IMG/VR virus record: IMGVR_UViG_3300028034_000051
Span: 1 to 64,000 of that record
Origin: a virus
Strand: one strand, 5' to 3'
DNA: 64,000 bases
The position numbers and the translations under genes are program-made. Below are positions 1-64,000 of this stretch, one piece after another. Numbering within the stretch: position 1 is the first letter of the stretch; each line of letters starts with the position of its first letter. The notes under the pieces were generated by a model. That model was not told the DNA's origin and did not search any database. It saw nothing but the letters and a program-made list of their open reading frames with translations.

Positions 1-127
1 ATGATCACCTCCATTTTTTGCATTAAAAAAGACACCCTTTCAGGAGTCTACGAAGTTATTGCATATATTAATGACGCTATTGCTACAAGCCACCCGCCCC
101 ATTTTCTAATTGTTTCTGCTAATTCAT
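1..127. repeat. 127-bp duplicated lysis-module segment, copy 1
   Basis: This segment is identical, base for base, to 43,667-43,793. It covers the end of the holin gene, its terminator and the upstream part of the next (endolysin-side) gene. The copies diverge abruptly after the shared 'aattcat'. Identity may continue left of the window. It shows recent exchange between the two prophages. Confidence 0.95.
27..50 (-). terminator. Terminator after holin gene
   Basis: An imperfect hairpin (GACTCCT/AGGGTGTC arms, positions 31-48) is followed on the minus strand by six T residues (25-30). It sits at the stop codon of the holin gene. The same structure occurs at 43,697-43,714. Confidence 0.55.
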
Positions 128-329
128 ATTTACCTTGTGATGTATTACTAATCTCACTTATCTTCTTTTCATTTTCAGCAGAAAGTTTCAGGGTTTCTCC
201 TAAATCTTGTCTTAATCCATTATATTTTCTAATTATCTCTCTAGTCTCTGATAATTCATCATGCAGCCTTTGGATCATCTCGAATAGATCCTTATTACTA
301 TACCATTGTTGCTTTTCATCACCTGCCAT
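48..329 (-). CDS. XhlA-like holin / lysis membrane protein
   Basis: A 93-residue protein with a hydrophilic, coiled-coil-prone N-terminus (about 1-70) and one C-terminal membrane segment (about 74-92, GGWLVAIASLIYAI). This is the layout of the XhlA/haemolysin-type phage membrane proteins that work with an endolysin. Its last 26 residues are identical to the protein at 43,714-43,992 in the other prophage, while the N-terminal part differs. The ribosome site lies inside the last codons of the reverse transcriptase gene, so it is probably co-transcribed with the DGR. Its endolysin partner is expected just left of the window. Confidence 0.75.
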   Translation of the reverse strand: MAGDEKQQWYSNKDLFEMIQRLHDELSETREIIRKYNGLRQDLGETLKLSAENEKKISEISNTSQGKYELAETIRKWGGWLVAIASLIYAITS

Positions 330-330
330 T

Positions 331-1446
331 CTAATACCCCCCTTCCAAGTCCATACCCCTAAATACTTTCTTTTTTAGATTATGACTGTTGCAGTGCTTA
401 AGAATTCCTAAATATGACTGGATAGTAGAGTTTAGCTCATCATATTCTATCTCTCCTTCCTCATACTTGCGTTTTTTATACTTGATATTCTTTCTCATTT
501 TCTTTTTAGTGCTCTTGCGAAGTTTACGATGTGTCGGCCAAATAACATAACCCATGAAATCAATACCCAGTGTTATTGGTCTTACCGCAGTCTTATTGTT
601 AAGCTTTAGTTCTAAATATTCATCTAAGAATATTTCTATCTCTTTCCTGATTCTGTGTAACTCTTTCTTGCTCTTACCTAGAATAACGAAGTCATCCATA
701 TACCTTATATAGTGTCTAACTCTAAGAGTATGCTTAACATACTTATCAAGCCAATCTAAATATATATTAGCAAATAGTTGCGACATTAAGTTTCCAATTG
801 GTATTCCTATTCCTTTGATTTTCTCTTTCTCAAAATGATGGTCTCCTAATTGAATTCCAAACTCTCCATCGTCTTTCTTAATGATAGTCCAGAGCAAGTC
901 TAATGTATCCTGACATCCTATCTTCCTTCCAATAATCTGTATTAATCTTTTGTGATTAATCCTGTAGAAGTATTTAGCTATGTCAGCTTTGAGATAATAA
1001 GTTTTTCCTGGACTCCTATCCATCTTTCTTAGCCAATACTGCAACTGATCAGCAGCATAATGAGTACCTTTGCCTTTTCTGCAAGCACAAGAATATTGAT
1101 AGAATACTTTATCAAAGATAGGATATAATTGACGATATATTGCCCACTGGACTACTCGATCACGAAAAGGTAACGCCATAATTAACCTTTGTTTTGGTTC
1201 GTACACGTAAAATTGATGATATTCACCTGGTGTATATTCTTTGTGGATTAGTTCATTTTGGATTTGAATAAGGTTAGATTCTAATTGTGAGCTAAATTTC
1301 AGTACTTGATTTTGATATCTTTTAGATTTTCTAGCTTCTCTATAAGATAAATATAAGTTTTCGAAATCATATATCTTAGAGTATAAATTTCTTATCTTTT
1401 TAGGAATAGTATCACTCCTAGATTGATGTTGTGCCGAGCGTAACAA
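331..1446 (-). CDS. DGR reverse transcriptase
   Basis: Retron-type reverse transcriptase of the diversity-generating retroelement class. It copies the template-repeat RNA into adenine-mutagenised cDNA that replaces the variable repeat in the tail-fibre gene. Visible motifs: first catalytic Asp in LKADIAKYF (about D155), the GIPIGNLMSQ motif (about 214-223) typical of DGR enzymes, and the YMDD catalytic pair (249-252), then the thumb with GIDFMGY. Length (371 codons) is typical. The start is uncertain: the TTG at 1446 has no ribosome site, whereas an in-frame ATT at 1407 follows AGGAGTG by five bases and would give a protein beginning PKKIRNLYSKIYDFENLY, which matches the usual N-terminus of the family. 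It follows the template repeat and precedes the holin. Confidence 0.95.
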   Translation of the reverse strand: MLRSAQHQSRSDTIPKKIRNLYSKIYDFENLYLSYREARKSKRYQNQVLKFSSQLESNLIQIQNELIHKEYTPGEYHQFYVYEPKQRLIMALPFRDRVVQWAIYRQLYPIFDKVFYQYSCACRKGKGTHYAADQLQYWLRKMDRSPGKTYYLKADIAKYFYRINHKRLIQIIGRKIGCQDTLDLLWTIIKKDDGEFGIQLGDHHFEKEKIKGIGIPIGNLMSQLFANIYLDWLDKYVKHTLRVRHYIRYMDDFVILGKSKKELHRIRKEIEIFLDEYLELKLNNKTAVRPITLGIDFMGYVIWPTHRKLRKSTKKKMRKNIKYKKRKYEEGEIEYDELNSTIQSYLGILKHCNSHNLKKKVFRGMDLEGGY

Positions 1447-1479
1447 CTTTCGACTAAGCTACTAGTTGTTTTCTCGGCA
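1432..1479 (-). other. Inverted repeat in the DGR spacer between TR and RT
   Basis: TGCCGAG (1432-1438) and AACAACT (1442-1448) pair with AGTTGTT (1464-1470) and CTCGGCA (1473-1479), giving two seven-base stems separated by a small internal loop. It lies in the RNA directly 3' of the template repeat, the region that in the BPP-1 DGR is required for cDNA priming. A priming role here is inference. Confidence 0.6.
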
Positions 1480-1600
1480 ATTTATATTTTTTGCTGGATT
1501 GACCTTTGAGGTATCTCAGCAAGGACCAAGGGCCTGTTCCTCAAAGAAACACTGTAACAATAGCCGTAACTATTATTATCTATAAAAAATGTATGAAGAG

Positions 1601-1714
1601 CACAGGCCAGGCGGCACCCATTATTCGTGTTCACATTCCACGGTCTGTTGTTCAAGTTGACAGTCCGAGCACCACAGTGAACGCCATCATTCCAATTGCC
1701 GCCGGCATGGAAAT
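1601..1714 (-). repeat. DGR template repeat (TR)
   Basis: Non-coding template aligned without gaps to the variable repeat at 2123-2236. In the 113 positions 1601-1713 there are 15 mismatches, and all fall at T on the plus strand, that is at A in the coding (minus) orientation (1621, 1622, 1624, 1630, 1631, 1636, 1648, 1649, 1651, 1658, 1678, 1691, 1696, 1697, 1708). It is rich in AAT/AAC codons in the target reading frame (encoding for example GGNWND and NLNNRPWNVN), the usual design for maximal diversity. The first 20 bases (1601-1620) are GC-rich and identical in both copies, fitting the initiation-of-mutagenic-homology element. Confidence 0.96.
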
Positions 1715-1736
1715 AACGCCCTCAACCCTGTAAAAT

Positions 1737-2066
1737 TTATAATGATTTAAGCCATCCTCCAAGTAACCTGCCTAATTCACTAACTTTTTTAGCAGCATTC
1801 TCATACTTTTTATGACTTAGATATTTTCTTTCATGAGCAAATCTGATAAGTAACTTTAATTCTTCAAGCATAACATCTATATCATATAGCTTTTGTTTCT
1901 TCTTTCTTGATTTATTAGCTCTGATTATCTTCCTTTCTATATCAATAACTAAATTTTTAATCTGCGTGCATAGAACAAACTTCTCAAATTTCGGAAAGTT
2001 GTCTACAATCGGGAAAAACCACAGCATAAAATCGTATGTCTTTTGGTAGATTGTTAATTTCTCTAT
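1737..2066 (-). CDS. avd: DGR accessory protein Avd (four-helix bundle)
   Basis: Small basic helical protein matching the Avd family, which forms a pentameric barrel that binds the DGR RT and template RNA. The C-terminal stretch RKYLSHKKYENAAKKVSELG followed by RLLGGWLKS is characteristic. The first ATG is at 2027, but Avd-like sequence continues upstream in frame (EKLTIYQKTYDF), so that ATG would cut about 13 conserved residues. No ATG, GTG or TTG lies upstream in frame; an ATA at 2064-2066 follows AAGG (2077-2080) by ten bases and is the best start candidate. It ends 22 bases before the template repeat, the usual avd-TR-rt order. Confidence 0.88.
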   Translation of the reverse strand: MEKLTIYQKTYDFMLWFFPIVDNFPKFEKFVLCTQIKNLVIDIERKIIRANKSRKKKQKLYDIDVMLEELKLLIRFAHERKYLSHKKYENAAKKVSELGRLLGGWLKSL

Positions 2067-2111
2067 ATTATCACAACCTTAATACAGATATTCAGATTAC
2101 AGAATACAGAT

Positions 2112-3149
2112 TTACAAAGGATCACAGGCCAGGCGGCACCCACCAGTCGTGCCCACAGTCCACGGTCTGGAGCTCAAGTAGACAGTCCGAGCACCACAGC
2201 GAACGCCATCATGCCAAGAGCCGCCGGCAGGGAAAGCTACTAAACCATTATTATTAGGTAGATGCATATCACCGTAACCATCCCAACCAGATTCCATACT
2301 TTCATCAAAATCTGTAGCTGGATCATACCATTGCCAAGTTGTGCTATCTTGCCTAATAGACAATTCATCTAACCATTCCCAAACGTTACCTGCACAATCT
2401 ACAATATTATAATTACTAATAGCATTAACTACTGTTCCTGTAGCTGTTCTTCCGCTATTAGAAGTTGCAGACCAGGCATTAACGTTGTCTCCGTCATTAC
2501 CTTGCGGACTTCCTTGTGCTGCTTGTATCCATTCAGACATTGATAGCATTCTTTTTTCAACCTTTGCAGCTCTTTCTGCAAAATTATACCAACTTAAACC
2601 TTCTGAACCAGTTGCAGGAGTTGCATTATATCTACTTTCTAATCCACCTTGACCGTCTTCAGAAGCTAAATATATATCTACCCAAATATTTCCTACCTTA
2701 GCCATCCCTTCGGGTGAACACTTAGGACGATTAACTAAGTCCCAAACTGAATTAGGAACAATGCCTTCTGCTACATCTCCAGCAAGGCTACCTGTCCTAA
2801 TTCTTGCGTAGTGAAATCCACCGATTTTTCTAGTATTGTCTGCATTCGGGGTTTCTCCAGAAGGCATTGAGCTTGGATAAGTAGAATTAAGTGAAAGAAT
2901 AAAGTCAGGCTCTACACCTTCAGCAGGTTGACATGCATATACATAGTAATCAGTACCTACTGCAAAACTAGAAAAACTGCCATCATTATCGGCAGCTGCT
3001 AATGTAGTTATATTTTCTATTTTCAAATTTTGCCTATCAATTCGTAATGCTAATGGTGGAATATCTACACTTTCTGCTCCATCTGTTTTTTGAATGTTAC
3101 CTTTCGCATTATAAAACGCTGGGCTATCTACTCCTACTAAGCTGAGCAT
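2112..3149 (-). CDS. DGR-diversified tail fibre / receptor-binding protein (C-type lectin fold, FGE-sulfatase type)
   Basis: A 345-residue protein. The C-terminal about 200 residues have the formylglycine-generating-enzyme/C-type lectin layout: LSWYNFAERAAK, LSMSEWIQAAQGS, NYNIVDCAGNVWEWLDE, AGGSWHDG and GCRLACDP. This is the scaffold used by many DGR targets, displaying variable side chains on the lectin surface. The variable repeat encodes the last about 39 residues. The N-terminal part (1-130) probably attaches to the tail through the two small proteins upstream. It overlaps the preceding gene by 13 bases and is the last gene of the tail module, so it is the likely host-receptor binder. 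Catalytic FGE function is not expected. Confidence 0.93.
   Translation of the reverse strand: MLSLVGVDSPAFYNAKGNIQKTDGAESVDIPPLALRIDRQNLKIENITTLAAADNDGSFSSFAVGTDYYVYACQPAEGVEPDFILSLNSTYPSSMPSGETPNADNTRKIGGFHYARIRTGSLAGDVAEGIVPNSVWDLVNRPKCSPEGMAKVGNIWVDIYLASEDGQGGLESRYNATPATGSEGLSWYNFAERAAKVEKRMLSMSEWIQAAQGSPQGNDGDNVNAWSATSNSGRTATGTVVNAISNYNIVDCAGNVWEWLDELSIRQDSTTWQWYDPATDFDESMESGWDGYGDMHLPNNNGLVAFPAGGSWHDGVRCGARTVYLSSRPWTVGTTGGCRLACDPL
2123..2236 (-). repeat. DGR variable repeat (VR)
   Basis: The copy of the template repeat that lies at the 3' end of the tail-fibre gene, covering codons of about residues 305-343. Compared with the template, eleven codons are changed, for example N to S, H, Y, T and G and H to P and R, always through substitution of coding-strand adenines. 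The conserved frame GGSW...CGARTV...RPW...GCRLAC is left untouched. Confidence 0.96.
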
Positions 3150-3457
3150 TTATCAATCACCTCTTGAACTTCAGTTTCAGTAAATCCTAATTGTTTCATT
3201 TTTGAATCTGGATTATCAACTAATTTATACTGTACTATTTTTTCAGTGCCATCTTGATTTTCTTCAGTCATTACTATATAATCTTGTGCTGGACCAGTTC
3301 TATCACTTTCAGATACAAGCTGTTTATCAAATACATAATGTTTGTCAGCGTTTAATAATGCTTGATATACATCTTTGACTTGCGATGTGTAACCAAAGTC
3401 GTCTATAATATTGTCATAATCTTCTCTTGAGTTAAGTCTTTTTGGAAATTCTTTCAT
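3137..3457 (-). CDS. Tail-fibre associated protein
   Basis: A 106-residue acidic protein with no membrane segment or motif that I recognise. It lies between a fibre-linker protein and the DGR target, overlapping the latter by 13 bases, so the three are translationally coupled. It may be a fibre chaperone or connector, inferred from position only. Confidence 0.7.
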   Translation of the reverse strand: MKEFPKRLNSREDYDNIIDDFGYTSQVKDVYQALLNADKHYVFDKQLVSESDRTGPAQDYIVMTEENQDGTEKIVQYKLVDNPDSKMKQLGFTETEVQEVIDKCSA

Positions 3458-3458
3458 A

Positions 3459-3839
3459 TTATACCTCCTCTAGTGCTAATGAACCGCCTATTACTTTTAA
3501 TGAGTAACTTTTAGTTTGATCTTGTTCATCTTGAAACTTTGGCGAAATCAAATTCCAAGTAGATCCATCACTTCTATACCATCTATTTTCATCAGTGGCA
3601 AAGAAAATATAATTTTTATTATCACTACTTGCTGCTGGTCGATTTGCTAATGTATCAAATGTAATAGATGTGTCCAGGTCAGTCAAAGCTTGAATTACAT
3701 GATAGAAAAAGAAATCAAAAGTTGCTGCATCAGGACTTTCTCCTGCTAAAAAATCTCTTGTACCTGCATCTCTAAATATACCTGGCGCTTCCCAATCTTC
3801 AGGTATATTTGGCGTTCTATTTCCTGTTTTCGTTGACAT
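3459..3839 (-). CDS. Tail-fibre linker / baseplate-attachment protein
   Basis: A 126-residue protein. The N-terminal half (about 1-55, NIPEDWEAPGIFRDAGTRDF) resembles proteins that dock fibres to baseplates. The C-terminal half contains the short beta segment FFATDENRWYRSDGSTWN, a module frequent in phage fibres. It directly follows the tail protein I gene and precedes the fibre genes. Confidence 0.7.
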   Translation of the reverse strand: MSTKTGNRTPNIPEDWEAPGIFRDAGTRDFLAGESPDAATFDFFFYHVIQALTDLDTSITFDTLANRPAASSDNKNYIFFATDENRWYRSDGSTWNLISPKFQDEQDQTKSYSLKVIGGSLALEEV

Positions 3840-3853
3840 TTAATTCACCTCTC

Positions 3854-4540
3854 TTATAATGGCAATGGTGTCTGCTCTGGCGGATCATAGTAAGCACCTA
3901 ATGTACCATTACCAAATCCTTTATCAGTGTCATATTCTGGCTGATCATAAGTATCTGAAAATTTAAATGTACCCTTCCAGCCTAAATCAACTTTCACTCC
4001 ACCAGCTGCTATCTTCTCTATCAATTCAAGAAACCACTGACGAGAAAATCCAATACTATTAATAGCTTCTGGAGGAATATATATCATTAATCTGGCCACA
4101 TCTTTCCTATCAGTAGCTAAGGTTCCTTTTCCAAAACCATATTCTGAATCATATTCTGGTTCATCATATTTTCTACTAAAATGAAAAGTCCCCCAATGTG
4201 GTTCCTCTATTTTAACTTGATCATTATTAATATCAAAAATAGTTGCTAGAATTTCTATAATCTCATTGATAGTTCCGCTAGATAAGTTAATCTTAGTTCT
4301 AGCTTTAAGAAGTATTCGATATATCTTATCATTTAGTGGGCCACGTTCCTGCTTGATATTCTCACCAATGCGATCTAAATTTTGACCATAAGCTTTATCA
4401 ATAATCCTAGTGTCTTGAATTGCATTTATCTCGTTTTTAAGATTATCTAAATCAACACTAGTCATAGTCAACAGTTTATAATTGTTCTTATCACTATCCT
4501 TGTTATAAACATCTGGTAGTCTTTTGACTAAATTAGACAA
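3854..4540 (-). CDS. Baseplate wedge protein, tail protein I / YmfQ-like
   Basis: About 228 residues from a TTG start at 4540, which overlaps the end of the baseplate J gene and follows AAGGTGG; an upstream extension to 4612 reads through the J gene and looks artificial. The protein begins SNLVKRLPDVYNKDSDKNNY and contains IDKAYGQNLDRIGENIKQER, features of the YmfQ/DUF2313-type wedge proteins that connect the baseplate to fibres. Two near-identical segments (KYDEPEYDSEYGFGKGTL and TYDQPEYDTDKGFGNGTL) form an internal duplication in the C-terminal half. Confidence 0.82.
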   Translation of the reverse strand: MSNLVKRLPDVYNKDSDKNNYKLLTMTSVDLDNLKNEINAIQDTRIIDKAYGQNLDRIGENIKQERGPLNDKIYRILLKARTKINLSSGTINEIIEILATIFDINNDQVKIEEPHWGTFHFSRKYDEPEYDSEYGFGKGTLATDRKDVARLMIYIPPEAINSIGFSRQWFLELIEKIAAGGVKVDLGWKGTFKFSDTYDQPEYDTDKGFGNGTLGAYYDPPEQTPLPL

Positions 4541-5729
4541 TATTAACCACCACCTTATCTGCATCAGTAGTAGCAACATACCTAGTACCAATAGTGATGT
4601 TAGAAGTTCCACTAGGCGGACTAACTGTGTCTATAGTCAAATTTAAATCTTCAACACCTGGTATGCTCATGGCTGTGTCTATACATTTGTTATAAATGAC
4701 ATCCCCCCCTAAACTAAGACCCAATAAAATCTCTCCTTGTGAATCAGCACCACCTATATAATTAATTACTGCATCTTGAACTTGAGTCTTGCCATCACTC
4801 GGAAACTTTGAATCATCTACATTGGTTAGATCAACAGTAACATATATTTGTTCTTCTATTGCTCTAGAAAGTTTAATTATTTTATCTTGACCACTATCAT
4901 CTTGTAAAGTATAGGTTTCATCAGTACCATACGCTTTTATTCCACCGGCTTTTTTCTCTAGTATTGCTTTAGCTATTTCTTCTCCTATGCCACCAAGAAC
5001 TACAGTCTCTATTGCTTTTGGCGGGATATTATCTACTGTACTAAATGAATCATTCTCAATAACTTTAGCAGCTCTAACGCCATCGACCTCTAATACATTA
5101 GCTAAAATAGAATCTGTTGTTGATCCACCAGGCTTATTAACTGAGTCGAGATATCTTAATCTAAGCCGATAATCAGTTTCCCTATCTTGACCACCTTCAG
5201 TAGCACTACTATTAGTTACTGAATCCAAACCAGAAATAGGATTAGTAATTACAGTAATGGTATTAGCAGCAACTCTAGTATGAGCTCCCTTTTCTATTGA
5301 TTCAATGTTTAATGTAATACTACCAGTAGAATCAATAGTACCGCTTTCAGTAGTCTTAAATTGAATAGCTGGGTCTGTATCTGTTTCGATTTTAGTACCT
5401 ATCGGTATTACTGTGTCTTGATCGCCATTAAAAGTTGCTGAACCTATAGAAACAGTTGGTTCCTTTCGCGAAATACCATTTCGTGCAACAAAGTTATCAA
5501 GTTGCTGTCCACTCACAGAAAAAATATAGGCACTATTGTAAACTTCTTCTGCCATATCCCAAGCTAATGCAGTTTCAAAAGCATTTAATTTGATGTATTT
5601 ACCCAACGGAGAATCATCCTCTAAGTTTATATCATTACCAAATAAATTTCTAGCTCTTGCTTTCTGATCAGCAACTATTTCTTCAAAAGTCTTTTTATTA
5701 AATCCTCGTTCATTTACTCCATATTCCAC
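4533..5729 (-). CDS. Baseplate J-like protein
   Basis: A 398-residue protein with the J-like architecture of contractile tails: N-terminal GVNERGFNKKTFEEIV, the KLNAFETALAWDMAEEVYNS helix, LDNFVARNGISRKEPT, and the conserved EGGQDRETDYRLRLRYLDSV segment (about 180-200). It forms the wedge ring around the central hub. It lies between the gp25-like wedge and tail protein I genes, the normal P2/Mu-type order. Confidence 0.93.
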   Translation of the reverse strand: MEYGVNERGFNKKTFEEIVADQKARARNLFGNDINLEDDSPLGKYIKLNAFETALAWDMAEEVYNSAYIFSVSGQQLDNFVARNGISRKEPTVSIGSATFNGDQDTVIPIGTKIETDTDPAIQFKTTESGTIDSTGSITLNIESIEKGAHTRVAANTITVITNPISGLDSVTNSSATEGGQDRETDYRLRLRYLDSVNKPGGSTTDSILANVLEVDGVRAAKVIENDSFSTVDNIPPKAIETVVLGGIGEEIAKAILEKKAGGIKAYGTDETYTLQDDSGQDKIIKLSRAIEEQIYVTVDLTNVDDSKFPSDGKTQVQDAVINYIGGADSQGEILLGLSLGGDVIYNKCIDTAMSIPGVEDLNLTIDTVSPPSGTSNITIGTRYVATTDADKVVVNIV

Positions 5730-5742
5730 ACAATATCACCTC

Positions 5743-6099
5743 CTATATTTCAACTGACTGCTTAAAATCATCACCTGTAGTTAATGTTCCAGATATATCA
5801 ATTACTGCATCACGAGTAGCATTATCAGTGTTTATTTCAATACTATTTATTGATTCAATAGCATCATCAGATTCTAGTGTTTTAACAATTTCTTGCTTAA
5901 TCTCATCTTCTTTTGCTTTGTTCCCTAAAAGTTTAAGCCACGGAATGCCAAAATTCAAATTAAGAAACCACTCACCTTTGCGAGTTGATAAAGAAATTTT
6001 ATTTCGTTGTCTAACTTCATCTGCTCCTTCTACCATTTTTAAATTTCCTAGATTATCAAACTCAATATCACCATTATCATTAAGATATAAACTCTTCAT
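5743..6099 (-). CDS. Baseplate wedge protein, gp25/GPW-like (DUF2634)
   Basis: A 118-residue protein with the compact gp25-like fold: DNGDIEFDNLGNLKMVEG, then EVRQRNKISLSTRKGEWFLN and GIPWLKLLGNKAKEDEIKQE. Members sit at the sheath-initiating layer of the baseplate. It lies directly between the spike and J genes. Confidence 0.88.
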   Translation of the reverse strand: MKSLYLNDNGDIEFDNLGNLKMVEGADEVRQRNKISLSTRKGEWFLNLNFGIPWLKLLGNKAKEDEIKQEIVKTLESDDAIESINSIEINTDNATRDAVIDISGTLTTGDDFKQSVEI

Positions 6100-6103
6100 A
6101 TTA

Positions 6104-6760
6104 TCATTCCACCTTTACTTTACTTGATGGATCAGGGCAAGATTGATTAGGAGAACCTGTGTTCCCACTTCCTGGATCATGACCCCATGTATAAGGATGT
6201 GTATGACCATCTAAATAAGCTTTAACCACATCACCTAATAAGACTCCTTCACTAGCACCATCTGAACCTAATTTAAGAAGATTAGTAGTCTCTAGTATGA
6301 TATTGCCTGCTTTCTTCATAATCACTTTCTCGTTAGTATCTTGGTTCATAATGAGGAAATCTTCTGTGTTGGAGGATGGCAGGTTAGCTTCTTGTTCTGT
6401 TTTTAGCCCAGAAATAACCACTGCATCATCTAAAGAATGTGTTCTAGTATATTCAACCGACTCTGGATCACCAGTAATGATAAGTTTATCTAGAGCTCGC
6501 TCATTAAATAGCACCTGGACCACATCTCCTTTGCTATAAGGTGGCCTTATTACGAAATGTCCAGCATTAAAATGAGCAACAGGGCATTCTACTACTGGTG
6601 GAATTATTACTTCTTCGCCCTCTAGTTCTTTTTTAGCTAACAATGTCACTTTAGCCCTCATTTTCTCTGGATCATACTCTTCAATTTTTGCCGGCAATGC
6701 TACATGAAGTTCGTTTAGTTCTTGATCAAGCATGTTTTTAACCATTTTACTAACTTGCAT
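6104..6760 (-). CDS. Baseplate spike protein, Gp138 N-terminal type
   Basis: A 218-residue protein. The N-terminus (about 1-100) has the OB-like Gp138 domain (ALPAKIEEYDPEKMRAKVTL, RPPYSKGDVVQVLFNERALD), followed by a repeat-rich stalk and a C-terminal tip with GHTHPYTWGHDPGSG, whose His residues can bind metal in membrane-puncturing spikes. It overlaps the hub gene by 11 bases. Function: the central puncturing device of a contractile tail. Confidence 0.88.
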   Translation of the reverse strand: MQVSKMVKNMLDQELNELHVALPAKIEEYDPEKMRAKVTLLAKKELEGEEVIIPPVVECPVAHFNAGHFVIRPPYSKGDVVQVLFNERALDKLIITGDPESVEYTRTHSLDDAVVISGLKTEQEANLPSSNTEDFLIMNQDTNEKVIMKKAGNIILETTNLLKLGSDGASEGVLLGDVVKAYLDGHTHPYTWGHDPGSGNTGSPNQSCPDPSSKVKVE

Positions 6761-7565
6761 ATTTGCTCACCTCAATCTCAGTAACAAAATCATTACCGCT
6801 CTTTCTATGAGTACCTTTATTAACTCTATATAAACCTTCGATAGTCTTAGACTCAATTTTAACTATTGAATCAGTATGAATACGATAATTTAATAATGAT
6901 TGAACCTTATATGCTTCTTCTTTAGCTGAAGCATCATCGACAACTTGAGGAATTGCAATAAGTCCTGTCTCTGAATTTAATTTTACTATTTGTCTTGTGC
7001 CTTTACCTTCTGGCCTTAAGTAGACTCTGCCACGACTGACGTGTAATTTTAGTCCCAAGTCATTCTTAATCTCGTTTAGTGCTTTCTGGATAGTAGTAGA
7101 AAACGTTTTCCCTTTAGAATAAGTCTTATCTTTGGTTATCTGTAGATCTCCTATTTCAAGTGGCAGTTCATTAATTAAGTCTTTTGCTACTTGACTAGCT
7201 CTAATTCCTGCCCTCCAGGTGCGATTAATTGTTGAATTAAGCCACTCTTTAGTAGCATCTCCTATAACAACCTCTGTCATTTTCTCAGTGCCATTCCATC
7301 TAGTGCTGCAATTATTAATAATACCGGGCAAAAGAGTTCCAACATCCCCCTTATACCCGGCTTTTAACAAAAAGGTAGTGTCTTTTTTAAGCTTTTGAAT
7401 TGTCTTGTCAGCTAAATTAAATAATCTTATGTGACCAGTATTGCCATTTGATTCAGCGTTAAAATTAATTTCAAATTCTATATTTAATCCAGGATATTTA
7501 ATTACTTTATCATTGGGTAAATACAGTTCAATTCGTTGCCCAAAAGCTCTAATCACTGTTATCAC
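6750..7565 (-). CDS. Baseplate hub protein (gpD/gp27-like)
   Basis: A 271-residue protein with an N-terminal beta domain (LYLPNDKVIKYPGLNIEFEI, HIRLFNLADKTIQKLKK) followed by the hub middle domain (LLKAGYKGDVGTLLPGII). The order plug-hub-spike matches small contractile phages such as Pam3-type viruses. It overlaps both neighbouring genes, so the baseplate genes form one tightly coupled operon. Confidence 0.8.
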   Translation of the reverse strand: MITVIRAFGQRIELYLPNDKVIKYPGLNIEFEINFNAESNGNTGHIRLFNLADKTIQKLKKDTTFLLKAGYKGDVGTLLPGIINNCSTRWNGTEKMTEVVIGDATKEWLNSTINRTWRAGIRASQVAKDLINELPLEIGDLQITKDKTYSKGKTFSTTIQKALNEIKNDLGLKLHVSRGRVYLRPEGKGTRQIVKLNSETGLIAIPQVVDDASAKEEAYKVQSLLNYRIHTDSIVKIESKTIEGLYRVNKGTHRKSGNDFVTEIEVSKYAS

Positions 7566-7914
7566 CTACTACAATGTAAGTTTTAACTGACTGCATGAAA
7601 TTATCAAATGTGATTCCAATCTTTTCAGCCTGCCCTGTCTTATCGAGTGGTATTATTTTTACATTCGTCGGCAGCCGATCATCAATTATATTTTCTAATA
7701 TATTTACTCCATATACGATCCTGCGGCCATAGATAATTGGGTTTTCTTCCTTATCAAATAGATTGAAACTAAAAAATTCTCCTTGAGCATTATAAAAAAC
7801 TTCAAATATTAATTCAGCATCTTTTAAGTTAATTGTAAATTTATCTGGTTTCTTATTTATATTTTCTGTTTTTATCGGTAAGTAATTAACTACTGCCATT
7901 GGAATCACCACCAA
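7549..7914 (-). CDS. Baseplate plug-like protein
   Basis: About 116-121 residues; the ATG at 7899 is preferred because it follows GGTGGTGA. The sequence (KPDKFTINLKDAELIFEVFY, FSFNLFDKEENPIIYGRRIV) matches the small beta-barrel 'baseplate plug' proteins found between the Dit-like protein and hub of small contractile phages. It probably closes the tube at the baseplate. Confidence 0.72.
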   Translation of the reverse strand: MVVIPMAVVNYLPIKTENINKKPDKFTINLKDAELIFEVFYNAQGEFFSFNLFDKEENPIIYGRRIVYGVNILENIIDDRLPTNVKIIPLDKTGQAEKIGITFDNFMQSVKTYIVVGDNSD

Positions 7915-8425
7915 TATTAAAAACTTTTCCTATAGAGTATAAGAAAGAATCATCTGATGTATTCTCATCTACCTCTTCGCTATTAGAGTCTCTCTTCTCT
8001 GATTCTCCAGCATCAGCTTGAGCCTGCTTTCCTGTAACAGGATCCTTTCCAAGATTAATAGTAGCAGTCTCCTGTTCAGCTATTCTTATTTGCTTAAGAG
8101 ACATAGAACCACGAAATCCGTTAGCTACATCAACAGCATTGCTGATACTTAATGAAGTAATAGCCATGTTAGGATATGTTCTTAATTCTTTTACATCAGT
8201 ATAATCAAATACTTGATCAGAGTCTCGTATATCCTGTAATTTATCTCTGCGATCTTCGGCATCTAAACCTGCAATTGTAAAATCAATAGACAGCTCTACT
8301 GGCTTATGATTAATATGATCGCCAATCTCTGCGCCATCTTCAACAGGTTTACTGGTCACTTCATTTCTATAATCAATATTTTCAGTTTTAACAACATTAA
8401 TCTCTACATCTCCTAAAAAAGACAT
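7886..8425 (-). CDS. Dit-like N-terminal tail/baseplate protein
   Basis: A 179-residue protein. The first about 130 residues (VEINVVKTENIDYRNEVTSK, KPVELSIDFTIAGLDAEDRR) match the Dit-like N-terminal domain of contractile baseplates; the last about 45 residues are low-complexity and acidic. It starts on the base where the tape measure gene ends. Confidence 0.75.
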   Translation of the reverse strand: MSFLGDVEINVVKTENIDYRNEVTSKPVEDGAEIGDHINHKPVELSIDFTIAGLDAEDRRDKLQDIRDSDQVFDYTDVKELRTYPNMAITSLSISNAVDVANGFRGSMSLKQIRIAEQETATINLGKDPVTGKQAQADAGESEKRDSNSEEVDENTSDDSFLYSIGKVFNIGGDSNGSS

Positions 8426-10269
8426 TATGAATCAGCTCCTACAGAAGCAGCATCTTCATTAATAATAGTTTTGAATTCTTCCCTAACTACTCTTCTAGTC
8501 TTTTCTGGATTGTCAGACTCATTTATAGTCATATCGAATTTAAAGTCGCGATTATCTACTACTCTTTTACTGCTGGTACTGTAATTTCTAGTAGTTCTAT
8601 TAGCAGCTACAGCACTTTTAGCTTTAATATTAGATTGGGCGCCAATAGTAGTATTAGTTGGCCCTCCGCCAATAAAATCTAATATTTTATTGGCTGCTCC
8701 TTGCAAAAATCCTGGTAACTTACTTATTCCTGTATTAATCATATTGCCTAGAGCCCCCATGATATCTACATCATTTACTAGCCAATTAATGAATTGCACT
8801 ATCTTATCTTTAGCAAACGCAAATGGGGCTACTACAAAATCCAAAATACCTAATATGGCATTTTGTAACCCTTTAGATAGATTTTCAAAACCTGTGTTCA
8901 AGGTACTAAAATCATCTGTAACTAATCCTTTAATAAGACCTGCAATAACACCAATTACTCCACCGATAACTTGACCAAAACCTTTTATAATTCTCATGGT
9001 GGCTTCAAACTTATCTTTAACTAAAGGAGCTATAAAATCAGCACCAACTTTTAAAACACCCCATAAAAAGTTTGCTGCTACTTGTATTCCACTTAAAACA
9101 TCTTCTAGATCATAACCTAAGTTTAGAAAATCTAAGAATTGTTCAAGCAAAGGTACTATTACTGAATCCCCACCTCTAAACGCAGTCCACAAATCTTCTA
9201 CTATAATTATTAAAGCGACTATAGCTCCAGCTACTGCAAAGTATGGAGCAGCAAAAAAACCACCTATAACTCCCCAGGCAGCACTTGCAAATCCTATAGC
9301 AGCACCTAAAGCAGTAACAGCAGTTGCTATTCCTAGTATCTTGGCAGCAACCTGTAATTCTTCACTTCCTTTTAGCACTCCTAAAAATTTATTAGTTACA
9401 ATTAAAACTCGAGTAAATGTAGGTAAGTATGACTGCCCCATATCTATTCTAATATCTCGTAGAAACCCTTTAAATCTTAATAATTGGTTGTTAAACTCAA
9501 ATTTTGTTCTTGTTGCATCATCTATAGCATCACTAGATTGCCTGATCATCTCTTTAAACCTTAATTGCATTTTAGTTAAATTACCTAATTCTCTAAAATT
9601 TTTCTGATAACCAGCTCTTTGTGCCGCTAAATCTAAATTAGTTTCAGAAATTTGTATTCCCAACTGTCTTACCGCTTCATGATTTCCTATAAGAGCAGAC
9701 TGCATCATTTGGGCAGCTTTATTTGTCGCTACATTATTAAAAGATCCTAAGTCAGCTGCTAAATCTACCATTCTTTTAGAAAATCTTGCAGCTTCTTTTC
9801 TAGCTAATCCCATTGGTACTAATACATCCTGAAAACTATTTAGCCAATCAAATACCGCATATTTAGATCTACCTACATCTCGAGAGAAACTAATAGCCCA
9901 TTGTTTTGTTGTATCTGCAACTTTTCCAAAGACTACGTTAAACTTATTTACGATTTCATTAGCATTAGCTGCATCTTTGGCAAGCATTCCAATTGCGAAG
10001 GTTCCAGCGACAGCAGCGGCACCCAATTGGTATCTGTATCTTTCCAATAATGAAACCCCCCGACCCAAAGTTCTTTGAACTGACTGAAAAACATTTTTCA
10101 TTTTATTGCCGGTTATAGTCGCTTGCCTTCCAAGGCCACCTATTGCACTTTCGCTCTGCATTGCATTGGCTTTTAATTTATCTACTTCCCGATTGGCTCC
10201 AACTAATGGTCCTTTATTAACACCAAATCCAATATCAATGCCTAATGTTCTAGCCATTGCCAATGCCAC
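8425..10269 (-). CDS. Tail tape measure protein (prophage 1)
   Basis: About 614 residues. A GTG at 10,269 with GGAGGTG eight bases upstream is the likely start. An N-terminal helical region is followed by the conserved tape-measure segment (NEIVNKFNVVFGKVADTTKQ, MVDLAADLGSFNNVATNKAA, SALIGNHEAVRQLGIQISE) and by hydrophobic segments around 310-365 and 430-500. It sets tail length and is ejected with the genome. It is short for a contractile phage, suggesting a tail of roughly 90 nm by the usual 1.5 Angstrom per residue rule, which is inference. Confidence 0.92.
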   Translation of the reverse strand: MALAMARTLGIDIGFGVNKGPLVGANREVDKLKANAMQSESAIGGLGRQATITGNKMKNVFQSVQRTLGRGVSLLERYRYQLGAAAVAGTFAIGMLAKDAANANEIVNKFNVVFGKVADTTKQWAISFSRDVGRSKYAVFDWLNSFQDVLVPMGLARKEAARFSKRMVDLAADLGSFNNVATNKAAQMMQSALIGNHEAVRQLGIQISETNLDLAAQRAGYQKNFRELGNLTKMQLRFKEMIRQSSDAIDDATRTKFEFNNQLLRFKGFLRDIRIDMGQSYLPTFTRVLIVTNKFLGVLKGSEELQVAAKILGIATAVTALGAAIGFASAAWGVIGGFFAAPYFAVAGAIVALIIIVEDLWTAFRGGDSVIVPLLEQFLDFLNLGYDLEDVLSGIQVAANFLWGVLKVGADFIAPLVKDKFEATMRIIKGFGQVIGGVIGVIAGLIKGLVTDDFSTLNTGFENLSKGLQNAILGILDFVVAPFAFAKDKIVQFINWLVNDVDIMGALGNMINTGISKLPGFLQGAANKILDFIGGGPTNTTIGAQSNIKAKSAVAANRTTRNYSTSSKRVVDNRDFKFDMTINESDNPEKTRRVVREEFKTIINEDAASVGADS

Positions 10270-10537
10270 TAGTATCACCTCCTTCTTTTGCTTCTTCTAT
10301 CTCTTTTTCTGTTTCCTCGTTGAATATTGCTTTCGCTTCGCACCCTTTTAAGAATTCATCCCAGCTCATTCTATTCACTTCCTCATATGAGCTCAACTCA
10401 AAAGCTAAAGCCCATCTTGCTTTTTCATAAGGATTCTTTTCTACTGCTTTTCTATACCTATCGTATTCAACATCAGGGAAAAATCCACTTATATAATCTG
10501 GAATATTATCCGATATGTTTTTATACGTTGGTCCCAA
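10250..10537 (-). CDS. Tail assembly chaperone, second frame
   Basis: A 95-residue protein in the +1 frame relative to the preceding small chaperone, overlapping its end by 17 bases. No Shine-Dalgarno motif stands before its TTG start at 10,537. The overlap contains TCATTTCTTGGG, where a Phe-tRNA on TTT could slip +1 to TTC and continue into this frame. Tail phages often express the two chaperones by such a frameshift just before the tape measure gene. Independent initiation at TTG is the alternative. Confidence 0.72.
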   Translation of the reverse strand: MGPTYKNISDNIPDYISGFFPDVEYDRYRKAVEKNPYEKARWALAFELSSYEEVNRMSWDEFLKGCEAKAIFNEETEKEIEEAKEGGDTSGIGNG

Positions 10538-10802
10538 GAAATGAGTTTACTTCGGCCATGAATTCCTGGAATGCTCCCATATCTTTAAAATCATCCATTT
10601 TTAACTTTGCTGGCTTAACTACTACATTATCTAAAACAGCTTTAACTAATTTAGATTCCATAATAACTCCAAATTCATTTTTGCATTTATCTCGTTGGTT
10701 CATGATCCATCCTATCCCTGGATCCTGTACCATTACTTTTTCACTTTCTATATTTTCATTAAAACCATCAAAATCAAATGTATGCTTATCTCCTTGAGCC
10801 AT
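10521..10802 (-). CDS. Tail assembly chaperone, first frame
   Basis: A 93-residue acidic/helical protein between the tail tube and tape measure genes, in the position of the gpG-type chaperone. The sequence DFDGFNENIESEKVMVQDPG suits the phage tail assembly chaperones that coat the tape measure before tube polymerisation. See the overlapping second frame for possible programmed frameshifting. Confidence 0.72.
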   Translation of the reverse strand: MAQGDKHTFDFDGFNENIESEKVMVQDPGIGWIMNQRDKCKNEFGVIMESKLVKAVLDNVVVKPAKLKMDDFKDMGAFQEFMAEVNSFLGTNV

Positions 10803-10831
10803 TTATATCACCCTCCGCTTACATTATTTTT

Positions 10832-11245
10832 TTATAAAATTTCACTAAAGACTTCTTCGTAGTCAAAAACTACAATCGTCCACTCGTTATCAGATGCTTC
10901 ATTGCCACGTTTAAAATCTGGTCTTGAAGTAACTACAGCTTCCGCACCAGAACCACCAACATCACCTGCAAAGTTCATATCCAATGCAGCAAAAGAAAAA
11001 GTTTCATCAGAGTTATACAACTGATCTAACTTGTAGTTAGATGGTGATGTGTGCTTTAATTTGATTGTGACCTCAGCTCTATCATCTGCTGACTTATTAA
11101 CTGTTACATTGCCTTGGGCTCCAACTACAGTACTACGTTTATCTGACATTCTAGAGACAGTAATCATTTCGCTTTCAACAAAACCACTTAACACAAAACC
11201 ATCTACAATAGTCATTACTTTAGTCGGGTCATAAGTTTGAGACAT
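10832..11245 (-). CDS. Tail tube protein (contractile tail)
   Basis: A 137-residue protein of the DUF3277-like tube family: MTIVDGFVLSGFVESEMITV, RSTVVGAQGNVTVNKSADDR and a beta-rich core. It directly follows the sheath gene. It forms the inner tube. Confidence 0.82.
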   Translation of the reverse strand: MSQTYDPTKVMTIVDGFVLSGFVESEMITVSRMSDKRSTVVGAQGNVTVNKSADDRAEVTIKLKHTSPSNYKLDQLYNSDETFSFAALDMNFAGDVGGSGAEAVVTSRPDFKRGNEASDNEWTIVVFDYEEVFSEIL

Positions 11246-11293
11246 AATTACACTCCTTTCTAAAATTAGACACTAAAAATACTCATTAATCGC

Positions 11294-12319
11294 TTATACC
11301 TTCAATACTCCGTTAACTTTTACGTCATGAACTGCTCCGGCCACTGTTGCTTCAAAGTTGATATCTGGAAGAAGTCGATTAGCGATAGTATTATCAGGAA
11401 TATCTGAGCGGTTAGGATAGCTAACGGAATACATACCGTTACCGTCTTTATCTACTGCTATTACTCCTCTCCTTACTGCTAGTTGCAATACTGATTTAAG
11501 TTTACTAACTACTTGAGCTATGCCACTAGCATCATAAGGTACTTTTTCGTTATTGTAGAGCAAGAAACTAATATTCTCTTGAATTCTAGCTTTAAGCCAA
11601 TCTTTTGACCTTTGAATATCTAAAAACCCTCCAGTAGTTTCTTTGCCTTCGCTAGTTTGTAGTACTCCTAACTTCTTAACGTAAGTATTAACATTAGAAT
11701 CGTGCAATGTACTAACATCAGCATTAAGATAAGTAGCTACCGGTATTCCATTGACAGTTTTAAATTTCCATGTTGCTTGTCCTGGATTAAGTGGTGCTAT
11801 TCTACCAACAATTCCAGCATCTAAGTAAGGATCTGTTGCATCTGTGCCGCCATCATGGGCAAATAACCCTGTTCTAGAGCTTGCTATATTACCTGCAATA
11901 GTAGTAATATTGCTTACTGTCTCAGTAATATCTGGTTGAGCTACAAATAACTTTTCATTAGCACCAGCCCAACTAGCTGCTTCTTCTATATCAGCTTGAG
12001 TTCTACTAGCTAATAATAAGAAATACCAATCGTTATGCTCAACATGCATTGCATCTAATTCATCTGTAATAGTACTTGCTGCTGTTGCTACGTCTACACC
12101 ATAGATTGCTACTTTCTCAGGGCTTGGTTCTTGACTAAGAGCAGTAGCTATCATTTCATAAGCTGGATCACCAGCTGCTAAAGCCGAGGGAATTTCACTT
12201 GTCTCTGTAACTTCGGCATAAGCTACATCAGTCGTTGGATCGAATACCAGAGGCAGGCCAAAACCTGCTCGAGATAAAGGTTGCGTTTGGTCTGATATTA
12301 CAACTTCAACATCACTCAT
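11294..12319 (-). CDS. Tail sheath protein (DUF3383-like)
   Basis: A 341-residue protein with the compact DUF3383-type sheath layout: N-terminal strand region (PLSRAGFGLPLVFDPTTDVA), a Rossmann-like middle (EKVAIYGVDVATAAS, WYFLLLASRTQADIEEAASW) and a C-terminal domain ending in DVKVNGVLKV that inserts in the neighbouring subunit. It shows that prophage 1 is a myovirus. Confidence 0.9.
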   Translation of the reverse strand: MSDVEVVISDQTQPLSRAGFGLPLVFDPTTDVAYAEVTETSEIPSALAAGDPAYEMIATALSQEPSPEKVAIYGVDVATAASTITDELDAMHVEHNDWYFLLLASRTQADIEEAASWAGANEKLFVAQPDITETVSNITTIAGNIASSRTGLFAHDGGTDATDPYLDAGIVGRIAPLNPGQATWKFKTVNGIPVATYLNADVSTLHDSNVNTYVKKLGVLQTSEGKETTGGFLDIQRSKDWLKARIQENISFLLYNNEKVPYDASGIAQVVSKLKSVLQLAVRRGVIAVDKDGNGMYSVSYPNRSDIPDNTIANRLLPDINFEATVAGAVHDVKVNGVLKV

Positions 12320-12346
12320 AAATTCTCACTCCTTACAAATTATATT

Positions 12347-12889
12347 TTACAAATTATATTTTTTCGTGTTATTATCTTGATCAGTAATTTCAATCTGTTC
12401 AATAGTCTTCTCTCTCACCTTAATTGTGTCTTCAATCTCTAATATTACATCAAAACCCCAACGATCTTCAAAGTCAGTCTCTAAAAACGTCTTTCGGTTA
12501 CTTGCATCACCAACATTGGCAATGACAGTATTATAATCTTCTAAAAATCTTGGTCCTAATTGATCTATTTTAAACCACTCTACTGCTTTTTCAATATGCT
12601 GCTTTGCATCATCACCATAAGCATTAATACTTACTGTTACTTGTGGGCTACTAATATAACTATACTCAATATCTTTCTCAAAGTTAGGATCATCACTTGC
12701 TACTACATCTTTTTTAACTACCATTGATTGCCTTGGCTCAGAAGTTCGAACAATAAAATTATAAACCATTCTTTCCTTAGGTAATTTATCTGGTGGTATT
12801 TCCTGATCTGCTTCAATTACTTTTTGAATTCCTGTATAGCTTTCAAGTGGTGCAGCCATGGCTTTGCCTAAAGCATCTAAATCTAACAT
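12347..12889 (-). CDS. Tail completion / terminator-like protein
   Basis: A 180-residue protein of the small tail-completion type (KERMVYNFIVRTSEPRQSMV, YISSPQVTVSINAYGDDAKQ, ILEIEDTIKVREKTIEQIEI), in the standard place just before the sheath gene. It shares its stop/start junction with the preceding gene. The role, capping the tail for head joining, is inferred from family layout and position. Confidence 0.7.
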   Translation of the reverse strand: MLDLDALGKAMAAPLESYTGIQKVIEADQEIPPDKLPKERMVYNFIVRTSEPRQSMVVKKDVVASDDPNFEKDIEYSYISSPQVTVSINAYGDDAKQHIEKAVEWFKIDQLGPRFLEDYNTVIANVGDASNRKTFLETDFEDRWGFDVILEIEDTIKVREKTIEQIEITDQDNNTKKYNL

Positions 12890-13263
12890 TATTTCACCTT
12901 CTTCTTAGCCACGTATTCATGATAATCAGCATGAATAGTCCTAGGTTGATGTTCTCTTACTTCATAAGTAGCACCTTGGAAAACTATTTGGTCTTCTATT
13001 TCGAGAGTTATAGCTTCTTCTTTTCCTGTGCTTTGGTTAATAGCAGTTAAACCCTCAGTTGTTTGTAGCTTCAAGTCTTGAGTAGTATAATCTCCACCTG
13101 AATAGTACTCAATACTCTTAGGTGTCATAAAAAAGACTGCAAGCTTAGCAGTATAAGTAGTCTTCGTCCCATCTACCCACTTAGGACCATCAAAATATCC
13201 ATCTGACTCCTTTATAACCTCTACCTCGGTGCTGTTTTTTCTGATTAAATCACTAAAATACAT
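12889..13263 (-). CDS. Head-tail joining protein
   Basis: A 124-residue beta-rich protein (LAVFFMTPKSIEYYSGGDYT, ALTLEIEDQI-like segment, GATYEVREHQPRTIHADYHE). The last motif is typical of small head-closure proteins. It lies between a gp10-like protein and the tail completion protein. Confidence 0.68.
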   Translation of the reverse strand: MYFSDLIRKNSTEVEVIKESDGYFDGPKWVDGTKTTYTAKLAVFFMTPKSIEYYSGGDYTTQDLKLQTTEGLTAINQSTGKEEAITLEIEDQIVFQGATYEVREHQPRTIHADYHEYVAKKKVK

Positions 13264-13707
13264 TTAACGCACCACCTTATAGGTTATTGAATCTATCATA
13301 TCCCCTGTATCGATTAATGGCTGACTACTTCCTTTTTGTTCTATGGTATCTGGATCGTTTTCTGGTTCCATATTTCTTATTTTTTCTTTAACTGCTTCCA
13401 CTAAATATTTACCCATTCTTTCTAAAACATCATCAGGGCTTTCTCTACCAGCTAAGACATTCATAACTCCTTTATCGCCCATTTCATCTAACTTACGTCT
13501 TTCTTCATCAAAAGTAGCACGAATAAATGAACGTTCTGGAATTATTTCTGACTTGCCGGCAGATCCATACTCATTCACATTTGCTCGAATGATTATTTCT
13601 TTACCAGCATCCTTAGGAATCCCAACTTGTAATTCTATATCTCTTAACTTCTCTAAATCGGATAATAGGCTCGGTATATTGTTATTGTCTTTAATTCTAA
13701 CACTCAT
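13264..13707 (-). CDS. HK97 gp10-like / virion morphogenesis protein
   Basis: A 147-residue protein with VGIPKDAGKEIIIRANVNEY, GKSEIIPERSFIRATFDEER and a C-terminal SQPLIDTGDMIDSITYKV. The 'EYG...IPERSF...LIDTG...I' pattern is characteristic of the gp10/virion-morphogenesis family at the head-tail junction. It overlaps the connector gene by four bases. Confidence 0.8.
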   Translation of the reverse strand: MSVRIKDNNNIPSLLSDLEKLRDIELQVGIPKDAGKEIIIRANVNEYGSAGKSEIIPERSFIRATFDEERRKLDEMGDKGVMNVLAGRESPDDVLERMGKYLVEAVKEKIRNMEPENDPDTIEQKGSSQPLIDTGDMIDSITYKVVR

Positions 13708-14273
13708 ATTGGTATCACCCTATAAGGACTAAGTAATGCTCTAACCGTACCTGGCAATTTAGCTTCTGCATTTTCAAAGTATGACTCACTCATATCTGCA
13801 TTAGACTTTCTTTGCACCCTAAAGTCAGCATCTTGCTGATGATGCAAATGACTAGCTAACATAATAGCAGCATGTTCAATACCTTGAGGAAGTGTTCTTG
13901 GATTAGGACTTCCATCATCTTTTGGTAATACATATCCACCATCATAGGTTACTTCTAGATCATACTTTTCAAAATTCCAGCCTTCTGGACGATAAATTAC
14001 TCCTTCTTCTTGAAGTACTGTGTAAGAAGTTATCTCTTCTACTCCATCATCATAAGTTATACTAGTTACATTAAGGATAGGATATTTTTTTAAAGGCAAA
14101 TATTCGCTTTCTGTTCCTTCTTTTAATTCTACAATTCCAGTATCTTTTGCAAACTCTCGATTACAATAAGTTTCAATAATATCACTAGCTGCATTAATTA
14201 GCATTTCTTTTTCAGTGGCATCAATACTTAATCTAATTTTATCAGTAGTCGTAAGTGCATTATCAGCTAGCAT
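13704..14273 (-). CDS. Head-tail connector, gp6-like
   Basis: A 189-residue protein. The first part (KIRLSIDATEKEMLINAASD, IIETYCNREFAK) matches the helical gp6-like adaptor that docks below the portal. The C-terminal half (GIEHAAIMLASHLHHQQDAD) completes the family pattern. Confidence 0.83.
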   Translation of the reverse strand: MLADNALTTTDKIRLSIDATEKEMLINAASDIIETYCNREFAKDTGIVELKEGTESEYLPLKKYPILNVTSITYDDGVEEITSYTVLQEEGVIYRPEGWNFEKYDLEVTYDGGYVLPKDDGSPNPRTLPQGIEHAAIMLASHLHHQQDADFRVQRKSNADMSESYFENAEAKLPGTVRALLSPYRVIPI

Positions 14274-14278
14274 TTATA

Positions 14279-14587
14279 TCACTCGCTTTCAAGTTCTTCT
14301 TGTGCTTTAATAGCTTCTTCTTCGCCTCGCACAGTAGTACCATTACTTAATTCGTAATACCCTCCACCTTTGTGATAAGGATATTTTTTTTGCTCTCCAT
14401 CCTGACTTTCATCTCTTTCTTGCTGGTTCTTTTGATTATCTTTTTTAGAATCTTTCTCTTCCTTAGGGCTAGCTAATCCAGCATTAAACCATCTTTGAGC
14501 AAGTTCTGTCTCAATATCTTTAATTTCTTGTCCTTCCGGTACATCTTCTCCTTTATACCTAACCCCCTTAGAAATAACATTAACCAT
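14279..14587 (-). CDS. Small head-region protein
   Basis: A 102-residue, highly charged protein. The first 40 residues (VRYKGEDVPEGQEIKDIETE, LAQRWFNAGLAS) resemble small proteins found between capsid and connector genes; the remainder is Lys/Glu/Gln-rich linker ending NGTTVRGEEEAIKAQEE. The molecular role is unknown. Confidence 0.65.
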   Translation of the reverse strand: MVNVISKGVRYKGEDVPEGQEIKDIETELAQRWFNAGLASPKEEKDSKKDNQKNQQERDESQDGEQKKYPYHKGGGYYELSNGTTVRGEEEAIKAQEELESE

Positions 14588-14603
14588 TTATTCCACCTCC
14601 ATA

Positions 14604-14626
14604 AAAGGAAAGGCCCTTGCGGGCCC
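14604..14626 (-). terminator. Terminator-like hairpin after capsid-associated gene
   Basis: GGGCCC/GGGCC hairpin with a four-base loop (14,612-14,625), followed on the minus strand by TTTCCTTTT. Probably partial termination or an attenuator between highly expressed capsid genes and the connectors. Confidence 0.55.
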
Positions 14627-14637
14627 TAATTATTACT

Positions 14638-15087
14638 TTATGCTACTACACTAGCATCTGCATCTTGAACAGGCATAAATCTAGCATCTCCACGTAATAA
14701 ATCAACTGCTACCTGAGAAGCTGCATCATCAGAAGTAACTTTAACAGCTAAATGAGTAAATCCATTATTAGTGTCCATTATTGCTGCTTGAACTTCTGCA
14801 AATAATTCTACTGAAGGTACACTTGCACCAGTAGAGTTAGTATATTCAACAACTATTGGATTACCATCTAAATCATTAACTGATTTTGCTCCTGTTCCAC
14901 TAGAGTCTTGAGCTTGCATAAGTTCAAGACTAACCAATGATCCATTTGCAAGAGCTCCAGAGTTTAATATAGCAAGAGCTTTTCGATATTCACTCATATC
15001 GAAATAAGCACTTGTCGTACTAGCAGCACCTAAGTTTTGACTTTCAACAGCATTATCTATCTTCATCTGTTCAGATAACCTTTTCAC
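14638..15087 (-). CDS. Capsid-associated structural protein
   Basis: A 149-residue protein beginning KRLSEQMKIDNAVESQNLGA, with a beta-rich, Ala/Ser-rich body and VDLLRGDARFMPVQDADASV near the end. It directly follows the capsid gene and precedes a hairpin, the normal place for a decoration or stabilising protein. I do not recognise a named family with certainty. Confidence 0.65.
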   Translation of the reverse strand: MKRLSEQMKIDNAVESQNLGAASTTSAYFDMSEYRKALAILNSGALANGSLVSLELMQAQDSSGTGAKSVNDLDGNPIVVEYTNSTGASVPSVELFAEVQAAIMDTNNGFTHLAVKVTSDDAASQVAVDLLRGDARFMPVQDADASVVA

Positions 15088-15117
15088 TTTATATCACACT
15101 CCTCAATTTAATTTAGA

Positions 15118-16419
15118 TTATTGTAAGACTACAAAAGGACTTACCTTAGATTGTCCATCTCTTAATGTTAATGGTTCTTTCACCCAAGACTGTCCATCAG
15201 TGTTACGTACAATCTTAATTACAGTCTTGTTATTCATGAATTTAACATGCTTTGACACAGCAATAAATGGACCAGAACCATCCTTAATCCAGTAGTATCT
15301 CATATCAACTAACATTAAGTCACCTTTTTTACCGATTGTTGGTAAATTGCCAGTAAACTCAAGTGGAATCCCTTCTAAAGAAGCTGGGGTTCCTTTAACT
15401 AAATTAGGACCAGTATAAACTCTATTTCCAGCTGAGTCTTTCATATCTTTAATATCTTCAAATGCACTCTGAGAAGCAACCCACATTAAATTACTTTGAG
15501 AGTATACTTTACTCATCATCTTAATTACATCTTCATAAACTATCTTGCTAGATGTATTTCTAGAAACCAAAATTGCACCGTCAGAATTTAAAATACCTAA
15601 AGGTTTACCGACTCCATCACCTTGAATAAAAGCATCATCTTCAGCTTCTATCATTGCTCCTCTAAGTAATTCAGTTAACATAGCATTCATTGCTGCTGCA
15701 TTTCTTAATAATTTATTACTTACTGTAATAGAGCCACTAACCTCTTGAGGTTCAAGGCTTACATCTGTAAGTTTAGCATCTGAGTCTCCAACAGTTTCTC
15801 CTTCAGCAGTCCAATTTACTTCAACTCCTCCATACTGTCCTTTTTTTCCTTGTTGTAAAGCCGGGAAAGAAATCTTTGCATCTGGAGGATTACCTGCTGG
15901 AATAACTCTAGCTCTTGGTCTTACTATTGGATCTTCACCTTCTAACTTAAGTAATTCATCACTAAACTGCTCAGGAACTAATATTCCACCTTCGTCTCCC
16001 TGGTTCATTGTCATTTCTCTAAGTTCTGGACTATCAGGATTAAACCTTAATTCGTATAAGAATTCTCCTAGGTTTCTAAACTCACTATCTCCACCTCGGC
16101 CACCACCTCGTTGCCCAGTAACTCTTACTGGCGGTCGAGTAGGTTCCGTTCGAGAACTATTAGCAAAACCATTTACATCCCCAAGAGTTGAGTTCCGAGA
16201 CTGGATATTCTCAATCTTGCTCTTAACTTCATCAAACTCATCTCCTAAACTATCCCACTCTTCCTGTTCATCTTCATTCAAAGCTCTACCTTCTGCCTGG
16301 TCATTAATCTCATTCATTCGCTCTTGGATTTCTCGTAGTCTAGTTTGTAACTCTTCTAATCCTTGAGCAAAAAGCTGTAATTTCATTTCAGATAAACCAT
16401 TACTAGTAACTAACGTCAT
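15118..16419 (-). CDS. HK97-type major capsid protein (prophage 1)
   Basis: A 433-residue protein. An N-terminal coiled-coil delta/scaffold region (about 12-70, QLFAQGLEELQTRLREIQER) precedes the HK97 fold, with the E-loop/P-domain pattern GGILVPEQFSDELLKLEGED and MWVASQSAFEDIKDMKDSAG. The scaffold region is expected to be removed by the protease encoded just upstream. Confidence 0.93.
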   Translation of the reverse strand: MTLVTSNGLSEMKLQLFAQGLEELQTRLREIQERMNEINDQAEGRALNEDEQEEWDSLGDEFDEVKSKIENIQSRNSTLGDVNGFANSSRTEPTRPPVRVTGQRGGGRGGDSEFRNLGEFLYELRFNPDSPELREMTMNQGDEGGILVPEQFSDELLKLEGEDPIVRPRARVIPAGNPPDAKISFPALQQGKKGQYGGVEVNWTAEGETVGDSDAKLTDVSLEPQEVSGSITVSNKLLRNAAAMNAMLTELLRGAMIEAEDDAFIQGDGVGKPLGILNSDGAILVSRNTSSKIVYEDVIKMMSKVYSQSNLMWVASQSAFEDIKDMKDSAGNRVYTGPNLVKGTPASLEGIPLEFTGNLPTIGKKGDLMLVDMRYYWIKDGSGPFIAVSKHVKFMNNKTVIKIVRNTDGQSWVKEPLTLRDGQSKVSPFVVLQ

Positions 16420-16420
16420 A

Positions 16421-17038
16421 TTAATTAATACCTCCTGTTATTTTATTAGCTTCTAATACCATCTTTCTTAACTCTTCTTGCCTTGCTGTTTGAATATCTT
16501 CAGCAGAAACATTTTTTTGCTTATATTGATTAAATACATCTTCAGCTGACCTTACTCCACTTTCTGTATCTTCATACCAGGGGAAAGTTACTGGGCTAAC
16601 ATCGTGTAATTCTCCAACTTCCAATATAGTTCTAGTAGGAACATCTCCAGTTTCATCCCACTCTTCCTTATCAACTGTAAATCCAAAGCTAGACTGATTG
16701 ATATCTCCACGTCTCATAGATTCCATTAAATCATTAGCATAAGTAGTGTCTGGTGGATCAATTTCATAATACAATCCTTTTTTATCTTCTTTTAATATAA
16801 GAGTTTCTGCTTCTTTTCTTCCTAAAATCAAATTAGGATCATGATTGATTAACGCTCTAGTGTCTGAATTCAATATTGCTTTTGTAAAAGCACCAGGTGC
16901 AATTTTTTCAACGAACCCCCATCTCTCATCTGCTGGTTTATCAAAAAGAGCAGCATAACCAACAATCTTCCCTTCCTCTTCTTGGTCTTCTCTAATCTCA
17001 AAGTTAGTAGAGATAATTCTTAACTCTTTTTCTGCCAT
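16421..17038 (-). CDS. HK97-family prohead protease
   Basis: A 205-residue protein with the U35 protease pattern: GYAALFDKPADERWGFVEKI, APGAFTKAILNSDTRALINH (catalytic His), and FGFTVDKEEW with the conserved Ser at QSSFGF. It cleaves the capsid delta domain during maturation. It sits between portal and capsid as in HK97. Confidence 0.92.
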   Translation of the reverse strand: MAEKELRIISTNFEIREDQEEEGKIVGYAALFDKPADERWGFVEKIAPGAFTKAILNSDTRALINHDPNLILGRKEAETLILKEDKKGLYYEIDPPDTTYANDLMESMRRGDINQSSFGFTVDKEEWDETGDVPTRTILEVGELHDVSPVTFPWYEDTESGVRSAEDVFNQYKQKNVSAEDIQTARQEELRKMVLEANKITGGIN

Positions 17039-17050
17039 TCAATCACCCCC

Positions 17051-19036
17051 TTATCCTGCTGCTATTCCGCATTCACATCCTCCATGTAATGGTGGATGTC
17101 CTATATTGCCATCTGGATCTAATGGCTCATCTCTATCATCTACTTCTAAACTATCTTCTTTACTAAGGAAACTTTGTTCAATTCCTACAACTTTACCATT
17201 CATTTCTTGACAATAAGGGCACGGATCATCACCTAAAGTTACCCATCTTATTGTTGTTATTCCTGCTGCCCCATAAACAAATTTAGTAAATGCACCATTT
17301 CCTTTAGTAGACTCTCTTGTCGCAATTTTGTCTGGTCTTTTTTCTTCCCATTCATCTAGTCTTTGGTTAACAGTTTCAAACATATCATTATCATCATTTA
17401 AAGCTTCTTCAACTAAAGCTTTAATCTGATTACGAGAATATCTAGAATGTTTAATAGCAAGAGTGTCTAAATAATTATCAATAAACCTTTCAAGACCATC
17501 TATTTCATCAAGACCAACTTCTTCACTAGCTACTTCACTAATAGCTTCAGCAAATGTAGTTATTACTGGACTTAATTCACTTCTTATCTGTTCTGGAAAC
17601 TCTTCATAAAAATCTTCAAGCCATCTTTTAAAGTTTCCAGCATTTCTAGATTTAAGTTCTTCTTTAGCTTTAGATCTAACTTGACCTACTTCAGTTTTAA
17701 TAAGGTTTTCTGCTGAATTCCTAATTACTTTTTTATAACGTGATGCAACATTTTTTCTAGCAGCTGCTGATCTACGTGCTCTTATTTCTTTAATTTTTTT
17801 TTGCCTTTGTTCAGCTGTTAAAGGTTTGCTATTACTTTCTAACTTTGGGTTTTGTGAACTCTGATCAATAGGGATCATATTAAGAGGTTGTAAGCGAGTA
17901 TCTCCATTTTCAACTTCATTCATATTCTCTAGTTTTCTAATATCATTAATAGATAACCATCCCCACTGACGACCAATTGAATAAGCATTGTAACGGCTCT
18001 CAATATCTCCTCGTAACAATCCATCAACAACAAACTCAGCAAAAAACCTATTATTAGAAATAAGGTCTTTCTTAAATGATTGCTCCCAATTTTTTAACCA
18101 TGGCAATAACGAAAAGATAACAAACTCTAATGACTGCTGTTCAATATTAGAAAATGTCGCACGTTCTAAATCTTTTAACATATGCGGAGGTAAATTAAAC
18201 CACCTTGCTACTTCTGTGACTTGAAATTTACGAGTCTCTAAAAACTGTGCATCTTCTGGAGGAATACCAATTTGCTTCCACTGCATTCCTTCTTCTAAAA
18301 TTGCAACTCTATGAGCATTATCTAAACCTTGATGCTTCTCTTCCCATGATTGCTTTAATCTTTTAGCTGCTTGGCCTTTTAGTTTCCCAGGATGTTCTAA
18401 TACACCACCAGGATTACTACCATTCCCAAAAAATCCTGCTCCATATTTTTCAGTTGCAAGACCTAACCCTACACCTTCCCGAGCAAAACTAATTATTGAC
18501 CTACCTTGAATGCCATTAAACCCAAGACCAGGTATATGTAAGACTCTTTCCTTAGGAAGTTTTACTTGCTTTCCACTAGGAAGTGTTGTTACATAATACA
18601 ACTCTTGCGCCCTTTCATCTCGCATAGGCCATGTTTTGTTAGGTAGTAACGGCCACAATGCTTTAACCCTTCCGGCATTATCGTAATCTATCTCTGTATA
18701 ACCATTACCCCAAAGTAATATATGAGCCATTGTAGCTACTCTCCAAGACCAAGAAGTCATTTCGGGGTTTGGTTGGTCATGTAGCAACTTGTATAGATGA
18801 TGCTGAGTAGCTTTAGATTTACCTTTGTCCTCTCTTTGGTATAAAAATAACGGTAAGGAAGCCAATGTAAAGGCATATATGGTTACTGCATTATAAACAG
18901 CTGAATACTTCATAGATTTTTCTTCATTAACATTAATCCCGCTTGCTGTTGATCCTCCACCTAATAAATTAATTAACCATTGTTGAGGACTTGATAAACT
19001 ACTTATGCTATCCTTAACACTTGATATAATTCCCAT
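17051..19036 (-). CDS. Portal protein fused to a MuF/SPP1 gp7-like minor head domain
   Basis: A 661-residue protein, much longer than the usual about 400-residue HK97 portal. Residues 1-375 are the portal (INLLGGGSTASGINVNEEKS, GVLEHPGKLKGQAAKRLKQS, LPPHMLKDLERATFSNIEQQ). After a basic, helical linker (about 395-440), the C-terminal about 220 residues end in a MuF-type domain with CPYCQEMNGKVVGIE and HPPLHGGCECG, the Cys/His pattern of SPP1 gp7/Mu gpF minor head proteins. A portal-MuF fusion would deliver the MuF subunit at exactly the portal vertex. Confidence 0.9.
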   Translation of the reverse strand: MGIISSVKDSISSLSSPQQWLINLLGGGSTASGINVNEEKSMKYSAVYNAVTIYAFTLASLPLFLYQREDKGKSKATQHHLYKLLHDQPNPEMTSWSWRVATMAHILLWGNGYTEIDYDNAGRVKALWPLLPNKTWPMRDERAQELYYVTTLPSGKQVKLPKERVLHIPGLGFNGIQGRSIISFAREGVGLGLATEKYGAGFFGNGSNPGGVLEHPGKLKGQAAKRLKQSWEEKHQGLDNAHRVAILEEGMQWKQIGIPPEDAQFLETRKFQVTEVARWFNLPPHMLKDLERATFSNIEQQSLEFVIFSLLPWLKNWEQSFKKDLISNNRFFAEFVVDGLLRGDIESRYNAYSIGRQWGWLSINDIRKLENMNEVENGDTRLQPLNMIPIDQSSQNPKLESNSKPLTAEQRQKKIKEIRARRSAAARKNVASRYKKVIRNSAENLIKTEVGQVRSKAKEELKSRNAGNFKRWLEDFYEEFPEQIRSELSPVITTFAEAISEVASEEVGLDEIDGLERFIDNYLDTLAIKHSRYSRNQIKALVEEALNDDNDMFETVNQRLDEWEEKRPDKIATRESTKGNGAFTKFVYGAAGITTIRWVTLGDDPCPYCQEMNGKVVGIEQSFLSKEDSLEVDDRDEPLDPDGNIGHPPLHGGCECGIAAG

Positions 19037-19182
19037 TAATTTTCACCTGCCCTTAACCAACCAAAAGCCATAAAAATAACCCCGGCTACTGTTAAGCACA
19101 AAGCGGGGCTAAATAACCATAATCCAGTTGTAGTGAGTGTCGTTCCGCTAAAAAATAGAATATCATTGCTATCTACATTCAC
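19036..19182 (-). CDS. Small membrane protein between terminase and portal
   Basis: A 48-residue protein from a GTG at 19,182 (GGAG nine bases upstream). Two hydrophobic stretches (GTTLTTTGLWLFSPALCLTV and AGVIFMAFGWL) predict a membrane hairpin. The stop codon overlaps the ATG of the portal gene, so translation is coupled. Such peptides are common here in HK97-like phages; their function is unknown. Confidence 0.7.
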   Translation of the reverse strand: MNVDSNDILFFSGTTLTTTGLWLFSPALCLTVAGVIFMAFGWLRAGEN

Positions 19183-19199
19183 AATGTGACCACTCCTTT

Positions 19200-20870
19200 C
19201 TAAAGAGTTATAATTCCTCTTTCCTCATACACCGACTTACCATCACCTTCATTTCTAATTGCTCTATCTATTGCCATAATCAAAGCTACAATTCCATCTA
19301 TTCTTTCTTTCGATTTAGCTTTATCTGGTTTGATGTTTTCGCTTGGGTCAGTCTTAGCTACTACGTTATCTGCCATCCATCTTAGAACTGGATGACCAAA
19401 ATGGATTAATTTCTTCTCAAGAATCAACTTTTCAACTTCTTTCATTGGTTCAGACATGCTTTTGTAGCCCTGACCCATTGGAACCATCAACAGACCTGCA
19501 TCATCTAAGTTTTGAGCTAATTGAGTAGCTCCCCATCTATCATGAGCAACTTCTTTAATATCATAATTGGTATAATCATCTATAATCATATTCTCAATAG
19601 CTGCATAATGGACCACATTCCCTTCAGTAGCATTAACATATCCTTTTTCTGCCCAGATGTTATAAGGAACACCATCTTCTTGACTTCTTTCCTGAATAGT
19701 GTCTTCTGGGATGAAGAATTCAGGTATAATAATATACTTATCATCTACTGGAAATACTTTTAAGTATGCAGTTATATCAATTTTACTAGATAAGTCAAGA
19801 CCAGTATAACAATAATCGCCTTCTAGCTCTTTTTTTACTCTCTCAAAGTCAGACATATCATAACCAGCTGATTCATCCCAGTGCTTCATATCCATCCATC
19901 TTGATTCGGCATTAGTCCAAACATTAAGTCGCTTACAGATTATCCTGTTACGTTGAGCAGGCATCCTTTTAGCTTTATTAATTCTTCTACGAATATTATC
20001 TTTCTTAACAGACACATCTAAGTTAGGATTAGCCTTAACCCAATTACTTTCGTCTTGCCAGTCGTCTTCTTCATCAAGTTCTGCAATATAAGCAAATTGA
20101 CTATCGTCTTTAAAGTCCTTTTTCTTAGGATCAAGCATATCTATACAGTAATTACGGTATTTATAGCAAAAAGACTCCTGGTTAAACCCAGCAGTCGTTA
20201 TCGCAATCATTAAAGGTTGCCTTCTTGATCCAGTACCATCGTCTAGTACATCCCAAATACCACTATCAGGATGAGCATGTAACTCATCGACAAGGCCCAT
20301 ATGAATATTCTTACCATCGAGGCTGTCGTAGTCAGATGAAAGTGGCTCAAATTTAGAAAAACTCTCTACATGAGAGAGATTGTTTTTATATGTGTCAATA
20401 TTATTGATATAATCAGATTTTTGTGCCATTCTTTTGGCTGGAGCGAATATCTCCTTAGCCTGATCACGAGTTGTAGCTGCTGAATATATCTCAGCACCTG
20501 GTTCATTATCAAAACACATTCCATAAAGCCCTATTGGAGCCATCAATGTAGTTTTACCATTCTTTCTAGCTACTTCAATATATCCTTCACGATATTTTCT
20601 AGTACCATCTTCTCTTTTCCAACCAAAAAGACTGCCTACAATAAACTGCTGCCAATCTTCAAGTATAATAGGATTACCAGCCAACTCACCTTTAACGTGA
20701 GGAGTTAATTTATAGAAATTGATTATTCTAGTAGCTGCTTGCTCATCAAAATATACATCATTACGCTTTAGGTCATCCAGGTGTCTTTGGCAAGCCCATT
20801 TTACTTTCTTGCCAGTTACTATTTCTCCTGCAACTACTGCTTCAGCATAATCATGAACTGGATGTGCCAT
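19200..20870 (-). CDS. terL: Terminase large subunit
   Basis: A 556-residue protein of the Terminase_1 (HK97/P27-partner) family. ATPase: GYIEVARKNGKTTLMAPIGL (Walker A, about 100-108) and HMGLVDELHAHPDSGIWDVL (Walker B). C-terminal nuclease: YTGLDLSSKIDITAYLKVFP (metal-binding Asp) and IDGIVALIMAIDRA near the end. It packages DNA into proheads. It overlaps the small-subunit gene by 20 bases. Confidence 0.95.
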   Translation of the reverse strand: MAHPVHDYAEAVVAGEIVTGKKVKWACQRHLDDLKRNDVYFDEQAATRIINFYKLTPHVKGELAGNPIILEDWQQFIVGSLFGWKREDGTRKYREGYIEVARKNGKTTLMAPIGLYGMCFDNEPGAEIYSAATTRDQAKEIFAPAKRMAQKSDYINNIDTYKNNLSHVESFSKFEPLSSDYDSLDGKNIHMGLVDELHAHPDSGIWDVLDDGTGSRRQPLMIAITTAGFNQESFCYKYRNYCIDMLDPKKKDFKDDSQFAYIAELDEEDDWQDESNWVKANPNLDVSVKKDNIRRRINKAKRMPAQRNRIICKRLNVWTNAESRWMDMKHWDESAGYDMSDFERVKKELEGDYCYTGLDLSSKIDITAYLKVFPVDDKYIIIPEFFIPEDTIQERSQEDGVPYNIWAEKGYVNATEGNVVHYAAIENMIIDDYTNYDIKEVAHDRWGATQLAQNLDDAGLLMVPMGQGYKSMSEPMKEVEKLILEKKLIHFGHPVLRWMADNVVAKTDPSENIKPDKAKSKERIDGIVALIMAIDRAIRNEGDGKSVYEERGIITL

Positions 20871-21333
20871 TTAGAATCTCCTCAATTGTCGGTTTATCGT
20901 CTTCTGGTTGTTCTACCTCAATTTTAGTTCTAGCTGCAGGAGTTAAACCAAGAACATTAGCCAGTTTTCTTTTTAAATCTATAAAATCTTTAAGAATACT
21001 CACTATTGGTCTCTTTTGGTAGTAACCACTATCGGTAACAAATTCATAACTACCTTCTCTTATCTTCTTATTAAGTCTAATGCAATGAGCATGAGCTTCA
21101 CAATAATCTTGGAATGTAGATATATCTGCTTCTGTAAGCAACCCAACCTCCACAAGGTGTGGTGCTACTCTCTTCCATTCTTTCTTTGCATAGTAGTCCA
21201 GATAGTATGGAGGATCAGGAATTTTTTTGAGTCCCTTAGGTTTTGGTTCATTTTCATTCATCCGATCCTTCCTGTCAGTTCCGTTTAACACCTTGAGCTT
21301 ACTAGGCTTGTTTGGTCTTCCTTTGTTGCTCAT
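20851..21333 (-). CDS. terS: Terminase small subunit, P27 family
   Basis: About 160 residues from the ATG at 21,333 (SNKGRPNKPSKLKVLNGTDR), the canonical P27 N-terminus; in-frame sequence further upstream is not similar and is probably untranslated. PDPPYYLDYYAKKEWKRVAP and LLTEADISTFQDYCEAHAHC are also typical. It recognises the packaging site and recruits TerL. Confidence 0.9.
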   Translation of the reverse strand: MSNKGRPNKPSKLKVLNGTDRKDRMNENEPKPKGLKKIPDPPYYLDYYAKKEWKRVAPHLVEVGLLTEADISTFQDYCEAHAHCIRLNKKIREGSYEFVTDSGYYQKRPIVSILKDFIDLKRKLANVLGLTPAARTKIEVEQPEDDKPTIEEILNGTSSS

Positions 21334-21434
21334 TTTTCCTAACCCCCCTCCTTTATTTTTGACATCGTATGAATTCACCTGACGGCGCGGTCTAGAAACG
21401 CCAGGTTTCAGAGATTTGACCCGCCCTCCCCATA

Positions 21435-21821
21435 CTATAAACAATCATACTTTTGCTTATCTTTCTCAGTCTTCTTAGCATGGCAACTGCAGCACAATGA
21501 TTGCAAGTTATCTAATCTTAACCTCAGCGACCAGTCAACCTTGATCGGAACAATGTGGTCCACCAAATCTGCTGGCTTAGTTATTCCTTCTTGCAAGCAA
21601 TGCTCACACAGTGGATCCTGCTTAATCTTTTTTCGTCTTACTTTCTGCCATCGAGCTGAACTATAGAACTTCTTTATCTTTGGATTCCGTTGCTGATCAT
21701 CATATCTTTTGTTTCTTATGCGACTCTCCTTCTTTCTATGATCTTCACAATATGTATTTCCAGCTTCTATTAATTCAGGACATCCAGGATGAGCACATGG
21801 TTTCTTACTTCTGCTTGGCAT
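21435..21821 (-). CDS. HNH endonuclease
   Basis: A 128-residue protein. N-terminal zinc knuckle (CAHPGCPELIEAGNTYCEDH), then the HNH core: CEHCLQEGITKPADLVDHIV, DNLQSLCCSCHAKKTE with His/Asn/His in the catalytic order. HNH followed by P27 TerS and TerL is the arrangement in HK97-type cos phages, where HNH stimulates specific terminase cleavage. Confidence 0.92.
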   Translation of the reverse strand: MPSRSKKPCAHPGCPELIEAGNTYCEDHRKKESRIRNKRYDDQQRNPKIKKFYSSARWQKVRRKKIKQDPLCEHCLQEGITKPADLVDHIVPIKVDWSLRLRLDNLQSLCCSCHAKKTEKDKQKYDCL

Positions 21822-22056
21822 TTAATCACCCACTTTTATGCTCCATAGTTATCATTAGTGCATAATAAAAATATAAAAAACTATATCTGATATCTATATA
21901 GATTACATGTAAGTATAGTGTAAATACAAAAGCTCCACCAGGAGGCCGTGCCACTCCTGATGAAGCTTAATCAGATATTGAAATATTCTCTTATTATATA
22001 TAGTATCATAGATTGTAAATACTTTTGCACAAATTCACCACAAATTCACCACAAAT
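21822..22056 (-). other. Intergenic region: hairpin plus short direct repeats; candidate packaging (cos) region
   Basis: No gene is visible. The region carries a terminator-like hairpin at about 21,928-21,967 (CAGGAG/CTCCTG core with T-rich sequence following on the minus strand) and three tandem copies of CAAATTCAC-like sequence at 22,028-22,058. In cos phages with HNH-TerS-TerL the cohesive-end site lies upstream of HNH, so cos could be here; no cos sequence can be recognised by eye. Confidence 0.4.
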
Positions 22057-22506
22057 TTAGTCTATTTCAATTTCTAAGATGCCAACTTTCTTTAATTTCA
22101 TAAATATCTCATTCTTCCAATTCCCTATTGTATTTTCAGATACCTCCATCTTGCAACCTGTCTTTAAGTCAGTTTCTCCCTCAAAATATTTATACCTTAC
22201 TACTTTCATTTCTCGTTTATTTAAACACTCCAATGCAGCTGCAATTATGTCTCTTTTTTTTATTAGATTAACAACTTCTTGCTTGACCTCTTCTTTATTC
22301 GTTACATAGCTTTCTACATCTGAAAATATCGCGTTAGTATTTCCACCTGAAACCTTTTTAAAATCTACAGCCTGTAGTGCATACTCTTTATGAGAATCAA
22401 TTATTTTAATCTTTATCTTACTTTTTAACTGAGGATATTCTTCCAAAAGTGCTTTTATCTTAGCTCTTTCATCATCAGTAACTTTGCCAACATCTATCTC
22501 AGTCAT
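22057..22506 (-). CDS. ArpU/sigma-70-region-4-like late transcription regulator
   Basis: A 149-residue protein. The C-terminal part (ALECLNKREMKVVRYKYFEG, MEVSENTIGNWKNEIFMKLK) has the sigma region 4-like helix-turn-helix of ArpU/phage late regulators, which act just upstream of the terminase genes. It is the last gene before the packaging module. Confidence 0.8.
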   Translation of the reverse strand: MTEIDVGKVTDDERAKIKALLEEYPQLKSKIKIKIIDSHKEYALQAVDFKKVSGGNTNAIFSDVESYVTNKEEVKQEVVNLIKKRDIIAAALECLNKREMKVVRYKYFEGETDLKTGCKMEVSENTIGNWKNEIFMKLKKVGILEIEID

Positions 22507-22763
22507 TACAGCTGCACTCCCTTCCTCTCCCTCATTAGATTTGCTATCTTTCGCTTCTCATAATCGAACTCCTGCTCCATAACTATCTCCAGTTCTCCCA
22601 TCTTCCACGCTAGGCCACATTCCTCACACCTAGCTAATGGATTATCTCCTCTTAGCTTCAGCGACTCTGTCTCACACATAGGACACTCGATCATCAACGG
22701 ATCACAATACTCAACCTCTAGCATTCTGCAAATATTACGGATCACTCGGCTATATCTACCCAA
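22506..22763 (-). CDS. Small zinc-ribbon protein
   Basis: About 85 residues from a TTG at 22,763 with GGAGGTG eight bases upstream. A longer reading frame to 22,832 would pass through a transcription terminator and is rejected. CPMCETESLKLRGDNPLARC followed by EECG forms a four-Cys zinc ribbon. Function unknown; probably nucleic-acid binding. Confidence 0.65.
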   Translation of the reverse strand: MGRYSRVIRNICRMLEVEYCDPLMIECPMCETESLKLRGDNPLARCEECGLAWKMGELEIVMEQEFDYEKRKIANLMRERKGVQL

Positions 22764-22775
22764 TCTCCTCACCTC

Positions 22776-22815
22776 CAAAAAGAAAAGCTGCCACTCCTGG
22801 TGCAGGAATGACAGC
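22776..22815 (-). terminator. Rho-independent terminator
   Basis: Hairpin GCTGTCATTCCT/AGGAGTGGCAGC (22,787-22,815) followed on the minus strand by TTTTCTTTTT. It separates the recombination/RNA-regulator genes upstream from the late-regulator pair downstream. Confidence 0.8.
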
Positions 22816-22828
22816 CTGGGTTCTTCCC

Positions 22829-22969
22829 TCAACTGCTTAGCCGTTTTCTATTTTGCGTTACTATGTCTATCACCTTTCCATCTTTGATTATCAGCCTGAC
22901 TTCTCCATAATCAACATCATCAGCTTCCTTAATTACTTCTTCTACTACTTCTTGAGTTATCTCTGCCAT
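22829..22969 (-). CDS. DUF2292 / YezD-like small protein
   Basis: A 46-residue protein starting MAEITQEVVEEVIKEADDVD and containing YGEVRLIIKDGKVIDIVTQN, the DUF2292 pattern. The ribosome site is GAGGTCGAGGC before the ATG. Function of the family is unknown. It is the last gene before the terminator at 22,776-22,815. Confidence 0.75.
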   Translation of the reverse strand: MAEITQEVVEEVIKEADDVDYGEVRLIIKDGKVIDIVTQNRKRLSS

Positions 22970-22981
22970 GCCTCGACCTCC

Positions 22982-23122
22982 TCAGTCATGATTATATCCA
23001 CATTTTACTTTATCGCATTTCTTACAATTACCTGGTATTTCTCGACCTCGAAACTGCTTACATAACTCTTTCTTACTAGGTACTCTTAAGTTACCTCTAT
23101 TCCAAACAGGCTCTTCACACAA
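22982..23122 (-). CDS. Small four-cysteine protein
   Basis: A 46-residue protein from a TTG at 23,122 that overlaps the recU stop codon. CKQFRGREIPGNCKKCDKVK plus a further CG give a likely zinc site. No family recognised. Confidence 0.55.
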   Translation of the reverse strand: MCEEPVWNRGNLRVPSKKELCKQFRGREIPGNCKKCDKVKCGYNHD

Positions 23123-23660
23123 TATCAATCATCCTCTCTACTACCTCCAAGTAATCTATTAATACTAATCCTGTTCCCTGCTTAATCTCATATTCATCTT
23201 TAGCTATCTCCTCATACGGAATGCTCTTTCGACCGCCTTGGAGCTTTCCTTGCCAGTACTTATCTAACAACTCAAATGGCAAGTAATAAAATTCATCTAA
23301 ACTACTAAACCAAACAATTAAGAATCCAATACCACCGTTGGCCGTCCAACTAGCCAAATGCAAATATTGATGATCTTTCACGTTCTTAAGATCAAATCTA
23401 GTCTCTACCTTAGTCTCTTTCGCATCAAAAGCTATTGGAATTCCTTTGTGAATTCCTATGTAATCCACCGTCGACTTCTTTTCATAAAATCCTGTTACCT
23501 TTCCTGTTCGCTTGTTAATGCTCAATACTTTCACTGGAGTAGCAATCTTCTGCACCAAGGCTTGACCCTGGCGCAGATATTGCTGATTTGTCTGCTCTAT
23601 CATATCTTCTAAGTCTTGACCTCTGTTGGCGTAACTGGTGAATCTAGTCATATTACTCAC
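23115..23660 (-). CDS. recU: Holliday junction resolvase RecU-like
   Basis: A 181-residue protein with the RecU pattern: YANRGQDLEDMIEQTNQQYL, ATPVKVLSINKR, KKSTVDYIGIHKGIPIAFDA with KETK (catalytic D...E.K), and DHQYLHLASWTANGGIGFLI. It resolves branched DNA before packaging and complements the RecT/SbcC-like genes. Start at GTG 23,660 or ATG 23,651. Confidence 0.92.
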   Translation of the reverse strand: MSNMTRFTSYANRGQDLEDMIEQTNQQYLRQGQALVQKIATPVKVLSINKRTGKVTGFYEKKSTVDYIGIHKGIPIAFDAKETKVETRFDLKNVKDHQYLHLASWTANGGIGFLIVWFSSLDEFYYLPFELLDKYWQGKLQGGRKSIPYEEIAKDEYEIKQGTGLVLIDYLEVVERMIDIV

Positions 23661-24213
23661 CAGAAACCTGAGGAAAATTCATTCTTGTCTGCAAAATAGA
23701 ATTTTCTATTCTCTCTAAGTCTTTTCTCCAAGCTCCATACTCACGCATATTATCAACATTAACTTTCACATCATAGTCATAAATCTTAATGTCATAATCA
23801 CATATCTCTCTTTGAGCTTCTTCTGCTTCTGTTTGCCCTTTAACTCGCTTCCCATTACTTAGCAAAAAGTAATTGTCAGCTAATCTTCGAGGAAATTCAT
23901 CTGCTAATTCTTTCTCTTCTAATTCAATAGTCCTAAAGACATCATCAATAATAGCTTCTTGAGTATGAGGATCTTCAACAGCTGCCCATATGTTTTCAGC
24001 CACAGTAACTATTAAGTCAAACTCTATGAAGTTTTCATACTTACCAGGTACTTTGTTAGCTTCAGCAAAAATAGTTCTACCTTTAGAATTTCTAGCCTTG
24101 TCTATGAACTGATAGCCAATTTTGATATTAGCCAACTTAGGATGATGCTTCTTAATTACTTCCTTAGCCACTTCCTCTATGTGCTCTGCTCCTTCTTTGA
24201 TGTAATTAGCCAC
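23653..24213 (-). CDS. Phage putative metallopeptidase-fold protein, active site altered
   Basis: A 186-residue protein resembling the phage metallopeptidase domain family (KKHHPKLANIKIGYQFIDKA, NFIEFDLIVTVAENIWAAVE). Where members carry a DHExxH-type zinc motif, this protein has AIIDDVFRTIELEE, so the zinc His are absent. A non-catalytic or antirestriction-like role is possible. It overlaps recU by eight bases. Confidence 0.6.
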   Translation of the reverse strand: MANYIKEGAEHIEEVAKEVIKKHHPKLANIKIGYQFIDKARNSKGRTIFAEANKVPGKYENFIEFDLIVTVAENIWAAVEDPHTQEAIIDDVFRTIELEEKELADEFPRRLADNYFLLSNGKRVKGQTEAEEAQREICDYDIKIYDYDVKVNVDNMREYGAWRKDLERIENSILQTRMNFPQVSGE

Positions 24214-24450
24214 CTATATCTCCTCCTTGTAGTAATAAATCCCTAAACAACCTAACTGTAACCTTTTTAACTGTTCATCTGTGCAATGCGCCCTTCCTTC
24301 GGTATTATCGCTTTGACAATAAGGACAAGTAATATCTACTTCTTTTGATAGATCTAAACCTGTTATAAAATCCCTATCACAATCTAAGCATTTATACTTT
24401 TCTAAGTTATCCTGAAACTTATTTTCTGGATATTCGCATTGGATAGACAC
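24214..24450 (-). CDS. Small zinc-ribbon protein
   Basis: A 78-residue protein with KYKCLDCDRDF and ITCPYCQSDNTEGRAHC, two CxxC pairs. Function unknown. Likely nucleic-acid binding or a structural zinc protein. Confidence 0.7.
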   Translation of the reverse strand: MSIQCEYPENKFQDNLEKYKCLDCDRDFITGLDLSKEVDITCPYCQSDNTEGRAHCTDEQLKRLQLGCLGIYYYKEEI

Positions 24451-24457
24451 TTAGCCA

Positions 24458-24781
24458 TCACCTCTCCTCTAGAAAGTCAACATCCACCTTAATAATGCTT
24501 CCTTTTAGATTTGCTACTCCATCCCAATAATGATCTTTTAAATTAATATTATCTAATCCATTAATTGTTGATATTACAAGCATATTCTGTGCTATATTCT
24601 CTTCTTTGACTACCATATACTGCTCCTTGGCTTTCTCCTTAACTTCGTTATCTACATTAACTAAAGCCGTAACTACAACTTTTGCTTTAATTAGATTTTT
24701 ATTTTGACAATCAGGGCACATCCCATCATTCATATCAAAATCATCAACAGATTCTCCACAAATCCTGCAAAATCTAAGCAC
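24458..24781 (-). CDS. Zinc-finger protein of unknown function
   Basis: A 107-residue protein from a GTG at 24,781 with GGAGGAG upstream. CRICGESVDDFDMNDGMCPD with CQN forms a zinc knuckle at the N-terminus; the remainder is a beta-rich domain (AKVVVTALVNVDNEVKEKAK, LKGSIIKVDVDFLEER). No family recognised. Confidence 0.7.
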   Translation of the reverse strand: MLRFCRICGESVDDFDMNDGMCPDCQNKNLIKAKVVVTALVNVDNEVKEKAKEQYMVVKEENIAQNMLVISTINGLDNINLKDHYWDGVANLKGSIIKVDVDFLEER

Positions 24782-24848
24782 TTATATCTCCTCCTTGACT
24801 TTTCTTTAGCTGCAATATAAAATAAATACGTCTTTTATTTCTGTATTG

Positions 24849-24885
24849 GCGGTAGTGAGTTAGTGGCTCACCACCGCTTTTTTTT
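24849..24885 (+). terminator. Plus-strand terminator opposite the early operon
   Basis: GCGGTAGTGAG/CTCACCACCGC hairpin followed by eight T residues on the plus strand. All neighbouring genes are on the minus strand and no plus-strand gene reads into it, so it may stop antisense transcription. On the minus strand it is only a hairpin without a T tract. Confidence 0.7.
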
Positions 24886-25123
24886 ATGCTGAAATATCTT
24901 CTGAACAATCTTGGCATATAATTTTACCTTTGAATTCAATTGTATCTCCAGCTTCACCACAGAAAATACAAGCCGGCTCATACTTATTAAAAATTATCTT
25001 ATCTCCATCTACATAAATCTCAAGCGCGTCACCTTCATCAATATTCATTGTTCTTCTTAACTCTACTGGAATCACTATCCTCCCTAAATTGTCTACCTTT
25101 CTTACAACACCTGTACTCTTCAT
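24884..25123 (-). CDS. AbrB-family transcriptional regulator with zinc knuckle
   Basis: A 79-residue protein. Residues 1-50 are a complete AbrB/SpoVT swapped-hairpin DNA-binding domain (STGVVRKVDNLGRIVIPVEL, MNIDEGDALEIYVDGDKIIF). The C-terminus CIFCGEAGDTIEFKGKIICQ plus DC adds a four-Cys zinc site. It binds AT-rich promoter DNA as a dimer/tetramer; its target here is unknown. Confidence 0.9.
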   Translation of the reverse strand: MKSTGVVRKVDNLGRIVIPVELRRTMNIDEGDALEIYVDGDKIIFNKYEPACIFCGEAGDTIEFKGKIICQDCSEDISA

Positions 25124-25129
25124 AATTAA

Positions 25130-25219
25130 TCATCCTCCTATTTTGAATAATATGTACAAAATAAACATTACAATTGCCGGTCCTGTCATAAACACTGCAA
25201 AACACTTCAGCAACTTCAT
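25130..25219 (-). CDS. Tiny membrane peptide
   Basis: A 29-residue peptide (ATG at 25,219, GAGGAG seven bases upstream) with a single hydrophobic span AVFMTGPAIVMFILYILF. It lies between the sigma factor and AbrB genes and its stop overlaps the AbrB ribosome site. Preferred over a 67-codon frame in the same place because of its ribosome site and clean fit. Confidence 0.55.
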   Translation of the reverse strand: MKLLKCFAVFMTGPAIVMFILYILFKIGG

Positions 25220-25230
25220 TTTTTTGCTCC

Positions 25231-26052
25231 TCAATTAACATAATCTCTAATATACTTCATCCTGGCTGGATGTCTCAATTTCCTGAACGCCAACTCCTGC
25301 AATTGTCCAATTCTTCCCCTGGTCACTCCAATAACTTTACCAACTTCTTTCAAAGTTCTTTGTCTACCATCTATCAGTCCAAATCTCAATCTAACTATCT
25401 CAGCTTGTCTATCCGGAAGAGTCTCTAATGCTTTGTCTAAGCTCTCTTTGATCAACTCATGTAAAAGATTAGAGAATGGATCTTCAACATTTTCATTGGC
25501 TATAAATTGACCAAACTCTGTCTCTTCATCGCTTCCAACTAATTTATTCAAAGAAGCAAGGTTTTGGTTGTATGCTACTTCTAGCATTTCTTTGACTTTC
25601 TCTGGCTTCAATTCTACTTTAGCTGCTATCTCTTCATTCGTTGGCTCTCGATTCAATTCATTATAGAGTTTATCTTTAGCCTTGAATAACTTTATCATTT
25701 TCTGGTGAACGTGATTTGGTACTCTAATCGTTCTGCTCTTATCTTCAATAGCTCGAGTTATCCCTTGTCTAATCCACCAGGTAGCATATGTACTGAATCG
25801 ATACCCTTTCTCTGGGTCGAATTTGTCTATAGCTTTCATAAGTCCTAAATTGCCTTCTTGAATTAGGTCCTGCAATTCTAATCCTTTACCTTGATATTTC
25901 TTAGCTGTACTGACTACTAACCGCAAGTTATGCTCAATCAGTTCTTTTCTAGCTTCCTGATCACCATCTTTAGCCTGTCTTGCTAACTCTATCTCTTCTT
26001 CCTTCGATAGAATATCGTGCGATGCTTCTCGATAATACTGTCCTAGACTCAT
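25231..26052 (-). CDS. Prophage-encoded sigma-70 factor (primary type, regions 1.2-4.2)
   Basis: A 273-residue RNA polymerase sigma factor. Region 1.2 (1-30), region 2 ([56 protein letters not shown]), region 3 ([20 protein letters not shown]) and region 4 ([20 protein letters not shown], then [20 protein letters not shown]). The region 2.3/2.4 core is close to RpoD, but in the region 4.2 recognition helix the positions of E. coli sigma-70 Glu585 and Arg588 are both Gly (246 and 249), predicting altered -35 recognition. Region 1.1 is absent. It lies in the early/middle operon and could direct late transcription. Confidence 0.95.
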
Positions 26053-26152
26053 TATTCATCCTCCTTCTCAATTCTCTAGTTCCCCATACTCTAACTGCTA
26101 CTACTTCACCAGGTGCTAACTTATCTCTTCTATCTGGGTCATGCATTTTCAT
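25970..26152 (-). CDS. Possible small basic protein overlapping the sigma gene
   Basis: A 60-codon frame from an ATG at 26,152 (GGAGTG upstream). The first about 33 residues ([20 protein letters not shown]) lie outside the sigma gene; the rest overlaps it by 83 bases in another frame. The unique part looks coding; the overlap is less convincing and a shorter original gene with a lost stop is possible. Confidence 0.4.
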
Positions 26153-26603
26153 TCGACCACTCCTTTCTGCGCCTGGCTAACTTCTCCTCATGCTCCTGGA
26201 GGAAGCGGTCAACTAACTCGCGCCTGTGATTCTTGTTACCTCGGTCATTAGCACAAATCAAACCATAAAACATATCTAACACTTCACCAATGAAGTAATT
26301 ACAAACTATTATATTTATATGGACATCATCAAACCTTTTTACTCTACTATGGAAGAACCTATAACTTAAGTTCAGTTTTCCTACACTAAATGAGGTATTA
26401 TTGACATAAGAAACATCAACTGGTATTGACCTGACCATATCCTTATATCCAACTACTGTCTGAGCTAAATCTAGCAATTCATGACACCTATCCTGCCAAT
26501 TATCTGCTTCCAATACTTCTTGCTGTTCCTCTTCTATTTTGTCTATTTGAGTTTCTCTAGTTCTCCAAGGTTCATAAGTTGGTACTAGTTTGATTTCTAT
26601 CAT
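26139..26603 (-). CDS. MazG-like/NTP-pyrophosphatase-related protein
   Basis: A 154-residue helical protein. The segment IDKIEEEQQEVLEADNWQDR CHELLDLAQ carries an EExxE...ExxD-type pattern like the all-alpha NTP pyrophosphatases (MazG group), but the second half (about 75-125) is unusual. It overlaps the upstream radical SAM gene by four bases. Nucleotide-pool cleaning is possible but not certain. Confidence 0.5.
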   Translation of the reverse strand: MIEIKLVPTYEPWRTRETQIDKIEEEQQEVLEADNWQDRCHELLDLAQTVVGYKDMVRSIPVDVSYVNNTSFSVGKLNLSYRFFHSRVKRFDDVHINIIVCNYFIGEVLDMFYGLICANDRGNKNHRRELVDRFLQEHEEKLARRRKEWSNENA

Positions 26604-27376
26604 TCTGCATCACCTACCTCAGGAAACTCTTGAATCTTCTCCTGCCAATCTAGATTATCTTTAACAAATACTGGACCGTTATAATTTCTAAACACTTGAT
26701 CAACCCACCATCTTTCAGGTTTTCTTGCTCCTGGTCCAGTTTGAGCCCCAATAATAACCCAGTTAAACGGAGCTAAAGTTATATGATCTTCTACATTCCC
26801 TAACAATGGTTCAATTGAAAGAAATTTTACATTAGCTTTAACATAATACATAATGTCGGTTCTTTCCATATCTGCTTTAAAATCGGTACCATCTACACTA
26901 GTTCCTAACCAGCAGTTACTAGGTATATCAAAATCACAATATCGTCTAGGATTCTTAGTTAACAGCTGGAACGTGTGCTGATCTGCTTGTCTAATTACAT
27001 CCAAGACTTTCTCTATCCATTCATCTGGCACCCATTCACCGAACATATCTGCCATTGATCCAACGAATATTTTTACTGGCTTACTTCTTTCTAACGGTTC
27101 ATTAAGTCTATATCTGTGAAGTGTTGGCTCGAATCCGAAAGGATGAGCAGTTTTTCTCAAATCTCCATCATGTATATGACTATCTATATCCCATATTCGG
27201 CCATATTCAGTTGGAACAGAACACCTTTTACGATTGAATTCTTTACATTTTTTGCGATCATATTCTGACAAAAACCTATGAGCTATCTTTCGTGCATAAC
27301 AATATTCGCAATCATGATAACAACCTGTGATCGGATTCCAAGTGAAGTCAGTCCACTCTATTCCTGTTCTGTTCAC
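26600..27376 (-). CDS. DUF5131 (phage Gp37/Gp68-type) radical SAM-like protein
   Basis: A 258-residue protein starting GIEWTDFTWNPITGCYHDCE and YCYARK: Cys19, Cys23 and Cys26 form a CxxxCxxC iron-sulphur site. Downstream GSMADMFGEWVPDEWIEKVL and VIIGAQTGPGARKPERWWVD are diagnostic of the family. It is often carried by phages and mobile elements; the substrate is unknown. Confidence 0.92.
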   Translation of the reverse strand: MNRTGIEWTDFTWNPITGCYHDCEYCYARKIAHRFLSEYDRKKCKEFNRKRCSVPTEYGRIWDIDSHIHDGDLRKTAHPFGFEPTLHRYRLNEPLERSKPVKIFVGSMADMFGEWVPDEWIEKVLDVIRQADQHTFQLLTKNPRRYCDFDIPSNCWLGTSVDGTDFKADMERTDIMYYVKANVKFLSIEPLLGNVEDHITLAPFNWVIIGAQTGPGARKPERWWVDQVFRNYNGPVFVKDNLDWQEKIQEFPEVGDAE

Positions 27377-27561
27377 TCTGCATCACCATCTTCAATATTA
27401 TAACTATGAACTACTCTATCCCTGTGATCAACCATAAAAACACACTCTCTCCAGCAGTCATTGCAACTCTTGAAGCTTTTCTCCGAGTAATCAAACTCTC
27501 TTACATCAATCTCTTTCTCACATACAACCACATTATCTTCGTTTTCGTGAGTCCATAGCAC
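27373..27561 (-). CDS. Small cysteine-rich protein
   Basis: About 62 residues from a GTG at 27,561 preceded by AAAGGAGG; a TTG at 27,603 would lengthen it but has no ribosome site. CNDCWREC is a possible metal site. It overlaps the DUF5131 gene by four bases. Confidence 0.55.
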   Translation of the reverse strand: MLWTHENEDNVVVCEKEIDVREFDYSEKSFKSCNDCWRECVFMVDHRDRVVHSYNIEDGDAE

Positions 27562-27700
27562 TGTTTTCTTCCTCCTTTTCTCCAAATGTTCCTTGCTTAT
27601 CAATCTCTTGCTCGGTTTGACTTACTATTCGCTCTATCTCACTTCTGGATAAGCCAAAGCTATTATTAAGCTTGTCTACTAATCGTTCTCGATCATACAC
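27533..27700 (-). CDS. Small charged protein
   Basis: A 55-residue protein from a GTG at 27,700 (GAGGTG six bases upstream): YDRERLVDKLNNSFGLSRSE, IERIVSQTEQEIDKQGTFGE. Predicted helical. It overlaps the next gene by 29 bases. Function unknown. Confidence 0.5.
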   Translation of the reverse strand: MYDRERLVDKLNNSFGLSRSEIERIVSQTEQEIDKQGTFGEKEEENSAMDSRKRR

Positions 27701-27713
27701 TCTACTCACCTCG

Positions 27714-27881
27714 CTATGTAATTTTGTTCTTTCTTATTCGCTCAAGTACATCAGTCTCTCCGGTCGTATCTAATTCGTGATTGGCAATTGAATATGTAAC
27801 TGGTTCCTTCATGAGTCTTAATGCAAATAGTGCAGCTGCAATAGTGATTATTGCCGCAATGATGATTAATACAATGAGCAT
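27714..27881 (-). CDS. Small membrane protein
   Basis: A 55-residue protein (ATG 27,881, GGAGGGA upstream) with one N-terminal transmembrane helix (LIVLIIIAAIITIAAALFAL) and a charged tail that would face the cytoplasm. No family recognised. Confidence 0.65.
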   Translation of the reverse strand: MLIVLIIIAAIITIAAALFALRLMKEPVTYSIANHELDTTGETDVLERIRKNKIT

Positions 27882-27883
27882 GA

Positions 27884-28087
27884 TTATCCCTCCTTACAAT
27901 TGTCACAGAGCAAGCCGCCTTCGACTACTATTCTTCGGTCCTGGTCCAGACACCATGGAACTGATATTGACATTTGCTTATATCCGAAATGTTCACATCC
28001 ATCACTTCCCCGACACTTCGGACATATATCATAACCTGGAGCAGTTTGACAACCACATTCTCGACAAGTCTGATTAGGAGTAGTCAT
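27884..28087 (-). CDS. Small zinc-finger protein
   Basis: A 67-residue protein with CRECGCQTAPGYDICPKC, CEHFGY and CDNCKEG, that is up to three CxxC pairs, so probably two zinc sites. It overlaps the preceding gene by one base. Confidence 0.7.
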   Translation of the reverse strand: MTTPNQTCRECGCQTAPGYDICPKCRGSDGCEHFGYKQMSISVPWCLDQDRRIVVEGGLLCDNCKEG

Positions 28088-28902
28088 TAGAACCTGTTCA
28101 GAATACTGACTAATTCTTCCTTAATCTCTTCAACTTCATGGCTCTTATTTGTTATATGACTTACTCCCTGGATTCTAGTTATCAGCTGACTAATTTGCTC
28201 TACATCATCAGTCTCCAGATCATCATCGAAAGCTACGAATACACCTTTTAGCTCGCTATTTTCTTCCTCAGTCTCTGAATCATTATCATCTTCAAATACT
28301 TCTGCTACTGCATCATGTATAGCTTTGTTGTCTTCTTGTGATAATTCTTTCTCTTGCTGGTCAACGTCTTCTGTTTCTTCTTCCTCAATACTAAAATTAG
28401 CATCTTCTAATTTCTCAATAACCTTGTCAACATCATATTTCTTTTTGATTTTAGATTCAGCATTCTTCTTTAAAGTGCAGCTATAAGAATCAGATATATC
28501 TAATTCAGCAGCTACTTCTTTGTAATGTTTCTCTTCGATGTTAGATTTAACAAAAGCCTTAAATTCCTTCTCATTCAAAATACTCTTAAGTTCTACAACC
28601 AACTCTTCCGTAGTCATCTTTTCCACTTTTCTCATCCTCCATTCTTTTAATAATTCTAAGTTTATTGAACCACCTTTTCTTAAATGTCCGAATTTAGTAT
28701 CGTCAAAAATTCCTGCCGGCGTATATGCTTTATCTTTAATCTTCTTTCTAATTTCTTTATATTCTGCAAATAACTTTTGCTTCTGTTCCTGGTCCAAGTC
28801 TCCTTTTTTGATATAATCATATAGTTGTTTTTTCTTTTCTACTAGCTTCAGTAGTGCAATATCATCATCTGTCAATTTGTTACCAACTAGTCTAACAGCC
28901 AC
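28087..28902 (-). CDS. Acidic early protein with a sigma-like helix-turn-helix
   Basis: A 271-residue protein. The middle (about 115-160, FVKSNIEEKHYKEVAAELDI then SDSYSCTLKKNAESKIKKKY) looks like a helix-turn-helix of sigma region 4 type. The C-terminal 100 residues are very acidic (EEEETEDVDQQEKELSQEDN), which may mimic DNA or bind a basic partner. It follows the helicase-loader gene. No family assigned. Confidence 0.7.
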   Translation of the reverse strand: MAVRLVGNKLTDDDIALLKLVEKKKQLYDYIKKGDLDQEQKQKLFAEYKEIRKKIKDKAYTPAGIFDDTKFGHLRKGGSINLELLKEWRMRKVEKMTTEELVVELKSILNEKEFKAFVKSNIEEKHYKEVAAELDISDSYSCTLKKNAESKIKKKYDVDKVIEKLEDANFSIEEEETEDVDQQEKELSQEDNKAIHDAVAEVFEDDNDSETEEENSELKGVFVAFDDDLETDDVEQISQLITRIQGVSHITNKSHEVEEIKEELVSILNRF

Positions 28903-28916
28903 TACCTCACCTCCTC

Positions 28917-29777
28917 CTAACCTGTCAGTAATTCTTCAAGTAACTGATCATTTTCTTTTTCAGCTAAGTTCTCTCTAGCACTCTCCTCAGGTGCTTGAAT
29001 TGGAATAGCCATTTTCTTAATTCTGTCTCTTATCCGAAAGTCGTAAGGTAACTTTTCAATTTTGCAGTTACTGCTGAAAATAGTTACTACGTCATGATTA
29101 AGTCTGTGGTTGAGTATATCAAATAAGTGATCATTAGTGTCTACCTTGATAGATTGCTGCCCCATATCGTCTAGTATGAGTACTTCTACTTTTCTAGCTG
29201 CATCTATCAATTCATGAGTCTTAATCTCTGAATTTCGACTGTAAGTGGCTCTTATAGCATTGAGCAAGTCTCCAGCTGTAGCAAACTTAACTTTAGCACC
29301 ATATCCGTATATCAATTCATTTCCAATAGCTGATATTAACATTGTCTTGCCTGATCCAGCAGTCTCTGAATAGAAATATAACCCTTTTTTCTTACCTTTC
29401 ATCTCTACAAACCTAGAAACATATTGCTTAGCTGCTTTCTTGCATACAGCTGCAAACTTACGTGATTCTATTTTTTGATAATGCTCAGCACTAACTTCAA
29501 AATCTTCTATCCTGGTCTCTTGGAACTTATCCAAAATAGTGGCAAACTCTAGCTTTTTGCTAACTATCCTTGCTTCTCGACATTCACATTCTACTGCTAC
29601 TGTTCGACCATCTTCTTCTGCAATCTTGAAACCAGTACCATCACATTCTCCATAAGGGCAACTATGCTTCTTCGAATCCCATGAGTTCAAATGCTTTCTT
29701 TTGGAGTCTTGCTCCTTCATCTTTTGATTCTTCTCCATTATTCTCGCTATCGTCTCTTGAATTTCGTTCATTATCAC
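28917..29777 (-). CDS. dnaC: DnaC-like helicase loader
   Basis: A 286-residue AAA+ ATPase. N-terminal zinc motif (CPYGECDGTGF...VECECRE), Walker A SETAGSGKTM (about 137-146), Walker B VEVLILDDMGQQ, and an arginine-finger region FSSNCKIEKLPYDFRIRDRI. It loads the replicative helicase at the origin. Its start lies 116 bases inside the 3' end of the replication initiator gene, so the two are translationally coupled. Confidence 0.92.
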   Translation of the reverse strand: MIMNEIQETIARIMEKNQKMKEQDSKRKHLNSWDSKKHSCPYGECDGTGFKIAEEDGRTVAVECECREARIVSKKLEFATILDKFQETRIEDFEVSAEHYQKIESRKFAAVCKKAAKQYVSRFVEMKGKKKGLYFYSETAGSGKTMLISAIGNELIYGYGAKVKFATAGDLLNAIRATYSRNSEIKTHELIDAARKVEVLILDDMGQQSIKVDTNDHLFDILNHRLNHDVVTIFSSNCKIEKLPYDFRIRDRIKKMAIPIQAPEESARENLAEKENDQLLEELLTG

Positions 29778-30801
29778 TTCCCCCTTTCAAGACTTCTTTT
29801 GCTTCTTCAATAAAACACTGAACATACTTCCAACTGCCAATGTCTACTCCATTCTTTGGATCACCTCTAGTGTACTTGCCTTGCGATTTCTGACGCATCA
29901 CTGCTAAATCAATAGCTTTCCTAAGTACTTCTGGACTATGTTTTTGCAGATCTTCACTGATCAAATATTCACGGCTAAGAAAATTAACAACTATCTTCTG
30001 TTTAGCATAATCAAGAATTTTTTTGTATGCAGGATGAAAATCGTCATCTTCTTCTGTATCTCTATTATGTAATCTATTACCTTTAACGTTACGTAACGTA
30101 TTTATTTCTTTATTATTAGTTTCTTTAGTACTAGTTTCTTTAGAGCCTCTATGATCAGCGCCATCACTGGGTTCAGAGGATTGTGATGTTAGTGTTTTAC
30201 TAACCTTTTCATCATTACTTGTTAGTGTTTTACTAACCTCATTGTCGTCTTGGGTTAGTATTTTACTAACTTGCTTATCTTCGTTACTTAGTGTTTCACT
30301 AACATTATCACCTGTGTTATTTAGTGTTTTACTAACTTTCTGATGTTCTTCACTTAGTGTTTTACTAACTTTTTTACTACTTAAACTTAGTATTTTACTA
30401 ATATTTTCGTCTGTATTTCCATCTAAATTTGCTTCAAAATCTTCAAATTGACGTTTTAAAATCTTCTTAAAATTGACTTTTCCATTGACTGCTGTCTTTG
30501 ATAATGAGATCCTCCAACGGTCATAATCTTTGTTGAAAGCTATCAAATCATTTGCTTCATCCCAAAATATTACTCTAGTTTCTTTAAGGTAGTTTAGTTC
30601 CTCTGCTATATCAGTTGGATAGATTCCTACTGCTTGAAAGTCACATTTTTTTAATTTGGCAACCTTCTGGTCGAAACCATAACTACATCTCCATATTAAG
30701 AAAAGTATATTATATTGTCTTTTACTAAAGTCTGATTTCATTATTGCTTCTAAAAGTTCATTAGATAACCTTGTAAAGCTATCCGGTTGAGGATTAGCCA
30801 C
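29662..30801 (-). CDS. Phage replication initiator, O-like, with internal iterons
   Basis: A 379-residue protein. Residues 1-110 form the phage replication protein O N-terminal winged helix (SFTRLSNELLEAIMKSDFSK, RQYNILFLIWRCSYGFDQKV). Residues about 133-205 contain seven 11-residue repeats with core VSKTL/VSKIL/VSETL. The C-terminus (about 250-330) resembles DnaD/DnaB-like primosomal domains (SPEVLRKAIDLAVMRQKSQG). The repeats are encoded by dyad DNA iterons, so the gene probably contains its own origin, as in lambda O. It is followed by the DnaC-like loader. Confidence 0.9.
   Translation of the reverse strand: MANPQPDSFTRLSNELLEAIMKSDFSKRQYNILFLIWRCSYGFDQKVAKLKKCDFQAVGIYPTDIAEELNYLKETRVIFWDEANDLIAFNKDYDRWRISLSKTAVNGKVNFKKILKRQFEDFEANLDGNTDENISKILSLSSKKVSKTLSEEHQKVSKTLNNTGDNVSETLSNEDKQVSKILTQDDNEVSKTLTSNDEKVSKTLTSQSSEPSDGADHRGSKETSTKETNNKEINTLRNVKGNRLHNRDTEEDDDFHPAYKKILDYAKQKIVVNFLSREYLISEDLQKHSPEVLRKAIDLAVMRQKSQGKYTRGDPKNGVDIGSWKYVQCFIEEAKEVLKGGSDNERNSRDDSENNGEESKDEGARLQKKAFELMGFEEA
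30086..30402. other. Candidate replication origin: seven 33-bp-spaced iterons plus AT-rich palindrome region
   Basis: Seven copies of a 17-bp dyad, consensus GTTAGTGTTTTACTAAC, start at 30,188, 30,221, 30,254, 30,287, 30,320, 30,353 and 30,386, that is every 33 bp exactly. On the downstream side lie a perfect 14-bp palindrome ACGTTACGTAACGT (30,086-30,099) and a very AT-rich stretch (30,098-30,150), a possible unwinding element. Layout resembles the lambda origin inside gene O. Confidence 0.78.
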
Positions 30802-30828
30802 TCATTTCACCTCGCTTATCTGCGAATA

Positions 30829-31530
30829 TTATGCTACAAATACCATCTTGCCTGTTAACTCCTGAATCTCTCGTTTGAACCGTTCTTCATCACTATTCCG
30901 ATCACTAAGATGCAATAAATGAATCTCTTTCACTCGACTTAAATCGTTAACTCTCAAGAAATCTTTCACGTTCTCTAAGCTAAAATGACTCCTAAGTAAT
31001 CTCTTCTTTTGCACCGCTGGAACTCGTCCAGATCTAATATTCTCATCGAGTATGTCTAAAGCATAGTTACACTCGATCATGATATGTGTGAGTCCTGGGA
31101 ACTTGTATCTTAGATAGTATGTATCTGTCGCATATAATAGTTTGTCCCCTGCTTCATTTGCTAGCAAAAAACCCAGAGGTTCCTCTGCATCGTGTTGGAT
31201 TTCAAATGGTACTATCGTCCAGGTTCCTAGCTTGAATTTTCCCTTAGGCTCTATTAACTTAATCCTATGACCATGCTTTTCTGTTGCCCATATTGTTCCC
31301 TCCGACACATAACAATCAATTCCTGTTCTAACTATGTCATCAATACTCTTACAATGGTCCCCATGCTCATGAGTAATAAGACATCCAGCCAGTTCATGAG
31401 TCTTGAAGTTAATCCCTCGCTTAATCTCCTTCATTGATATTCCGCACTCCAGGAGTAAGGGAGTACTACCATCAGTTACATGGTAGCAATTCCCCTTGCT
31501 TCCAGAGGCTAATGTCTTAATCTCTATCAT
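30829..31530 (-). CDS. Metallo-beta-lactamase-fold hydrolase (YycJ-like)
   Basis: A 233-residue protein with the MBL motif THEHGDHCKSIDDIV (about 53-58), N-terminal ASGSKGNCYHV and metal ligands in LLYATDTYYL and LLHLSDRNSDEERF. Such proteins are nucleases or phosphodiesterases and commonly accompany RecT in Firmicutes phages. It starts one base after recT stops. Confidence 0.9.
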   Translation of the reverse strand: MIEIKTLASGSKGNCYHVTDGSTPLLLECGISMKEIKRGINFKTHELAGCLITHEHGDHCKSIDDIVRTGIDCYVSEGTIWATEKHGHRIKLIEPKGKFKLGTWTIVPFEIQHDAEEPLGFLLANEAGDKLLYATDTYYLRYKFPGLTHIMIECNYALDILDENIRSGRVPAVQKKRLLRSHFSLENVKDFLRVNDLSRVKEIHLLHLSDRNSDEERFKREIQELTGKMVFVA

Positions 31531-31531
31531 C

Positions 31532-32434
31532 TTAGAATCCTGGCCCTTCTGTACCGGTCTTTTTCATATTCATAGTCTCTTCCGTATCTGTGAAAGCAGG
31601 TTGTTCTGTCTCTTGTTCCTCTTCCTGATCTGCATCGTTAGATTCTTCGGTGTCTATATCGATTACTTCACTATTAGCATTTTCATCGACTTCCTTTTGC
31701 ACTTCCTGTTCTGCCTTGGCTTCACCTACGCGATTGAAGCTTTCAATCATAAGATTACTATCGTTAGAAGAGTTAATATAAGCTTTACAAGTTCGATTAA
31801 TGACTGTTTTCTTGGCCATCTCTTCTGTAAACTTATTATGAGGACTACCTCCACCTTCTTTGTAAGTCTGACCTTGCTTCCAAGACTGCTTAATTTGGTC
31901 CATAGTCATTATATCTACATAATCAGGTCTTTCATCTGGGAAAGTAATTACTGCATAAGCTCCAAGCGGTTCCCCATCAACTTTATTAGCAAAACTCTGC
32001 TTATGCTTAGTGATCACCTTCCTCCCTCTTTCAATCTCATACTCGAAATCATCACCCTTATATATAATCTGAGCATATACATCTTCAGCACCGGCAAACT
32101 GCTTAGTAACTGCTATAGTACCAAAATATGATCTCATACAGACTAATTTATTTCCGTATGCTACAAAATAACACTGATTCTTAGCTGGATTCAATCCTTG
32201 TACAGCCATATCTAATAATGAGTTGGCTATACTGTCTCTGCTACAAGATTGAAGCACTGGTTTACCACTTTTATTTTTAGTACTCTGCAACTCTAACCAA
32301 GCACTCTTCATGGCGTTCTCTACACTATAATTAGGTGGAAGGTCAATCTCACCGCCCTCTTGGAACTCTCTAATCCTTTCTGTGACTACATCAACTGTGT
32401 CTTTCTTAATCATTGCTAATTCGTTATTACTCAT
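31532..32434 (-). CDS. recT: RecT single-strand annealing protein
   Basis: A 300-residue protein with the RecT signature: DSIANSLLDMAVQGLNPAKN, QCYFVAYGNKLVCMRSYFGT, FEYEIERGRKVITKHKQSFA and LGAYAVITFPDERPDYVDIM. The C-terminus (about 240-300) is acidic and disordered, as in single-strand-binding-protein partners. It catalyses annealing during phage recombination. Confidence 0.95.
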   Translation of the reverse strand: MSNNELAMIKKDTVDVVTERIREFQEGGEIDLPPNYSVENAMKSAWLELQSTKNKSGKPVLQSCSRDSIANSLLDMAVQGLNPAKNQCYFVAYGNKLVCMRSYFGTIAVTKQFAGAEDVYAQIIYKGDDFEYEIERGRKVITKHKQSFANKVDGEPLGAYAVITFPDERPDYVDIMTMDQIKQSWKQGQTYKEGGGSPHNKFTEEMAKKTVINRTCKAYINSSNDSNLMIESFNRVGEAKAEQEVQKEVDENANSEVIDIDTEESNDADQEEEQETEQPAFTDTEETMNMKKTGTEGPGF

Positions 32435-32619
32435 TATCTAATTCCTCCTCAATTTTAATTTTAGATATTTGATATCTAGCTCTTAATTTATGACCTTTGC
32501 TAATAGCAGTGTAAATGCTTCCAATTCCCTGTATATTTCGCAATATCTTTCGCTTGTTCAAAAATACCTACACACTGATTTTTGTTCTTGATGTCATATA
32601 GGCCATATACTTCTTCCAT
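32427..32619 (-). pseudogene. Frameshifted small phage protein
   Basis: Start ATG at 32,619; the first frame reads MEEVYGLYDIKNKNQCVGIF then EQAKDIAKYTG and stops at 32,500. The other frame continues the same protein style (IGSIYTAISKGHKLRARYQI, SKIKIEEELDNE) to a stop at 32,427. Joined by a one-base shift near ACAGGGA they form a typical about 63-residue phage DNA-binding-like peptide. A sequencing error, recent mutation or recoding are all possible. Confidence 0.6.
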
Positions 32620-32634
32620 AAAAATCACCTCATA

Positions 32635-34623
32635 TTATATAGCCTCCTTCAGCTCTTCACGCTCAACTCTTAGTTCCTTATCTTGCTTGCTAACTATTAA
32701 GCTAATAAGCTGACTATTAACATCTATCAACTCGGTAACACTCTCACGATTGTCGATGAAGATTGGAGCTTGGAATTGGTGATGCTTCGACAAAGTATTA
32801 ATAATATCTAATCCAACATTGATGCAGGCCCCATTGTTCAAGCCTGTGCCATAAGGAACTCCTTGGTATAATGTCTGGCATACTTCTTTCAATCCTCCAT
32901 TAATCTGCTCTTCAAATAATTTGAAATGAGCGTGATCAAACTCATCATTAATCTTCTCTTCCAACATGTTAACTTTGCACCTGGTGAACTCTTCGCAAAG
33001 ATACATCTGCTCTTCCATCTTGCTATATTCAGCTGCAAGTTCTTTCTCCTTAGCTTTGAGTTCTTCGATTCGCTCTTGGGCCTTCTCATACTGCTCAATG
33101 TCATTCAGCTTGCTCTGTAGCTCATCTATCTGCTCCTCTATACCATCTACTTCTTTCTCGATAGCTCTAATCTTCTGGAACCTATCTCGCTTCAATCCTT
33201 CGATGTCCTGCTTAATTTGCTCTTTCTCTTCGAGCTTCTCTTGGTATGTATCTGACTCTTGGTAAGCCTTGGCTTTTTCTTTCAAGCTCTCGATTTCTTT
33301 CTTGATCTGCTCTGCTTTCTCGTTGCAATCTGTTTTCTGGTCCTCTAATGACTCAATCCCTTCTCTTAATCTTTTATTCTCTGACATGAGCTTTTCACTC
33401 TTCTGCTTGATCTGCTTGCCTTCAGCATTAATGCTTTCTAGAGTGTCTGACTTCTCTTGATTGAAATCTGCTCTTGCCTTATCTCTAGCTTCCTGTAATT
33501 GCTCCTGAGGGATATCCTGCCCGCAAGTAGGACAAACCTCTTTCTGGTCAAAATCAAACTCTCTGTCATCGACCTCATACCATTTCTCTCGAAGTTTTTC
33601 AGCTTTCTCTTCTAACTCTTCAATCTTAGAATCATTATCTGCTTCATCTTCAGCTTTAGAACTTATTTCACGCTCCAAAGCCCTGAATTCATCTCGTGCC
33701 TTCTCCAATTCATCCTTCTTAGCTTCTATCTTATCCTCAAATTCAGCTCGATGATTATTCTTGATATTCAACAATTCAGTCTCTATTTCAGCAAGTCTCT
33801 TTTGCTTCTCAGCGACTTCACCACCACTTTCAATCCTGTTAATCTGCTGCTCTTTCTGCTTCTTCTCCTGCTCCAGGTCCGCAATTTTCAGTGTTATCTC
33901 TTTCTTATCGAGATCTGAAATATCCGGCAATCCCTGGGTCACTTCATCTATTCGGACCGGTAGCTTGTCTAATTGTCTGTTAATCTCTTTTTTCTTAGCT
34001 GCTACTACTTTCTTGTGATCCTCTAGGCTTCGCTCTTCTAGAATATCCTGTAATTTCTCAAGCTGACTATTAGAATCTATCACCTCCTGATCATCAACGT
34101 CTCCACAGACTTCAAGCAATATTTCACGTCTATCTTGCCAATGCAGCTGTTCATTGAAGTAGCTCGGATTAGTTAATAGTTTGAAAATATCTTCATCGAT
34201 AATCTCGCTAATCCGCTGATCATACTCTGATTTCTTAACCGGTACCCCATTAAGAGCATAATCTGTAGTGTGTCCTGTGAACTTCTTTTCAGCTGATCCA
34301 CGCTTCTTGGTCCACTTTTCGTAGTAAGTCTTCTTAAGTGTTAGTTTGCTTCCATTGATTTCAAGAATTGCTTCTACTTCATGATCCAGGCCATGAATTA
34401 CTTCTCCAGACTCATTCAGAGTCTTGATATCAAATTTCTGAGTACTATTGTCTTTCGAGTCTTTGTCGAATAGTAACCAGGTGAACGAATCGAATAAAGT
34501 TGTTTTGCCTGCGCCATTATCTCCATACACCTTTACATTTGCCCCTCGAGTATCAAGACAAAATTCCTTGATACCTTTGAAGTTCTTAAGCTTAAGCTGA
34601 AGGAGCTTGATTTCTTTAGTCAT
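32635..34623 (-). CDS. SbcC/Rad50-like ATPase
   Basis: A 662-residue SMC-like protein. N-terminal Walker A YGDNGAGKTT (about 33-42), long coiled coils from about 180-360 and 375-555, a zinc-hook-type CPTCGQ near 365 and a C-terminal half with PIFIDNRESVTEL in the place of Walker B. Usual SbcC signature residues are partly altered at the C-terminus. Probably acts in DNA end processing with the RecT and MBL proteins; no SbcD nuclease gene is next to it. Confidence 0.85.
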   Translation of the reverse strand: MTKEIKLLQLKLKNFKGIKEFCLDTRGANVKVYGDNGAGKTTLFDSFTWLLFDKDSKDNSTQKFDIKTLNESGEVIHGLDHEVEAILEINGSKLTLKKTYYEKWTKKRGSAEKKFTGHTTDYALNGVPVKKSEYDQRISEIIDEDIFKLLTNPSYFNEQLHWQDRREILLEVCGDVDDQEVIDSNSQLEKLQDILEERSLEDHKKVVAAKKKEINRQLDKLPVRIDEVTQGLPDISDLDKKEITLKIADLEQEKKQKEQQINRIESGGEVAEKQKRLAEIETELLNIKNNHRAEFEDKIEAKKDELEKARDEFRALEREISSKAEDEADNDSKIEELEEKAEKLREKWYEVDDREFDFDQKEVCPTCGQDIPQEQLQEARDKARADFNQEKSDTLESINAEGKQIKQKSEKLMSENKRLREGIESLEDQKTDCNEKAEQIKKEIESLKEKAKAYQESDTYQEKLEEKEQIKQDIEGLKRDRFQKIRAIEKEVDGIEEQIDELQSKLNDIEQYEKAQERIEELKAKEKELAAEYSKMEEQMYLCEEFTRCKVNMLEEKINDEFDHAHFKLFEEQINGGLKEVCQTLYQGVPYGTGLNNGACINVGLDIINTLSKHHQFQAPIFIDNRESVTELIDVNSQLISLIVSKQDKELRVEREELKEAI

Positions 34624-34773
34624 CTATACCACCTCTCCTTGAAATTCAAGCCAACATTTATAACTACAGCAACATTCCCATTGATTATTAATATACTCTG
34701 GTACTCCTTCACCAGCATCAAAAGCAAATCCGCAATTAACACAAGTTTTTGTTGTTTCTTCTGTATCAACCAT
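34624..34773 (-). CDS. Small zinc-finger protein
   Basis: A 49-residue protein (ATG 34,773): CVNCGFAFDAGEGVPEY and CCCSYKCWLEF, four to six Cys for one zinc site. It exactly fills the gap between two genes, sharing the junction with each. Confidence 0.65.
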   Translation of the reverse strand: MVDTEETTKTCVNCGFAFDAGEGVPEYINNQWECCCSYKCWLEFQGEVV

Positions 34774-35199
34774 TTATACCGCCACCTTCTTATCTGTAAT
34801 TTCTTCTTTAGGACGCTGCTCGATTATTTCCCAAGTGTATGTTTGTCCTAAAAAGCTGATAACAAAAATATACTTAGTTCCTATTTCAGAATCTATCTTG
34901 ATCACACTCTCGATCTTCTCTCTACCTATTGGATAACCACACATTAGAATAAGCTTCTCCATAAACAACTCTTCATTTTCAACAGCTTGTCTCTTAGGAC
35001 CAAACAATTGATTAATGATGTATCCTTTCTTTTTGATCTCTTGCAACATTTCTTCAATATCAAATGATAATATATTACCTTCGATTACTTTGTTGAAACT
35101 CTTAACTCCAGCTTTAACTTGCATGTAATTAACGAATCTAACTGATGTTACTCTATCCATAATCTCTTGAGCACTTTCTAATCTTCTCGGTGTTTCCAT
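34774..35199 (-). CDS. Early protein of unknown function
   Basis: A 141-residue soluble protein (RLESAQEIMDRVTSVRFVNY, MLQEIKKKGYIINQLFGPKR, YIFVISFLGQTYTWEIIEQR). It is the first gene of the recombination operon. No domain is recognised. Confidence 0.7.
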   Translation of the reverse strand: METPRRLESAQEIMDRVTSVRFVNYMQVKAGVKSFNKVIEGNILSFDIEEMLQEIKKKGYIINQLFGPKRQAVENEELFMEKLILMCGYPIGREKIESVIKIDSEIGTKYIFVISFLGQTYTWEIIEQRPKEEITDKKVAV

Positions 35200-35241
35200 T
35201 GATAATCGACCTCCTATATGGTATAATTAAATATAAGTTAA

Positions 35242-35787
35242 TTAAATATTCTTTCTTGCAAGAGCTCCATTGCCGTGGAGCTTTTTTTCATTTCTAAGCC
35301 TAATCCTATCCAGTAATACTTCAAACGTCTCAGCAAATCTAATCATTGTAAACTGTACTCCTGGAGAAACATCATAGATCTGCTCTAATTCATCCATCAT
35401 TCTTTCAAACTCTTGCTCTGTCAAATCATCTCTGCTTGTCTTATTTGTTATACCCATTGTTAACAGTTTGTCTATTGCTTCTATACCTTCAACCATCTCT
35501 TCTCTTAACTTAGCCAATACTGCAATAGGGTTATCATTAGCTCCATCCATATAAGGCGCTGTAAATATATTAGAATCACATTCTTGACACCTTTCTATTG
35601 GTAGTCTCCAGCTCTGTAACTTCTTAACTGCTTTCTTGATCACTACATCTGGTATATCAATTTCTCTTCGTTCCATGCCTGAAACAGCACTCTTTGAGTA
35701 CCCTAATATTCTGCCTAACTCTGTCTGAGAAAGCCCTCTCTGCTTTCTAGTTTCCTTTAATACTGTTGCTACACACATCATTGTCAC
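35242..35787 (-). CDS. XRE-type helix-turn-helix regulator
   Basis: About 180 residues. The N-terminus is a clear XRE domain (LKETRKQRGLSQTELGRILG, YSKSAVSGMERREIDIPD). A following CQECDSN segment and helical C-terminus are unassigned. Starts at GTG 35,787 or ATG 35,781/35,778; GAGGTG favours the latter two. Probably an early regulator. Confidence 0.8.
   Translation of the reverse strand: MTMMCVATVLKETRKQRGLSQTELGRILGYSKSAVSGMERREIDIPDVVIKKAVKKLQSWRLPIERCQECDSNIFTAPYMDGANDNPIAVLAKLREEMVEGIEAIDKLLTMGITNKTSRDDLTEQEFERMMDELEQIYDVSPGVQFTMIRFAETFEVLLDRIRLRNEKKLHGNGALARKNI
35263..35288 (+). terminator. Plus-strand terminator-like hairpin at a gene end
   Basis: AGCTCC/GGAGCT stem with seven or so T residues on the plus strand, lying inside the 3' end of the minus-strand XRE gene. 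Similar in orientation to the one at 24,849-24,885. Confidence 0.5.
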
Positions 35788-35872
35788 CTCACTTTCAATT
35801 TGACATTAGCCTTGTCAATAACTTATAGATGTTACACCTCAATCTTGCTATAATTAACATAGAAGATAAAAA

Positions 35873-35953
35873 TTACATATTTGGATCACGTAAGAAATCT
35901 TGAAACTTTGGATAATGCACTACTAAATGCCACATCATCATATTCCAACTCAC
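35873..35953 (-). CDS. Possible 26-residue peptide
   Basis: From a GTG at 35,953 with GGGAGGTG upstream: SWNMMMWHLVVHYPKFQDFL then RDPNM. It fills an otherwise empty gap between an excisionase-like gene and the XRE gene. The good ribosome site supports it; the length makes it uncertain. Confidence 0.4.
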   Translation of the reverse strand: MSWNMMMWHLVVHYPKFQDFLRDPNM

Positions 35954-36006
35954 CTACTTCACCTCCCTTCAAAGCCTGTACACTTTCTTTCCGAGGTTAG
36001 TTCCCA

Positions 36007-36294
36007 CTAGCCCACAACTTTCATTCTTTCCTCAAAATCCTGTGTATCACTCGCTTCCTTGCTAATCCACTCAATCAGCTCTCGCTTTGGCAACAGCTTT
36101 CGATCTCCAATCATTAGATGCGGTATTCTATCCTGCTTGATTAGTTCATATATTGTAGCTTTGCTTACTCCTAACATTTCTTTTGCTTCTTTCACACTTA
36201 TCAGCTTCTGCTCAGTCTTTGGATCAGTTGAAGCATTCTTGACTTCTTCTCTGAGTAATCTTAGTTCTTGTAATATTTCCTCCATAACTCCCAT
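36007..36294 (-). CDS. Excisionase-family helix-turn-helix protein
   Basis: A 95-residue protein with a MerR/excisionase winged helix (LISVKEAKEMLGVSKATIYE, LIKQDRIPHLMIGDRKLLPK). It may act with the integrase in excision, or regulate early genes. The N-terminal about 30 residues form a short coiled coil. Confidence 0.82.
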   Translation of the reverse strand: MGVMEEILQELRLLREEVKNASTDPKTEQKLISVKEAKEMLGVSKATIYELIKQDRIPHLMIGDRKLLPKRELIEWISKEASDTQDFEERMKVVG

Positions 36295-36297
36295 TGC

Positions 36298-36462
36298 TTA
36301 TTCACCTCCTTGGTCCCAATTTATTTCATCATATCCCTTTCTTTCGAAAGTTTTGCCAATCTGCTCCTTGAAATCTTCAGCTGCATCTTCTCCAAGAGTC
36401 TCTTTCATGTCTTCATACATTGATCGTAATAAGCTATCTGATAGATCGTTATCCAGTACCAT
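36298..36462 (-). CDS. Small early protein
   Basis: A 54-residue acidic protein (ATG 36,462, AAGGAGGTGATG upstream): VLDNDLSDSLLRSMYEDMKE, DFKEQIGKTFERKGYDEINW. It overlaps the gene before it by 14 bases and ends four bases before the excisionase start. Function unknown. Confidence 0.6.
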   Translation of the reverse strand: MVLDNDLSDSLLRSMYEDMKETLGEDAAEDFKEQIGKTFERKGYDEINWDQGGE

Positions 36463-36634
36463 CACCTCCTTCGAAGTCTTGAAATATCCTCAGTAGATCA
36501 CAACCATCTGACTCAGCTTTCCGATTCATATAGAAATCATTAGCTTCCATTTCATTTTCAAAAACATGAACCTCATCATTGTAGATCACTATCCAATTAG
36601 CAGTTCCGACATCTGCATCATGCTCAATGAACAT
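36449..36634 (-). CDS. Small early protein
   Basis: A 61-residue protein (IEHDADVGTANWIVIYNDEV, HVFENEMEANDFYMNRKAES). The pattern resembles small one-domain phage proteins with a WIVxxNDExHxFExExEA core. The 5' leader carries the repeat at 36,650-36,678. Confidence 0.65.
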   Translation of the reverse strand: MFIEHDADVGTANWIVIYNDEVHVFENEMEANDFYMNRKAESDGCDLLRIFQDFEGGDGTG

Positions 36635-36649
36635 TATCTATTCTCCTTT

Positions 36650-36678
36650 CACGCTGATTCTGGTATTTCTGTGGGTTG
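36650..36678. repeat. 29-bp leader repeat, copy 1 (copy 2 at 37,157-37,185)
   Basis: CACGCTGATTCTGGTATTTC continued by TGTGGGTTG is present identically at 36,650-36,678 and 37,157-37,185. Each copy lies immediately upstream of the ribosome site of a small minus-strand gene, so it forms the 5' leader of both. Confidence 0.85.
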
Positions 36679-36732
36679 CAGGTCTTCTATTCCCTTCTCT
36701 CGAAAGTTTATCGTAGAAAGGAGGTGCAACCT

Positions 36733-36975
36733 ATGTTTGAATTCGACTTCGAAAAAGAATTTAACAAAGAAATTGCTAGTCATTTTGAAGATTTCATCAC
36801 ATTATCTAAGCAAATACCCATCTTATATGAAGAAAATCAAAAGTCAGTAGAACATTTTTCTGAACAAGCAATGCAAGAGTTTAGTGAACTTTATAGTAAA
36901 ATATGTGCCAATGTCTTAGAACAATACCACACTGATTTAATACACTTCTTAGAAGAAAAATTTGAAACTAAATAA
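36733..36975 (+). CDS. Lone plus-strand early protein
   Basis: An 80-residue helical protein from the ATG at 36,733 with AAAGGAGGTG seven bases upstream (FEFDFEKEFNKEIASHFEDF, FSEQAMQEFSELYSKICANV). The only plus-strand gene inside the early minus-strand operon. Function unknown. Confidence 0.65.
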   Translation: MFEFDFEKEFNKEIASHFEDFITLSKQIPILYEENQKSVEHFSEQAMQEFSELYSKICANVLEQYHTDLIHFLEEKFETK

Positions 36976-36980
36976 CATTC

Positions 36981-37013
36981 TAACTCTGTCTTAGCCCCAA
37001 CTAAGGCAGAGTT
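36981..37013. terminator. Bidirectional terminator between convergent small genes
   Basis: AACTCTGTCTTAG/CTAAGGCAGAGTT hairpin (36,982-37,013). It follows the plus-strand gene by six bases and contains the stop codon of the minus-strand gene that ends at 37,001. T tracts are weak on both sides. Confidence 0.5.
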
Positions 37014-37141
37014 ACTTCTACTTCTATATCTCTAAGTTCCTTTGTTAATCTCTCCAACTTGATTAAAGTTTCTCTTATTTCTTTGGTCTTCTCCTCCAAC
37101 TCCTTAACTGCTTCTGACTTAGACTTTACTTTTACTTTCAT
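37001..37141 (-). CDS. Small coiled-coil protein
   Basis: A 46-residue protein (ATG 37,141, GAGGAGGTGAG upstream): KVKVKSKSEAVKELEEKTKE, IRETLIKLERLTKELRDIEV. Heptad pattern predicts a coiled coil. It directly follows the Cro-like gene and has the 29-bp leader repeat. Confidence 0.6.
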   Translation of the reverse strand: MKVKVKSKSEAVKELEEKTKEIRETLIKLERLTKELRDIEVEVTLP

Positions 37142-37156
37142 ACTCTCTCACCTCCT

Positions 37157-37185
37157 CACGCTGATTCTGGTATTTCTGTGGGTTG
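37157..37185. repeat. 29-bp leader repeat, copy 2
   Basis: Identical to 36,650-36,678; it lies upstream of the coiled-coil gene at 37,001-37,141, just 3' of the palindrome at 37,187-37,207. Confidence 0.85.
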
Positions 37186-37186
37186 T

Positions 37187-37207
37187 ATTGACTATAAAGT
37201 AGTCAAT
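37187..37207. promoter_or_regulatory. Perfect 21-bp palindrome, candidate operator
   Basis: ATTGACTA-TAAAG-TAGTCAAT: two perfect 8-base arms around five bases. It lies just after the Cro-like gene and before the leader repeat. There is no T tract after it, so it is more like an operator or RNA stem than a terminator. Confidence 0.6.
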
Positions 37208-37218
37208 AAGTTACTTGT

Positions 37219-37431
37219 TTAAGCTGTTTTGTCTATTTCTGGGACATTAGTGTTCAAAAAAATATCTTTTCCTAATAAATCCATCATCCTAACAAAAAGC
37301 TCAAAAGAAGGGTTTTTGCCAGATTCTATATTAGCATAATGAGAACGGCTTATCTCTAAAAGGTCAGCCATTTCTTCCTGAGTCATATCTAAATCATCTC
37401 TAACTTTCTTTAATATATCTCCTACATCCAT
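37219..37431 (-). CDS. Cro-like XRE regulator
   Basis: A 70-residue protein that is almost only a helix-turn-helix (LKKVRDDLDMTQEEMADLLE, ISRSHYANIESGKNPSFELF). Transcribed divergently from the repressor, as in a classic lysogeny switch. First gene of the minus-strand lytic operon. Confidence 0.9.
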   Translation of the reverse strand: MDVGDILKKVRDDLDMTQEEMADLLEISRSHYANIESGKNPSFELFVRMMDLLGKDIFLNTNVPEIDKTA

Positions 37432-37462
37432 GAAAAGCCCTCCTTTCTCTTAACTTACTATT

Positions 37463-37491
37463 ATTATAGTTTATTTTCGGGACATTGTCAA
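37463..37491 (-). promoter_or_regulatory. Lytic promoter for the Cro-like gene with operator in the spacer
   Basis: Minus strand TTGACA (37,486-37,491), 17-base spacer, TATAAT (37,463-37,468): consensus sigma-70 promoter. The spacer is filled by GTTTATTTTCGGGACATT (from 37,469), which recurs at 37,528 and, less well, at 37,231, so binding there would block transcription. Confidence 0.88.
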
Positions 37492-37527
37492 GTTTAAAAA
37501 CAAAAAAAGTCGATAATCAGAACAAAA

Positions 37528-37557
37528 GTTTATTTTAAGGACATTATATTATATAAT
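37528..37557 (+). promoter_or_regulatory. Lysogeny promoter and second operator
   Basis: GTTTATTTTAAGGACATT (37,528-37,545) repeats the operator at 37,469. A TATAAT -10 box follows at 37,552-37,557 with a weak -35 (TTTATT, 37,529-37,534) inside the operator. It drives the repressor gene at 37,586. Confidence 0.78.
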
Positions 37558-37585
37558 AGAACCGAGTTAAAGGAGGTAGTTTAAA

Positions 37586-37981
37586 TTGGAATTTGGCAAA
37601 AGGCTAAAAAAACTAAGAAAAGAATCAAAATTAACTCAGCAAGAATTGGCCGATAAATTAAATATAAAAAGATCTACGCTAGCCGGCTACGAATCAGGTA
37701 AACAACCATCATACGAAACTCTAGTTAAACTTTCTGATATATTTAATGTCTCAGTAGACTATATACTAGGAGACACAGACGAACGTAAAAAAGCAGATCA
37801 CATCAAAGCTGCACTATCAGATGATCCAGAACTACTTGAGTTCTGGGATGAGATGAATGAAAGAGAAGATCTTAGAATGTATTTCAAGAAATGCAGTGAA
37901 CTTAGCCCTGAAACAATCAAAAAGCTCATTCATATCTCCAAAGTTTTCGAGGAAGAAGAAAGAGAGCGACATGGAGGATGA
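37586..37981 (+). CDS. XRE-family prophage repressor
   Basis: A 131-residue protein from a TTG start with AAAGGAGG nine bases upstream. N-terminal helix-turn-helix (LKKLRKESKLTQQELADKLN, IKRSTLAGYESGKQPSYETL, VDYILGDTDE), C-terminal helical domain. It overlaps the ImmA/IrrE protease by four bases; this protease/repressor pairing controls induction as in ICEBs1-type switches. Confidence 0.92.
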   Translation: MEFGKRLKKLRKESKLTQQELADKLNIKRSTLAGYESGKQPSYETLVKLSDIFNVSVDYILGDTDERKKADHIKAALSDDPELLEFWDEMNEREDLRMYFKKCSELSPETIKKLIHISKVFEEEERERHGG

Positions 37982-38298
37982 GCTTGGCTAAATCTCTGGG
38001 CTTACCTAGCAATTTAGACAAGCTACATGAATGGGCTAGTTTACATAATATTTACATTGCTACAGAAAACTTTGATCTAGAACTTTGGGGATATGCAACT
38101 AAATCTGACTACGATTCATATTTAGTGTTAATTAACAATCGTCTTTGTTATGAAATGCAACAAAAAGTATTAATGCATGAACTAGTACATATTCTAAAAC
38201 ATTCTCCAGGAAGTCATCCTATCTACAAGGATCAGTATGACATCGAAAAAGAAGCAGATGAATTAGCTGAAAAGATTATCAAAGATGCAAGTGGTTGA
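37978..38298 (+). CDS. ImmA/IrrE-family metallopeptidase
   Basis: A 106-residue protein with the zinc motif VLMHELVHILKHSPGSH (His67, Glu68, His71) and a downstream EKEADELAEKII. It is coupled to the upstream repressor gene by a four-base overlap, so it probably cleaves that repressor on induction. Confidence 0.93.
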   Translation: MSLAKSLGLPSNLDKLHEWASLHNIYIATENFDLELWGYATKSDYDSYLVLINNRLCYEMQQKVLMHELVHILKHSPGSHPIYKDQYDIEKEADELAEKIIKDASG

Positions 38299-38360
38299 TT
38301 TTTTATTTTGCTTTGCTCAGAAATATTTAGTAATATGACTAAATTAAGGAGGTGGTTTTA

Positions 38361-39140
38361 ATTAAGTGTACTAAATGTGGTCAAGAAATAAATGATAATT
38401 CTAAATTTTGTCAGTATTGTGGCGCTAGACTTTATAGCACTAAAAATAATAATGAAAAATGGTACCAAAAAAAGGGTTGGATTATTGCATTATTATTTTT
38501 GTTTTTTCCTGCTGGTTTATTTTTAATGTGGAAATCAAATAAATTTAATAAAACAACTAAAATATTGGTTGCCATATTTTTTGTCTTTATGTTTATTATT
38601 ACTCCTGCTAGCCAAGAAAAGCAAAATATTAATCAAGCAAATAAAACAACAGTAGAAAACAAATCAAAAACTAATAAAAAGTCTACTTTGAATAAAGTTA
38701 ATAATAAAAATCATAAAGTCAACCCAACCGATATGACAATAGATGAGTATACTACTTATTTAGTTAATAATACAATAGGCAAAACTACTAACATGGGTAA
38801 TACTACTTTAATAAAACACACATATTCTAAAAATGATAACGAATTATTTTTAGAGTTATACGCTAATGAAAACTTTAGTTCAAATATGACTCGAAGAGGG
38901 ATCATTATGGATAGTAAAGATATATTTAAAAAATTCTTCAATGACCGAAAAGATGTACGTAGTTTAGTACTTGGATGGTACTTAACTTTAGTTGACCAAA
39001 GAGGAAATGAAAAACTAAGCAGAGTGTTATTAATAGATATGACTAAAAGCAACGCTAACACTATTAATTGGAGTAATGTAATAACTGACAATATACCTGT
39101 AATCGCTAACCATTATTGGGTTCATCCTGCTTTAAAATAA
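38361..39140 (+). CDS. Zinc-ribbon membrane protein with extracytoplasmic domain
   Basis: About 259 residues. The start is probably an ATT at 38,361 (SD AAGGAGG eight bases upstream); the GTG at 38,352 lies inside the ribosome site. It begins KCTKCGQEINDNSKFCQYCG (zinc ribbon), followed by two membrane segments (about 41-58 and 67-80) and a secreted domain of about 175 residues (DEYTTYLVNNTIGKTTN, ...LVLGWYLTLVDQRGN). It sits in the lysogenically expressed operon between protease and integrase, a usual place for superinfection-exclusion genes, but the function is unproven. Confidence 0.8.
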   Translation: MKCTKCGQEINDNSKFCQYCGARLYSTKNNNEKWYQKKGWIIALLFLFFPAGLFLMWKSNKFNKTTKILVAIFFVFMFIITPASQEKQNINQANKTTVENKSKTNKKSTLNKVNNKNHKVNPTDMTIDEYTTYLVNNTIGKTTNMGNTTLIKHTYSKNDNELFLELYANENFSSNMTRRGIIMDSKDIFKKFFNDRKDVRSLVLGWYLTLVDQRGNEKLSRVLLIDMTKSNANTINWSNVITDNIPVIANHYWVHPALK

Positions 39141-39176
39141 TAAAAAATGGTTGATCTCATGAAAAAAACAGGTAAT

Positions 39177-39205
39177 AGACCTCATTTCAGAGGTTTTCTT
39201 TTTAA
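39177..39205 (+). terminator. Terminator after the zinc-ribbon gene
   Basis: ACCTC/GAGGT hairpin (39,179-39,194) with TTTTCTTTTT on the plus strand. It separates the lysogeny operon from the integrase. Confidence 0.7.
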
Positions 39206-39264
39206 CTTTAAATCGAACATACATTCTTTACTTGACGCCGTAATTTGTAAAGGAGATGATATTC

Positions 39265-40407
39265 ATGGCTCACTTAAGAAAAAGAGGTGACAACTGGCAG
39301 ATTACAATCGAAGTTGGTCGTGATCCAGTCACAGGTAAACGAGAAAGAATCTATGAGACAGTCAAGGGAACTAAGAAGGAAGCAAGGAAGCGTATGCATG
39401 AACTAGCTTATCAAGTCGAAAACGGAACTTATGTAGAACCATCAGAATTAACTATGAAGGAATTTATGCTTAAATGGTATGAAGACTATTGCAAAAATAA
39501 TCTTGCCCCTTCTACGCAAGAATACTATGAGATGATCATCAATAGTCACTACATTCCTCTACTAGGTAATATTAAAATATCTGATCTTAAGCCAATGCAT
39601 ATTCAAAGCTATATTACAGAGAAGTTGAATAATGGCAGATTAGACGGTAAAGAAGGTGGTCTTTCTAGAAAATCAGTTAAGCGGCACTATACAGTCTTGA
39701 ATCAAATACTAAAATATGCTGTAAAGTTACAAGTGATTGATAGAAATCCAGCTGACCCAATAAGCCCACCTACTCCTAATAAGCCTGAAATACAAGCTAT
39801 GACCCACGAAGAGCTTAGTGAACTGTTAGAACATGTAGAAGGTTGGTTATATGATTTTATCTATATAGCATCCTTCACAGGCGCTAGAAGAGGTGAATTA
39901 TTAGCATTAAGATGGAAAGACGTAAACTTTAAAGAAAAGAAAATACAAATCAAACAGAGTGCATCTAAATTATCTGGAGGTAGATTAGTTTTTAGAGAGC
40001 CAAAAACAAATTCAAGTATTAGACCTATCGATATCGATGAAGACATTATCAAAATATTGAAACGTCGCAATAAAAAACAAAAAGAAGATAGATTGAGATT
40101 AGGCGAAAATTACAATAATGAATATGATTTAATATTTGTAAAAGAAAACGGAAATCCTTATTTCCCTGATTATGCTACAAAACAATTTAAAAAAGCCGTT
40201 AGGAAACTTGGTTTAGAAGAATATCGATTACATGATCTGCGGCATACCCATGCTACACTTATGTTGCAAGCTGGAGTTCATCCTAAAATAGTCCAGGAGC
40301 GTCTTGGGCATTCTTCTATTACTCAAACTCTTGACACTTACTCTCATGTAATTCCATCTATGCAAAAAGAGGCCGTCCAAAAACTAAAAAATAGCTTAAA
40401 AAAGTAA
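39265..40407 (+). CDS. int: Tyrosine integrase
   Basis: About 380 residues from the ATG at 39,265 (AAAGGAGATG upstream). N-terminal arm-binding domain (HLRKRGDNWQITIEVGRDPV), SAM-like core-binding domain (about 60-160), and catalytic domain with R (SFTGARRGELLALRWKDV), HxxR (LHDLRHTHATLML), H (RLGHSSITQTL) and Tyr (DTYSHVI). It integrates into tRNA-Val: the tRNA fragment is 95 bases downstream. Confidence 0.96.
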   Translation: MAHLRKRGDNWQITIEVGRDPVTGKRERIYETVKGTKKEARKRMHELAYQVENGTYVEPSELTMKEFMLKWYEDYCKNNLAPSTQEYYEMIINSHYIPLLGNIKISDLKPMHIQSYITEKLNNGRLDGKEGGLSRKSVKRHYTVLNQILKYAVKLQVIDRNPADPISPPTPNKPEIQAMTHEELSELLEHVEGWLYDFIYIASFTGARRGELLALRWKDVNFKEKKIQIKQSASKLSGGRLVFREPKTNSSIRPIDIDEDIIKILKRRNKKQKEDRLRLGENYNNEYDLIFVKENGNPYFPDYATKQFKKAVRKLGLEEYRLHDLRHTHATLMLQAGVHPKIVQERLGHSSITQTLDTYSHVIPSMQKEAVQKLKNSLKK

Positions 40408-40443
40408 GTTGGGCGACAAAATGGCGACATTTTATTCTGTCAA

Positions 40444-40481
40444 TAAAAAAAGGGTTAAGAGCAAAAACACTCTTAACCCTT
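40444..40481 (-). terminator. Terminator downstream of tRNA-Val fragment
   Basis: AAGGGTTAAGAG/CTCTTAACCCTT perfect 12-base stem with eight-base loop (40,450-40,481), followed on the minus strand by six T residues. It would stop transcription of the tRNA gene and also helps to insulate the integrase end. Confidence 0.85.
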
Positions 40482-40501
40482 GATATTATAAGCTTCATAA
40501 G

Positions 40502-40546
40502 TGGTGCGGACAGATGGGATCGAACCATCGGCCTCCACGATGTCAA
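40502..40546 (-). other. tRNA-Val(GAC) 3' fragment, attachment-site core
   Basis: Minus strand reads TTGACAT anticodon loop, CGTGG stem, AGGCC variable loop, GATGG-TTCGATC-CCATC T-arm, TGTCCGC acceptor and ACCA. The 5' half is absent: upstream is AT-rich phage DNA. This is the leftover/duplicated att core produced by integration into a tRNA-Val gene. Confidence 0.9.
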
Positions 40547-40728
40547 TTTTATTATTGCTTTTTTTAACGTTTTTTAGAGTAAAATAAGTCTATATACATT
40601 GCTATTATAGACCCTTATTTAAATTAAATTAAAATGAAAAAAATAATCGGCGTCAAGTTTGGCGACATTGTGGCGACATGATGTCGTCATTTTTATCTAC
40701 ATTATAATAGAAATAAAAAAGACCAGCA

Positions 40729-41244
40729 TTAACTGGTCTTTGGATCACCGTATAGCCTTTTCATAGCTGCATGCGTGACCAACCAATTACTTCCTGACTT
40801 GCGAACCTCTCCTTTCTCGAATCTGTCATCATACTTTGCTTTCCTCAAAGTTGAATCCCCAAGCCCCCATTTTTCTTGAGCTTCAGCAAATGTATATACT
40901 GTGTCTAGGTTATTGAGAGAACCAACCGAAAGGCCAATTCCGTAACTAGTCTTAGGATCATTATTATCAAAATGCTTTTTTGATGTAGAAAGAAATAAGT
41001 CGGCTATAATTTCTCTATACTGTTTGCTTTTTCTATCACCTTCAAGTATCCTTTCCAAAGCAACATACAACGATTGCATGTCCTTAAGATTATTAATTCT
41101 CGTTTTCCCTTCTTTGATTAACCTAACATAGCGATCATGATTAAGCTCGTTGGCGCGTGTAGCAATAACTCCAAGATAGAAAGCGATTCTATTAACATTA
41201 TCCTCAGCTAGCTTGCTTTGTTCAAACTTCGTAATCATATCCAT
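40729..41244 (-). CDS. Cargo protein with C-terminal helix-turn-helix
   Basis: A 171-residue protein. The N-terminal about 110 residues are helical (MITKFEQSKLAEDNVNRIAF, ILEGDRKSKQYREIIADLFL). The C-terminal about 55 (YTFAEAQEKWGLGDSTLRKA, KSGSNWLVTHAAMKRLYGD) form a helix-turn-helix of the type seen in stand-alone phage/antitoxin regulators. It lies beside the attachment site. It may regulate the promoter at 41,847. Confidence 0.7.
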   Translation of the reverse strand: MDMITKFEQSKLAEDNVNRIAFYLGVIATRANELNHDRYVRLIKEGKTRINNLKDMQSLYVALERILEGDRKSKQYREIIADLFLSTSKKHFDNNDPKTSYGIGLSVGSLNNLDTVYTFAEAQEKWGLGDSTLRKAKYDDRFEKGEVRKSGSNWLVTHAAMKRLYGDPKTS

Positions 41245-41254
41245 GATTAACCAT

Positions 41255-41290
41255 CTCCTTTTTTGTAGTTGGCTCCTTTTTTGTAGTTGG
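41255..41290. repeat. Tandem 18-bp repeat duplicating a ribosome site
   Basis: CTCCTTTTTTGTAGTTGG occurs twice without a gap. On the minus strand each unit ends in AAAAAAGGAG, so the leader has two Shine-Dalgarno motifs before the helix-turn-helix gene. Confidence 0.9.
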
Positions 41291-41323
41291 CTTTTTAATA
41301 AGCAGAAGCCTAACTGCTATCAA

Positions 41324-41803
41324 TTACTTAATATAACCTTTCTCAACAGCTAAATCATAATGTCTAGCAAACTGATCTCTATTCTCTCCAAATTCTTCTT
41401 TTCTCTTTCTTGATTCTCTTCTAAATTTGTAATCATACCATTCGCAATCACTGTATTCCTCAACAAAAACTCCAACTTTTCTTTCATCTTCAATATCATC
41501 TTCGTTGACTTCTTTCCACTCTATAACTGACTTTGGAACCCAAACTTCGTCATTAAATAATGTTGCTTTCTCGGTTTCTTGTGTAACCTCTAAGTTTGAA
41601 AACTCATTAAGTAAACATTCTTGAGCAGAGTTCTTTCTTAACCACCAATCTTCAATAATAGGTTTTTTATTCATCTCTTTTTCCTCCTTTTCTTCTTTCC
41701 AAGCTAATTTCAATGCCAAGCTCATTCTAGCTCTATAATTACCTTCAAAAGTCTTCGCCAACTTGTGTGCCTTTCTCATTAATCTGCTTAACATTGAAAT
41801 CAA
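41324..41803 (-). CDS. Cargo protein of unknown function
   Basis: A 159-residue protein. Residues 1-40 (RLMRKAHKLAKTFEGNYRAR, MSLALKLAWKE) match a short helical motif often found at the ends of phage and mobile-element proteins. The rest is acidic with EYSDCEWYDYKFRRESRKRK. A second ATG at 41,674 has a better ribosome site (AAAAGGAGGAAAAAGAG), so two products are possible. It has its own promoter (41,847-41,875). Confidence 0.65.
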   Translation of the reverse strand: MISMLSRLMRKAHKLAKTFEGNYRARMSLALKLAWKEEKEEKEMNKKPIIEDWWLRKNSAQECLLNEFSNLEVTQETEKATLFNDEVWVPKSVIEWKEVNEDDIEDERKVGVFVEEYSDCEWYDYKFRRESRKRKEEFGENRDQFARHYDLAVEKGYIK

Positions 41804-41846
41804 CTCCTCAAATTATTTTGTGCCGTCTCCATCACTTTCTATATAT

Positions 41847-41875
41847 ATTGTAACACATGCGTTACATATTGTCAA
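41847..41875 (-). promoter_or_regulatory. Consensus promoter with palindromic operator for the cargo pair
   Basis: Minus strand TTGACA (41,870-41,875), 17 bases, TACAAT (41,847-41,852). The spacer and -10 contain the palindrome TGTAACACATGCGTTACA (41,849-41,866; six-base perfect arms). A repressor dimer there would occlude the promoter. Confidence 0.85.
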
Positions 41876-41903
41876 GAGTTATTTCAATTTATTTCTATAC
41901 AAA

Positions 41904-41935
41904 TAAAAAAAGCCCCGCCACCAAACGGCAGCGGG
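41904..41935 (-). terminator. Late-operon terminator of prophage 2
   Basis: CCCGCTGCC/GGTGGCGGG hairpin (41,914-41,935) followed on the minus strand by GCTTTTTTTAT. It ends the lysis operon and isolates the cargo pair. Confidence 0.9.
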
Positions 41936-41940
41936 TACGA

Positions 41941-42024
41941 TTAGAATCTGTAATTGTATTCAGCTGATATACTTTTGTTCTTGATATCTAAGTCTACATC
42001 CAGACCAGGATCGGGCAGCGTCAC
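41941..42024 (-). CDS. 27-residue peptide coupled to the second holin candidate
   Basis: GTG at 42,024 overlaps the stop of the upstream gene (GTGA), reading TLPDPGLDVDLDIKNKSISA then EYNYRF. No signal peptide or lipobox, so it is not a normal o-spanin. It may be a real coupled peptide of the lysis operon. Confidence 0.4.
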   Translation of the reverse strand: MTLPDPGLDVDLDIKNKSISAEYNYRF

Positions 42025-42392
42025 TTGGTATTCCCTGATTTCTTTTGCGACTTTCCCTTATCAACTCGCTTGATTTCATTAATATGCTTATTAAGTTCCT
42101 TGACTGCATTCTCATCCGTCTTCTCTTCCTGCTCTATTACTTCATTTCTAACCTCAGTCAGCAACTTTGCTACATCCTCATTCTCTACTCCGGCACGCTT
42201 AAGTCCATTTTTGACAGCCTTAGTTATGTCTGGGATTGATGCATAAGCTACATCGTCAATCTCATTTTCTGTGCTTTCTACAAACTCTTTTCCTTCCTTG
42301 GCTAACTTTTTGATATAACCTTTGCTTACTACAAAAGCAACAATACCACTCAATATGATAGGACCTAATGAATTCATTAATAACGCTTCCAT
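42021..42392 (-). CDS. Holin/spanin-like membrane protein
   Basis: A 123-residue protein with one N-terminal membrane helix (about 8-26, LGPIILSGIVAFVVSKGYI) and a long charged coiled-coil C-terminus. It resembles LL-H-type holins; in a diderm host an i-spanin would also look like this. It is the last main gene of the lysis module. Confidence 0.6.
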   Translation of the reverse strand: MEALLMNSLGPIILSGIVAFVVSKGYIKKLAKEGKEFVESTENEIDDVAYASIPDITKAVKNGLKRAGVENEDVAKLLTEVRNEVIEQEEKTDENAVKELNKHINEIKRVDKGKSQKKSGNTK

Positions 42393-42440
42393 AAGTAACC
42401 ATCTCCTCTTAATTTTATATTTCTGTCAATTCTAATCAAA

Positions 42441-43157
42441 CTAACTCCATATATTTTGTTTCCATTCGTCGTTAATCAAATCCCTGCAAATCCCTTTGTA
42501 TCCTTCTTCATTATGATATAAGTCACAACTTATCTCTTCATAAAAATCAGGATATTTCATGATTAGACCGTGTTCAAAATGAATATCCTTCATTGAAGAT
42601 TGGAATTTTAGCATAATTGCTTCGAATTCATTATATCTTCTAGCTTGCATTCCCTTAAGATCATAGAAGCAAATTTCATTAAATTTAGATTCCATAATAA
42701 ATTCAAGTAGTTCTTTGAATTCTTTCTCGTGCATATACCCTACAACTACATTGAGCCAGATTTTATCGACATCATTTTTGTCAATTTTTCTGTCCCATGC
42801 TTCAATTTCTTTTTCATTTGTAATATTAACTCCAACTGTATATGCCTTTTGAATAAGATTGTAGTCAATATCATGATCCTTGGTCATGAATGAGGTTTTA
42901 ATATTGTGCTCAATAGCAAAATCTAGTATTTGCTCTAAATCAGGATGTAACGTCGGGTCTCCACCAACCAGATTGAATTCATTAGTCTTATTTTTGTGAG
43001 CAAGCATAAATTGCTTTATTTTGCTAAGCTCAGCAACTTCCCCTTGACCTTTATCTTTGTTATTTTGAATACAAAATCCGCAACGGAAGTTACATTCGTT
43101 AGTTATCCGTAAATCAATTAAACGAAAATGTTCATTTTCTAATTCTACATCTTGCAT
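42441..43157 (-). CDS. Radical SAM protein within the lysis module
   Basis: About 238 residues from ATG 43,157 (AAAGGAGTGATAATT upstream). DLRITNECNFRCGFCIQNNK supplies the CxxxCxxC cluster site (Cys22, Cys26, Cys29) and NEFNLVGGDPTLHPDLEQIL the SAM-binding GGDP motif. Two more Cys near the C-terminus (SCDLYHNEEGYKGICRDL) could bind a second cluster. Substrate unknown. It overlaps the endolysin gene by a few bases, so is expressed with it. Confidence 0.9.
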   Translation of the reverse strand: MQDVELENEHFRLIDLRITNECNFRCGFCIQNNKDKGQGEVAELSKIKQFMLAHKNKTNEFNLVGGDPTLHPDLEQILDFAIEHNIKTSFMTKDHDIDYNLIQKAYTVGVNITNEKEIEAWDRKIDKNDVDKIWLNVVVGYMHEKEFKELLEFIMESKFNEICFYDLKGMQARRYNEFEAIMLKFQSSMKDIHFEHGLIMKYPDFYEEISCDLYHNEEGYKGICRDLINDEWKQNIWS

Positions 43158-43162
43158 AATTA

Positions 43163-43666
43163 TCACTCCTTTTCAATTTCTACACGCTTCATCCACCCTC
43201 TGATGAACACCTTTTGACTCGGATCATTAAGAGCTATCTTAACGTATCTTTCACCCTGCAGGATATTCATGATCTTAACTAGCTCATCAGTATACTCAAA
43301 TTCATTAACCGCAGCTGCAGTATTGGGTCCCATAACTCCATCGATTGCTATTTCATTTTCTCGAAAGCAATTGACAGCCATTTGCAAGTGCTTCGTTGCT
43401 GTGAATACGCCCATGTTAACCGCCTGGTCAAAACATTCGATTCCTACTTGGACCGGAACATTTTCGTATTGCCAGTAGTTTTCTCGATATATTTCCTTAG
43501 CTTTCTCCAATGACAAATCCCTCATATCACCTTCATAACCTGCTGCTCTAGCCACTTCTTCAGTAATGCCAAACTTAGTAATTCCTCCTCGATCTGCTTC
43601 ATGATTGGAGTAGCCACCTTCGTAATTCAGTACTTCCTCGAATGCTTTCTCGAACTTTTTGCTCAC
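43163..43666 (-). CDS. GH108 endolysin (muramidase)
   Basis: A 167-residue protein. N-terminal GH108 domain with the catalytic Glu in LNYEGGYSNHEADRGGITKF and the following GITEEVARAAGY; C-terminal PG-binding region (CFRENEIAIDGVMGPNTAAA). No signal peptide, so it needs the holin. It cleaves the glycan strand at lysis. Confidence 0.93.
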   Translation of the reverse strand: MSKKFEKAFEEVLNYEGGYSNHEADRGGITKFGITEEVARAAGYEGDMRDLSLEKAKEIYRENYWQYENVPVQVGIECFDQAVNMGVFTATKHLQMAVNCFRENEIAIDGVMGPNTAAAVNEFEYTDELVKIMNILQGERYVKIALNDPSQKVFIRGWMKRVEIEKE

Positions 43667-43793
43667 ATGATCACCTCCATTTTTTGCATTAAAAAAGACA
43701 CCCTTTCAGGAGTCTACGAAGTTATTGCATATATTAATGACGCTATTGCTACAAGCCACCCGCCCCATTTTCTAATTGTTTCTGCTAATTCAT
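43667..43793. repeat. 127-bp duplicated lysis-module segment, copy 2
   Basis: Identical to 1-127. Covers the end of the holin, its terminator (43,697-43,714 plus T tract) and the endolysin ribosome site. Confidence 0.95.
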
Positions 43794-43992
43794 GCTTACC
43801 TTTTTCCGTATTCTCTATCTCATTAATCTTTTCTTCGTTCTGATTAATCTTTTGATAGCTTTCCATCATATCTTGCCTTAGTCCGTTGTACCTTTTGATT
43901 ACACTTCGAGTCTGTGTCATTTCTTCTTTGAGACTTTGGATCATATCGAATAGCTCTTTATTTGAATACCACTCTTTTTCATTGTCTGTCAT
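43714..43992 (-). CDS. XhlA-like holin / lysis membrane protein
   Basis: About 92 residues from ATG 43,992 (AAGGGGTG upstream). Hydrophilic N-terminus with coiled coil (EKEWYSNKELFDMIQSLKEE) and C-terminal membrane helix identical to that of the protein at 48-329. It pairs with the GH108 endolysin downstream. Confidence 0.78.
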   Translation of the reverse strand: MTDNEKEWYSNKELFDMIQSLKEEMTQTRSVIKRYNGLRQDMMESYQKINQNEEKINEIENTEKGKHELAETIRKWGGWLVAIASLIYAITS

Positions 43993-44033
43993 TGACCACA
44001 CCCCTTCAAGAAAAAATCCACCTCCCCAGGTGG

Positions 44034-44381
44034 TTAATCCGTAATGCTTTCTGTAATTTTGAGAGTTCCCTCGAACGCCTTATATCTTCTACCAGTTGAA
44101 TCTTCTACTAACGTTAATTCATGCTTATATAGCCCTGTTGCTATATCAGTATCTATGTTAGTTATATTGATTTCAATTTGTCCGTTCAGAGCATCTAGTA
44201 TATCGATTCCATTTCCATCTGACTTGTTGATTACTTCAGTTTTTGTATTCGGGTCCTCAGCCACATACTTCAAAGAAAAATCACCTAATGGAACTTCAAC
44301 TCCATTATCAGTGATAGTGTGCGGGTATGTTCGATCAATCCTTTGAGAAATCTCATAGTTCACTTGAGTTACATCATTCAT
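44034..44381 (-). CDS. BppU-N-like tail/lysis-adjacent protein
   Basis: About 115 residues (GTG 44,390 or ATG 44,381). Beta-rich: VEVPLGDFSLKYVAEDPNTK, IDTDIATGLYKHELTLVEDS, RRYKAFEGTLKITESI, resembling the immunoglobulin-like N-domain of upper baseplate (BppU) proteins. Overlaps the propeller gene. Probably a structural tail component. Confidence 0.6.
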   Translation of the reverse strand: MNDVTQVNYEISQRIDRTYPHTITDNGVEVPLGDFSLKYVAEDPNTKTEVINKSDGNGIDILDALNGQIEINITNIDTDIATGLYKHELTLVEDSTGRRYKAFEGTLKITESITD

Positions 44382-45597
44382 AAGCATCACCTACTTTCAC
44401 AATATCTAGAGTTTTGTTATCTGCAACACGTGTGATCTCCAATTCTTCCTCTGTTGCTTTTCTAGTTATTTGTGGATTAACGTCCAAAATCTTACGAAAT
44501 ATATCGACTACTCTTGCCATATCAAATGCAATTGGATTACTGTAATATCCTTCCATCTCTGTTGTTGATTCTTTTGATATGTCATCTGTTAATATTGATG
44601 ACGAATAGTAGCCTGGCATAGTTAAAACTACATCTAAAGGTGGATTTAAGGCACTATCTATTAAGAGCACATTCTTTCCACTATACCTACCAATATATAA
44701 AATCCTGTTACTTAACACTTGCAATCCTTCACTTATTCCTGTATTCACTTTTAGCCTTGTATTAAGTGAACAATCAAGATTGTAAATATCAGCATAGGCT
44801 TGGTATGTGCTATTTTCGTATTTATAAAGTCCACACACAAAATATTCACCTGTAGTATTGAATTTTAAGTTATTAATAAATTCTGCAACTTGATTTTCTG
44901 ATAGTATGTCACCTGTTTGTGCATCAATTGTTCTTATCCAATTATTATTATTTACATCTCTATAAAACATAGCAATTCTGTTGCTTACACTTGAATAATC
45001 AAAAGCACGTATGTCTGTATCTTTATCATTGGGCATACTATTTAATATATTGCCTGTATCATAATCAACAAACGTTACTGATGAATTTTCTCTGCTATGT
45101 CTCACTTGTATGAATGTTTGTTCATCTATAAATAAAATTTCTGATATCCCTCTTGCAAGCATCGACTCAATAAATGTACCATCAACATCATATTTGCATA
45201 AATCATACTCCCCAACTAATATTTGAGTATTATCAGGTGACATTTCTATGAAATAGACATCATAAGAATATTGTGCTTCTTGCAAATCAAAGAATTTAAC
45301 AATTTCCCCCGTTGATATTGTAATCTTGAGCACTTCACAATTAGTTGTAACAGCAAATAATATATCATCAGTGTACCATGTAATGTCTTTTAGTTCACCG
45401 CCATTAAATTGGTTTTCCCAATATCCATGCAATGTGGCAGTTTTGTAGTCATATATGAAAATCTCATTTCCATCATGATAGGCATCACCATTGAATAGTG
45501 CTATTAGTTCTTTGTTAGGACTTAAATAAGTGTTCTTCCATGAGCCATAAGCCCTACTATCAATATTAAAACTGAATATAGTATCGCCCTGTGCCAT
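44374..45597 (-). CDS. Beta-propeller tail protein
   Basis: A 407-residue protein with repeated WD40/quinoprotein-like blades about 40-45 residues apart, each with a LSPNKELIALF-, MSPDNTQILVGEYD- or FNTTGEYFVCGLYK-type turn. About seven blades fit residues 10-330. A C-terminal tail (VVDIFRKILDVNPQITRKAT) probably attaches it to the particle. A propeller is well suited to receptor or glycan binding. Confidence 0.75.
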   Translation of the reverse strand: MAQGDTIFSFNIDSRAYGSWKNTYLSPNKELIALFNGDAYHDGNEIFIYDYKTATLHGYWENQFNGGELKDITWYTDDILFAVTTNCEVLKITISTGEIVKFFDLQEAQYSYDVYFIEMSPDNTQILVGEYDLCKYDVDGTFIESMLARGISEILFIDEQTFIQVRHSRENSSVTFVDYDTGNILNSMPNDKDTDIRAFDYSSVSNRIAMFYRDVNNNNWIRTIDAQTGDILSENQVAEFINNLKFNTTGEYFVCGLYKYENSTYQAYADIYNLDCSLNTRLKVNTGISEGLQVLSNRILYIGRYSGKNVLLIDSALNPPLDVVLTMPGYYSSSILTDDISKESTTEMEGYYSNPIAFDMARVVDIFRKILDVNPQITRKATEEELEITRVADNKTLDIVKVGDAYE

Positions 45598-45598
45598 A

Positions 45599-45820
45599 TT
45601 AATCTACTCCCCATTGAGCCAGAATATTTTTTGCTTCTGTTTTGGTTATTTCTTGTATTTGGGCTGATTGTTCAACTTTCATATCAACTGAATCCTCTGC
45701 TCTCCAAATACATTGCGTCTCGTCTGGAGAATAACCACAATTACTGTAATCCTTGTGACCAACATCTGGATAACTAAAACTAGTTCCAATCTTATCAGTA
45801 TTAATAAGATAATATTTCAT
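45599..45820 (-). CDS. Small tail-region protein
   Basis: A 73-residue protein: KYYLINTDKIGTSFSYPDVG, SPDETQCIWRAEDSVDMKVE, and a helical C-terminus (ITKTEAKNILAQWGVD). Resembles small fibre-linked phage proteins. Function unknown. Confidence 0.65.
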   Translation of the reverse strand: MKYYLINTDKIGTSFSYPDVGHKDYSNCGYSPDETQCIWRAEDSVDMKVEQSAQIQEITKTEAKNILAQWGVD

Positions 45821-45835
45821 TCTTAATCACCGTCC

Positions 45836-46198
45836 TTATACTATTTTTGGAACTTCAAGCGGACACTTAATTGTCGCCTTATCTGCATCTTGAGTTAACT
45901 CCGTAGTAGAAACACTTTGAACTGGGCCCAGTGAATCTGTAGAACTACCATTAGGAAATAATACCCCTTGATCAATAGTAACTGGTAATGGAATATCCGA
46001 GTCACTACCATTAATCTCAACTGAAAGCTCCATTGGGTTATTCCCTTGTGTATGCGTCCAACTTACTCTGCTATCAGACAACGGCAATCTTACAATTGCA
46101 TTCCCGTTGTCATTCTGTAATTCTATATGAATACTACTGTTACGGATCAATGTTTCCCGAATCCATTCGTAGCCGTTTGAATTGAATTCAACTGCCAA
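45836..46198 (-). CDS. Tail-region protein
   Basis: A 120-residue beta-rich protein (NGYEWIRETLIRNSSIHIEL, SWTHTQGNNPMELSVEINGS). Lies between tail tip and propeller genes. No family recognised. Confidence 0.6.
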   Translation of the reverse strand: MAVEFNSNGYEWIRETLIRNSSIHIELQNDNGNAIVRLPLSDSRVSWTHTQGNNPMELSVEINGSDSDIPLPVTIDQGVLFPNGSSTDSLGPVQSVSTTELTQDADKATIKCPLEVPKIV

Positions 46199-46203
46199 TT
46201 ATG

Positions 46204-46419
46204 TCACCTCCCTAGATTTTGTTTTTTTTTATTATCGTAAGTAAAACTAACACTAACCCCTACCGCATTTGCTAACTTTTTAATTGCTGTTATCATTTCT
46301 TCTTTAGTGATAAGATCCAATTCATCTGCTAATTCTGCATTTTCGTCTGCTAATTTTTCTAAGCCCTTTTCAATTTTAACACTACCGTCTAATTGTTTAT
46401 TAGCATTGAATTTAGTCAA
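46204..46419 (-). CDS. Small tail-region protein
   Basis: A 71-residue protein, mainly helical (VKIEKGLEKLADENAELADE, MITAIKKLANAVGVSVSFTY). Looks like a coiled-coil connector. Function unknown. Confidence 0.6.
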   Translation of the reverse strand: MTKFNANKQLDGSVKIEKGLEKLADENAELADELDLITKEEMITAIKKLANAVGVSVSFTYDNKKKQNLGR

Positions 46420-46911
46420 TTAAATCACCTCCACTTGAGTCTGTGGGTGATTTCTAAATAAATCCCCTTGATAACTGATAATATAATTGCCTACATCAGT
46501 TACTTCAACAACTTGCTCACCATGATTATTAGTGATAGGTATATTTATTGGAATATCTTCAAAATAAACAGTCACAGATGCTATATCATCAACTGCAATA
46601 GTATCTTTAATATCAACTATAATAGTCAATTTAGAACTTACAGAAGTATTTACTGTAACCTTATCAGTGACTAATTCTATTTTAGGTTTGGGAACAACAT
46701 TATCATTAACTACTCTTAATTCGTTTTGAGCTTGATTAGTAAGCATATTTTGGTCAATAGTTATAAATGACATATACTTTTTAGCATCTTCTGATACTCT
46801 AGCACTACGATACAATGCTTCATCAGAAGGTAATCCTGCACTACCATGAGGTTCTGGCTGACATCTTAATATCTCGTTGGTTCTGGTATCGTATAATATT
46901 TTGCTAGGCAT
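46420..46911 (-). CDS. Tail-region Ig-like protein
   Basis: A 163-residue protein beginning PSKILYDTRTNEILRCQPEP with a C-terminal beta domain (PKIELVTDKVTVNTSVSSKL, VVEVTDVGNYIISYQGDLF). Common after J-type tail tip genes. It shares its start/stop base with the gene before. Confidence 0.65.
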   Translation of the reverse strand: MPSKILYDTRTNEILRCQPEPHGSAGLPSDEALYRSARVSEDAKKYMSFITIDQNMLTNQAQNELRVVNDNVVPKPKIELVTDKVTVNTSVSSKLTIIVDIKDTIAVDDIASVTVYFEDIPINIPITNNHGEQVVEVTDVGNYIISYQGDLFRNHPQTQVEVI

Positions 46912-49900
46912 TAATCAGCACCTCCTTCAATTGCAATCCACATTACTTCGCCATTATCAACAATTTGGTCTCTCCAAAAGCTCCATTTTGTTATAATAAG
47001 TGATCCCTTTGCTATTTCTATTTTAATGGCATATTTCCCCGCAGGTAAGTTAGGAATTAGAATTTTATTCGTTGGCCCATAACTGCCATATAATGTCCAA
47101 CCAGTATCATTATATTCTTTATAATATACATTTACAGGGAACGGAGCATCACCTGTATAAAACGTTACAGACAATTTTGTTACATCACTTTGCGAAGTAT
47201 ATGATGATATCCATATTGGATTTTGATAATCAAGAGTTACATCAGTAATATCATTAACATGCTCTATGCCTTTAATGATTGAATGACCGTATGCATAGAA
47301 ACCATCTTTTGAAATAGCACTGGCAAAGCTTTCATAAGTTTGCGTTTTCCCACTATAATTAACATTATAACTCATTAAACTTTTGATAGCCGTTTGCACT
47401 TTTGGAGCTTTATCCCACCCGAGATTAATATAATCACCATCCTGTGCTACACCGTAAGCTACTCGTTTACTATACCAATGAGGAATAGTTGAACCTGCTT
47501 CATAAAATTTCAAATGATCATCATTCAATATTGACCTATCACCATCTGAACCGACAATCTCAATCCCATCTTCACCATTGATTAGCATACCACCCGGGTA
47601 CATTTGTACATTTCCTGCTCCAATTGTTGGTTCAGCATCATAGAATGGTGCGTTAGATTTATGCCAAGATAAAACTTCTTCGTTTGTGTGTGCTTTATCA
47701 GAAATCATAAGTTCATCAATTAGAACACCTTTAATTGAATGACCAAACTCTAAACGGCTCATTTCTTGCGTTACTGTCCCAGTACCTTTTTTAGTTCCAT
47801 CCCCATATACAGTCACAGTCCCATTCTCTCTTACAAAAGTTACTGTATGCCATTCATAAGGAAGGAAGTTATTAACTGCATTAGGACAACCACTCACTCT
47901 AATATCTTGATAAGCAGTTTCACACCACCATCTACCAGAGTGGTCACTATTCCACCAATTAAATACATCTTGCCATCTATCAGTTGAATCATCATACTCT
48001 TTAGTAATTGCAACTTCAAAATGTAAAGTAAAATCACCTGTGCCTATTTGTGGTGTTTTATAATCTAGCACTCCATTTGGTCTACTTCCATCTACAAAAC
48101 TAGTTGAAAATGATTTGCTTTCAATCTGCATCCTTTTTGCATAAGATGTACCTGTATCAATAGTGCCTGGATAATGATATATAGCAAATCCTAATCTATC
48201 AGCAGGATTACCATCACTTCCTAATACACTATCATCTCGAGTGAATGTTATTGAATATCTATCATATGAAGTTTTAGTAGATGATAGAGCCACGGCACCT
48301 ATCCATTCACCATTAGGGTTTTTAGAATAGATATAAAATCTAACTTCACCACCAGCATCTTTTCTAGCTTGATCTATTTTCAAGTCTACAGAGAAAGTGA
48401 CTTTATCTCCATTAGACATACCTAACTTAGCAAATGTATATGACTCTGTCCAAAAACTATATCCTGTTCCAGAATAGGCTAGTTCACCAGTTGCGTAATT
48501 GTTTTGTGCAAGATTAGTTGTACCTTCTTCAATTGCTACCGCACCGCCGAATACACCTTCGTTTGGTCTTAAAGTAGCAACTGGTGTTCCAACTGGCTTA
48601 ACCCCATCTGTACTAACTAATGACCTGTCAAAGTGCCATAGGTGCGCATCTTCTGGTTTTGTTGGATTTGCGTAAGCCTTTGCATTACTCTCAGCACTAT
48701 CAGCTTTAGCCTGTGCTCCAGCTTCATTTTCTGCCGGTGATCCCGAAACAGTTATGCCGTTAGCATCAATATAGGTAGAACTGTTTTCACTTTGAACTTT
48801 CATATTTCCGGTAAGTGTAAGAACCTGGGCTAATATTTCATCAGATAAAGTTACAGTCCAGAATTTCAATTCGTATAATGTTAATGCTGCATCAAATACT
48901 ATTCTCATTTTGTTTGTAGCTACCATCTTATCATTATCAAACCGTTTTATATTCCATTGGTTGGCATTGCAAGCCACAGGACTAGTACTAGAACCTATTA
49001 CATCTATCCAAGCTTCTGTGTCTTTGTCCCAAGCTTGTACATAGTAATTACAGGCAACACTAGGATAGAATCTAACCATGTCAAAGAACCACTGCATCGG
49101 ATATTCAAAAGTAATGGTTGGTGCACTACCGAAAGCAGGTCCTAATCCTGTATCCATATCCCAAAGTTGTTCTAATGATCCAGAGCTTGGCGTTACATCA
49201 CTTATAGGATTAATATTGAACGATTGATTTATATCCTTTGCATCAATTAGGTTAGGAGTAATTGAGCCACTACCCCATGGCCCTTGTTGACCTAACTTAT
49301 CTATAAATCTAGCTCTTACATAGTTAGTTGTATCACCAATAGCAGGTACTTCTCTGATAAAATCTTTTCCTTTATAAATCTCCGGACTACCAAAATTACT
49401 GTCGGTATCAATTTGAAATTCGATAATATCTAAGTCTTTGATATTCGGATCATCAACTGCTAATTGTAATTGCGATAGTGTAGAATTGATATGTAGTGTC
49501 GGCATTGGTGGTACCGAGTTGGTAACAGTTACACTCACTGCATTAGCTGAATATACACCGCTACGATTGAATGCTTTGATATAGAATGTCTCACTAACTG
49601 TTTCTGGTTCCTTAATGTGAGATAATGCATTACCTCGATAGATCAATTCTGAATTAGCAGTCGTATCTTGACCCCAGTTCATATCTGCGGTTCTTATTTC
49701 AAATCCTGACTTATCTTGATCAGGTATATCATTCCATTGTAAGACTATCTTATCTTCAAAAGTACATGTAGCCCAGGTAACATCACTTGGTGGATTTTCA
49801 TTACCAGTTATAGTTATTGTAGTAGTTGGTGATGTTCCAAAGTCTGCTTTAATACCGTGCCTATTTTCAGAAACTACCTTAACATCGTAAATTTCTGGAC

Positions 49901-51473
49901 TAACTGGTTTGATATCAAATTCTAATTCTTCAGTTCTGCCTGCATAATTCCATTCAATTGCTGAGCTAACCTTGTAATAAATATGAGCATATTTCCAGTA
50001 ATGATCTACTGGCTTATCGTATGTTACATGAATAACAGGCACATAAGACCCATCTCCTATCAACTCGCCACTTTCAACTGCTGTTAAATTAAGTACATTA
50101 TCCGGCTTAGCAAATGGATTAGGCAACGTAGAATCTTTTTTAGGTTGCTCTACTACTCCCGAATCTGAATATATTGCATCATTATATTCCTGGCAAACTA
50201 ACCTCATTTCGTCATTCTCTTCTTCGTGAATCTCTAAAATACGAAACTCTTTATCTACCCAACCAGGAACATCATGACTTACTGTAATTACATCTCCCAC
50301 TTCACAATGCAAACTATCTATCCCTACTTTGAATTCACAAAATGTAGAGCAAAATTTAGCTTTTTTCTGATAGAACCTTGCTAATCTTCCGGCCTGGTTA
50401 AACCGGTTGATTCCAAGTAGAGATATAGTCTTATCTACTACTTCCCCTCTCTTTTCAATATCTCGATCGTCGGTATATTGAGCGTATACTTTTTGCCAAT
50501 TTTTATTAGGATCCGTATACTGGACTAAAACTTTGTTAGGAACTTCTTTTCTACTACTTTTATTGTAACTAAACGAATCCTCAACTATATTATCCATGGT
50601 GTAACTCTGCACCGGTGCTTCCGGCATATCTGCTTTAAGTCTTAATTCTCCACCTGAATAAAGTAAAAATGCTCTAAAAGTACCAAGTATACTTTGAATA
50701 ATATCTAAACTAGATTGTTTAGCGTCAATTACATAATCTAATTTAAACCTTGGAACTTGGTTACCGCTGCCATCATCAACCGTTTCATCACAATGATTAG
50801 CAACAGTTTTAAATGACTCTAAATCAATATGTTGCTTATCTATTCCCAGGCCATAACGTGAATTAGTTAAGAAATCAAGTAAACAATAAGCTGGATTTTG
50901 AGAGTATTGAGTAACCCAGCTAGAAGTACCATTATTCCATACTTCAACTTCCCTACCTTCTATAATAGAAGTTATAGTTGGAGTACCACTTAATTCTAAT
51001 TCTTCAGCATCCAAAGAAGCTGAAATGTAAGCTAAAAAAGGAAATGTTTCACCATTAAGATTAATACTATCTGCTGTTTGAGCCCGGTTTCCTAGCCTAA
51101 TATTAGCAGTTATGCTTACATTGTCTGCTTTAATTGAAGATATAGACTTAATAGGTCCTTCGGATACTCCAACTTGAATATCCATGTATTGATCATTATC
51201 ACCAGATATCTTTTGAAAAATTATATTACCGGCAACTCTATTTCTTCCGTATGCCACCGGAATAGGTAATTCTTGCGATTTTGTATTACGAATAGGGCCA
51301 AACGAATAAGTTGAAGAACTAGCTAATTGAGATTCTAATTCTTGGGCCTGTTGGTAATTATCGTAGCTTCTACCAAGCGAAAAACCCATCATTACTCCCC
51401 GAAGGATATTAGCCCCAATTGCTTCAGCTGTAAACCCTCCTATTACTGCTCCTATCGCTGCTCCAGCTCCCAA
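46911..51473 (-). CDS. Central tail tip protein, lambda J-like, with LamG-like insertion
   Basis: A 1,520-residue protein. N-terminal membrane-like glycine-rich helix (about 1-35), TipJ core (ELPIPVAYGRNRVAGNIIFQ, YSQNPAYCLLDFLTNSRYGL), fibronectin III-like domains (about 440-720) and a concanavalin/LamG-like domain (about 1,000-1,270; FTLHFEVAITKEYDDSTDRW, FVRENGTVTVYGDGTKKGTG). Forms the tip of a flexible tail and determines host specificity. Confidence 0.92.
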   Translation of the reverse strand: MGAGAAIGAVIGGFTAEAIGANILRGVMMGFSLGRSYDNYQQAQELESQLASSSTYSFGPIRNTKSQELPIPVAYGRNRVAGNIIFQKISGDNDQYMDIQVGVSEGPIKSISSIKADNVSITANIRLGNRAQTADSINLNGETFPFLAYISASLDAEELELSGTPTITSIIEGREVEVWNNGTSSWVTQYSQNPAYCLLDFLTNSRYGLGIDKQHIDLESFKTVANHCDETVDDGSGNQVPRFKLDYVIDAKQSSLDIIQSILGTFRAFLLYSGGELRLKADMPEAPVQSYTMDNIVEDSFSYNKSSRKEVPNKVLVQYTDPNKNWQKVYAQYTDDRDIEKRGEVVDKTISLLGINRFNQAGRLARFYQKKAKFCSTFCEFKVGIDSLHCEVGDVITVSHDVPGWVDKEFRILEIHEEENDEMRLVCQEYNDAIYSDSGVVEQPKKDSTLPNPFAKPDNVLNLTAVESGELIGDGSYVPVIHVTYDKPVDHYWKYAHIYYKVSSAIEWNYAGRTEELEFDIKPVSPEIYDVKVVSENRHGIKADFGTSPTTTITITGNENPPSDVTWATCTFEDKIVLQWNDIPDQDKSGFEIRTADMNWGQDTTANSELIYRGNALSHIKEPETVSETFYIKAFNRSGVYSANAVSVTVTNSVPPMPTLHINSTLSQLQLAVDDPNIKDLDIIEFQIDTDSNFGSPEIYKGKDFIREVPAIGDTTNYVRARFIDKLGQQGPWGSGSITPNLIDAKDINQSFNINPISDVTPSSGSLEQLWDMDTGLGPAFGSAPTITFEYPMQWFFDMVRFYPSVACNYYVQAWDKDTEAWIDVIGSSTSPVACNANQWNIKRFDNDKMVATNKMRIVFDAALTLYELKFWTVTLSDEILAQVLTLTGNMKVQSENSSTYIDANGITVSGSPAENEAGAQAKADSAESNAKAYANPTKPEDAHLWHFDRSLVSTDGVKPVGTPVATLRPNEGVFGGAVAIEEGTTNLAQNNYATGELAYSGTGYSFWTESYTFAKLGMSNGDKVTFSVDLKIDQARKDAGGEVRFYIYSKNPNGEWIGAVALSSTKTSYDRYSITFTRDDSVLGSDGNPADRLGFAIYHYPGTIDTGTSYAKRMQIESKSFSTSFVDGSRPNGVLDYKTPQIGTGDFTLHFEVAITKEYDDSTDRWQDVFNWWNSDHSGRWWCETAYQDIRVSGCPNAVNNFLPYEWHTVTFVRENGTVTVYGDGTKKGTGTVTQEMSRLEFGHSIKGVLIDELMISDKAHTNEEVLSWHKSNAPFYDAEPTIGAGNVQMYPGGMLINGEDGIEIVGSDGDRSILNDDHLKFYEAGSTIPHWYSKRVAYGVAQDGDYINLGWDKAPKVQTAIKSLMSYNVNYSGKTQTYESFASAISKDGFYAYGHSIIKGIEHVNDITDVTLDYQNPIWISSYTSQSDVTKLSVTFYTGDAPFPVNVYYKEYNDTGWTLYGSYGPTNKILIPNLPAGKYAIKIEIAKGSLIITKWSFWRDQIVDNGEVMWIAIEGGAD

Positions 51474-51475
51474 AC

Positions 51476-51883
51476 CTATTCACCTCCAATTCTCCATATT
51501 GAATGCAATCTATTTTTCCATCTATTCAAACGAGCAACTTCTACTTTTCTATCTTCTAATACATGAATAAATTTATTTCTACTAACTAAAACTCCACTAT
51601 GAGTAGGCACTTTGCAAAAACAAAAAACAACCACATCTAATGGTTGTTTACTTTCAAACTCTATTTTATTTGCATGTTTCTCTAACCCCTCAATAAATCG
51701 TTTAGGATCATCTTCATACCAATTCTTTTTAATTTTTCTACCATCATCATTTGGCAAGGTAATACCATTATCAGCAAGAAAATTAATTATAAGTCCAAGA
51801 CAATCTAACCCTTCCAAATCTCTTCCATTATGAGTATAAGATATTCCTATATACTTTCTAATGATATCCTGCATATTAACCAA
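51476..51883 (-). CDS. NlpC/P60 tail peptidase (lambda K-like)
   Basis: About 132-135 residues (TTG 51,883 or ATG 51,874). C40 peptidase motif RDLEGLDCLGLIINFLADNG (catalytic Cys near 28) and His in KVPTHSGVLVSRNKFIHVL. Located between the L-like and J-like genes as in lambda. It opens peptidoglycan locally. Confidence 0.9.
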   Translation of the reverse strand: MVNMQDIIRKYIGISYTHNGRDLEGLDCLGLIINFLADNGITLPNDDGRKIKKNWYEDDPKRFIEGLEKHANKIEFESKQPLDVVVFCFCKVPTHSGVLVSRNKFIHVLEDRKVEVARLNRWKNRLHSIWRIGGE

Positions 51884-52715
51884 ACTCTCTCGGATCTTTT
51901 ATTTCTGGTATAGCTAAGAAACCACCGTAATATTGGGTATTGGACCAAAATGCACAACCATGGCCAGCATCATAAGATTTGTCGCAACCTGTTTTCATGC
52001 TATATGAATCTCCAGCAGCTGCAGAAGAAAAAGGATAATCTACCTTTACATAGCCACTTCCGGATTCAATTATATCTCTAGTTTCATTACCAATTGTGAT
52101 GCTCCCATGCTTCCAGTAGTTATTTGTTTCAGTTATACCTGCATCATTAATAGTAAGATAATCGCTAGAAATACTATCAACAATACCACTTTTCGTCGGT
52201 ACTGTAGCTCCGCAAGTGTCTGGATTGCCAAATTGCCAGTTACAACTTACTTGATATTCTCGGCCTGGTAATTGTTTATCTAATGTATCTAACTTTGAAA
52301 CTACATTGACCTTCATAGCATTTTGAGTAATCTGCGGTGAATCCATTATACCATCAAAAACTACTACTTTATTTGCTGGATTGCCAAGAGCATCTAAGAA
52401 CACTTTCCAAATTTCAAGACTACGGCCACGGAATTCTGTATTAGCAATATAAGATGACATTTCTCTACTAACATTGTCGATTGAAACTGAGGTTTCATCT
52501 ACTTTAGTGTCTACATTAGTTGAAATTGTGTCTCTGCTAAATGCAAAAGCTGTGTATGTTTGTGGATTATCATTTTCATCGAAAAACTCAATGTCTTCTG
52601 GATGATTAGCCAAGTATAATGTTGTTTCATCAAGATGTACTAATAATAATTCTACTGGCCGGTTCGCTTCTTTGTCCTTTTCCATTGTTACGTTAGTACT
52701 TAAATCACGAGACAT
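51876..52715 (-). CDS. Tail tip protein, DUF2163/lambda L-like
   Basis: A 279-residue protein. N-terminal DUF2163 domain (VELLLVHLDETTLYLANHPE, FSRDTISTNVDTKVDETSVS) and C-terminal BR0599 region with four conserved Cys: CNWQFGNPDTCGA and CDKSYDAGHGCAFW. The Cys layout fits the iron-sulphur site reported for lambda gpL. Confidence 0.9.
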   Translation of the reverse strand: MSRDLSTNVTMEKDKEANRPVELLLVHLDETTLYLANHPEDIEFFDENDNPQTYTAFAFSRDTISTNVDTKVDETSVSIDNVSREMSSYIANTEFRGRSLEIWKVFLDALGNPANKVVVFDGIMDSPQITQNAMKVNVVSKLDTLDKQLPGREYQVSCNWQFGNPDTCGATVPTKSGIVDSISSDYLTINDAGITETNNYWKHGSITIGNETRDIIESGSGYVKVDYPFSSAAAGDSYSMKTGCDKSYDAGHGCAFWSNTQYYGGFLAIPEIKDPREFG

Positions 52716-53054
52716 TTATAACACCTCCACTAAAGGCAATCCAAACTTAAACATCAAATCATAAAATACTTCTCGACTAAGCTTATCTACTCCAAAACGG
52801 ACTTTGATCACTTCTCCAGTTCTCGGATGAGTCCAGTTAAAAACTTCAAATTTACCTTTTCTTGCTTTAAAAAAGTTATATATTTCATCAGCAGGAGTTT
52901 CCTGCTTTTCAAATTTAAGCTGAAATTTGCGTTTTGGACTTCCTTTACTTCTACGCTGTTCTTTGCCTGATTCAAACTTGGTAATCAAAGTATTATATTT
53001 TATATCTTCTGTCCTTACTCTGTGAGCAGGCCATATGAATTCTGGTAGTGCCAT
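52716..53054 (-). CDS. Minor tail protein, lambda M-like
   Basis: A 112-residue protein of the phage minor tail (gpM/DUF2460-like) family: EFIWPAHRVRTEDIKYNTLI, SPKRKFQLKFEKQETPADEI, FKARKGKFEVFNWTHPRTGE. Order M-L-K-J is as in lambda. Confidence 0.88.
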   Translation of the reverse strand: MALPEFIWPAHRVRTEDIKYNTLITKFESGKEQRRSKGSPKRKFQLKFEKQETPADEIYNFFKARKGKFEVFNWTHPRTGEVIKVRFGVDKLSREVFYDLMFKFGLPLVEVL

Positions 53055-53080
53055 ATCACCACCTCCATTTTATTGCATAA

Positions 53081-53107
53081 AAAACCACCTTCTTAAAAGG
53101 TGGTTAA
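53081..53107 (-). terminator. Terminator of the moron
   Basis: AACCACCTT/AAGGTGGTT nine-base perfect stem, five-base loop, followed on the minus strand by TTTTTTAT. It ends the moron unit and lies before the M-like gene ribosome site. Confidence 0.88.
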
Positions 53108-53115
53108 AAACTTTA

Positions 53116-53217
53116 TTAACAATATTTATTTATTAAATTGGCAATTTCACTCTTAGGTATGTCGCTTTTGTCTTTTTTAGAATAAACAATAACTAGAACA
53201 TCATACTGGCCTGCCAT
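53116..53217 (-). CDS. Moron peptide 2
   Basis: A 33-residue peptide (ATG 53,217, GGGGGAGT upstream): AGQYDVLVIVYSKKDKSDIP, KSEIANLINKYC. It follows moron gene 1 by three bases. Function unknown. Confidence 0.55.
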   Translation of the reverse strand: MAGQYDVLVIVYSKKDKSDIPKSEIANLINKYC

Positions 53218-53220
53218 CAA

Positions 53221-53373
53221 TTACTCCCCCTGGGCTTCTTCCTCTTCTAAAAAATCGTCTATAGATGTTTTAGGCAATTTACCTTCTCTCATTAATTGCA
53301 TTTCTTTTAATGATTCTTTTAATGATTCACGTGGGGAGTGTTCTTCAATTTCAGTTTTAGCTACGGCACTCAT
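53221..53373 (-). CDS. Moron protein 1, antitoxin-like
   Basis: A 50-residue protein from ATG 53,373 (AAGGAGGGGGATAAT upstream). The helical part SPRESLKESLKEMQLMREGK and LPKTSIDDFLEEEEAQGE resembles the tails of small antitoxins or prophage regulators. It has its own promoter and terminator. Confidence 0.6.
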   Translation of the reverse strand: MSAVAKTEIEEHSPRESLKESLKEMQLMREGKLPKTSIDDFLEEEEAQGE

Positions 53374-53480
53374 ATTATCCCCCTCCTTTTTATGATTATA
53401 TCCATTATCATCACACATATCCATCACCTCGTAAGATTATACTCTCCAGATGACGAAAATATTATTTACTTTGTAACTTA

Positions 53481-53509
53481 ATTATAGCACTTTATATCTT
53501 GAATGTAAA
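53481..53509 (-). promoter_or_regulatory. Moron promoter
   Basis: Minus strand TTTACA (53,504-53,509), 17 bases, TATAAT (53,481-53,486), in the gap between the tape measure gene and the small genes. It could be active in the lysogen. Confidence 0.85.
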
Positions 53510-53592
53510 GATATGAGAGTCAAAATATTTATTCAATACTTAGAAACTTTCTGCAGTCTTATCCATTTATTTTTTCTTTGTACATGCTTTTT

Positions 53593-55977
53593 TTATAGAT
53601 TTTGTTTAATTGTCTTCCTAGTTAACCCATTCTTTTTAATATCATTATTGACCACACCAGTGATAGCCTCTGGATTTCTAGCAGCAAGATCAGCAAATGA
53701 TTTAGCATCGACAGCATTAATATTTATATTGTATGTTTCTCCTCCTGACCCTTGATTGTTTAGAAAAGCTTTAGTATCTTCTCTGCTAAGTATAAGTTCT
53801 CCAGTTTGAGCTTTGATTAACCTTTCATCATTAGCTAATGGCTTTAGTCCCACCATGCCGCCTGAATGATAAGCATCTACCAATCCTCTTGCAGTTACAA
53901 GACCACCATTATGAGCCGTTGGAAAACCAGCAAAACTTAATACACTGTTAACTGCGGGTCCTACAATAGCTTTTTGAATCACTAATGATGCTACTTGATC
54001 AAGAAAATTATCAAAAACTTTACTTAAGCTTTTACCTTTAGCAATAGCAGCGGATAATCCTGAAATCATTTGGTTTTTAAACCTAATAAATTGCTCTCGA
54101 GCACTTTTAATTCTTTCAGTCATATTTTTCCAGGTCATTTCTTTCTTTAAAGCTGCATAATGGTTTTTAGCCCGGTTTATCACTTTAACAAATTTTTCCC
54201 ATACACTTAAAGTAGGTAATTTTTCAGGAACATCACCTACTTTAATCGGGCCCATTCCTCCTTTATCAGCTCCTCCTTTTTTATCTCCTATATCAACATC
54301 GATAGTGAGTTTCCCTTTGAAAGCATCTACTATTTTTTTAATTTGTTTATATAACTCGGGGGCTCTCTGCTTAACTAAAATTAATATTTCATCAAAAGTA
54401 TCTTTTGCTGTTTGTTTCATAGCTTCCCACAGTTCGCCCATTCCTTTTTTAGCTTTTTCAGACCACTTTTTGATTTCTCCAGCAATCTCTGGAGCTTTTT
54501 CTTTGACTATCTCAAATGTTTTATCTAAGTTTTTACCTATATTAGCTATGTGGTCTTCACCAACTCCTTCAAGAATCTGCCCAAGAAAACCATCATGTTC
54601 TTTTCCAACATTTTTATAAGATTTTTCTACATTATCTGCTACACTAGCAAATTTTACACCAAACAATTCAAGTTTTTTCATTATCCAATCTAAAACTCCA
54701 CCTATAAATTTAGCTATTTTATCCCAATTATTTTTAACAACTTCATAAGACATAACAGCTACATTTTTAACTACTACATAAAAATCCAAGTTTCTATTAA
54801 TCAACCATTTTAATATTTTCCAAACAGAATTAAAAGCAGATTTGAATTTATCAAAAAAGTAACTTGCTGTTTTATTGCCACCGTTCATAATATTATCATA
54901 CCATTCTTTAAAATTGTTCCATAATTGGTCTAAATAATCTCTAACCCCCCAAAGATTTTGTTTCCACGCCGAATAAAAAGTATAGGCTAAAGCAATTATA
55001 ATCGTCACAGGGTTAGTTAAAGAAACAAAAGCACTTGCCACAACACTTAAGGCTCCAATAATTGCTTCTATTCCAATTACCAGGCCTGCCAGTCCTGCTA
55101 TAGCTGATAACAATCCTGTAGCAAAAAGTCCAATTTGGACTATGTTTTGATGAATAGAATCCGGTAGTTCATTGAATGCCTTTATAGCTTCTCTAGCTTT
55201 ATTAACAACCTTTGTGGCAATTGGTAATAAATACGAACCTAACTCTTCTCTGGCATTACGAACCTCTCCCAAAAAACCACGCCAGGAGTTAGCTAGTTCA
55301 TCTCTAGTTCTAACAGCATCTCCTTGAATTTCACTCATTTTTTCCATGATTACATTATATCTAAGCATAACTTTCTCCGACTCTGTCATTTCCCGAACCG
55401 ATTTCTCAATTCCATTCTTTAAAGCATATTGCTCCAAAGCAGCTTGTTGTGTATTAAAACCGAGCCTTTTTAAAGCTTCTGCTTCTCCTGTTAAAGCTCC
55501 AGTAAGAGCTTCAAATGCTCTGTCTGTTTTTATATTCCTAAAAGAAGATAAATCTACTGCTAATTTTGTTATAGCTTTACTCATTTCGGCAGCTTCTTTT
55601 TTGCTTTCAACCATGTTTTTTAACATGCTCATAGAAGTACCTACATAATTTTTAATTGCATAATCTGATCTATTAACTGCCTCTGCTGTTTGCTCAGCCC
55701 ATTCATTGATATCATCTGCCATTGCTCCAAAGCTAACCTCTATTACATTCTGTAATTCCTTAGCATCAGATGCAGCTTTAATCAAAAATCCACCTGCTGT
55801 ACCAATCCCTGCTAAGGCTGCCGTTGCTAATGCCCCGGCACGTTTAATTCCATTAGCTGCTGTTTTAGCTGTATTTGATAGATCTTTCAAACCTCTTTTT
55901 GCCGTGTTAATACCACTTTTAAGTCCGCTAGTACCTGCTTTTATTCTTGCTAATATGCTTCCTGCATTATACGCCAT
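53593..55977 (-). CDS. Tail tape measure protein (prophage 2)
   Basis: A 794-residue protein: N-terminal coiled coil (NTAKRGLKDLSNTAKTAANG), conserved tape-measure motif (MADDINEWAEQTAEAVNRSD, MSKAITKLAVDLSSFRNIKT, ALTGALTGEAEALKRLGFNT), hydrophobic segments around 275-350, and long helical C-terminus. The length predicts a tail of roughly 120 nm (inference). Confidence 0.93.
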   Translation of the reverse strand: MAYNAGSILARIKAGTSGLKSGINTAKRGLKDLSNTAKTAANGIKRAGALATAALAGIGTAGGFLIKAASDAKELQNVIEVSFGAMADDINEWAEQTAEAVNRSDYAIKNYVGTSMSMLKNMVESKKEAAEMSKAITKLAVDLSSFRNIKTDRAFEALTGALTGEAEALKRLGFNTQQAALEQYALKNGIEKSVREMTESEKVMLRYNVIMEKMSEIQGDAVRTRDELANSWRGFLGEVRNAREELGSYLLPIATKVVNKAREAIKAFNELPDSIHQNIVQIGLFATGLLSAIAGLAGLVIGIEAIIGALSVVASAFVSLTNPVTIIIALAYTFYSAWKQNLWGVRDYLDQLWNNFKEWYDNIMNGGNKTASYFFDKFKSAFNSVWKILKWLINRNLDFYVVVKNVAVMSYEVVKNNWDKIAKFIGGVLDWIMKKLELFGVKFASVADNVEKSYKNVGKEHDGFLGQILEGVGEDHIANIGKNLDKTFEIVKEKAPEIAGEIKKWSEKAKKGMGELWEAMKQTAKDTFDEILILVKQRAPELYKQIKKIVDAFKGKLTIDVDIGDKKGGADKGGMGPIKVGDVPEKLPTLSVWEKFVKVINRAKNHYAALKKEMTWKNMTERIKSAREQFIRFKNQMISGLSAAIAKGKSLSKVFDNFLDQVASLVIQKAIVGPAVNSVLSFAGFPTAHNGGLVTARGLVDAYHSGGMVGLKPLANDERLIKAQTGELILSREDTKAFLNNQGSGGETYNININAVDAKSFADLAARNPEAITGVVNNDIKKNGLTRKTIKQNL

Positions 55978-56279
55978 TAATCTTCACCTCCCTCTTCAGT
56001 ACTGTCAAACACTTCTACATTTGGATTCTGCATCATTTGCTTACTTTCATTAGCTAATCCAATGCTTGCAAAGTCCTGTTGACCACTTTTATTTTGACTA
56101 TCATTTTGCTTAAGTTCAATAATCTTCTCCGGTGGATCATCAGCAAATGCAGCTCCAATAGCAAAACGCAAAATATTATATTCTAAATTAGCTTCTTTCA
56201 TCTTACGGTTTTGAATAGCAGCGTAAATATCAGCTATTTGTCTCGGACTATACCGGATCACAACTTCATCTGGCCCCAT
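55977..56279 (-). CDS. Tail chaperone T-part (expressed by -1 frameshift)
   Basis: A 100-residue frame from ATG 56,279 that remains open upstream to 56,384, in the -1 frame of the G-like gene. The open extension (LAVSRRSDEASDGSSEESAR) joins to the G-like protein at the slippery A AAA AAC site. It is best read as the C-terminal half of a gpGT-like fusion, as in lambda, and precedes the tape measure gene directly. Confidence 0.85.
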   Translation of the reverse strand: MGPDEVVIRYSPRQIADIYAAIQNRKMKEANLEYNILRFAIGAAFADDPPEKIIELKQNDSQNKSGQQDFASIGLANESKQMMQNPNVEVFDSTEEGGED

Positions 56280-56320
56280 TTTGTATTCAGTTGCAATTTC
56301 TTCTACTACTTCAAATTCTG

Positions 56321-56752
56321 TTACCCTCGCAGATTCTTCACTACTCCCATCACTGGCTTCATCACTCCTGCGAGAGACTGCAAGTTTTTTACTATTTCCC
56401 CCACTCTATTAACTTTGAATATAGCAGAAAACAATTCAATTTCTTTAGATAACGTTAAATTATCATCTAAAAACTCTTTATCTAGTCCAGCAGCAACTTC
56501 ATAGATTTCTAGTAATACATCATCACTTAAATAAAGCAATAAACCTTCAATTTCATTCTCAATATTTTCTAAATCAAAATCTAAATTACCACTATCTATG
56601 TCCTTAACCATCTTGCCTAATACTTTCATCAGTTTCTTATATTTCTTACGTGGCAACTCAGTAATCAAAACATCTTCATCACCAATTGTAATTTCAACTT
56701 CATCTGGAATAAGGACATCATCAACTCTATTTTCTTCACTCAAAAATAACAA
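56321..56752 (-). CDS. Tail chaperone G-part
   Basis: A 143-residue protein (VLIPDEVEITIGDEDVLITE, ELPRKKYKKLMKVLGKMVKD, VLLEIYEVAAGLDKEFLDDN), in the position of lambda gpG. Most ribosomes stop at 56,321; some shift to make the longer fusion with the T-part. Confidence 0.85.
   Translation of the reverse strand: MLFLSEENRVDDVLIPDEVEITIGDEDVLITELPRKKYKKLMKVLGKMVKDIDSGNLDFDLENIENEIEGLLLYLSDDVLLEIYEVAAGLDKEFLDDNLTLSKEIELFSAIFKVNRVGEIVKNLQSLAGVMKPVMGVVKNLRG
56326..56390 (-). promoter_or_regulatory. Programmed -1 frameshift signal
   Basis: Slippery heptamer A AAA AAC (56,390-56,384) in the right phase (GTA AAA AAC). Nine bases downstream, CTCGCAG (56,374-56,368) can pair with CTGCGAG (56,332-56,326), a stimulatory stem. 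After slippage no stop occurs before the T-part. Confidence 0.9.
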
Positions 56753-56765
56753 CCCCTTTCTATAA

Positions 56766-56788
56766 TAAAAGGCGGCCGTTAAGCCACC
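56766..56788 (-). terminator. Attenuator-like hairpin after tail tube gene
   Basis: GGTGGC/GCCGCC stem (56,771-56,788) followed on the minus strand by TTTTATTAT. Probably reduces expression of chaperone and later genes relative to tube. Confidence 0.6.
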
Positions 56789-56797
56789 TCAGTTAAT

Positions 56798-57655
56798 TTA
56801 TGCAGTTTCAAAGCTAGTTCTGTAATTGCTACCCATCTTGTTTCCAGCTAGATCTCTAACCTCTCCGGAAGCAAAAGCTAAATAAGTAGTTAATGAGCTT
56901 AAATCTACGTCCGGTGTGAATATGACTTTATTGGTTCCTTTATCATAAGCTAAGCTTCCTGATACTTCGGTTCCACTAGCATCAACAAGATTAAAGTTTC
57001 CGGAAGTAATATCTCTCTCTTGAATTGGCTCAGAGAAAGTCCATTCAACAGTAGTAGTCACTGCTACTGTTGTCGCTGCGTCAGTAGGACTTACGCTACT
57101 AACTGAAGGAGGAGTAGTGTCATCATATACATCTGTACGCTTACCAAACCGCTGCCCTTTAGGTTTAGTAGTGTCTTCAAGTACTAACATAGTAATTTCT
57201 TTGAGCGCTTCCCCTTCTTTATTGTAAGTAGTTTCCCCAATATCCATAGCAACTACTTTCCATAATTCCCATTTAGCAGTACCTCCACCAGGAGCAGGAC
57301 CATTAATATAAAGACAACGATAATTAACTGTGTCGTCTCCACCAAAATCTAGTACATTATTAGCTTCATCTATAGCACTATCTGGTAGATCCCAAGCAAG
57401 AGCCATATTTTCTAAAGTATCTTCTTTCATAGTAAAGGAAACTTCTAATCTTTCACCAATTTTCTTAACATCGATTACCGAAAGAAACTGGTCTGCTGTC
57501 GCTTCGTATAACTCTGTAGAATGATTATAGCTTACTCCACCTTCTGTCAATCCTACATCTCTAGAATTAGCTTCTGTATCACCATAAGCACCGACTAATA
57601 TTTGAGAATCACCCATTGTCAAATTGCCTGGTTGATTAGTCTGTCGTGTAACCAT
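56798..57655 (-). CDS. Major tail tube protein with Ig-like domain
   Basis: A 285-residue protein. Residues 1-185 are the tube domain (NLTMGDSQILVGAYGDTEAN, VSFTMKEDTLENMALAWDLP); residues about 190-285 a bacterial Ig-like (Big_5) domain (DTTPPSVSSVSPTDAATTVA, VEWTFSEPIQERDITSGNFN). Ig domains decorate the tube of many siphophages. Confidence 0.9.
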   Translation of the reverse strand: MVTRQTNQPGNLTMGDSQILVGAYGDTEANSRDVGLTEGGVSYNHSTELYEATADQFLSVIDVKKIGERLEVSFTMKEDTLENMALAWDLPDSAIDEANNVLDFGGDDTVNYRCLYINGPAPGGGTAKWELWKVVAMDIGETTYNKEGEALKEITMLVLEDTTKPKGQRFGKRTDVYDDTTPPSVSSVSPTDAATTVAVTTTVEWTFSEPIQERDITSGNFNLVDASGTEVSGSLAYDKGTNKVIFTPDVDLSSLTTYLAFASGEVRDLAGNKMGSNYRTSFETA

Positions 57656-57669
57656 TTATCTCACCTCTC

Positions 57670-58068
57670 TTAATAATATTTAATTCTTAAATGATAATTA
57701 CAACTAAATAAATCCCGACCATTCTCATCTTTTCCAATGTGGCCAGGCTCTCCTAACGCTTCGCTTACGTACACAAAAATGTAATCACCTAGCCAAAAAT
57801 TATTCTTATCTTTAAGTAAGCTATGAATTTTTTGCAATAAATCCATTCCAACAGAATAATCATCGTTTCTCACTTGAATCATTACTGTTGGATCAGAAGT
57901 AGTATCTTTTTTAGGCGCAAATCCTCCAGTATCAAAGATGGTAATGCAATTAACAGGAGAGGAAGGTTTACTGCCATAATAGATATCACCACCAACATCA
58001 TTTGGTTTAAAAGCCCCAATACTGTTGGTAGCTAAGTATTTACATATTTCTTCACTAAGTACCGACAT
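57670..58068 (-). CDS. Tail terminator-like protein
   Basis: A 132-residue protein with SVLSEEICKYLATNSIGAFK, NCITIFDTGGFAPKKDTTSD and MIQVRNDDYSVGMDLLQKIH, the pattern of minor capsid/tail terminator proteins. Overlaps the gp10-like gene by one base. Confidence 0.78.
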   Translation of the reverse strand: MSVLSEEICKYLATNSIGAFKPNDVGGDIYYGSKPSSPVNCITIFDTGGFAPKKDTTSDPTVMIQVRNDDYSVGMDLLQKIHSLLKDKNNFWLGDYIFVYVSEALGEPGHIGKDENGRDLFSCNYHLRIKYY

Positions 58069-58574
58069 TATACTCCTCTCCCTTCCTTATCTAATGCATT
58101 TTCAATAGCTTCAGCTAAGCCTTCAATATAATCTTTAGCATTTTCTTTCAATGGCTTTTCCAAGTATTTAGCTTCTCCACCTTTAGGATGATTAAGGTCT
58201 AACTCCTCATGTTGATATGTAGCATATGGAGTGTTAAAGACCACTTCTCCAATTAACTCATTCATCAATCTCTGTAATGATATATTTCCAGTCTGATAAT
58301 CTCTTATTAATTCAGCAGTTCCTTCACTTACTTGCTCTGTATGAGCTACTTGATCATCGTTTACTTTTGCCAGTCCTGAACCTCTTAACGTTCCTTCATC
58401 AACCGGTGCCCTTCTCATTCCTTCACCTAGTAGATCATAAACGATATTTACCATTTCATCTATAACAGCTTGAATAGCAATTTCTTCAGCATCTTCTAAA
58501 GCTTCTTGGACCCGTTCTATATCATCTTCCAGTTTTTCAATATCTAACTCAAATAACGGTTCATCTTTATTCAT
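58068..58574 (-). CDS. HK97 gp10-like protein
   Basis: A 168-residue protein with RRAPVDEGTLRGSGLAKVND and VVFNTPYATYQHEELDLNHP then KGGEAKYLEKPLKENAKDYI: the diagnostic 'AP.D.G.LR' and 'Y..YQHE' motifs of gp10-like head-tail proteins. Confidence 0.88.
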   Translation of the reverse strand: MNKDEPLFELDIEKLEDDIERVQEALEDAEEIAIQAVIDEMVNIVYDLLGEGMRRAPVDEGTLRGSGLAKVNDDQVAHTEQVSEGTAELIRDYQTGNISLQRLMNELIGEVVFNTPYATYQHEELDLNHPKGGEAKYLEKPLKENAKDYIEGLAEAIENALDKEGRGV

Positions 58575-58882
58575 TTTAAGAACACCCTGAGATACTTGTT
58601 TTCAACTATACCAGGTACATAACCAGATTTAATAACCTCATAACTATTACCGTTCTTTACTATCTCGCTTTGAGGATTTAGTTTAGTAGTATCAGGAGAT
58701 AACCAAACTTCTATTGAAGAAACTATCTCATTTCCTTTATCATCACGAATTAGTTTTGTTTCTTCTTTCCAACGACAAGCAATATCCTGGCCCACAAGAT
58801 TAGTTTTCTTTTTACCACTCCCAGTGGTCCCAAGAAAATTATTAATCTTATCTACTCTAGCATTAAAGTAGCTCTCAATCAT
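58571..58882 (-). CDS. Head closure protein
   Basis: A 103-residue beta-rich protein: TNLVGQDIACRWKEETKLIR and VWLSPDTTKLNPQSEIVKNG, then YEVIKSGYVPGIVENKYLRV. Matches small head-tail stopper proteins. Overlaps both neighbours by four bases. Confidence 0.75.
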   Translation of the reverse strand: MIESYFNARVDKINNFLGTTGSGKKKTNLVGQDIACRWKEETKLIRDDKGNEIVSSIEVWLSPDTTKLNPQSEIVKNGNSYEVIKSGYVPGIVENKYLRVFLK

Positions 58883-59238
58883 ATAAGATCACCAACTTGG
58901 AACTTATACTTCTTTATCAGTTGCCTAACTGTCGCACAGTAAGCTATCCCATCAATTATATAGGCTTCACTAACCCCTTCGGATATACTTATCCTTTCTA
59001 TTCCTTGAGACTGCATTTTAAGCCTTTGCCTATCTTCTGGTCCTAATTGTAAAAGAAATAAAGCCTGTTCAAATACTGCTTTATTGTAATCTTCAGTACT
59101 CATCCTATTTGCAAAACTTAATGAGTCCACTTGATTTAGGGCCATAGTCAAGGCGGCATTCTTTTTACCATCAGTAGAATTGTCCCATTCGTCAGTCCAG
59201 AGCCGGTTATTGAAATAGTTATTAGCACCACTTAACAT
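58879..59238 (-). CDS. DnaT-like head-tail connector
   Basis: A 119-residue helical protein (SGANNYFNNRLWTDEWDNST, ALTMALNQVDSLSFANRMST, GIERISISEGVSEAYIIDGI) of the adaptor group annotated DnaT-like. It docks to the portal. A role in DNA binding is not implied. Confidence 0.8.
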   Translation of the reverse strand: MLSGANNYFNNRLWTDEWDNSTDGKKNAALTMALNQVDSLSFANRMSTEDYNKAVFEQALFLLQLGPEDRQRLKMQSQGIERISISEGVSEAYIIDGIAYCATVRQLIKKYKFQVGDLI

Positions 59239-59248
59239 GTGGTATCAC

Positions 59249-59614
59249 CTACAATTCTTCAGCAATAGATTCGACAAGTTCATCTTTAGACTTCTTACTA
59301 TAGTTACTGACATCCAATTCACTGGCTAATTTACGTAATAAATCAACCGTTAACTTATCAATAGTTGGCATATCGCTAGCTTTATTTAATTCTTCTTGTA
59401 ATTCCTCTACCTTTTCTTTCATCGCTTCGTACCTTCCAACTGCAACCACTTCCGGACCACCTTCGCTCTTCATCTCTTCTGGGTCCTTAGCAACGCCTAA
59501 ATTAATTAATCTATTAGCTTCATCAATTGGCAACTCAATAACCTTTTTAGGCTCTATCCTTTTACCCTCTCGACGAATAGCCTGTTCTAAAAACACTTCC
59601 TTCATTTTGGCCAT
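59249..59614 (-). CDS. Capsid-adjacent protein with HeH/SAP-like C-terminus
   Basis: About 121 residues from ATG 59,614 (GGGAGGTTGATATT upstream); an upstream extension is not supported. The C-terminus (IDKLTVDLLRKLASELDVSN, KSKDELVESIAEEL) is a Rho-N/HeH-type helical fold frequent in this place. Confidence 0.7.
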   Translation of the reverse strand: MAKMKEVFLEQAIRREGKRIEPKKVIELPIDEANRLINLGVAKDPEEMKSEGGPEVVAVGRYEAMKEKVEELQEELNKASDMPTIDKLTVDLLRKLASELDVSNYSKKSKDELVESIAEEL

Positions 59615-59668
59615 AATATCAACCTCCCATAATAGAAATAGGAGAGGCGTCAACCTCTCCCTTTAGTC

Positions 59669-60700
59669 TTAGATTACTGTAGCCTGGAATACTTCATCTG
59701 CTCTCTCGAACGTAGGAATAGAAGTAGCAGCAGCTTTAGTTACAATTTCCACTGGATCCTTACTGCTTTTATAAGTAACAGCATAGATACCAGGTGCATC
59801 TGTAGCTTCTAAATTATCATCTAATAACGCTTCTTCAGTAGGTCCTAATAACTGACCTCCTAATGCTCCATCTGGCAACATAACAAACTTGTTTTCAGGG
59901 AACATCCTTACACTAGAATAAGCTCCAGCATTATCCTGAGTTCTACCACGAACATTATAAGTAGCAATAGTAGGTAGTCCCATTCTCTCTAATAACTGAT
60001 TTACATCATTAAGAGTAATAACTCTGCTACCGCCATTATCACCAAAGATCATCTGTCTAACTGTAGAGTTTTGGAGCATGTTAGAAGCAACAGTGTTAGA
60101 AGTTAATGCTCTGCTTAATTCAACTCCTGTATCACTAGTGACAGTATTGGCCCATCTTTGAATATCTTCGATAGGATTAGAAGCTGCATCACTCCAAAGA
60201 TTAGAACCACTTAATATCTCCTGATGATCTGCCGGCACTCTATAATCAACTTCTGCTTGGATCTTATCACCAGTAATAGTGATCTTGCCATTAGCTAAAG
60301 CATCCATCTTCATTTTTTCAATTCTAGCTTTAATTGCAGCTACCATATTGTCTAAATCACCAAAAATAGTGTCTCTAACTGCTTCTAAATCTCCTAATCC
60401 TTGTCGATTAAGCTGAACTAATGTATCTCCATCTAATGGAATTTTACGCTTGATAGCAGGAATAGAACCTTCGTCAACGTAAGCTCCTTCTCTACTAGCC
60501 TGATCAGCTTCTACACCAAAAGCGTGAACATTAGCTAATACAGGTGCTCCAGCAGCTCCTTTTACAATCTTATACTTTAATTCATTAGTAGTATCTTCTG
60601 GAAAGAATAAGCTACCAATGTAATTCGGATTAGCTTCTAAGTTTCTAGCATAAGTAGTAGTATACTTTGAATCAAATAAGTCTTTTAAAATTTTATTCAT
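59669..60700 (-). CDS. Major capsid protein, lambda gpE type
   Basis: A 343-residue protein of the phage capsid E family: YTTTYARNLEANPNYIGSLF, DEGSIPAIKRKIPLDGDTLV, KARIEKMKMDALANGKITIT, MFPENKFVMLPDGALGGQLL. Different lineage from the HK97-type capsid of prophage 1. Confidence 0.92.
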   Translation of the reverse strand: MNKILKDLFDSKYTTTYARNLEANPNYIGSLFFPEDTTNELKYKIVKGAAGAPVLANVHAFGVEADQASREGAYVDEGSIPAIKRKIPLDGDTLVQLNRQGLGDLEAVRDTIFGDLDNMVAAIKARIEKMKMDALANGKITITGDKIQAEVDYRVPADHQEILSGSNLWSDAASNPIEDIQRWANTVTSDTGVELSRALTSNTVASNMLQNSTVRQMIFGDNGGSRVITLNDVNQLLERMGLPTIATYNVRGRTQDNAGAYSSVRMFPENKFVMLPDGALGGQLLGPTEEALLDDNLEATDAPGIYAVTYKSSKDPVEIVTKAAATSIPTFERADEVFQATVI

Positions 60701-60731
60701 CCTGTTTCACTCTCCTTATCTTAAATTAGTC

Positions 60732-61295
60732 TTACACAAATGTAATTTGGTCTAAGTCTGTCTTTTCTTTATCGCTTACCGTACCAGGTAATCTAGCTTC
60801 GATAAGTCTAGCTTCATCAATCCCACCGACTGCAATATCCCCGTCAGTACAATCTACATCATGTGGATATAAAACAAATACAGCAGTGGCACTTCCGTCA
60901 GTTACAGTTACTGAATCACCAGTACTTGCAGCTGCTCCTAATTGAGCAGTAAGCGTAATAGTATTAGCTACTTCATCTACAGTATCAATAGTTGCAGTAG
61001 TGCCACCTACATCGATTTCATCACCACTCTGGAAATAAGTAGCATCTACGACAGAAATAGTGGTATCAGTAGATGCAGCATCACTAGCTAATTCTGTAGA
61101 CTTAACAGGTGCATATTTACCACTGGATGTAATCTGTCCTAATCTAGTTCCTAATTCTACAATTTTACGCCCTTCAGTATTTGCTTTAACTTTACTTGAA
61201 TCAATAGTTGCTCCAACAGAAATATAACGTTTCTGTTCAGAATCTAAGATATTAACTTCACCAGTAATATTCGTTCTTTTAATAGATAAATCCAT
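60732..61295 (-). CDS. Head decoration / fibre protein
   Basis: A 187-residue protein between scaffold and capsid. N-terminal beta region (EQKRYISVGATIDSSKVKAN), a middle Ala/Thr-rich beta domain (STDTTISVVDATYFQSGDEI) and C-terminal segment with ARLPGTVSDKEKTDLDQI. Matches capsid-decorating proteins in position and style. Confidence 0.78.
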   Translation of the reverse strand: MDLSIKRTNITGEVNILDSEQKRYISVGATIDSSKVKANTEGRKIVELGTRLGQITSSGKYAPVKSTELASDAASTDTTISVVDATYFQSGDEIDVGGTTATIDTVDEVANTITLTAQLGAAASTGDSVTVTDGSATAVFVLYPHDVDCTDGDIAVGGIDEARLIEARLPGTVSDKEKTDLDQITFV

Positions 61296-61311
61296 TATTC
61301 ATCACTCCCTT

Positions 61312-62010
61312 TTATTTATTCCACGGATCTTTTACCTTTTGGTTACTCTTCTGCTTATCTGAATTACTTCTATCTTTAGCTAATTCAGCAGCAGACTTAT
61401 AAGTATCATCACTACCACTAGGGTTACTGTCTCCACCGATATCTTGACCGCCTTCTTTGCTACCGATTAAATCTGGTTTATCTTCTGCAAGTTCATCAAT
61501 TAGCTTACCAGCTCCAAATTTCTTGCCATCTTCACTAGTAATTATATTACCTTCTTTATCAGTAGCAAAAATATTGCCTTCATCATCGACTTTAAGTCTG
61601 TCTTTAAGACCTCTCTTTTCTACTAAAAAGTCAAAATACTCTTCATCTTCAACGCCAGCTTTAGCAGCAGCTAGTTTCAATTCATAATCTTTCTTGAAAT
61701 CATTACTAGCTTCTTGATCCTTCTTTTCTAATTCCTCAATCTTAGTTTCATACTCTTCTATCTTCTCTGGATCAACTAAATCCTCCATCTGCTCTTTAAG
61801 CTGTTTAATTTGCTTATTCTTCTGCTCAATCTCATTTTCATGTAAGTTTCTTTCTCGACCTAATCTTCTATCTAGTGCATCGTCAAATTCTTGCTGAGTA
61901 AGTAAATCATCAGTACTTGGCATTGCATCTTCAATTTGACTTCTTAGCTCATCAGTAACCTCGACATCATTGTTTTTTAATACTTCTAATACTTTATCCA
62001 CAATCAACAT
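61312..62010 (-). CDS. Scaffolding protein (DUF4355-like)
   Basis: A 232-residue, mostly helical, highly charged protein: coiled coil at about 60-125 (NLHENEIEQKNKQIKQLKEQ), then KAGVEDEEYFDFLVEKRGLK and disordered C-terminus. Standard before decoration and capsid genes. Confidence 0.88.
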   Translation of the reverse strand: MLIVDKVLEVLKNNDVEVTDELRSQIEDAMPSTDDLLTQQEFDDALDRRLGRERNLHENEIEQKNKQIKQLKEQMEDLVDPEKIEEYETKIEELEKKDQEASNDFKKDYELKLAAAKAGVEDEEYFDFLVEKRGLKDRLKVDDEGNIFATDKEGNIITSEDGKKFGAGKLIDELAEDKPDLIGSKEGGQDIGGDSNPSGSDDTYKSAAELAKDRSNSDKQKSNQKVKDPWNK

Positions 62011-62047
62011 CTCCTTCCCGATTTTAAGTCTCGTTCGACTCCCGTTT

Positions 62048-62106
62048 AAGCTCGTCAGCTTTGTCTTAACCAGTATTGTCTTACCCGTATTATAAGCTCG
62101 TCAGCT
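62048..62106. repeat. Direct repeats in the scaffold leader
   Basis: AAGCTCGTCAGCT occurs at 62,048-62,060 and 62,094-62,106, 46 bp apart. TAAGACAA also repeats between them (minus strand). The rest of the 240-bp gap has tandem terminators and a TATAAT-like box on the minus strand at 62,090-62,095; a late promoter may lie here. Confidence 0.6.
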
Positions 62107-62162
62107 CCCAACAGAGTTTATTGTCATCCAGCGTCTTGGACATTAGTACATATAATAAAAAT

Positions 62163-62215
62163 AACACCCACTAAGGTGTTTAAGCATAAGAAAAAGCACC
62201 CTTTATTGGATGCTT
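62163..62215 (-). terminator. Tandem terminators after the immunity gene
   Basis: AAGCATCC/GGGTGCTT (62,195-62,215) followed by TTTTC, then AACACC/GGGTGTT (62,163-62,180) followed by TTTTTATT, both on the minus strand. They separate portal/MuF/immunity from the capsid genes. Confidence 0.85.
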
Positions 62216-62253
62216 AAAAGTATCTATTTTATTTTAAAATAAATCAATTTTCT

Positions 62254-62496
62254 TTAATGCAAATATAATTCTATATCAGTAATAATCTCCTCTAATTTTT
62301 TGCCTTGTACTCTAAAATTTTCTAATAATTCATCTATGGTTTCAAACTCAATTGAAGGTTCCCAGGCTTCACCAGCTGCATAAATTCCATGGACAGGACA
62401 AATAGAATATTCTCTCCCATTATATCCAAACTCTATATCTTTAAAGCTTTTTAAGTCTTGGATTAATTCATCAATACTATTATATTTGCCAGCCAT
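62254..62496 (-). CDS. Candidate immunity protein for the MuF toxin
   Basis: An 80-residue acidic protein: SIDELIQDLKSFKDIEFGYN, GREYSICPVHGIYAAGEAWE, and FETIDELLENFRVQGKKLEE. This compact pattern is familiar from small orphan immunity-like proteins in Firmicutes. It begins 13 bases after the MuF gene and is followed by strong terminators, an odd place for a structural gene. The immunity role is inferred from position and pattern. Confidence 0.65.
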   Translation of the reverse strand: MAGKYNSIDELIQDLKSFKDIEFGYNGREYSICPVHGIYAAGEAWEPSIEFETIDELLENFRVQGKKLEEIITDIELYLH

Positions 62497-62509
62497 TTAA
62501 ATCATCTCC

Positions 62510-63730
62510 TTATTTAGGAAGAATATCTGAATTTAATTTTCTTTCATTCTTGATCACTTCTCGAGTAGTACGATTTTTAAGTTCTCCATTTTCCCACTCA
62601 AAATCATGAGCGTGCTCACCATTTAACCCATATGGATGGTTATCTGGTCTATTATGAGGGTTAGTATCTATTTGTTTAATTATTTTTCCTTGTTTATCAT
62701 AAAATACTCGTTGTTTGATTGGTTGATCTCTACCTTCTAAATCTATTACGCCAAATGGTTTATATGTTTTAGGAGCAGAACTACCAAGTTCTAATACTTT
62801 GTCTGTCTTTATTATACCATTTTCTGTGTCATATTTAAACTCATCTTTATAATATTTTGTTACGTCTTCACCACGTTTTTTAGCATATTTCTCCACCCAT
62901 GGAGTAACAACATGAGCACAATTAGGATGATATGGTGGCCTTTGTTCTAACGCTGGATACCTGTCACTATTACCGGAAATAGCAAAAACCTTGCCTTCAT
63001 ATAAGTTACAAATATCCATACCATCTACATCAACATGTTTACTTATTTTAACCAAATCTAGTTCATTTTTCTGCATGCGATCAATGGTACCTTTAGTTTG
63101 GTATTCACGGGTTCTGGTTCTGGCATACATTCTAGCATACTTAACTGGATCCCATTTGCGCCCAGCAGAATCAACTAACTTTAATCCGTTTTCTCGTAAC
63201 TCCCGGTATATCTTAGAACCTATTTCATCTCCAGTAGTTGTACCACCTAATTTACCCGGTTCCTGTACTACTCTAACCCCTTGTCCTTCTTTAATCCCTT
63301 GCTGGGCTAATTTATCTAATCTATCTCTCATATCATTATTGACCATTTTAACATCTTTAAAAGTCTGTTTCTTAATCTTATCTATAGTTTCTTTGATAAA
63401 CTCTCTATCTCTAGGTTTAAGAGTTATTTTTCCGTTACTATCTCTCTTGACAACTGCATCAACTATATCTAATCCCCGAGTATAGCTCTTTTTCGAAATA
63501 ACTTCAGCCCATTTTTCAACTATTTTATTTAATTTATTAACTTTTGTGTTAACCTCTTTTTGAAAAGCCTTAGCTACCGAAGGATTAAATCCACTTTGTT
63601 CTAATCGATTTATGCTTTTTTCTAGGTCTTTAACAACTTTATCGTAATACTTAAGCATTTTTATTATTTCATCTTTAGTTGGATTTTTTTCTAATCCTTC
63701 AATGTTGTTGAGTTTATCGTATAACTTCAT
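62510..63730 (-). CDS. MuF-domain minor capsid protein with C-terminal toxin-like domain
   Basis: A 406-residue protein. Residues 1-300 are a minor capsid/MuF-type protein (WAEVISKKSYTRGLDIVDAV, KYARMYARTRTREYQTKGTI, DICNLYEGKVFAISGNSDRY, RPPYHPNCAHVVTPWVEKYA). Residues about 327-406 are an added domain with GVIDLEGRDQPIKQRVFYDK and His-rich HNRPDNHPYGLNGEHAHDFE, resembling the short variable C-terminal toxin modules of phage MuF polymorphic toxins. The next gene is the candidate immunity protein. Confidence 0.85.
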   Translation of the reverse strand: MKLYDKLNNIEGLEKNPTKDEIIKMLKYYDKVVKDLEKSINRLEQSGFNPSVAKAFQKEVNTKVNKLNKIVEKWAEVISKKSYTRGLDIVDAVVKRDSNGKITLKPRDREFIKETIDKIKKQTFKDVKMVNNDMRDRLDKLAQQGIKEGQGVRVVQEPGKLGGTTTGDEIGSKIYRELRENGLKLVDSAGRKWDPVKYARMYARTRTREYQTKGTIDRMQKNELDLVKISKHVDVDGMDICNLYEGKVFAISGNSDRYPALEQRPPYHPNCAHVVTPWVEKYAKKRGEDVTKYYKDEFKYDTENGIIKTDKVLELGSSAPKTYKPFGVIDLEGRDQPIKQRVFYDKQGKIIKQIDTNPHNRPDNHPYGLNGEHAHDFEWENGELKNRTTREVIKNERKLNSDILPK

Positions 63731-63742
63731 CTAATCACCGCC

Positions 63743-64000
63743 TTACAATACAGGAGCAGTACGTTCTTCGGCTTTTTCTGCTTCTATCCTGCTAATTTCA
63801 TCCTGTATTCTCTGCTCTGACCAGTCTGGATGGTTATATCTCACTTTTTCCTCTGTACTCATAGCTGAAGCTCTGTCTAATGATTCAGTAGTTTCAGCTT
63901 TCTCTTTTGGATCATCAGGCAATCCATCACGCCAAGTAATACTTGGCTCTTCTACTTTATAATTCTGACCATTATGCTCATTATCTAGCTTTTGAGCTAT
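63743..64000 (-). CDS. Portal protein, 3' end (partial)
   Basis: The last 85 codons of a gene entering from the right edge: EEPSITWRDGLPDDPKEKAE, STEEKVRYNHPDWSEQRIQD, ISRIEAEKAEERTAPVL. This is the C-terminus of SPP1/A118-type portal proteins. Its stop is 12 bases before the MuF start. Confidence 0.85.
   Translation of the reverse strand: MAQKLDNEHNGQNYKVEEPSITWRDGLPDDPKEKAETTESLDRASAMSTEEKVRYNHPDWSEQRIQDEISRIEAEKAEERTAPVL

Follow-up and report, generated by a model that had tools for sequence, protein, structure and literature searches.

A recently active Bordetella-type diversity-generating retroelement with putative AUH starts in a contractile phage of a probable Halanaerobium relative

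The window (the whole stretch of DNA analysed here, which covers bases 1-64000 of a virus record 72,413 bases long) carries on its minus strand, at 331-3149, what is almost certainly a genuine, complete and recently active diversity-generating retroelement (DGR) of the Bordetella type, judged from its sequence and from that of its relatives. As such, the DGR is of a known kind; it is a variant by the non-canonical starts of its reverse transcriptase (RT) and Avd genes, both of which are probably initiated at AUH codons (AUA, AUC or AUU), and by a missing hairpin after the variable repeat (VR).

The cassette and its phage

In transcription order, the cassette consists of an mtd-like target gene that includes the VR, avd, the template repeat (TR), a structured RNA and the RT gene, with the following features in window coordinates:

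2112-3149, minus strand: mtd-like target gene, 345 amino acids, ATG start (Pfam Mtd second domain, E 1.7e-17)
2123-2235, minus strand: VR, the last codons of mtd (15/113 mismatches against the TR)
2123-2142, minus strand: adenine-free 3' end of the VR, TGGGTGCCGCCTGGCCTGTG, at an IMH-like position (identical in the TR at 1601-1620)
2066-2084, minus strand: weak AT-only inverted repeat TATTA[AGGTTGTGA]TAATA, overlapping the avd ribosome-binding site
1737-2066, minus strand: avd, 109 amino acids, proposed AUA start (Pfam bAvd, E 8.9e-31; N-terminal alignment of 105 Avds)
2064-2066, minus strand: proposed AUA start codon of avd, with TTAAGGTTGTGATAAT just before it
1601-1713, minus strand: TR (by comparison with the VR; identical in the sister contig L020)
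1434-1598, minus strand: Rfam RT-14 structured RNA (RF02921; 55.0 bits), lying between TR and RT
1415-1419, minus strand: Shine-Dalgarno sequence AGGAG of the RT gene, 7 nt before the AUU
1405-1407, minus strand: proposed AUU start codon of the RT gene
331-1407, minus strand: reverse transcriptase, 358 amino acids, proposed AUU start (RVT_1 and PHROG RT)
48-329, minus strand: small ORF after the RT gene with one C-terminal hydrophobic stretch, putative holin

An earlier note on this DNA had described a complete DGR, and profile searches (Pfam, PHROG, Rfam) recovered all of its parts. The RT matched RVT_1 in Pfam (E 1e-22) and 'Reverse transcriptase' in PHROG (E 9e-145), its closest solved chain is 8ub7, a reverse transcriptase (E 1e-58), and its translation contains YMDD and the DGR-type motif IGNLMSQ; in the tree it groups with the RTs of other TR/VR-bearing cassettes. 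The structured RNA scored 55.0 bits against an Rfam gathering score of 48.1 (E 4.7e-7), and RT-14 family members occupy the equivalent position in L008, L009, L014, L017, L022 and L073. In the window this RNA sits exactly between TR and RT, a position taken in BPP-1 by the spacer from which cDNA synthesis is primed (PMC12875486). The window thus combines what defines a DGR: an adenine rule relating TR and VR, a DGR-type RT, Avd, a lectin-type target, a spacer RNA, and a VR that varies while the TR is fixed. Downstream of a Selenomonas DGR, an Rfam match to the type II hammerhead ribozyme was also observed (L009:10434-10499; 45.4 bits, cut-off 37).

Sheath and baseplate wedge families (PHROG) bear out the contractile tail that had been proposed, and genes for the capsid, portal and large terminase lie in the same run, with an integrase at 39256. 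The nearest RTs are 72% identical and belong to IMG/VR contigs, to a Halanaerobiales MAG and to H. saccharolyticum, which has two copies. The host is therefore probably related to Halanaerobium, and the DGR most likely belongs to a contractile-tailed temperate phage of such a Halanaerobium-like host. The location given earlier, between tail fibre and holin, is only partly upheld: relatives have a holin after the RT (with an endolysin, directly after it, in L004; also in Bacillus phage BalMu-1), but ORF 48-329 had no Pfam or PHROG match and the two genes upstream of the cassette had no family match.

The record itself seems to contain two adjoining phages (window 1-40407 and 43163-64000, the second continuing in L021), either as tandem prophages or as a chimeric assembly. 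Landmarks of the contractile phage are its terminase (19200), capsid (15118), sheath (11294) and integrase (39256), and the second phage has its own capsid (59669), portal and large terminase, a tape-measure-like ORF and a long tail-tip-like ORF (46911-51473). An ORF at 26600-27376 resembles, by eye, a radical-SAM-like protein of the phage Gp37/Gp68 family.

Adenine-restricted variation of an Mtd-like protein

The TR and VR are each 113 nt long at an offset of 522, and 2235, not 2236 as first reported, is the last position of the VR core. All of the 15 mismatches fall among the 25 template adenines: six are A>C, six A>G and three A>T. The remaining 10 adenines are unchanged and no other core position differs; the recount agrees with the earlier tally of 15 substitutions in 113 positions, each at an adenine and none elsewhere, and with its eleven differing codons. 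The changed template codons had been described as Asn, which holds for nine of them (AAT or AAC), the other two being His. Nine adenine-bearing TR codons are AAY, which cannot turn into stops, and the proteins encodable over all adenine codons number about 2e14.

Our profile of 28 relatives matched all solved variants of BPP-1 Mtd (E ~1e-33 to 2e-33), and the target is homologous to Mtd, a known receptor binder, over most of its length, including the VR domain. This supports the prediction, already made in the earlier note, that the target is a receptor-binding tail protein, here with a C-terminal C-type lectin domain. The VR region of an AlphaFold model of the target was too poor (pLDDT <50), and surface exposure was therefore judged by alignment to solved Mtd. 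The residues that vary among the window, L020 and the TR are the same ones that vary among five solved Mtd variants (11/11; P 3.5e-9), at aligned C-terminal domain positions 344, 346, 347, 350, 357, 359, 360, 364, 366, 368 and 369 in chain numbering, an exact match that supports the assignment of the variable codons to surface lectin positions. Ten of the 11 changed window codons fall within this Mtd-variable set; the eleventh (2231, His to Pro) lies upstream of it, and position 314 varies in L020 only.

To find a sister, we searched with the adenine-free 3' end of the TR, which returned a single contig, L020, that carries the two repeats with the 522-nt spacing. The window and L020 differ at 17 positions in 2,029 nt, all 17 of them in the VR and at template adenines, and their TR and avd are identical. 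The same pattern was found between L004 and L005 (14 differences in 6,260 nt, 12 in the VR) and between L017 and L007 (50 differences in 4,623 nt, 15 in the VR), with each VR difference at a TR adenine and the TR unchanged in both pairs. Adenine restriction by chance has P 1.7e-14 for the 17 window/L020 differences and, taken alone, ~1e-10 to 1e-14 across the sister pairs, which excludes chance; the same adenine bias was present in more than 40 further relatives.

Recombination with other strains, instead of DGR action, was considered as the source of these VR differences, and it does occur in the lineage, as L020 is strongly divergent from the window beyond 6.5 kb. However, the VR changes are confined to template adenines (17/17, 12/12 and 15/15) and the near flanks and the TR are identical or nearly so between sisters, and we consequently rejected this explanation as highly improbable. 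DGR action is the reading we retain: with a varying VR, a fixed TR and no non-adenine VR change between sisters, the comparison of related genomes proposed in the earlier note sustains its claim that the element worked recently in this lineage.

Adenine-specific change and one-way transfer from TR to VR are established here at the level of the sequences compared, and the biochemical steps would be those of BPP-1 by analogy. An RNA spanning the end of avd, the TR and the structured spacer would be copied by an RT-Avd complex, template adenines would be misread during copying, and the cDNA would replace the VR that ends mtd. In this way, the phage could vary as many as 15 residues on the lectin face that binds the receptor and yet retain the scaffold.

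Among other contigs, L030, L032, L035 and L036 break off inside mtd or shortly beyond it, which is what interruption of assembly by VR hypervariation would be expected to produce. L015 carries at 4628-6308 an RT fragment 88% identical to the window RT, preceded by a different lectin-type gene, and no avd or TR pair was found next to this fragment.

In phage DGRs, the VR is followed by a GC-rich stem of 7-10 bp with a GRNA loop, which is important for homing in BPP-1 (PMC3240598). Our scan of 92 cassettes found no GC-rich GRNA hairpin after the VR in the window, L003, L004, L006, L017 or L018, while recovering the BPP-1 hairpin as a positive control and similar ones in most others. The window has only a weak AT stem at this position, over the avd ribosome-binding site. 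The missing hairpin implies that target recognition may differ from that of BPP-1, and the comparison of the window with L020 shows that the element works without the canonical structure. No report of its absence from these phages was found in the literature searched, the coverage of which is incomplete.

Start codons of the RT and avd genes

The window RT has ATT (1407) at the alignment column where outgroup RTs start with ATG, GTG or TTG, with AGGAG 7 nt before it. A maximum-likelihood tree placed it in a clade of 14 distinct RTs from Halanaerobium phages (support 100/99), all 14 of which have ATT or ATC at the start column and 12 of which have no ATG, GTG or TTG nearby upstream. Among the 90 DGR RTs surveyed for comparison, 73 have such a codon at that distance and 4 more have one slightly further off. 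Several other candidates were set aside: L143, considered as an independent AUU-started RT, has an in-frame ATG upstream; L083, with ATA at the start column, has an in-frame GTG/ATG upstream; and L045, L049, L054 and L056, considered as start-less, have ATG or TTG slightly further upstream.

The avd gene of the window begins ATA GAG AAA TTA (2066) where others begin ATG GAA. The same column is ATC in L003, L004 and L006 and ATT in L017 and L018, each soon after an in-frame stop, so that AUA, AUC or AUU is found in 6/6 close Avds against ATG, GTG or TTG in the outgroup. Nine of 105 Avds lack ATG, GTG or TTG in their open frame, and all nine carry ATA, ATC or ATT at the start column; they include the Selenomonas-type Avds L009, L011 and L162 (ATA or ATC). 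The trait is not fixed for avd, which starts with TTG in L022, L062, L064 and L073 despite their AUU-started RTs.

The AUH codons of both RT and avd have a Shine-Dalgarno sequence at normal spacing, and with AUH at the aligned start and no canonical start they have the features of AUH genes, apart from an upstream TTG that remains in the window RT. The target gene, unlike RT and avd, starts with ATG, and a normal start with Shine-Dalgarno sequence was found in 43/44 other ORFs of the phage, which served as a control.

It is improbable, in our judgement, that the AUH codons are accidental, with the RT instead initiated at an upstream TTG, or reached from an out-of-frame GTG by frameshift or readthrough, and Avd initiated at the ATG at 2027. 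Such codons do exist: an in-frame TTG (1446) lies 13 codons upstream of the AUU in the window RT, L017 has a TTG two codons upstream and L073 a GTG, and in several relatives an out-of-frame GTG/ATG overlaps the Shine-Dalgarno sequence. However, the in-frame codons of these three RTs are poorly placed, though they may yet serve as starts there, the GTG frame in L006 closes at once, and in L002, L003, L004, L006, L018, L022 and others the stretch from the in-frame stop to the conserved N-terminus is free of ATG, GTG and TTG. Inside the RTs, a canonical codon first occurs at residue 18-77, within or beyond conserved sequence, and a start at ATG 2027 would remove 13 conserved residues of Avd, losing the N-terminus that outgroups begin with ATG. 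RT and Avd therefore appear to start at 1407 and 2066, respectively, and not at the TTG and ATG that gene calling yields. AUH starts would cause gene callers to mis-start or truncate RT and Avd, with effects on DGR catalogues and on attempts at protein expression.

Possible regulation and relation to known systems

The textbook AUH gene is infC, and its start column is AUC or AUA in nine Halanaerobiales genomes. Inspection of L085-L094 likewise showed Halanaerobiales infC beginning with AUC (AUA in one), not ATG, GTG or TTG. AUH-type starts are repressed by IF3 (PMC5472188), and the same type of start in infC of the host suggests that the mutagenic machinery is subject to a translational brake of the IF3 type. 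We tentatively propose that low RT and Avd output through IF3 is the purpose of these codons: AUH starts would hold both proteins at low output, IF3 disfavouring such codons, and DGR output would respond to the IF3 level. More generally, the mutator proteins of this clade, and Avd repeatedly elsewhere, might be AUH-started where the target is not, with IF3 possibly setting the rate of mutagenesis and, when scarce, releasing it. The AUH starts may also lower ribosome traffic on the avd-TR-spacer RNA, itself the cDNA template.

There is also some chance that the AUH starts are real but have no regulatory meaning, having drifted and been tolerated since little RT and Avd is needed. The varying third base (ATT/ATC in RT, ATA/ATC/ATT in Avd) and the TTG-started avd of some clade members would be consistent with such drift. 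Nevertheless, across 14 RTs and nine Avds the third base, although it changes on the tree, is in no case G. This retention of AUH in the face of third-base changes supports selection, and the same solution also recurs in the Selenomonas-type Avds L009, L011 and L162.

The DGR of the window resembles that of Bordetella phage BPP-1 (mtd-avd-TR-brt) in gene order, strand and parts, with homologous Mtd, Avd and RT, the same 11 variable lectin positions and adenine-specific transfer. It differs from BPP-1 in the AUU and AUA starts of RT and Avd, in the absence of the GC-rich GRNA-loop hairpin that BPP-1 has after its VR, and in belonging to a contractile phage of a halophilic anaerobe. The nearest named phage RT (52% identity) is that of the Mu-like Bacillus phage BalMu-1, where avd is also upstream and a holin and an amidase follow the RT; unlike avd of the window, that of BalMu-1 starts with ATG, two codons ahead of the homologous region. 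The DGRs of Halanaerobium prophages and IMG/VR contigs (L004, L006, L017, L018, L022) share its clade and layout, with RTs 72% identical to that of the window, varied VRs and AUU/AUC RT starts, but their Avds start with AUC or AUU (TTG in L022) instead of AUA. A start other than ATG, GTG or TTG behind a Shine-Dalgarno sequence is shared with infC of Halanaerobiales and sigR of Streptomyces (PMC5472188 for IF3 repression), although these are unrelated to the RT and avd genes, and control of the DGR by IF3 is inferred.

DGRs are broadly active in nature, and this one may already stand in a published catalogue that covers IMG metagenomes (PMC8144416). The literature searched, with incomplete coverage, held no report of Halanaerobium DGRs or of non-canonical starts in DGRs, which leaves novelty unproven.

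The DGR described here adds contractile phages with Halanaerobium-like hosts to the range of the known Mtd-type system. How DGR activity stays low enough to spare most progeny is not obvious from the literature found; if our proposal is true, a weak class of start codon on both machinery genes would provide a simple throttle, and a link to IF3 of the host.

Follow-up and report, generated by a model that had tools for sequence, protein, structure and literature searches.

A probable lambda-type replication origin inside an O-type phage initiator gene, and co-variation of recognition-helix residues with iteron bases among its relatives

Described in-gene origins and the initiator gene

The in-gene replication origin of phage lambda is a textbook case, which rests mainly on enterobacterial phages. 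It lies in gene O and consists of four iterons (ITN1 to ITN4) and an A+T-rich region. In the lambda model, O dimers bind the iterons, the A+T-rich region opens, and the helicase is loaded (PMC5043065, PMC6022878, PMC7466680). The iterons (TCCCTC-AAAAC-GAGGGA, in three frames) are arranged in steps of 20 to 24 bp directly 3' of the DNA-binding domain and are directly adjoined by AAAGA-rich unstable DNA. In the Stx phages P27 and 933W, the origin in gene O contains over four iterons, and the protein is longer as a result; these iterons are those of lambda, and only four of them bind O strongly in vitro (PMC7466680). Gene 18 of Salmonella phage P22 belongs to the O-like family and is annotated with a lambda-like in-gene origin, in which GGTAAAAC-type half-sites spaced 20 to 24 bp apart are followed by AAAGACA-rich DNA. 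In-gene origins are also well known from phages of Firmicutes, and the initiators TP901-1 ORF13 and Tuc2009 Rep2009 of lactococcal phages and SPP1 gp38 bind repeats in their own genes (PMC8965321, PMC6316719). A homologue of the gene analysed here, the DnaD-like gene GBK2_45 of Geobacillus phage GBK2, contains seven GTTGGT-AAAAY-ACCAAC dyads, the last of them out of frame; we found no published description of the GBK2 origin.

Analysis of a 64,000-nucleotide stretch (the window), part of a virus record of 72,413 bases, revealed an initiator gene with the lambda plan (Table 1). The first 96 residues of the deduced protein match Phage_rep_O (PF04492; E=5.3e-21, 75.4 bits against a cut-off of 28.7), the Pfam family common to lambda O, and the PHROG match is to O-like replication initiation or DnaD-like helicase loader proteins. 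No match to DnaB_2 (PF07261) was found in this protein at E values up to 1. The adjoining gene was classified by Pfam and PHROG as a DnaC-like AAA+ helicase loader. It stands where lambda has P, and no match to lambda P was seen in either database. As listed, the loader ORF overlaps the initiator gene by 116 bp (29662 to 29777), and a later start codon is possible. The initiator gene is preceded by genes for an MBL-fold hydrolase, a RecT-like annealing protein, and an SbcC-like protein. An AlphaFold2 model of the N-domain, generated from 65 sequences (pLDDT 81), has a winged helix-turn-helix whose third helix comprises residues 62 to 74. The model matches CAP DNA-binding domains in the VIA list (Z 8.4, rmsd 1.6 Å over 64 residues), and no O-family structure is among the matches of that list. 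Searching the PDB by sequence revealed no solved relative, and a Foldseek search yielded generic winged helices only, with no E value below 0.001.

The array in the window shares with lambda the 6-bp arms, the AAAAC spacer, the position directly 3' of the DNA-binding domain, and the unstable DNA that follows; P22 resembles this plan as well. As in the Stx phages, more than four iterons lengthen the protein. The window differs from lambda in having seven sites at 33 bp, in its arms, in the C-terminal part of the protein, and in the position of the unstable element, which lies about 45 bp further on. A spacing of about 20 to 24 bp, a trait of lambda and P22 that is not counted as defining the family, was thus not found. 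The arms differ from those of P22, and GBK2 differs in its GTTGGT arms, in spacings of 21 to 33 bp, in its DnaB_2 domain, and in having a DnaB-like helicase of its own.

An assignment to the lactococcal and SPP1 replisome-organizer type, instead of the lambda O type, is quite unlikely. Those phages also infect Firmicutes, their initiator genes likewise contain repeats (PMC8965321, PMC6316719), and in r1t a DnaC-like loader follows as it does here (PMC8965321). However, the N-domain of the window protein matches Phage_rep_O, and its repeats are dyads with a lambda-like AAAAC spacer, whereas the descriptions of TP901-1, Tuc2009, and SPP1 report direct repeats.

Table 1. Features of the initiator locus in the window
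Feature	Position	Strand	Basis
O-type replication initiator gene, 379 aa, GTG start	29662..30801	-	ORF; PF04492; PHROG
N-terminal DNA-binding domain, residues 1-118, predicted winged helix-turn-helix	30448..30801	-	AlphaFold2
Codons of residues 62-64 (P-T-D), start of predicted recognition helix H3; putative specificity residues	30610..30618	-	
Iteron 1, ATTAGTAAAATACTAAG	30386..30402	-	
Iteron 2, GTTAGTAAAACACTAAG	30353..30369	-	
Iteron 3, GTTAGTAAAACACTAAA	30320..30336	-	
Iteron 4, GTTAGTGAAACACTAAG	30287..30303	-	
Iteron 5, GTTAGTAAAATACTAAC	30254..30270	-	
Iteron 6, GTTAGTAAAACACTAAC	30221..30237	-	
Iteron 7, GTTAGTAAAACACTAAC	30188..30204	-	
GC-richer gap, ~44 bp, from array to unwinding element	30144..30187	-	Stability profile; also in relatives
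Putative DNA unwinding element, least stable 50 bp downstream of array	30094..30143	-	Stability, TAAAGA
14-bp palindrome ACGTTACGTAACGT at edge of unwinding element, role unsupported	30086..30099	.	
DnaC-like AAA+ helicase loader, next gene downstream	28917..29777	-	phrog_50 6e-43, IstB_IS21 3e-12

The dyad array and the A-rich element

The seven TTAGT-N5-ACTAA sites are located at 30189, 30222, 30255, 30288, 30321, 30354, and 30387, in steps of exactly 33 bp. By chance, 0.16 sites are expected in the 64-kb window, and none of 100 shuffles reached seven; no further site of this form was found elsewhere in the window or in the whole 72,413-base record. The array spans 30188 to 30402, starts at coding nucleotide 399, and lies in frame within the 379-aa ORF (30801 to 29662, minus strand). 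On the coding strand, the dyad reads GTTAGT-AAAAY-ACTAAC, and the spacers of the seven copies are AAAAC, AAAAT, or GAAAC. The 5-bp arms are perfect in all seven sites, and perfect 6-bp arms are found in three (30188, 30221, and 30254); the remaining four have a mismatch at the outermost base. The encoded peptide repeats V/I-S-K/E-T/I-L every 11 residues. Seven dyads spaced 33 bp apart inside an initiator gene, encoding an 11-residue VSKTL-type repeat, had been described in a sequence-only reading of this DNA, and both descriptions were confirmed by the site positions, the exact step, and the Phage_rep_O match. The same reading had placed all sites on one face of the helix, which is not strictly so: at 10.5 bp per turn, 33 bp correspond to 3.14 turns, which turns each site by about 50 degrees relative to the one before and takes the array gradually round the helix.

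Relatives of the initiator were collected mostly independently of the repeats, by protein-alignment searches of viral and genome contigs and by profile searches that covered genomes of the order and class to which two of the Firmicutes hosts belong, and of families. An IMG/VR single-protein scan with the full window protein gave no match, and relatives were recovered by DNA pattern and by alignments instead. Eight pattern matches (L005, L006, L008 to L011, L013, and L014) were set aside because their GTTAGT dyads lie outside any long O-like ORF; these GTTAGT-N5-ACTAAC dyads are 35 to 38 bp apart and are possibly unrelated operators. Arrays were called with an agnostic dyad finder and scored against synonymous-codon shuffles. 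Significant in-gene arrays directly 3' of the DNA-binding domain were detected for 85 of 130 unique N-domains; in the other 45, the dyad finder did not find a significant array. In the first survey, arrays start at coding nucleotides 244 to 405 (median, 365), and the commonest spacings are 33 bp (52 cases), 23 bp (38 cases), and 24 bp (26 cases). Across the family, spacings range from 12 to 68 bp. The arms differ between phages and change symmetrically on both sides (GTTAGT, GTTGGT, GTAAGT, GTTACC, and CTTCTT). A final out-of-frame site at 23 bp, common in relatives, is absent from the window array. The spacing and number of the sites do set the window apart from lambda, as had been stated from the sequence alone, but the spacing is not peculiar to this phage: 33 bp is the commonest value in its branch of the O family. 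The clustering of spacings at 23 to 24 and 33 bp is suggestive only of helical phasing, as the Rayleigh optimum is broad. L031 is unlike the rest of the family, with eleven dyads in exact 12-bp steps from coding nucleotide 327 on, encoding a regular STESGTSG repeat. Named hosts of the relatives include Gracilibacillus, Metabacillus, Sutcliffiella, Lentibacillus, and Aneurinibacillus. The branch is common in phages and prophages of Firmicutes.

Stability analysis of the window revealed an A-rich element centred about 70 bp past the array, with three TAAAGA repeats of 15-bp period starting from 30142, 30127, and 30112. In the window, the global stability minimum lies inside the array (1.062), closely followed by this element (1.087). 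Among 82 genes, 66 (14.4 expected) have their least stable 50 bp within a zone from -10 to +150 relative to the end of the array, with a median position of +68.5. Of the 82 unstable stretches, 74 are A-rich on the coding strand. TAAAGA occurs in that zone in 156 copies in 63 genes, compared to 55 copies after synonymous shuffling and 38 copies elsewhere in those 63 genes; in 22 genes, it occurs in two frames. This A+T-rich element is a putative unwinding element, displaced in comparison with that of lambda. An AT-rich unwinding element with a 14-bp palindrome had been proposed earlier. The unstable element holds up, and the palindrome ACGTTACGTAACGT does exist in the window but has no counterpart in the closest relative (L020), and it was therefore rejected as part of the element.

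Taken together, the seven dyads are very probably the iterons of a lambda-type origin inside the gene of its own initiator, with O-some formation, melting, and helicase loading as in lambda. The O-family gene, the dyads conserved as DNA, the co-variation of the recognition helix described below, and the A-rich element after the array all bear out the earlier comparison with the lambda origin. By analogy with lambda, a dimer of the O-like protein would bind each dyad via its winged helix-turn-helix, with one recognition helix for each of the TTAGT half-sites that flank the AAAAY spacer. The array of bound dimers (O-some) would bend and strain the adjacent DNA, and the TAAAGA element would open under negative supercoiling. 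The DnaC-like protein of the next gene would then load the replicative helicase. While all of these steps are modeled on lambda, dimer binding and O-some formation gain indirect support from the dyad symmetry and from the residue-base co-variation. Seven dimers at 33-bp intervals would presumably form a looser assembly than that of lambda. GC skew, proposed as a check of the origin, is uninformative at the site, with no sign change at 30.2 kb. Between 37001 and 41000, GC and AT skew weaken or flip over about 3 to 4 kb, and the rest of the window has negative GC skew. The record may be an incomplete fragment, and a second origin may lie elsewhere.

It is very unlikely that the dyads are instead operators, bound by the O-like protein or a repressor for the transcription of the replication genes, with the origin elsewhere. 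They do resemble operator sites of helix-turn-helix proteins, and the fold of the N-domain is close to that of CAP-like regulators. However, the sites lie 400 to 615 bp inside the gene and not at a promoter, and an array of four to nine sites ahead of a conserved, unstable, A-rich stretch fits the layout of origins. Moreover, the experimentally known origin of lambda, whose initiator belongs to the same family and whose plan is the same, lies at this place (PMC6022878, PMC5043065). The dyads may have an autoregulatory role in addition to that of an origin.

Conservation of the dyads as DNA

Codon usage was compared among the seven 11-codon copies, each with five core and six linker columns. 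Codons for the same residue are identical in 83 of 83 comparisons in the core columns versus 8 of 18 in the linker columns, and 20,000 synonymous simulations never gave more than 57 identical core comparisons. The core serine is encoded by AGT and the core leucine by CTA in all seven copies; in the other ORFs of the window, these codons account for 31% of the serines and 12% of the leucines. The sequence-only reading would have been contradicted by freely varying synonymous positions; in the core, they are fixed.

In relatives, the peptides encoded by the dyads vary with the reading frame (VSKTLT, LVKYQL, or DFTKHEV). The last dyad of L012, L017, and GBK2 is shifted to a different frame, where it specifies LVKYQL or LVKHLL, the four near-identical dyads of L030 encode TSQNMK twice and FTKHEV twice, and the four dyads of L036 are spread over all three frames. 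Clear arrays were found in 46 genes of the first survey, and in 36 of these the sites occupy at least two frames. These comparisons show that the dyads are conserved, and under selection, as DNA and not as peptide. That the 11-residue VSKTL repeat is itself the selected trait, as a structural or binding repeat of the linker with the dyads as a by-product, is extremely unlikely and was rejected on the sequence: the seven window sites do share one frame and encode a regular repeat, but their synonymous positions are fixed, the same dyad gives unrelated peptides in other frames of relatives, and the signal is destroyed by synonymous shuffles. A recent functionless tandem duplication of a 33-bp unit, which the exact period in the window might suggest, has a negligible probability and was rejected, because the 17-bp cores alone are conserved while the 16-bp linkers have diverged, and in L020, a relative with 60% identity, the cores persist with spacings of 33, 24, 42, 33, 33, and 33 bp.

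Recognition-helix residues, half-site bases, and C-terminal exchange

For 65 genes of the odd-centred class, every N-domain column was compared with every half-site consensus base in a mutual-information (MI) scan. In this whole-domain scan, without preselection of columns, residue 64 ranked first for base 4 (normalised MI, 0.77), residue 62 for base 8 (0.51), and residues 61 and 63 for base 5 (0.48 and 0.41); base 6 is nearly invariant, and its MI rankings mean little. Because residues 62 to 74 form the third helix of the model, the presumed recognition helix begins with residues 62 to 64. The residue-base pairs keep a p value of about 0.0002 after removal of near-identical rows and permutation of labels within clades. 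N64 occurs with T4 in 13 of 13 genes, H64 with C4 in 20 of 23, D64 with G4 in 19 of 25, and K/R62 with G8 in 32 of 32. The window protein has a proline at position 62 and a variable outermost arm base, and relatives with K62 keep G there.

The six exceptions to the D64 rule form the VRIQD clade (L087, L174, L179, L181, L185, and L186), which has mostly GTTACG half-sites, with C at base 4 despite D64. The PATH clade (L029, L030, and L138; CTTCAC) breaks the H64 rule. Both exceptions perhaps result from a shifted register of the helix.

The independent-pairs test in treekit, on starred branches, yielded two to four pairs only, too few for significance, and the average never ran against the rule; within-clade permutation and comparison of close pairs were therefore used in its place. 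Close pairs in separate lineages switch residue and base together: H versus D goes with C versus G in L111/L086, H versus N goes with C versus T in L189/L159, and L175/L144 and L170/L154 are further cases. In leave-one-clade-out prediction, residue 64 predicted base 4 correctly in 42 of 65 genes with ten clades (nearest relative, 27) and in 43 of 52 with three clades (nearest relative, 34). Residues 62 and 63 gave no gain over a majority guess with ten clades, so that cross-clade prediction from recognition-helix residues is no more than moderately successful. This correlation is strong indirect evidence, and the best of the analysis, that the initiator reads the repeats in its own gene.

Comparison of the window with L020 revealed N-domains about 79% identical and DNA identity of 76 to 80% from the array end through the unwinding element, falling to background within about 50 bp. 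From 30101 to 29662, similarity stops immediately past the unwinding element, and the C-terminal parts are dissimilar. The C-terminal end of L020 is a DnaB_2 domain, which is also present in L018, L026, L022, and L046. Among 250 pairs whose N-domains share 60% identity or more, 84 have C-terminal parts that fall into different clusters. The origin thus behaves like a dividing line, with a conserved recognition unit on one side and exchangeable C-terminal parts on the other; it is the place where unrelated C-terminal domains are joined.

We favor, with some reserve, the joint reading that residues 61 to 64 form a readable origin code and that the domain and its iterons are a portable cognate unit for C-terminal exchange. 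According to this code, D, N, or H at position 64 reads G, T, or C at base 4, K or R at position 62 reads G at base 8, and residues 61 and 63 bear on base 5. The in-gene origin would be portable because the domain and iterons travel in one gene segment, with the recombination joint right after the unwinding element. A literature search that covered few subscription papers found no prior description of this family-wide recognition pattern.

The probable origin in the window is of the lambda type, but its sites are more numerous and more widely spaced than those of lambda, and its unwinding element is displaced. It is the recognition pattern across the family that may surprise a specialist. Firmicutes genes with the lambda plan are usually annotated only as DnaD-like or O-like. 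The variation over about 130 genes offers a testable account of the residues that set origin specificity, and it allows origins to be found from sequence alone. It also suggests a reason for an origin inside the gene: the DNA-binding domain and its sites would be kept together under recombination, with the C-terminal half free to be exchanged.
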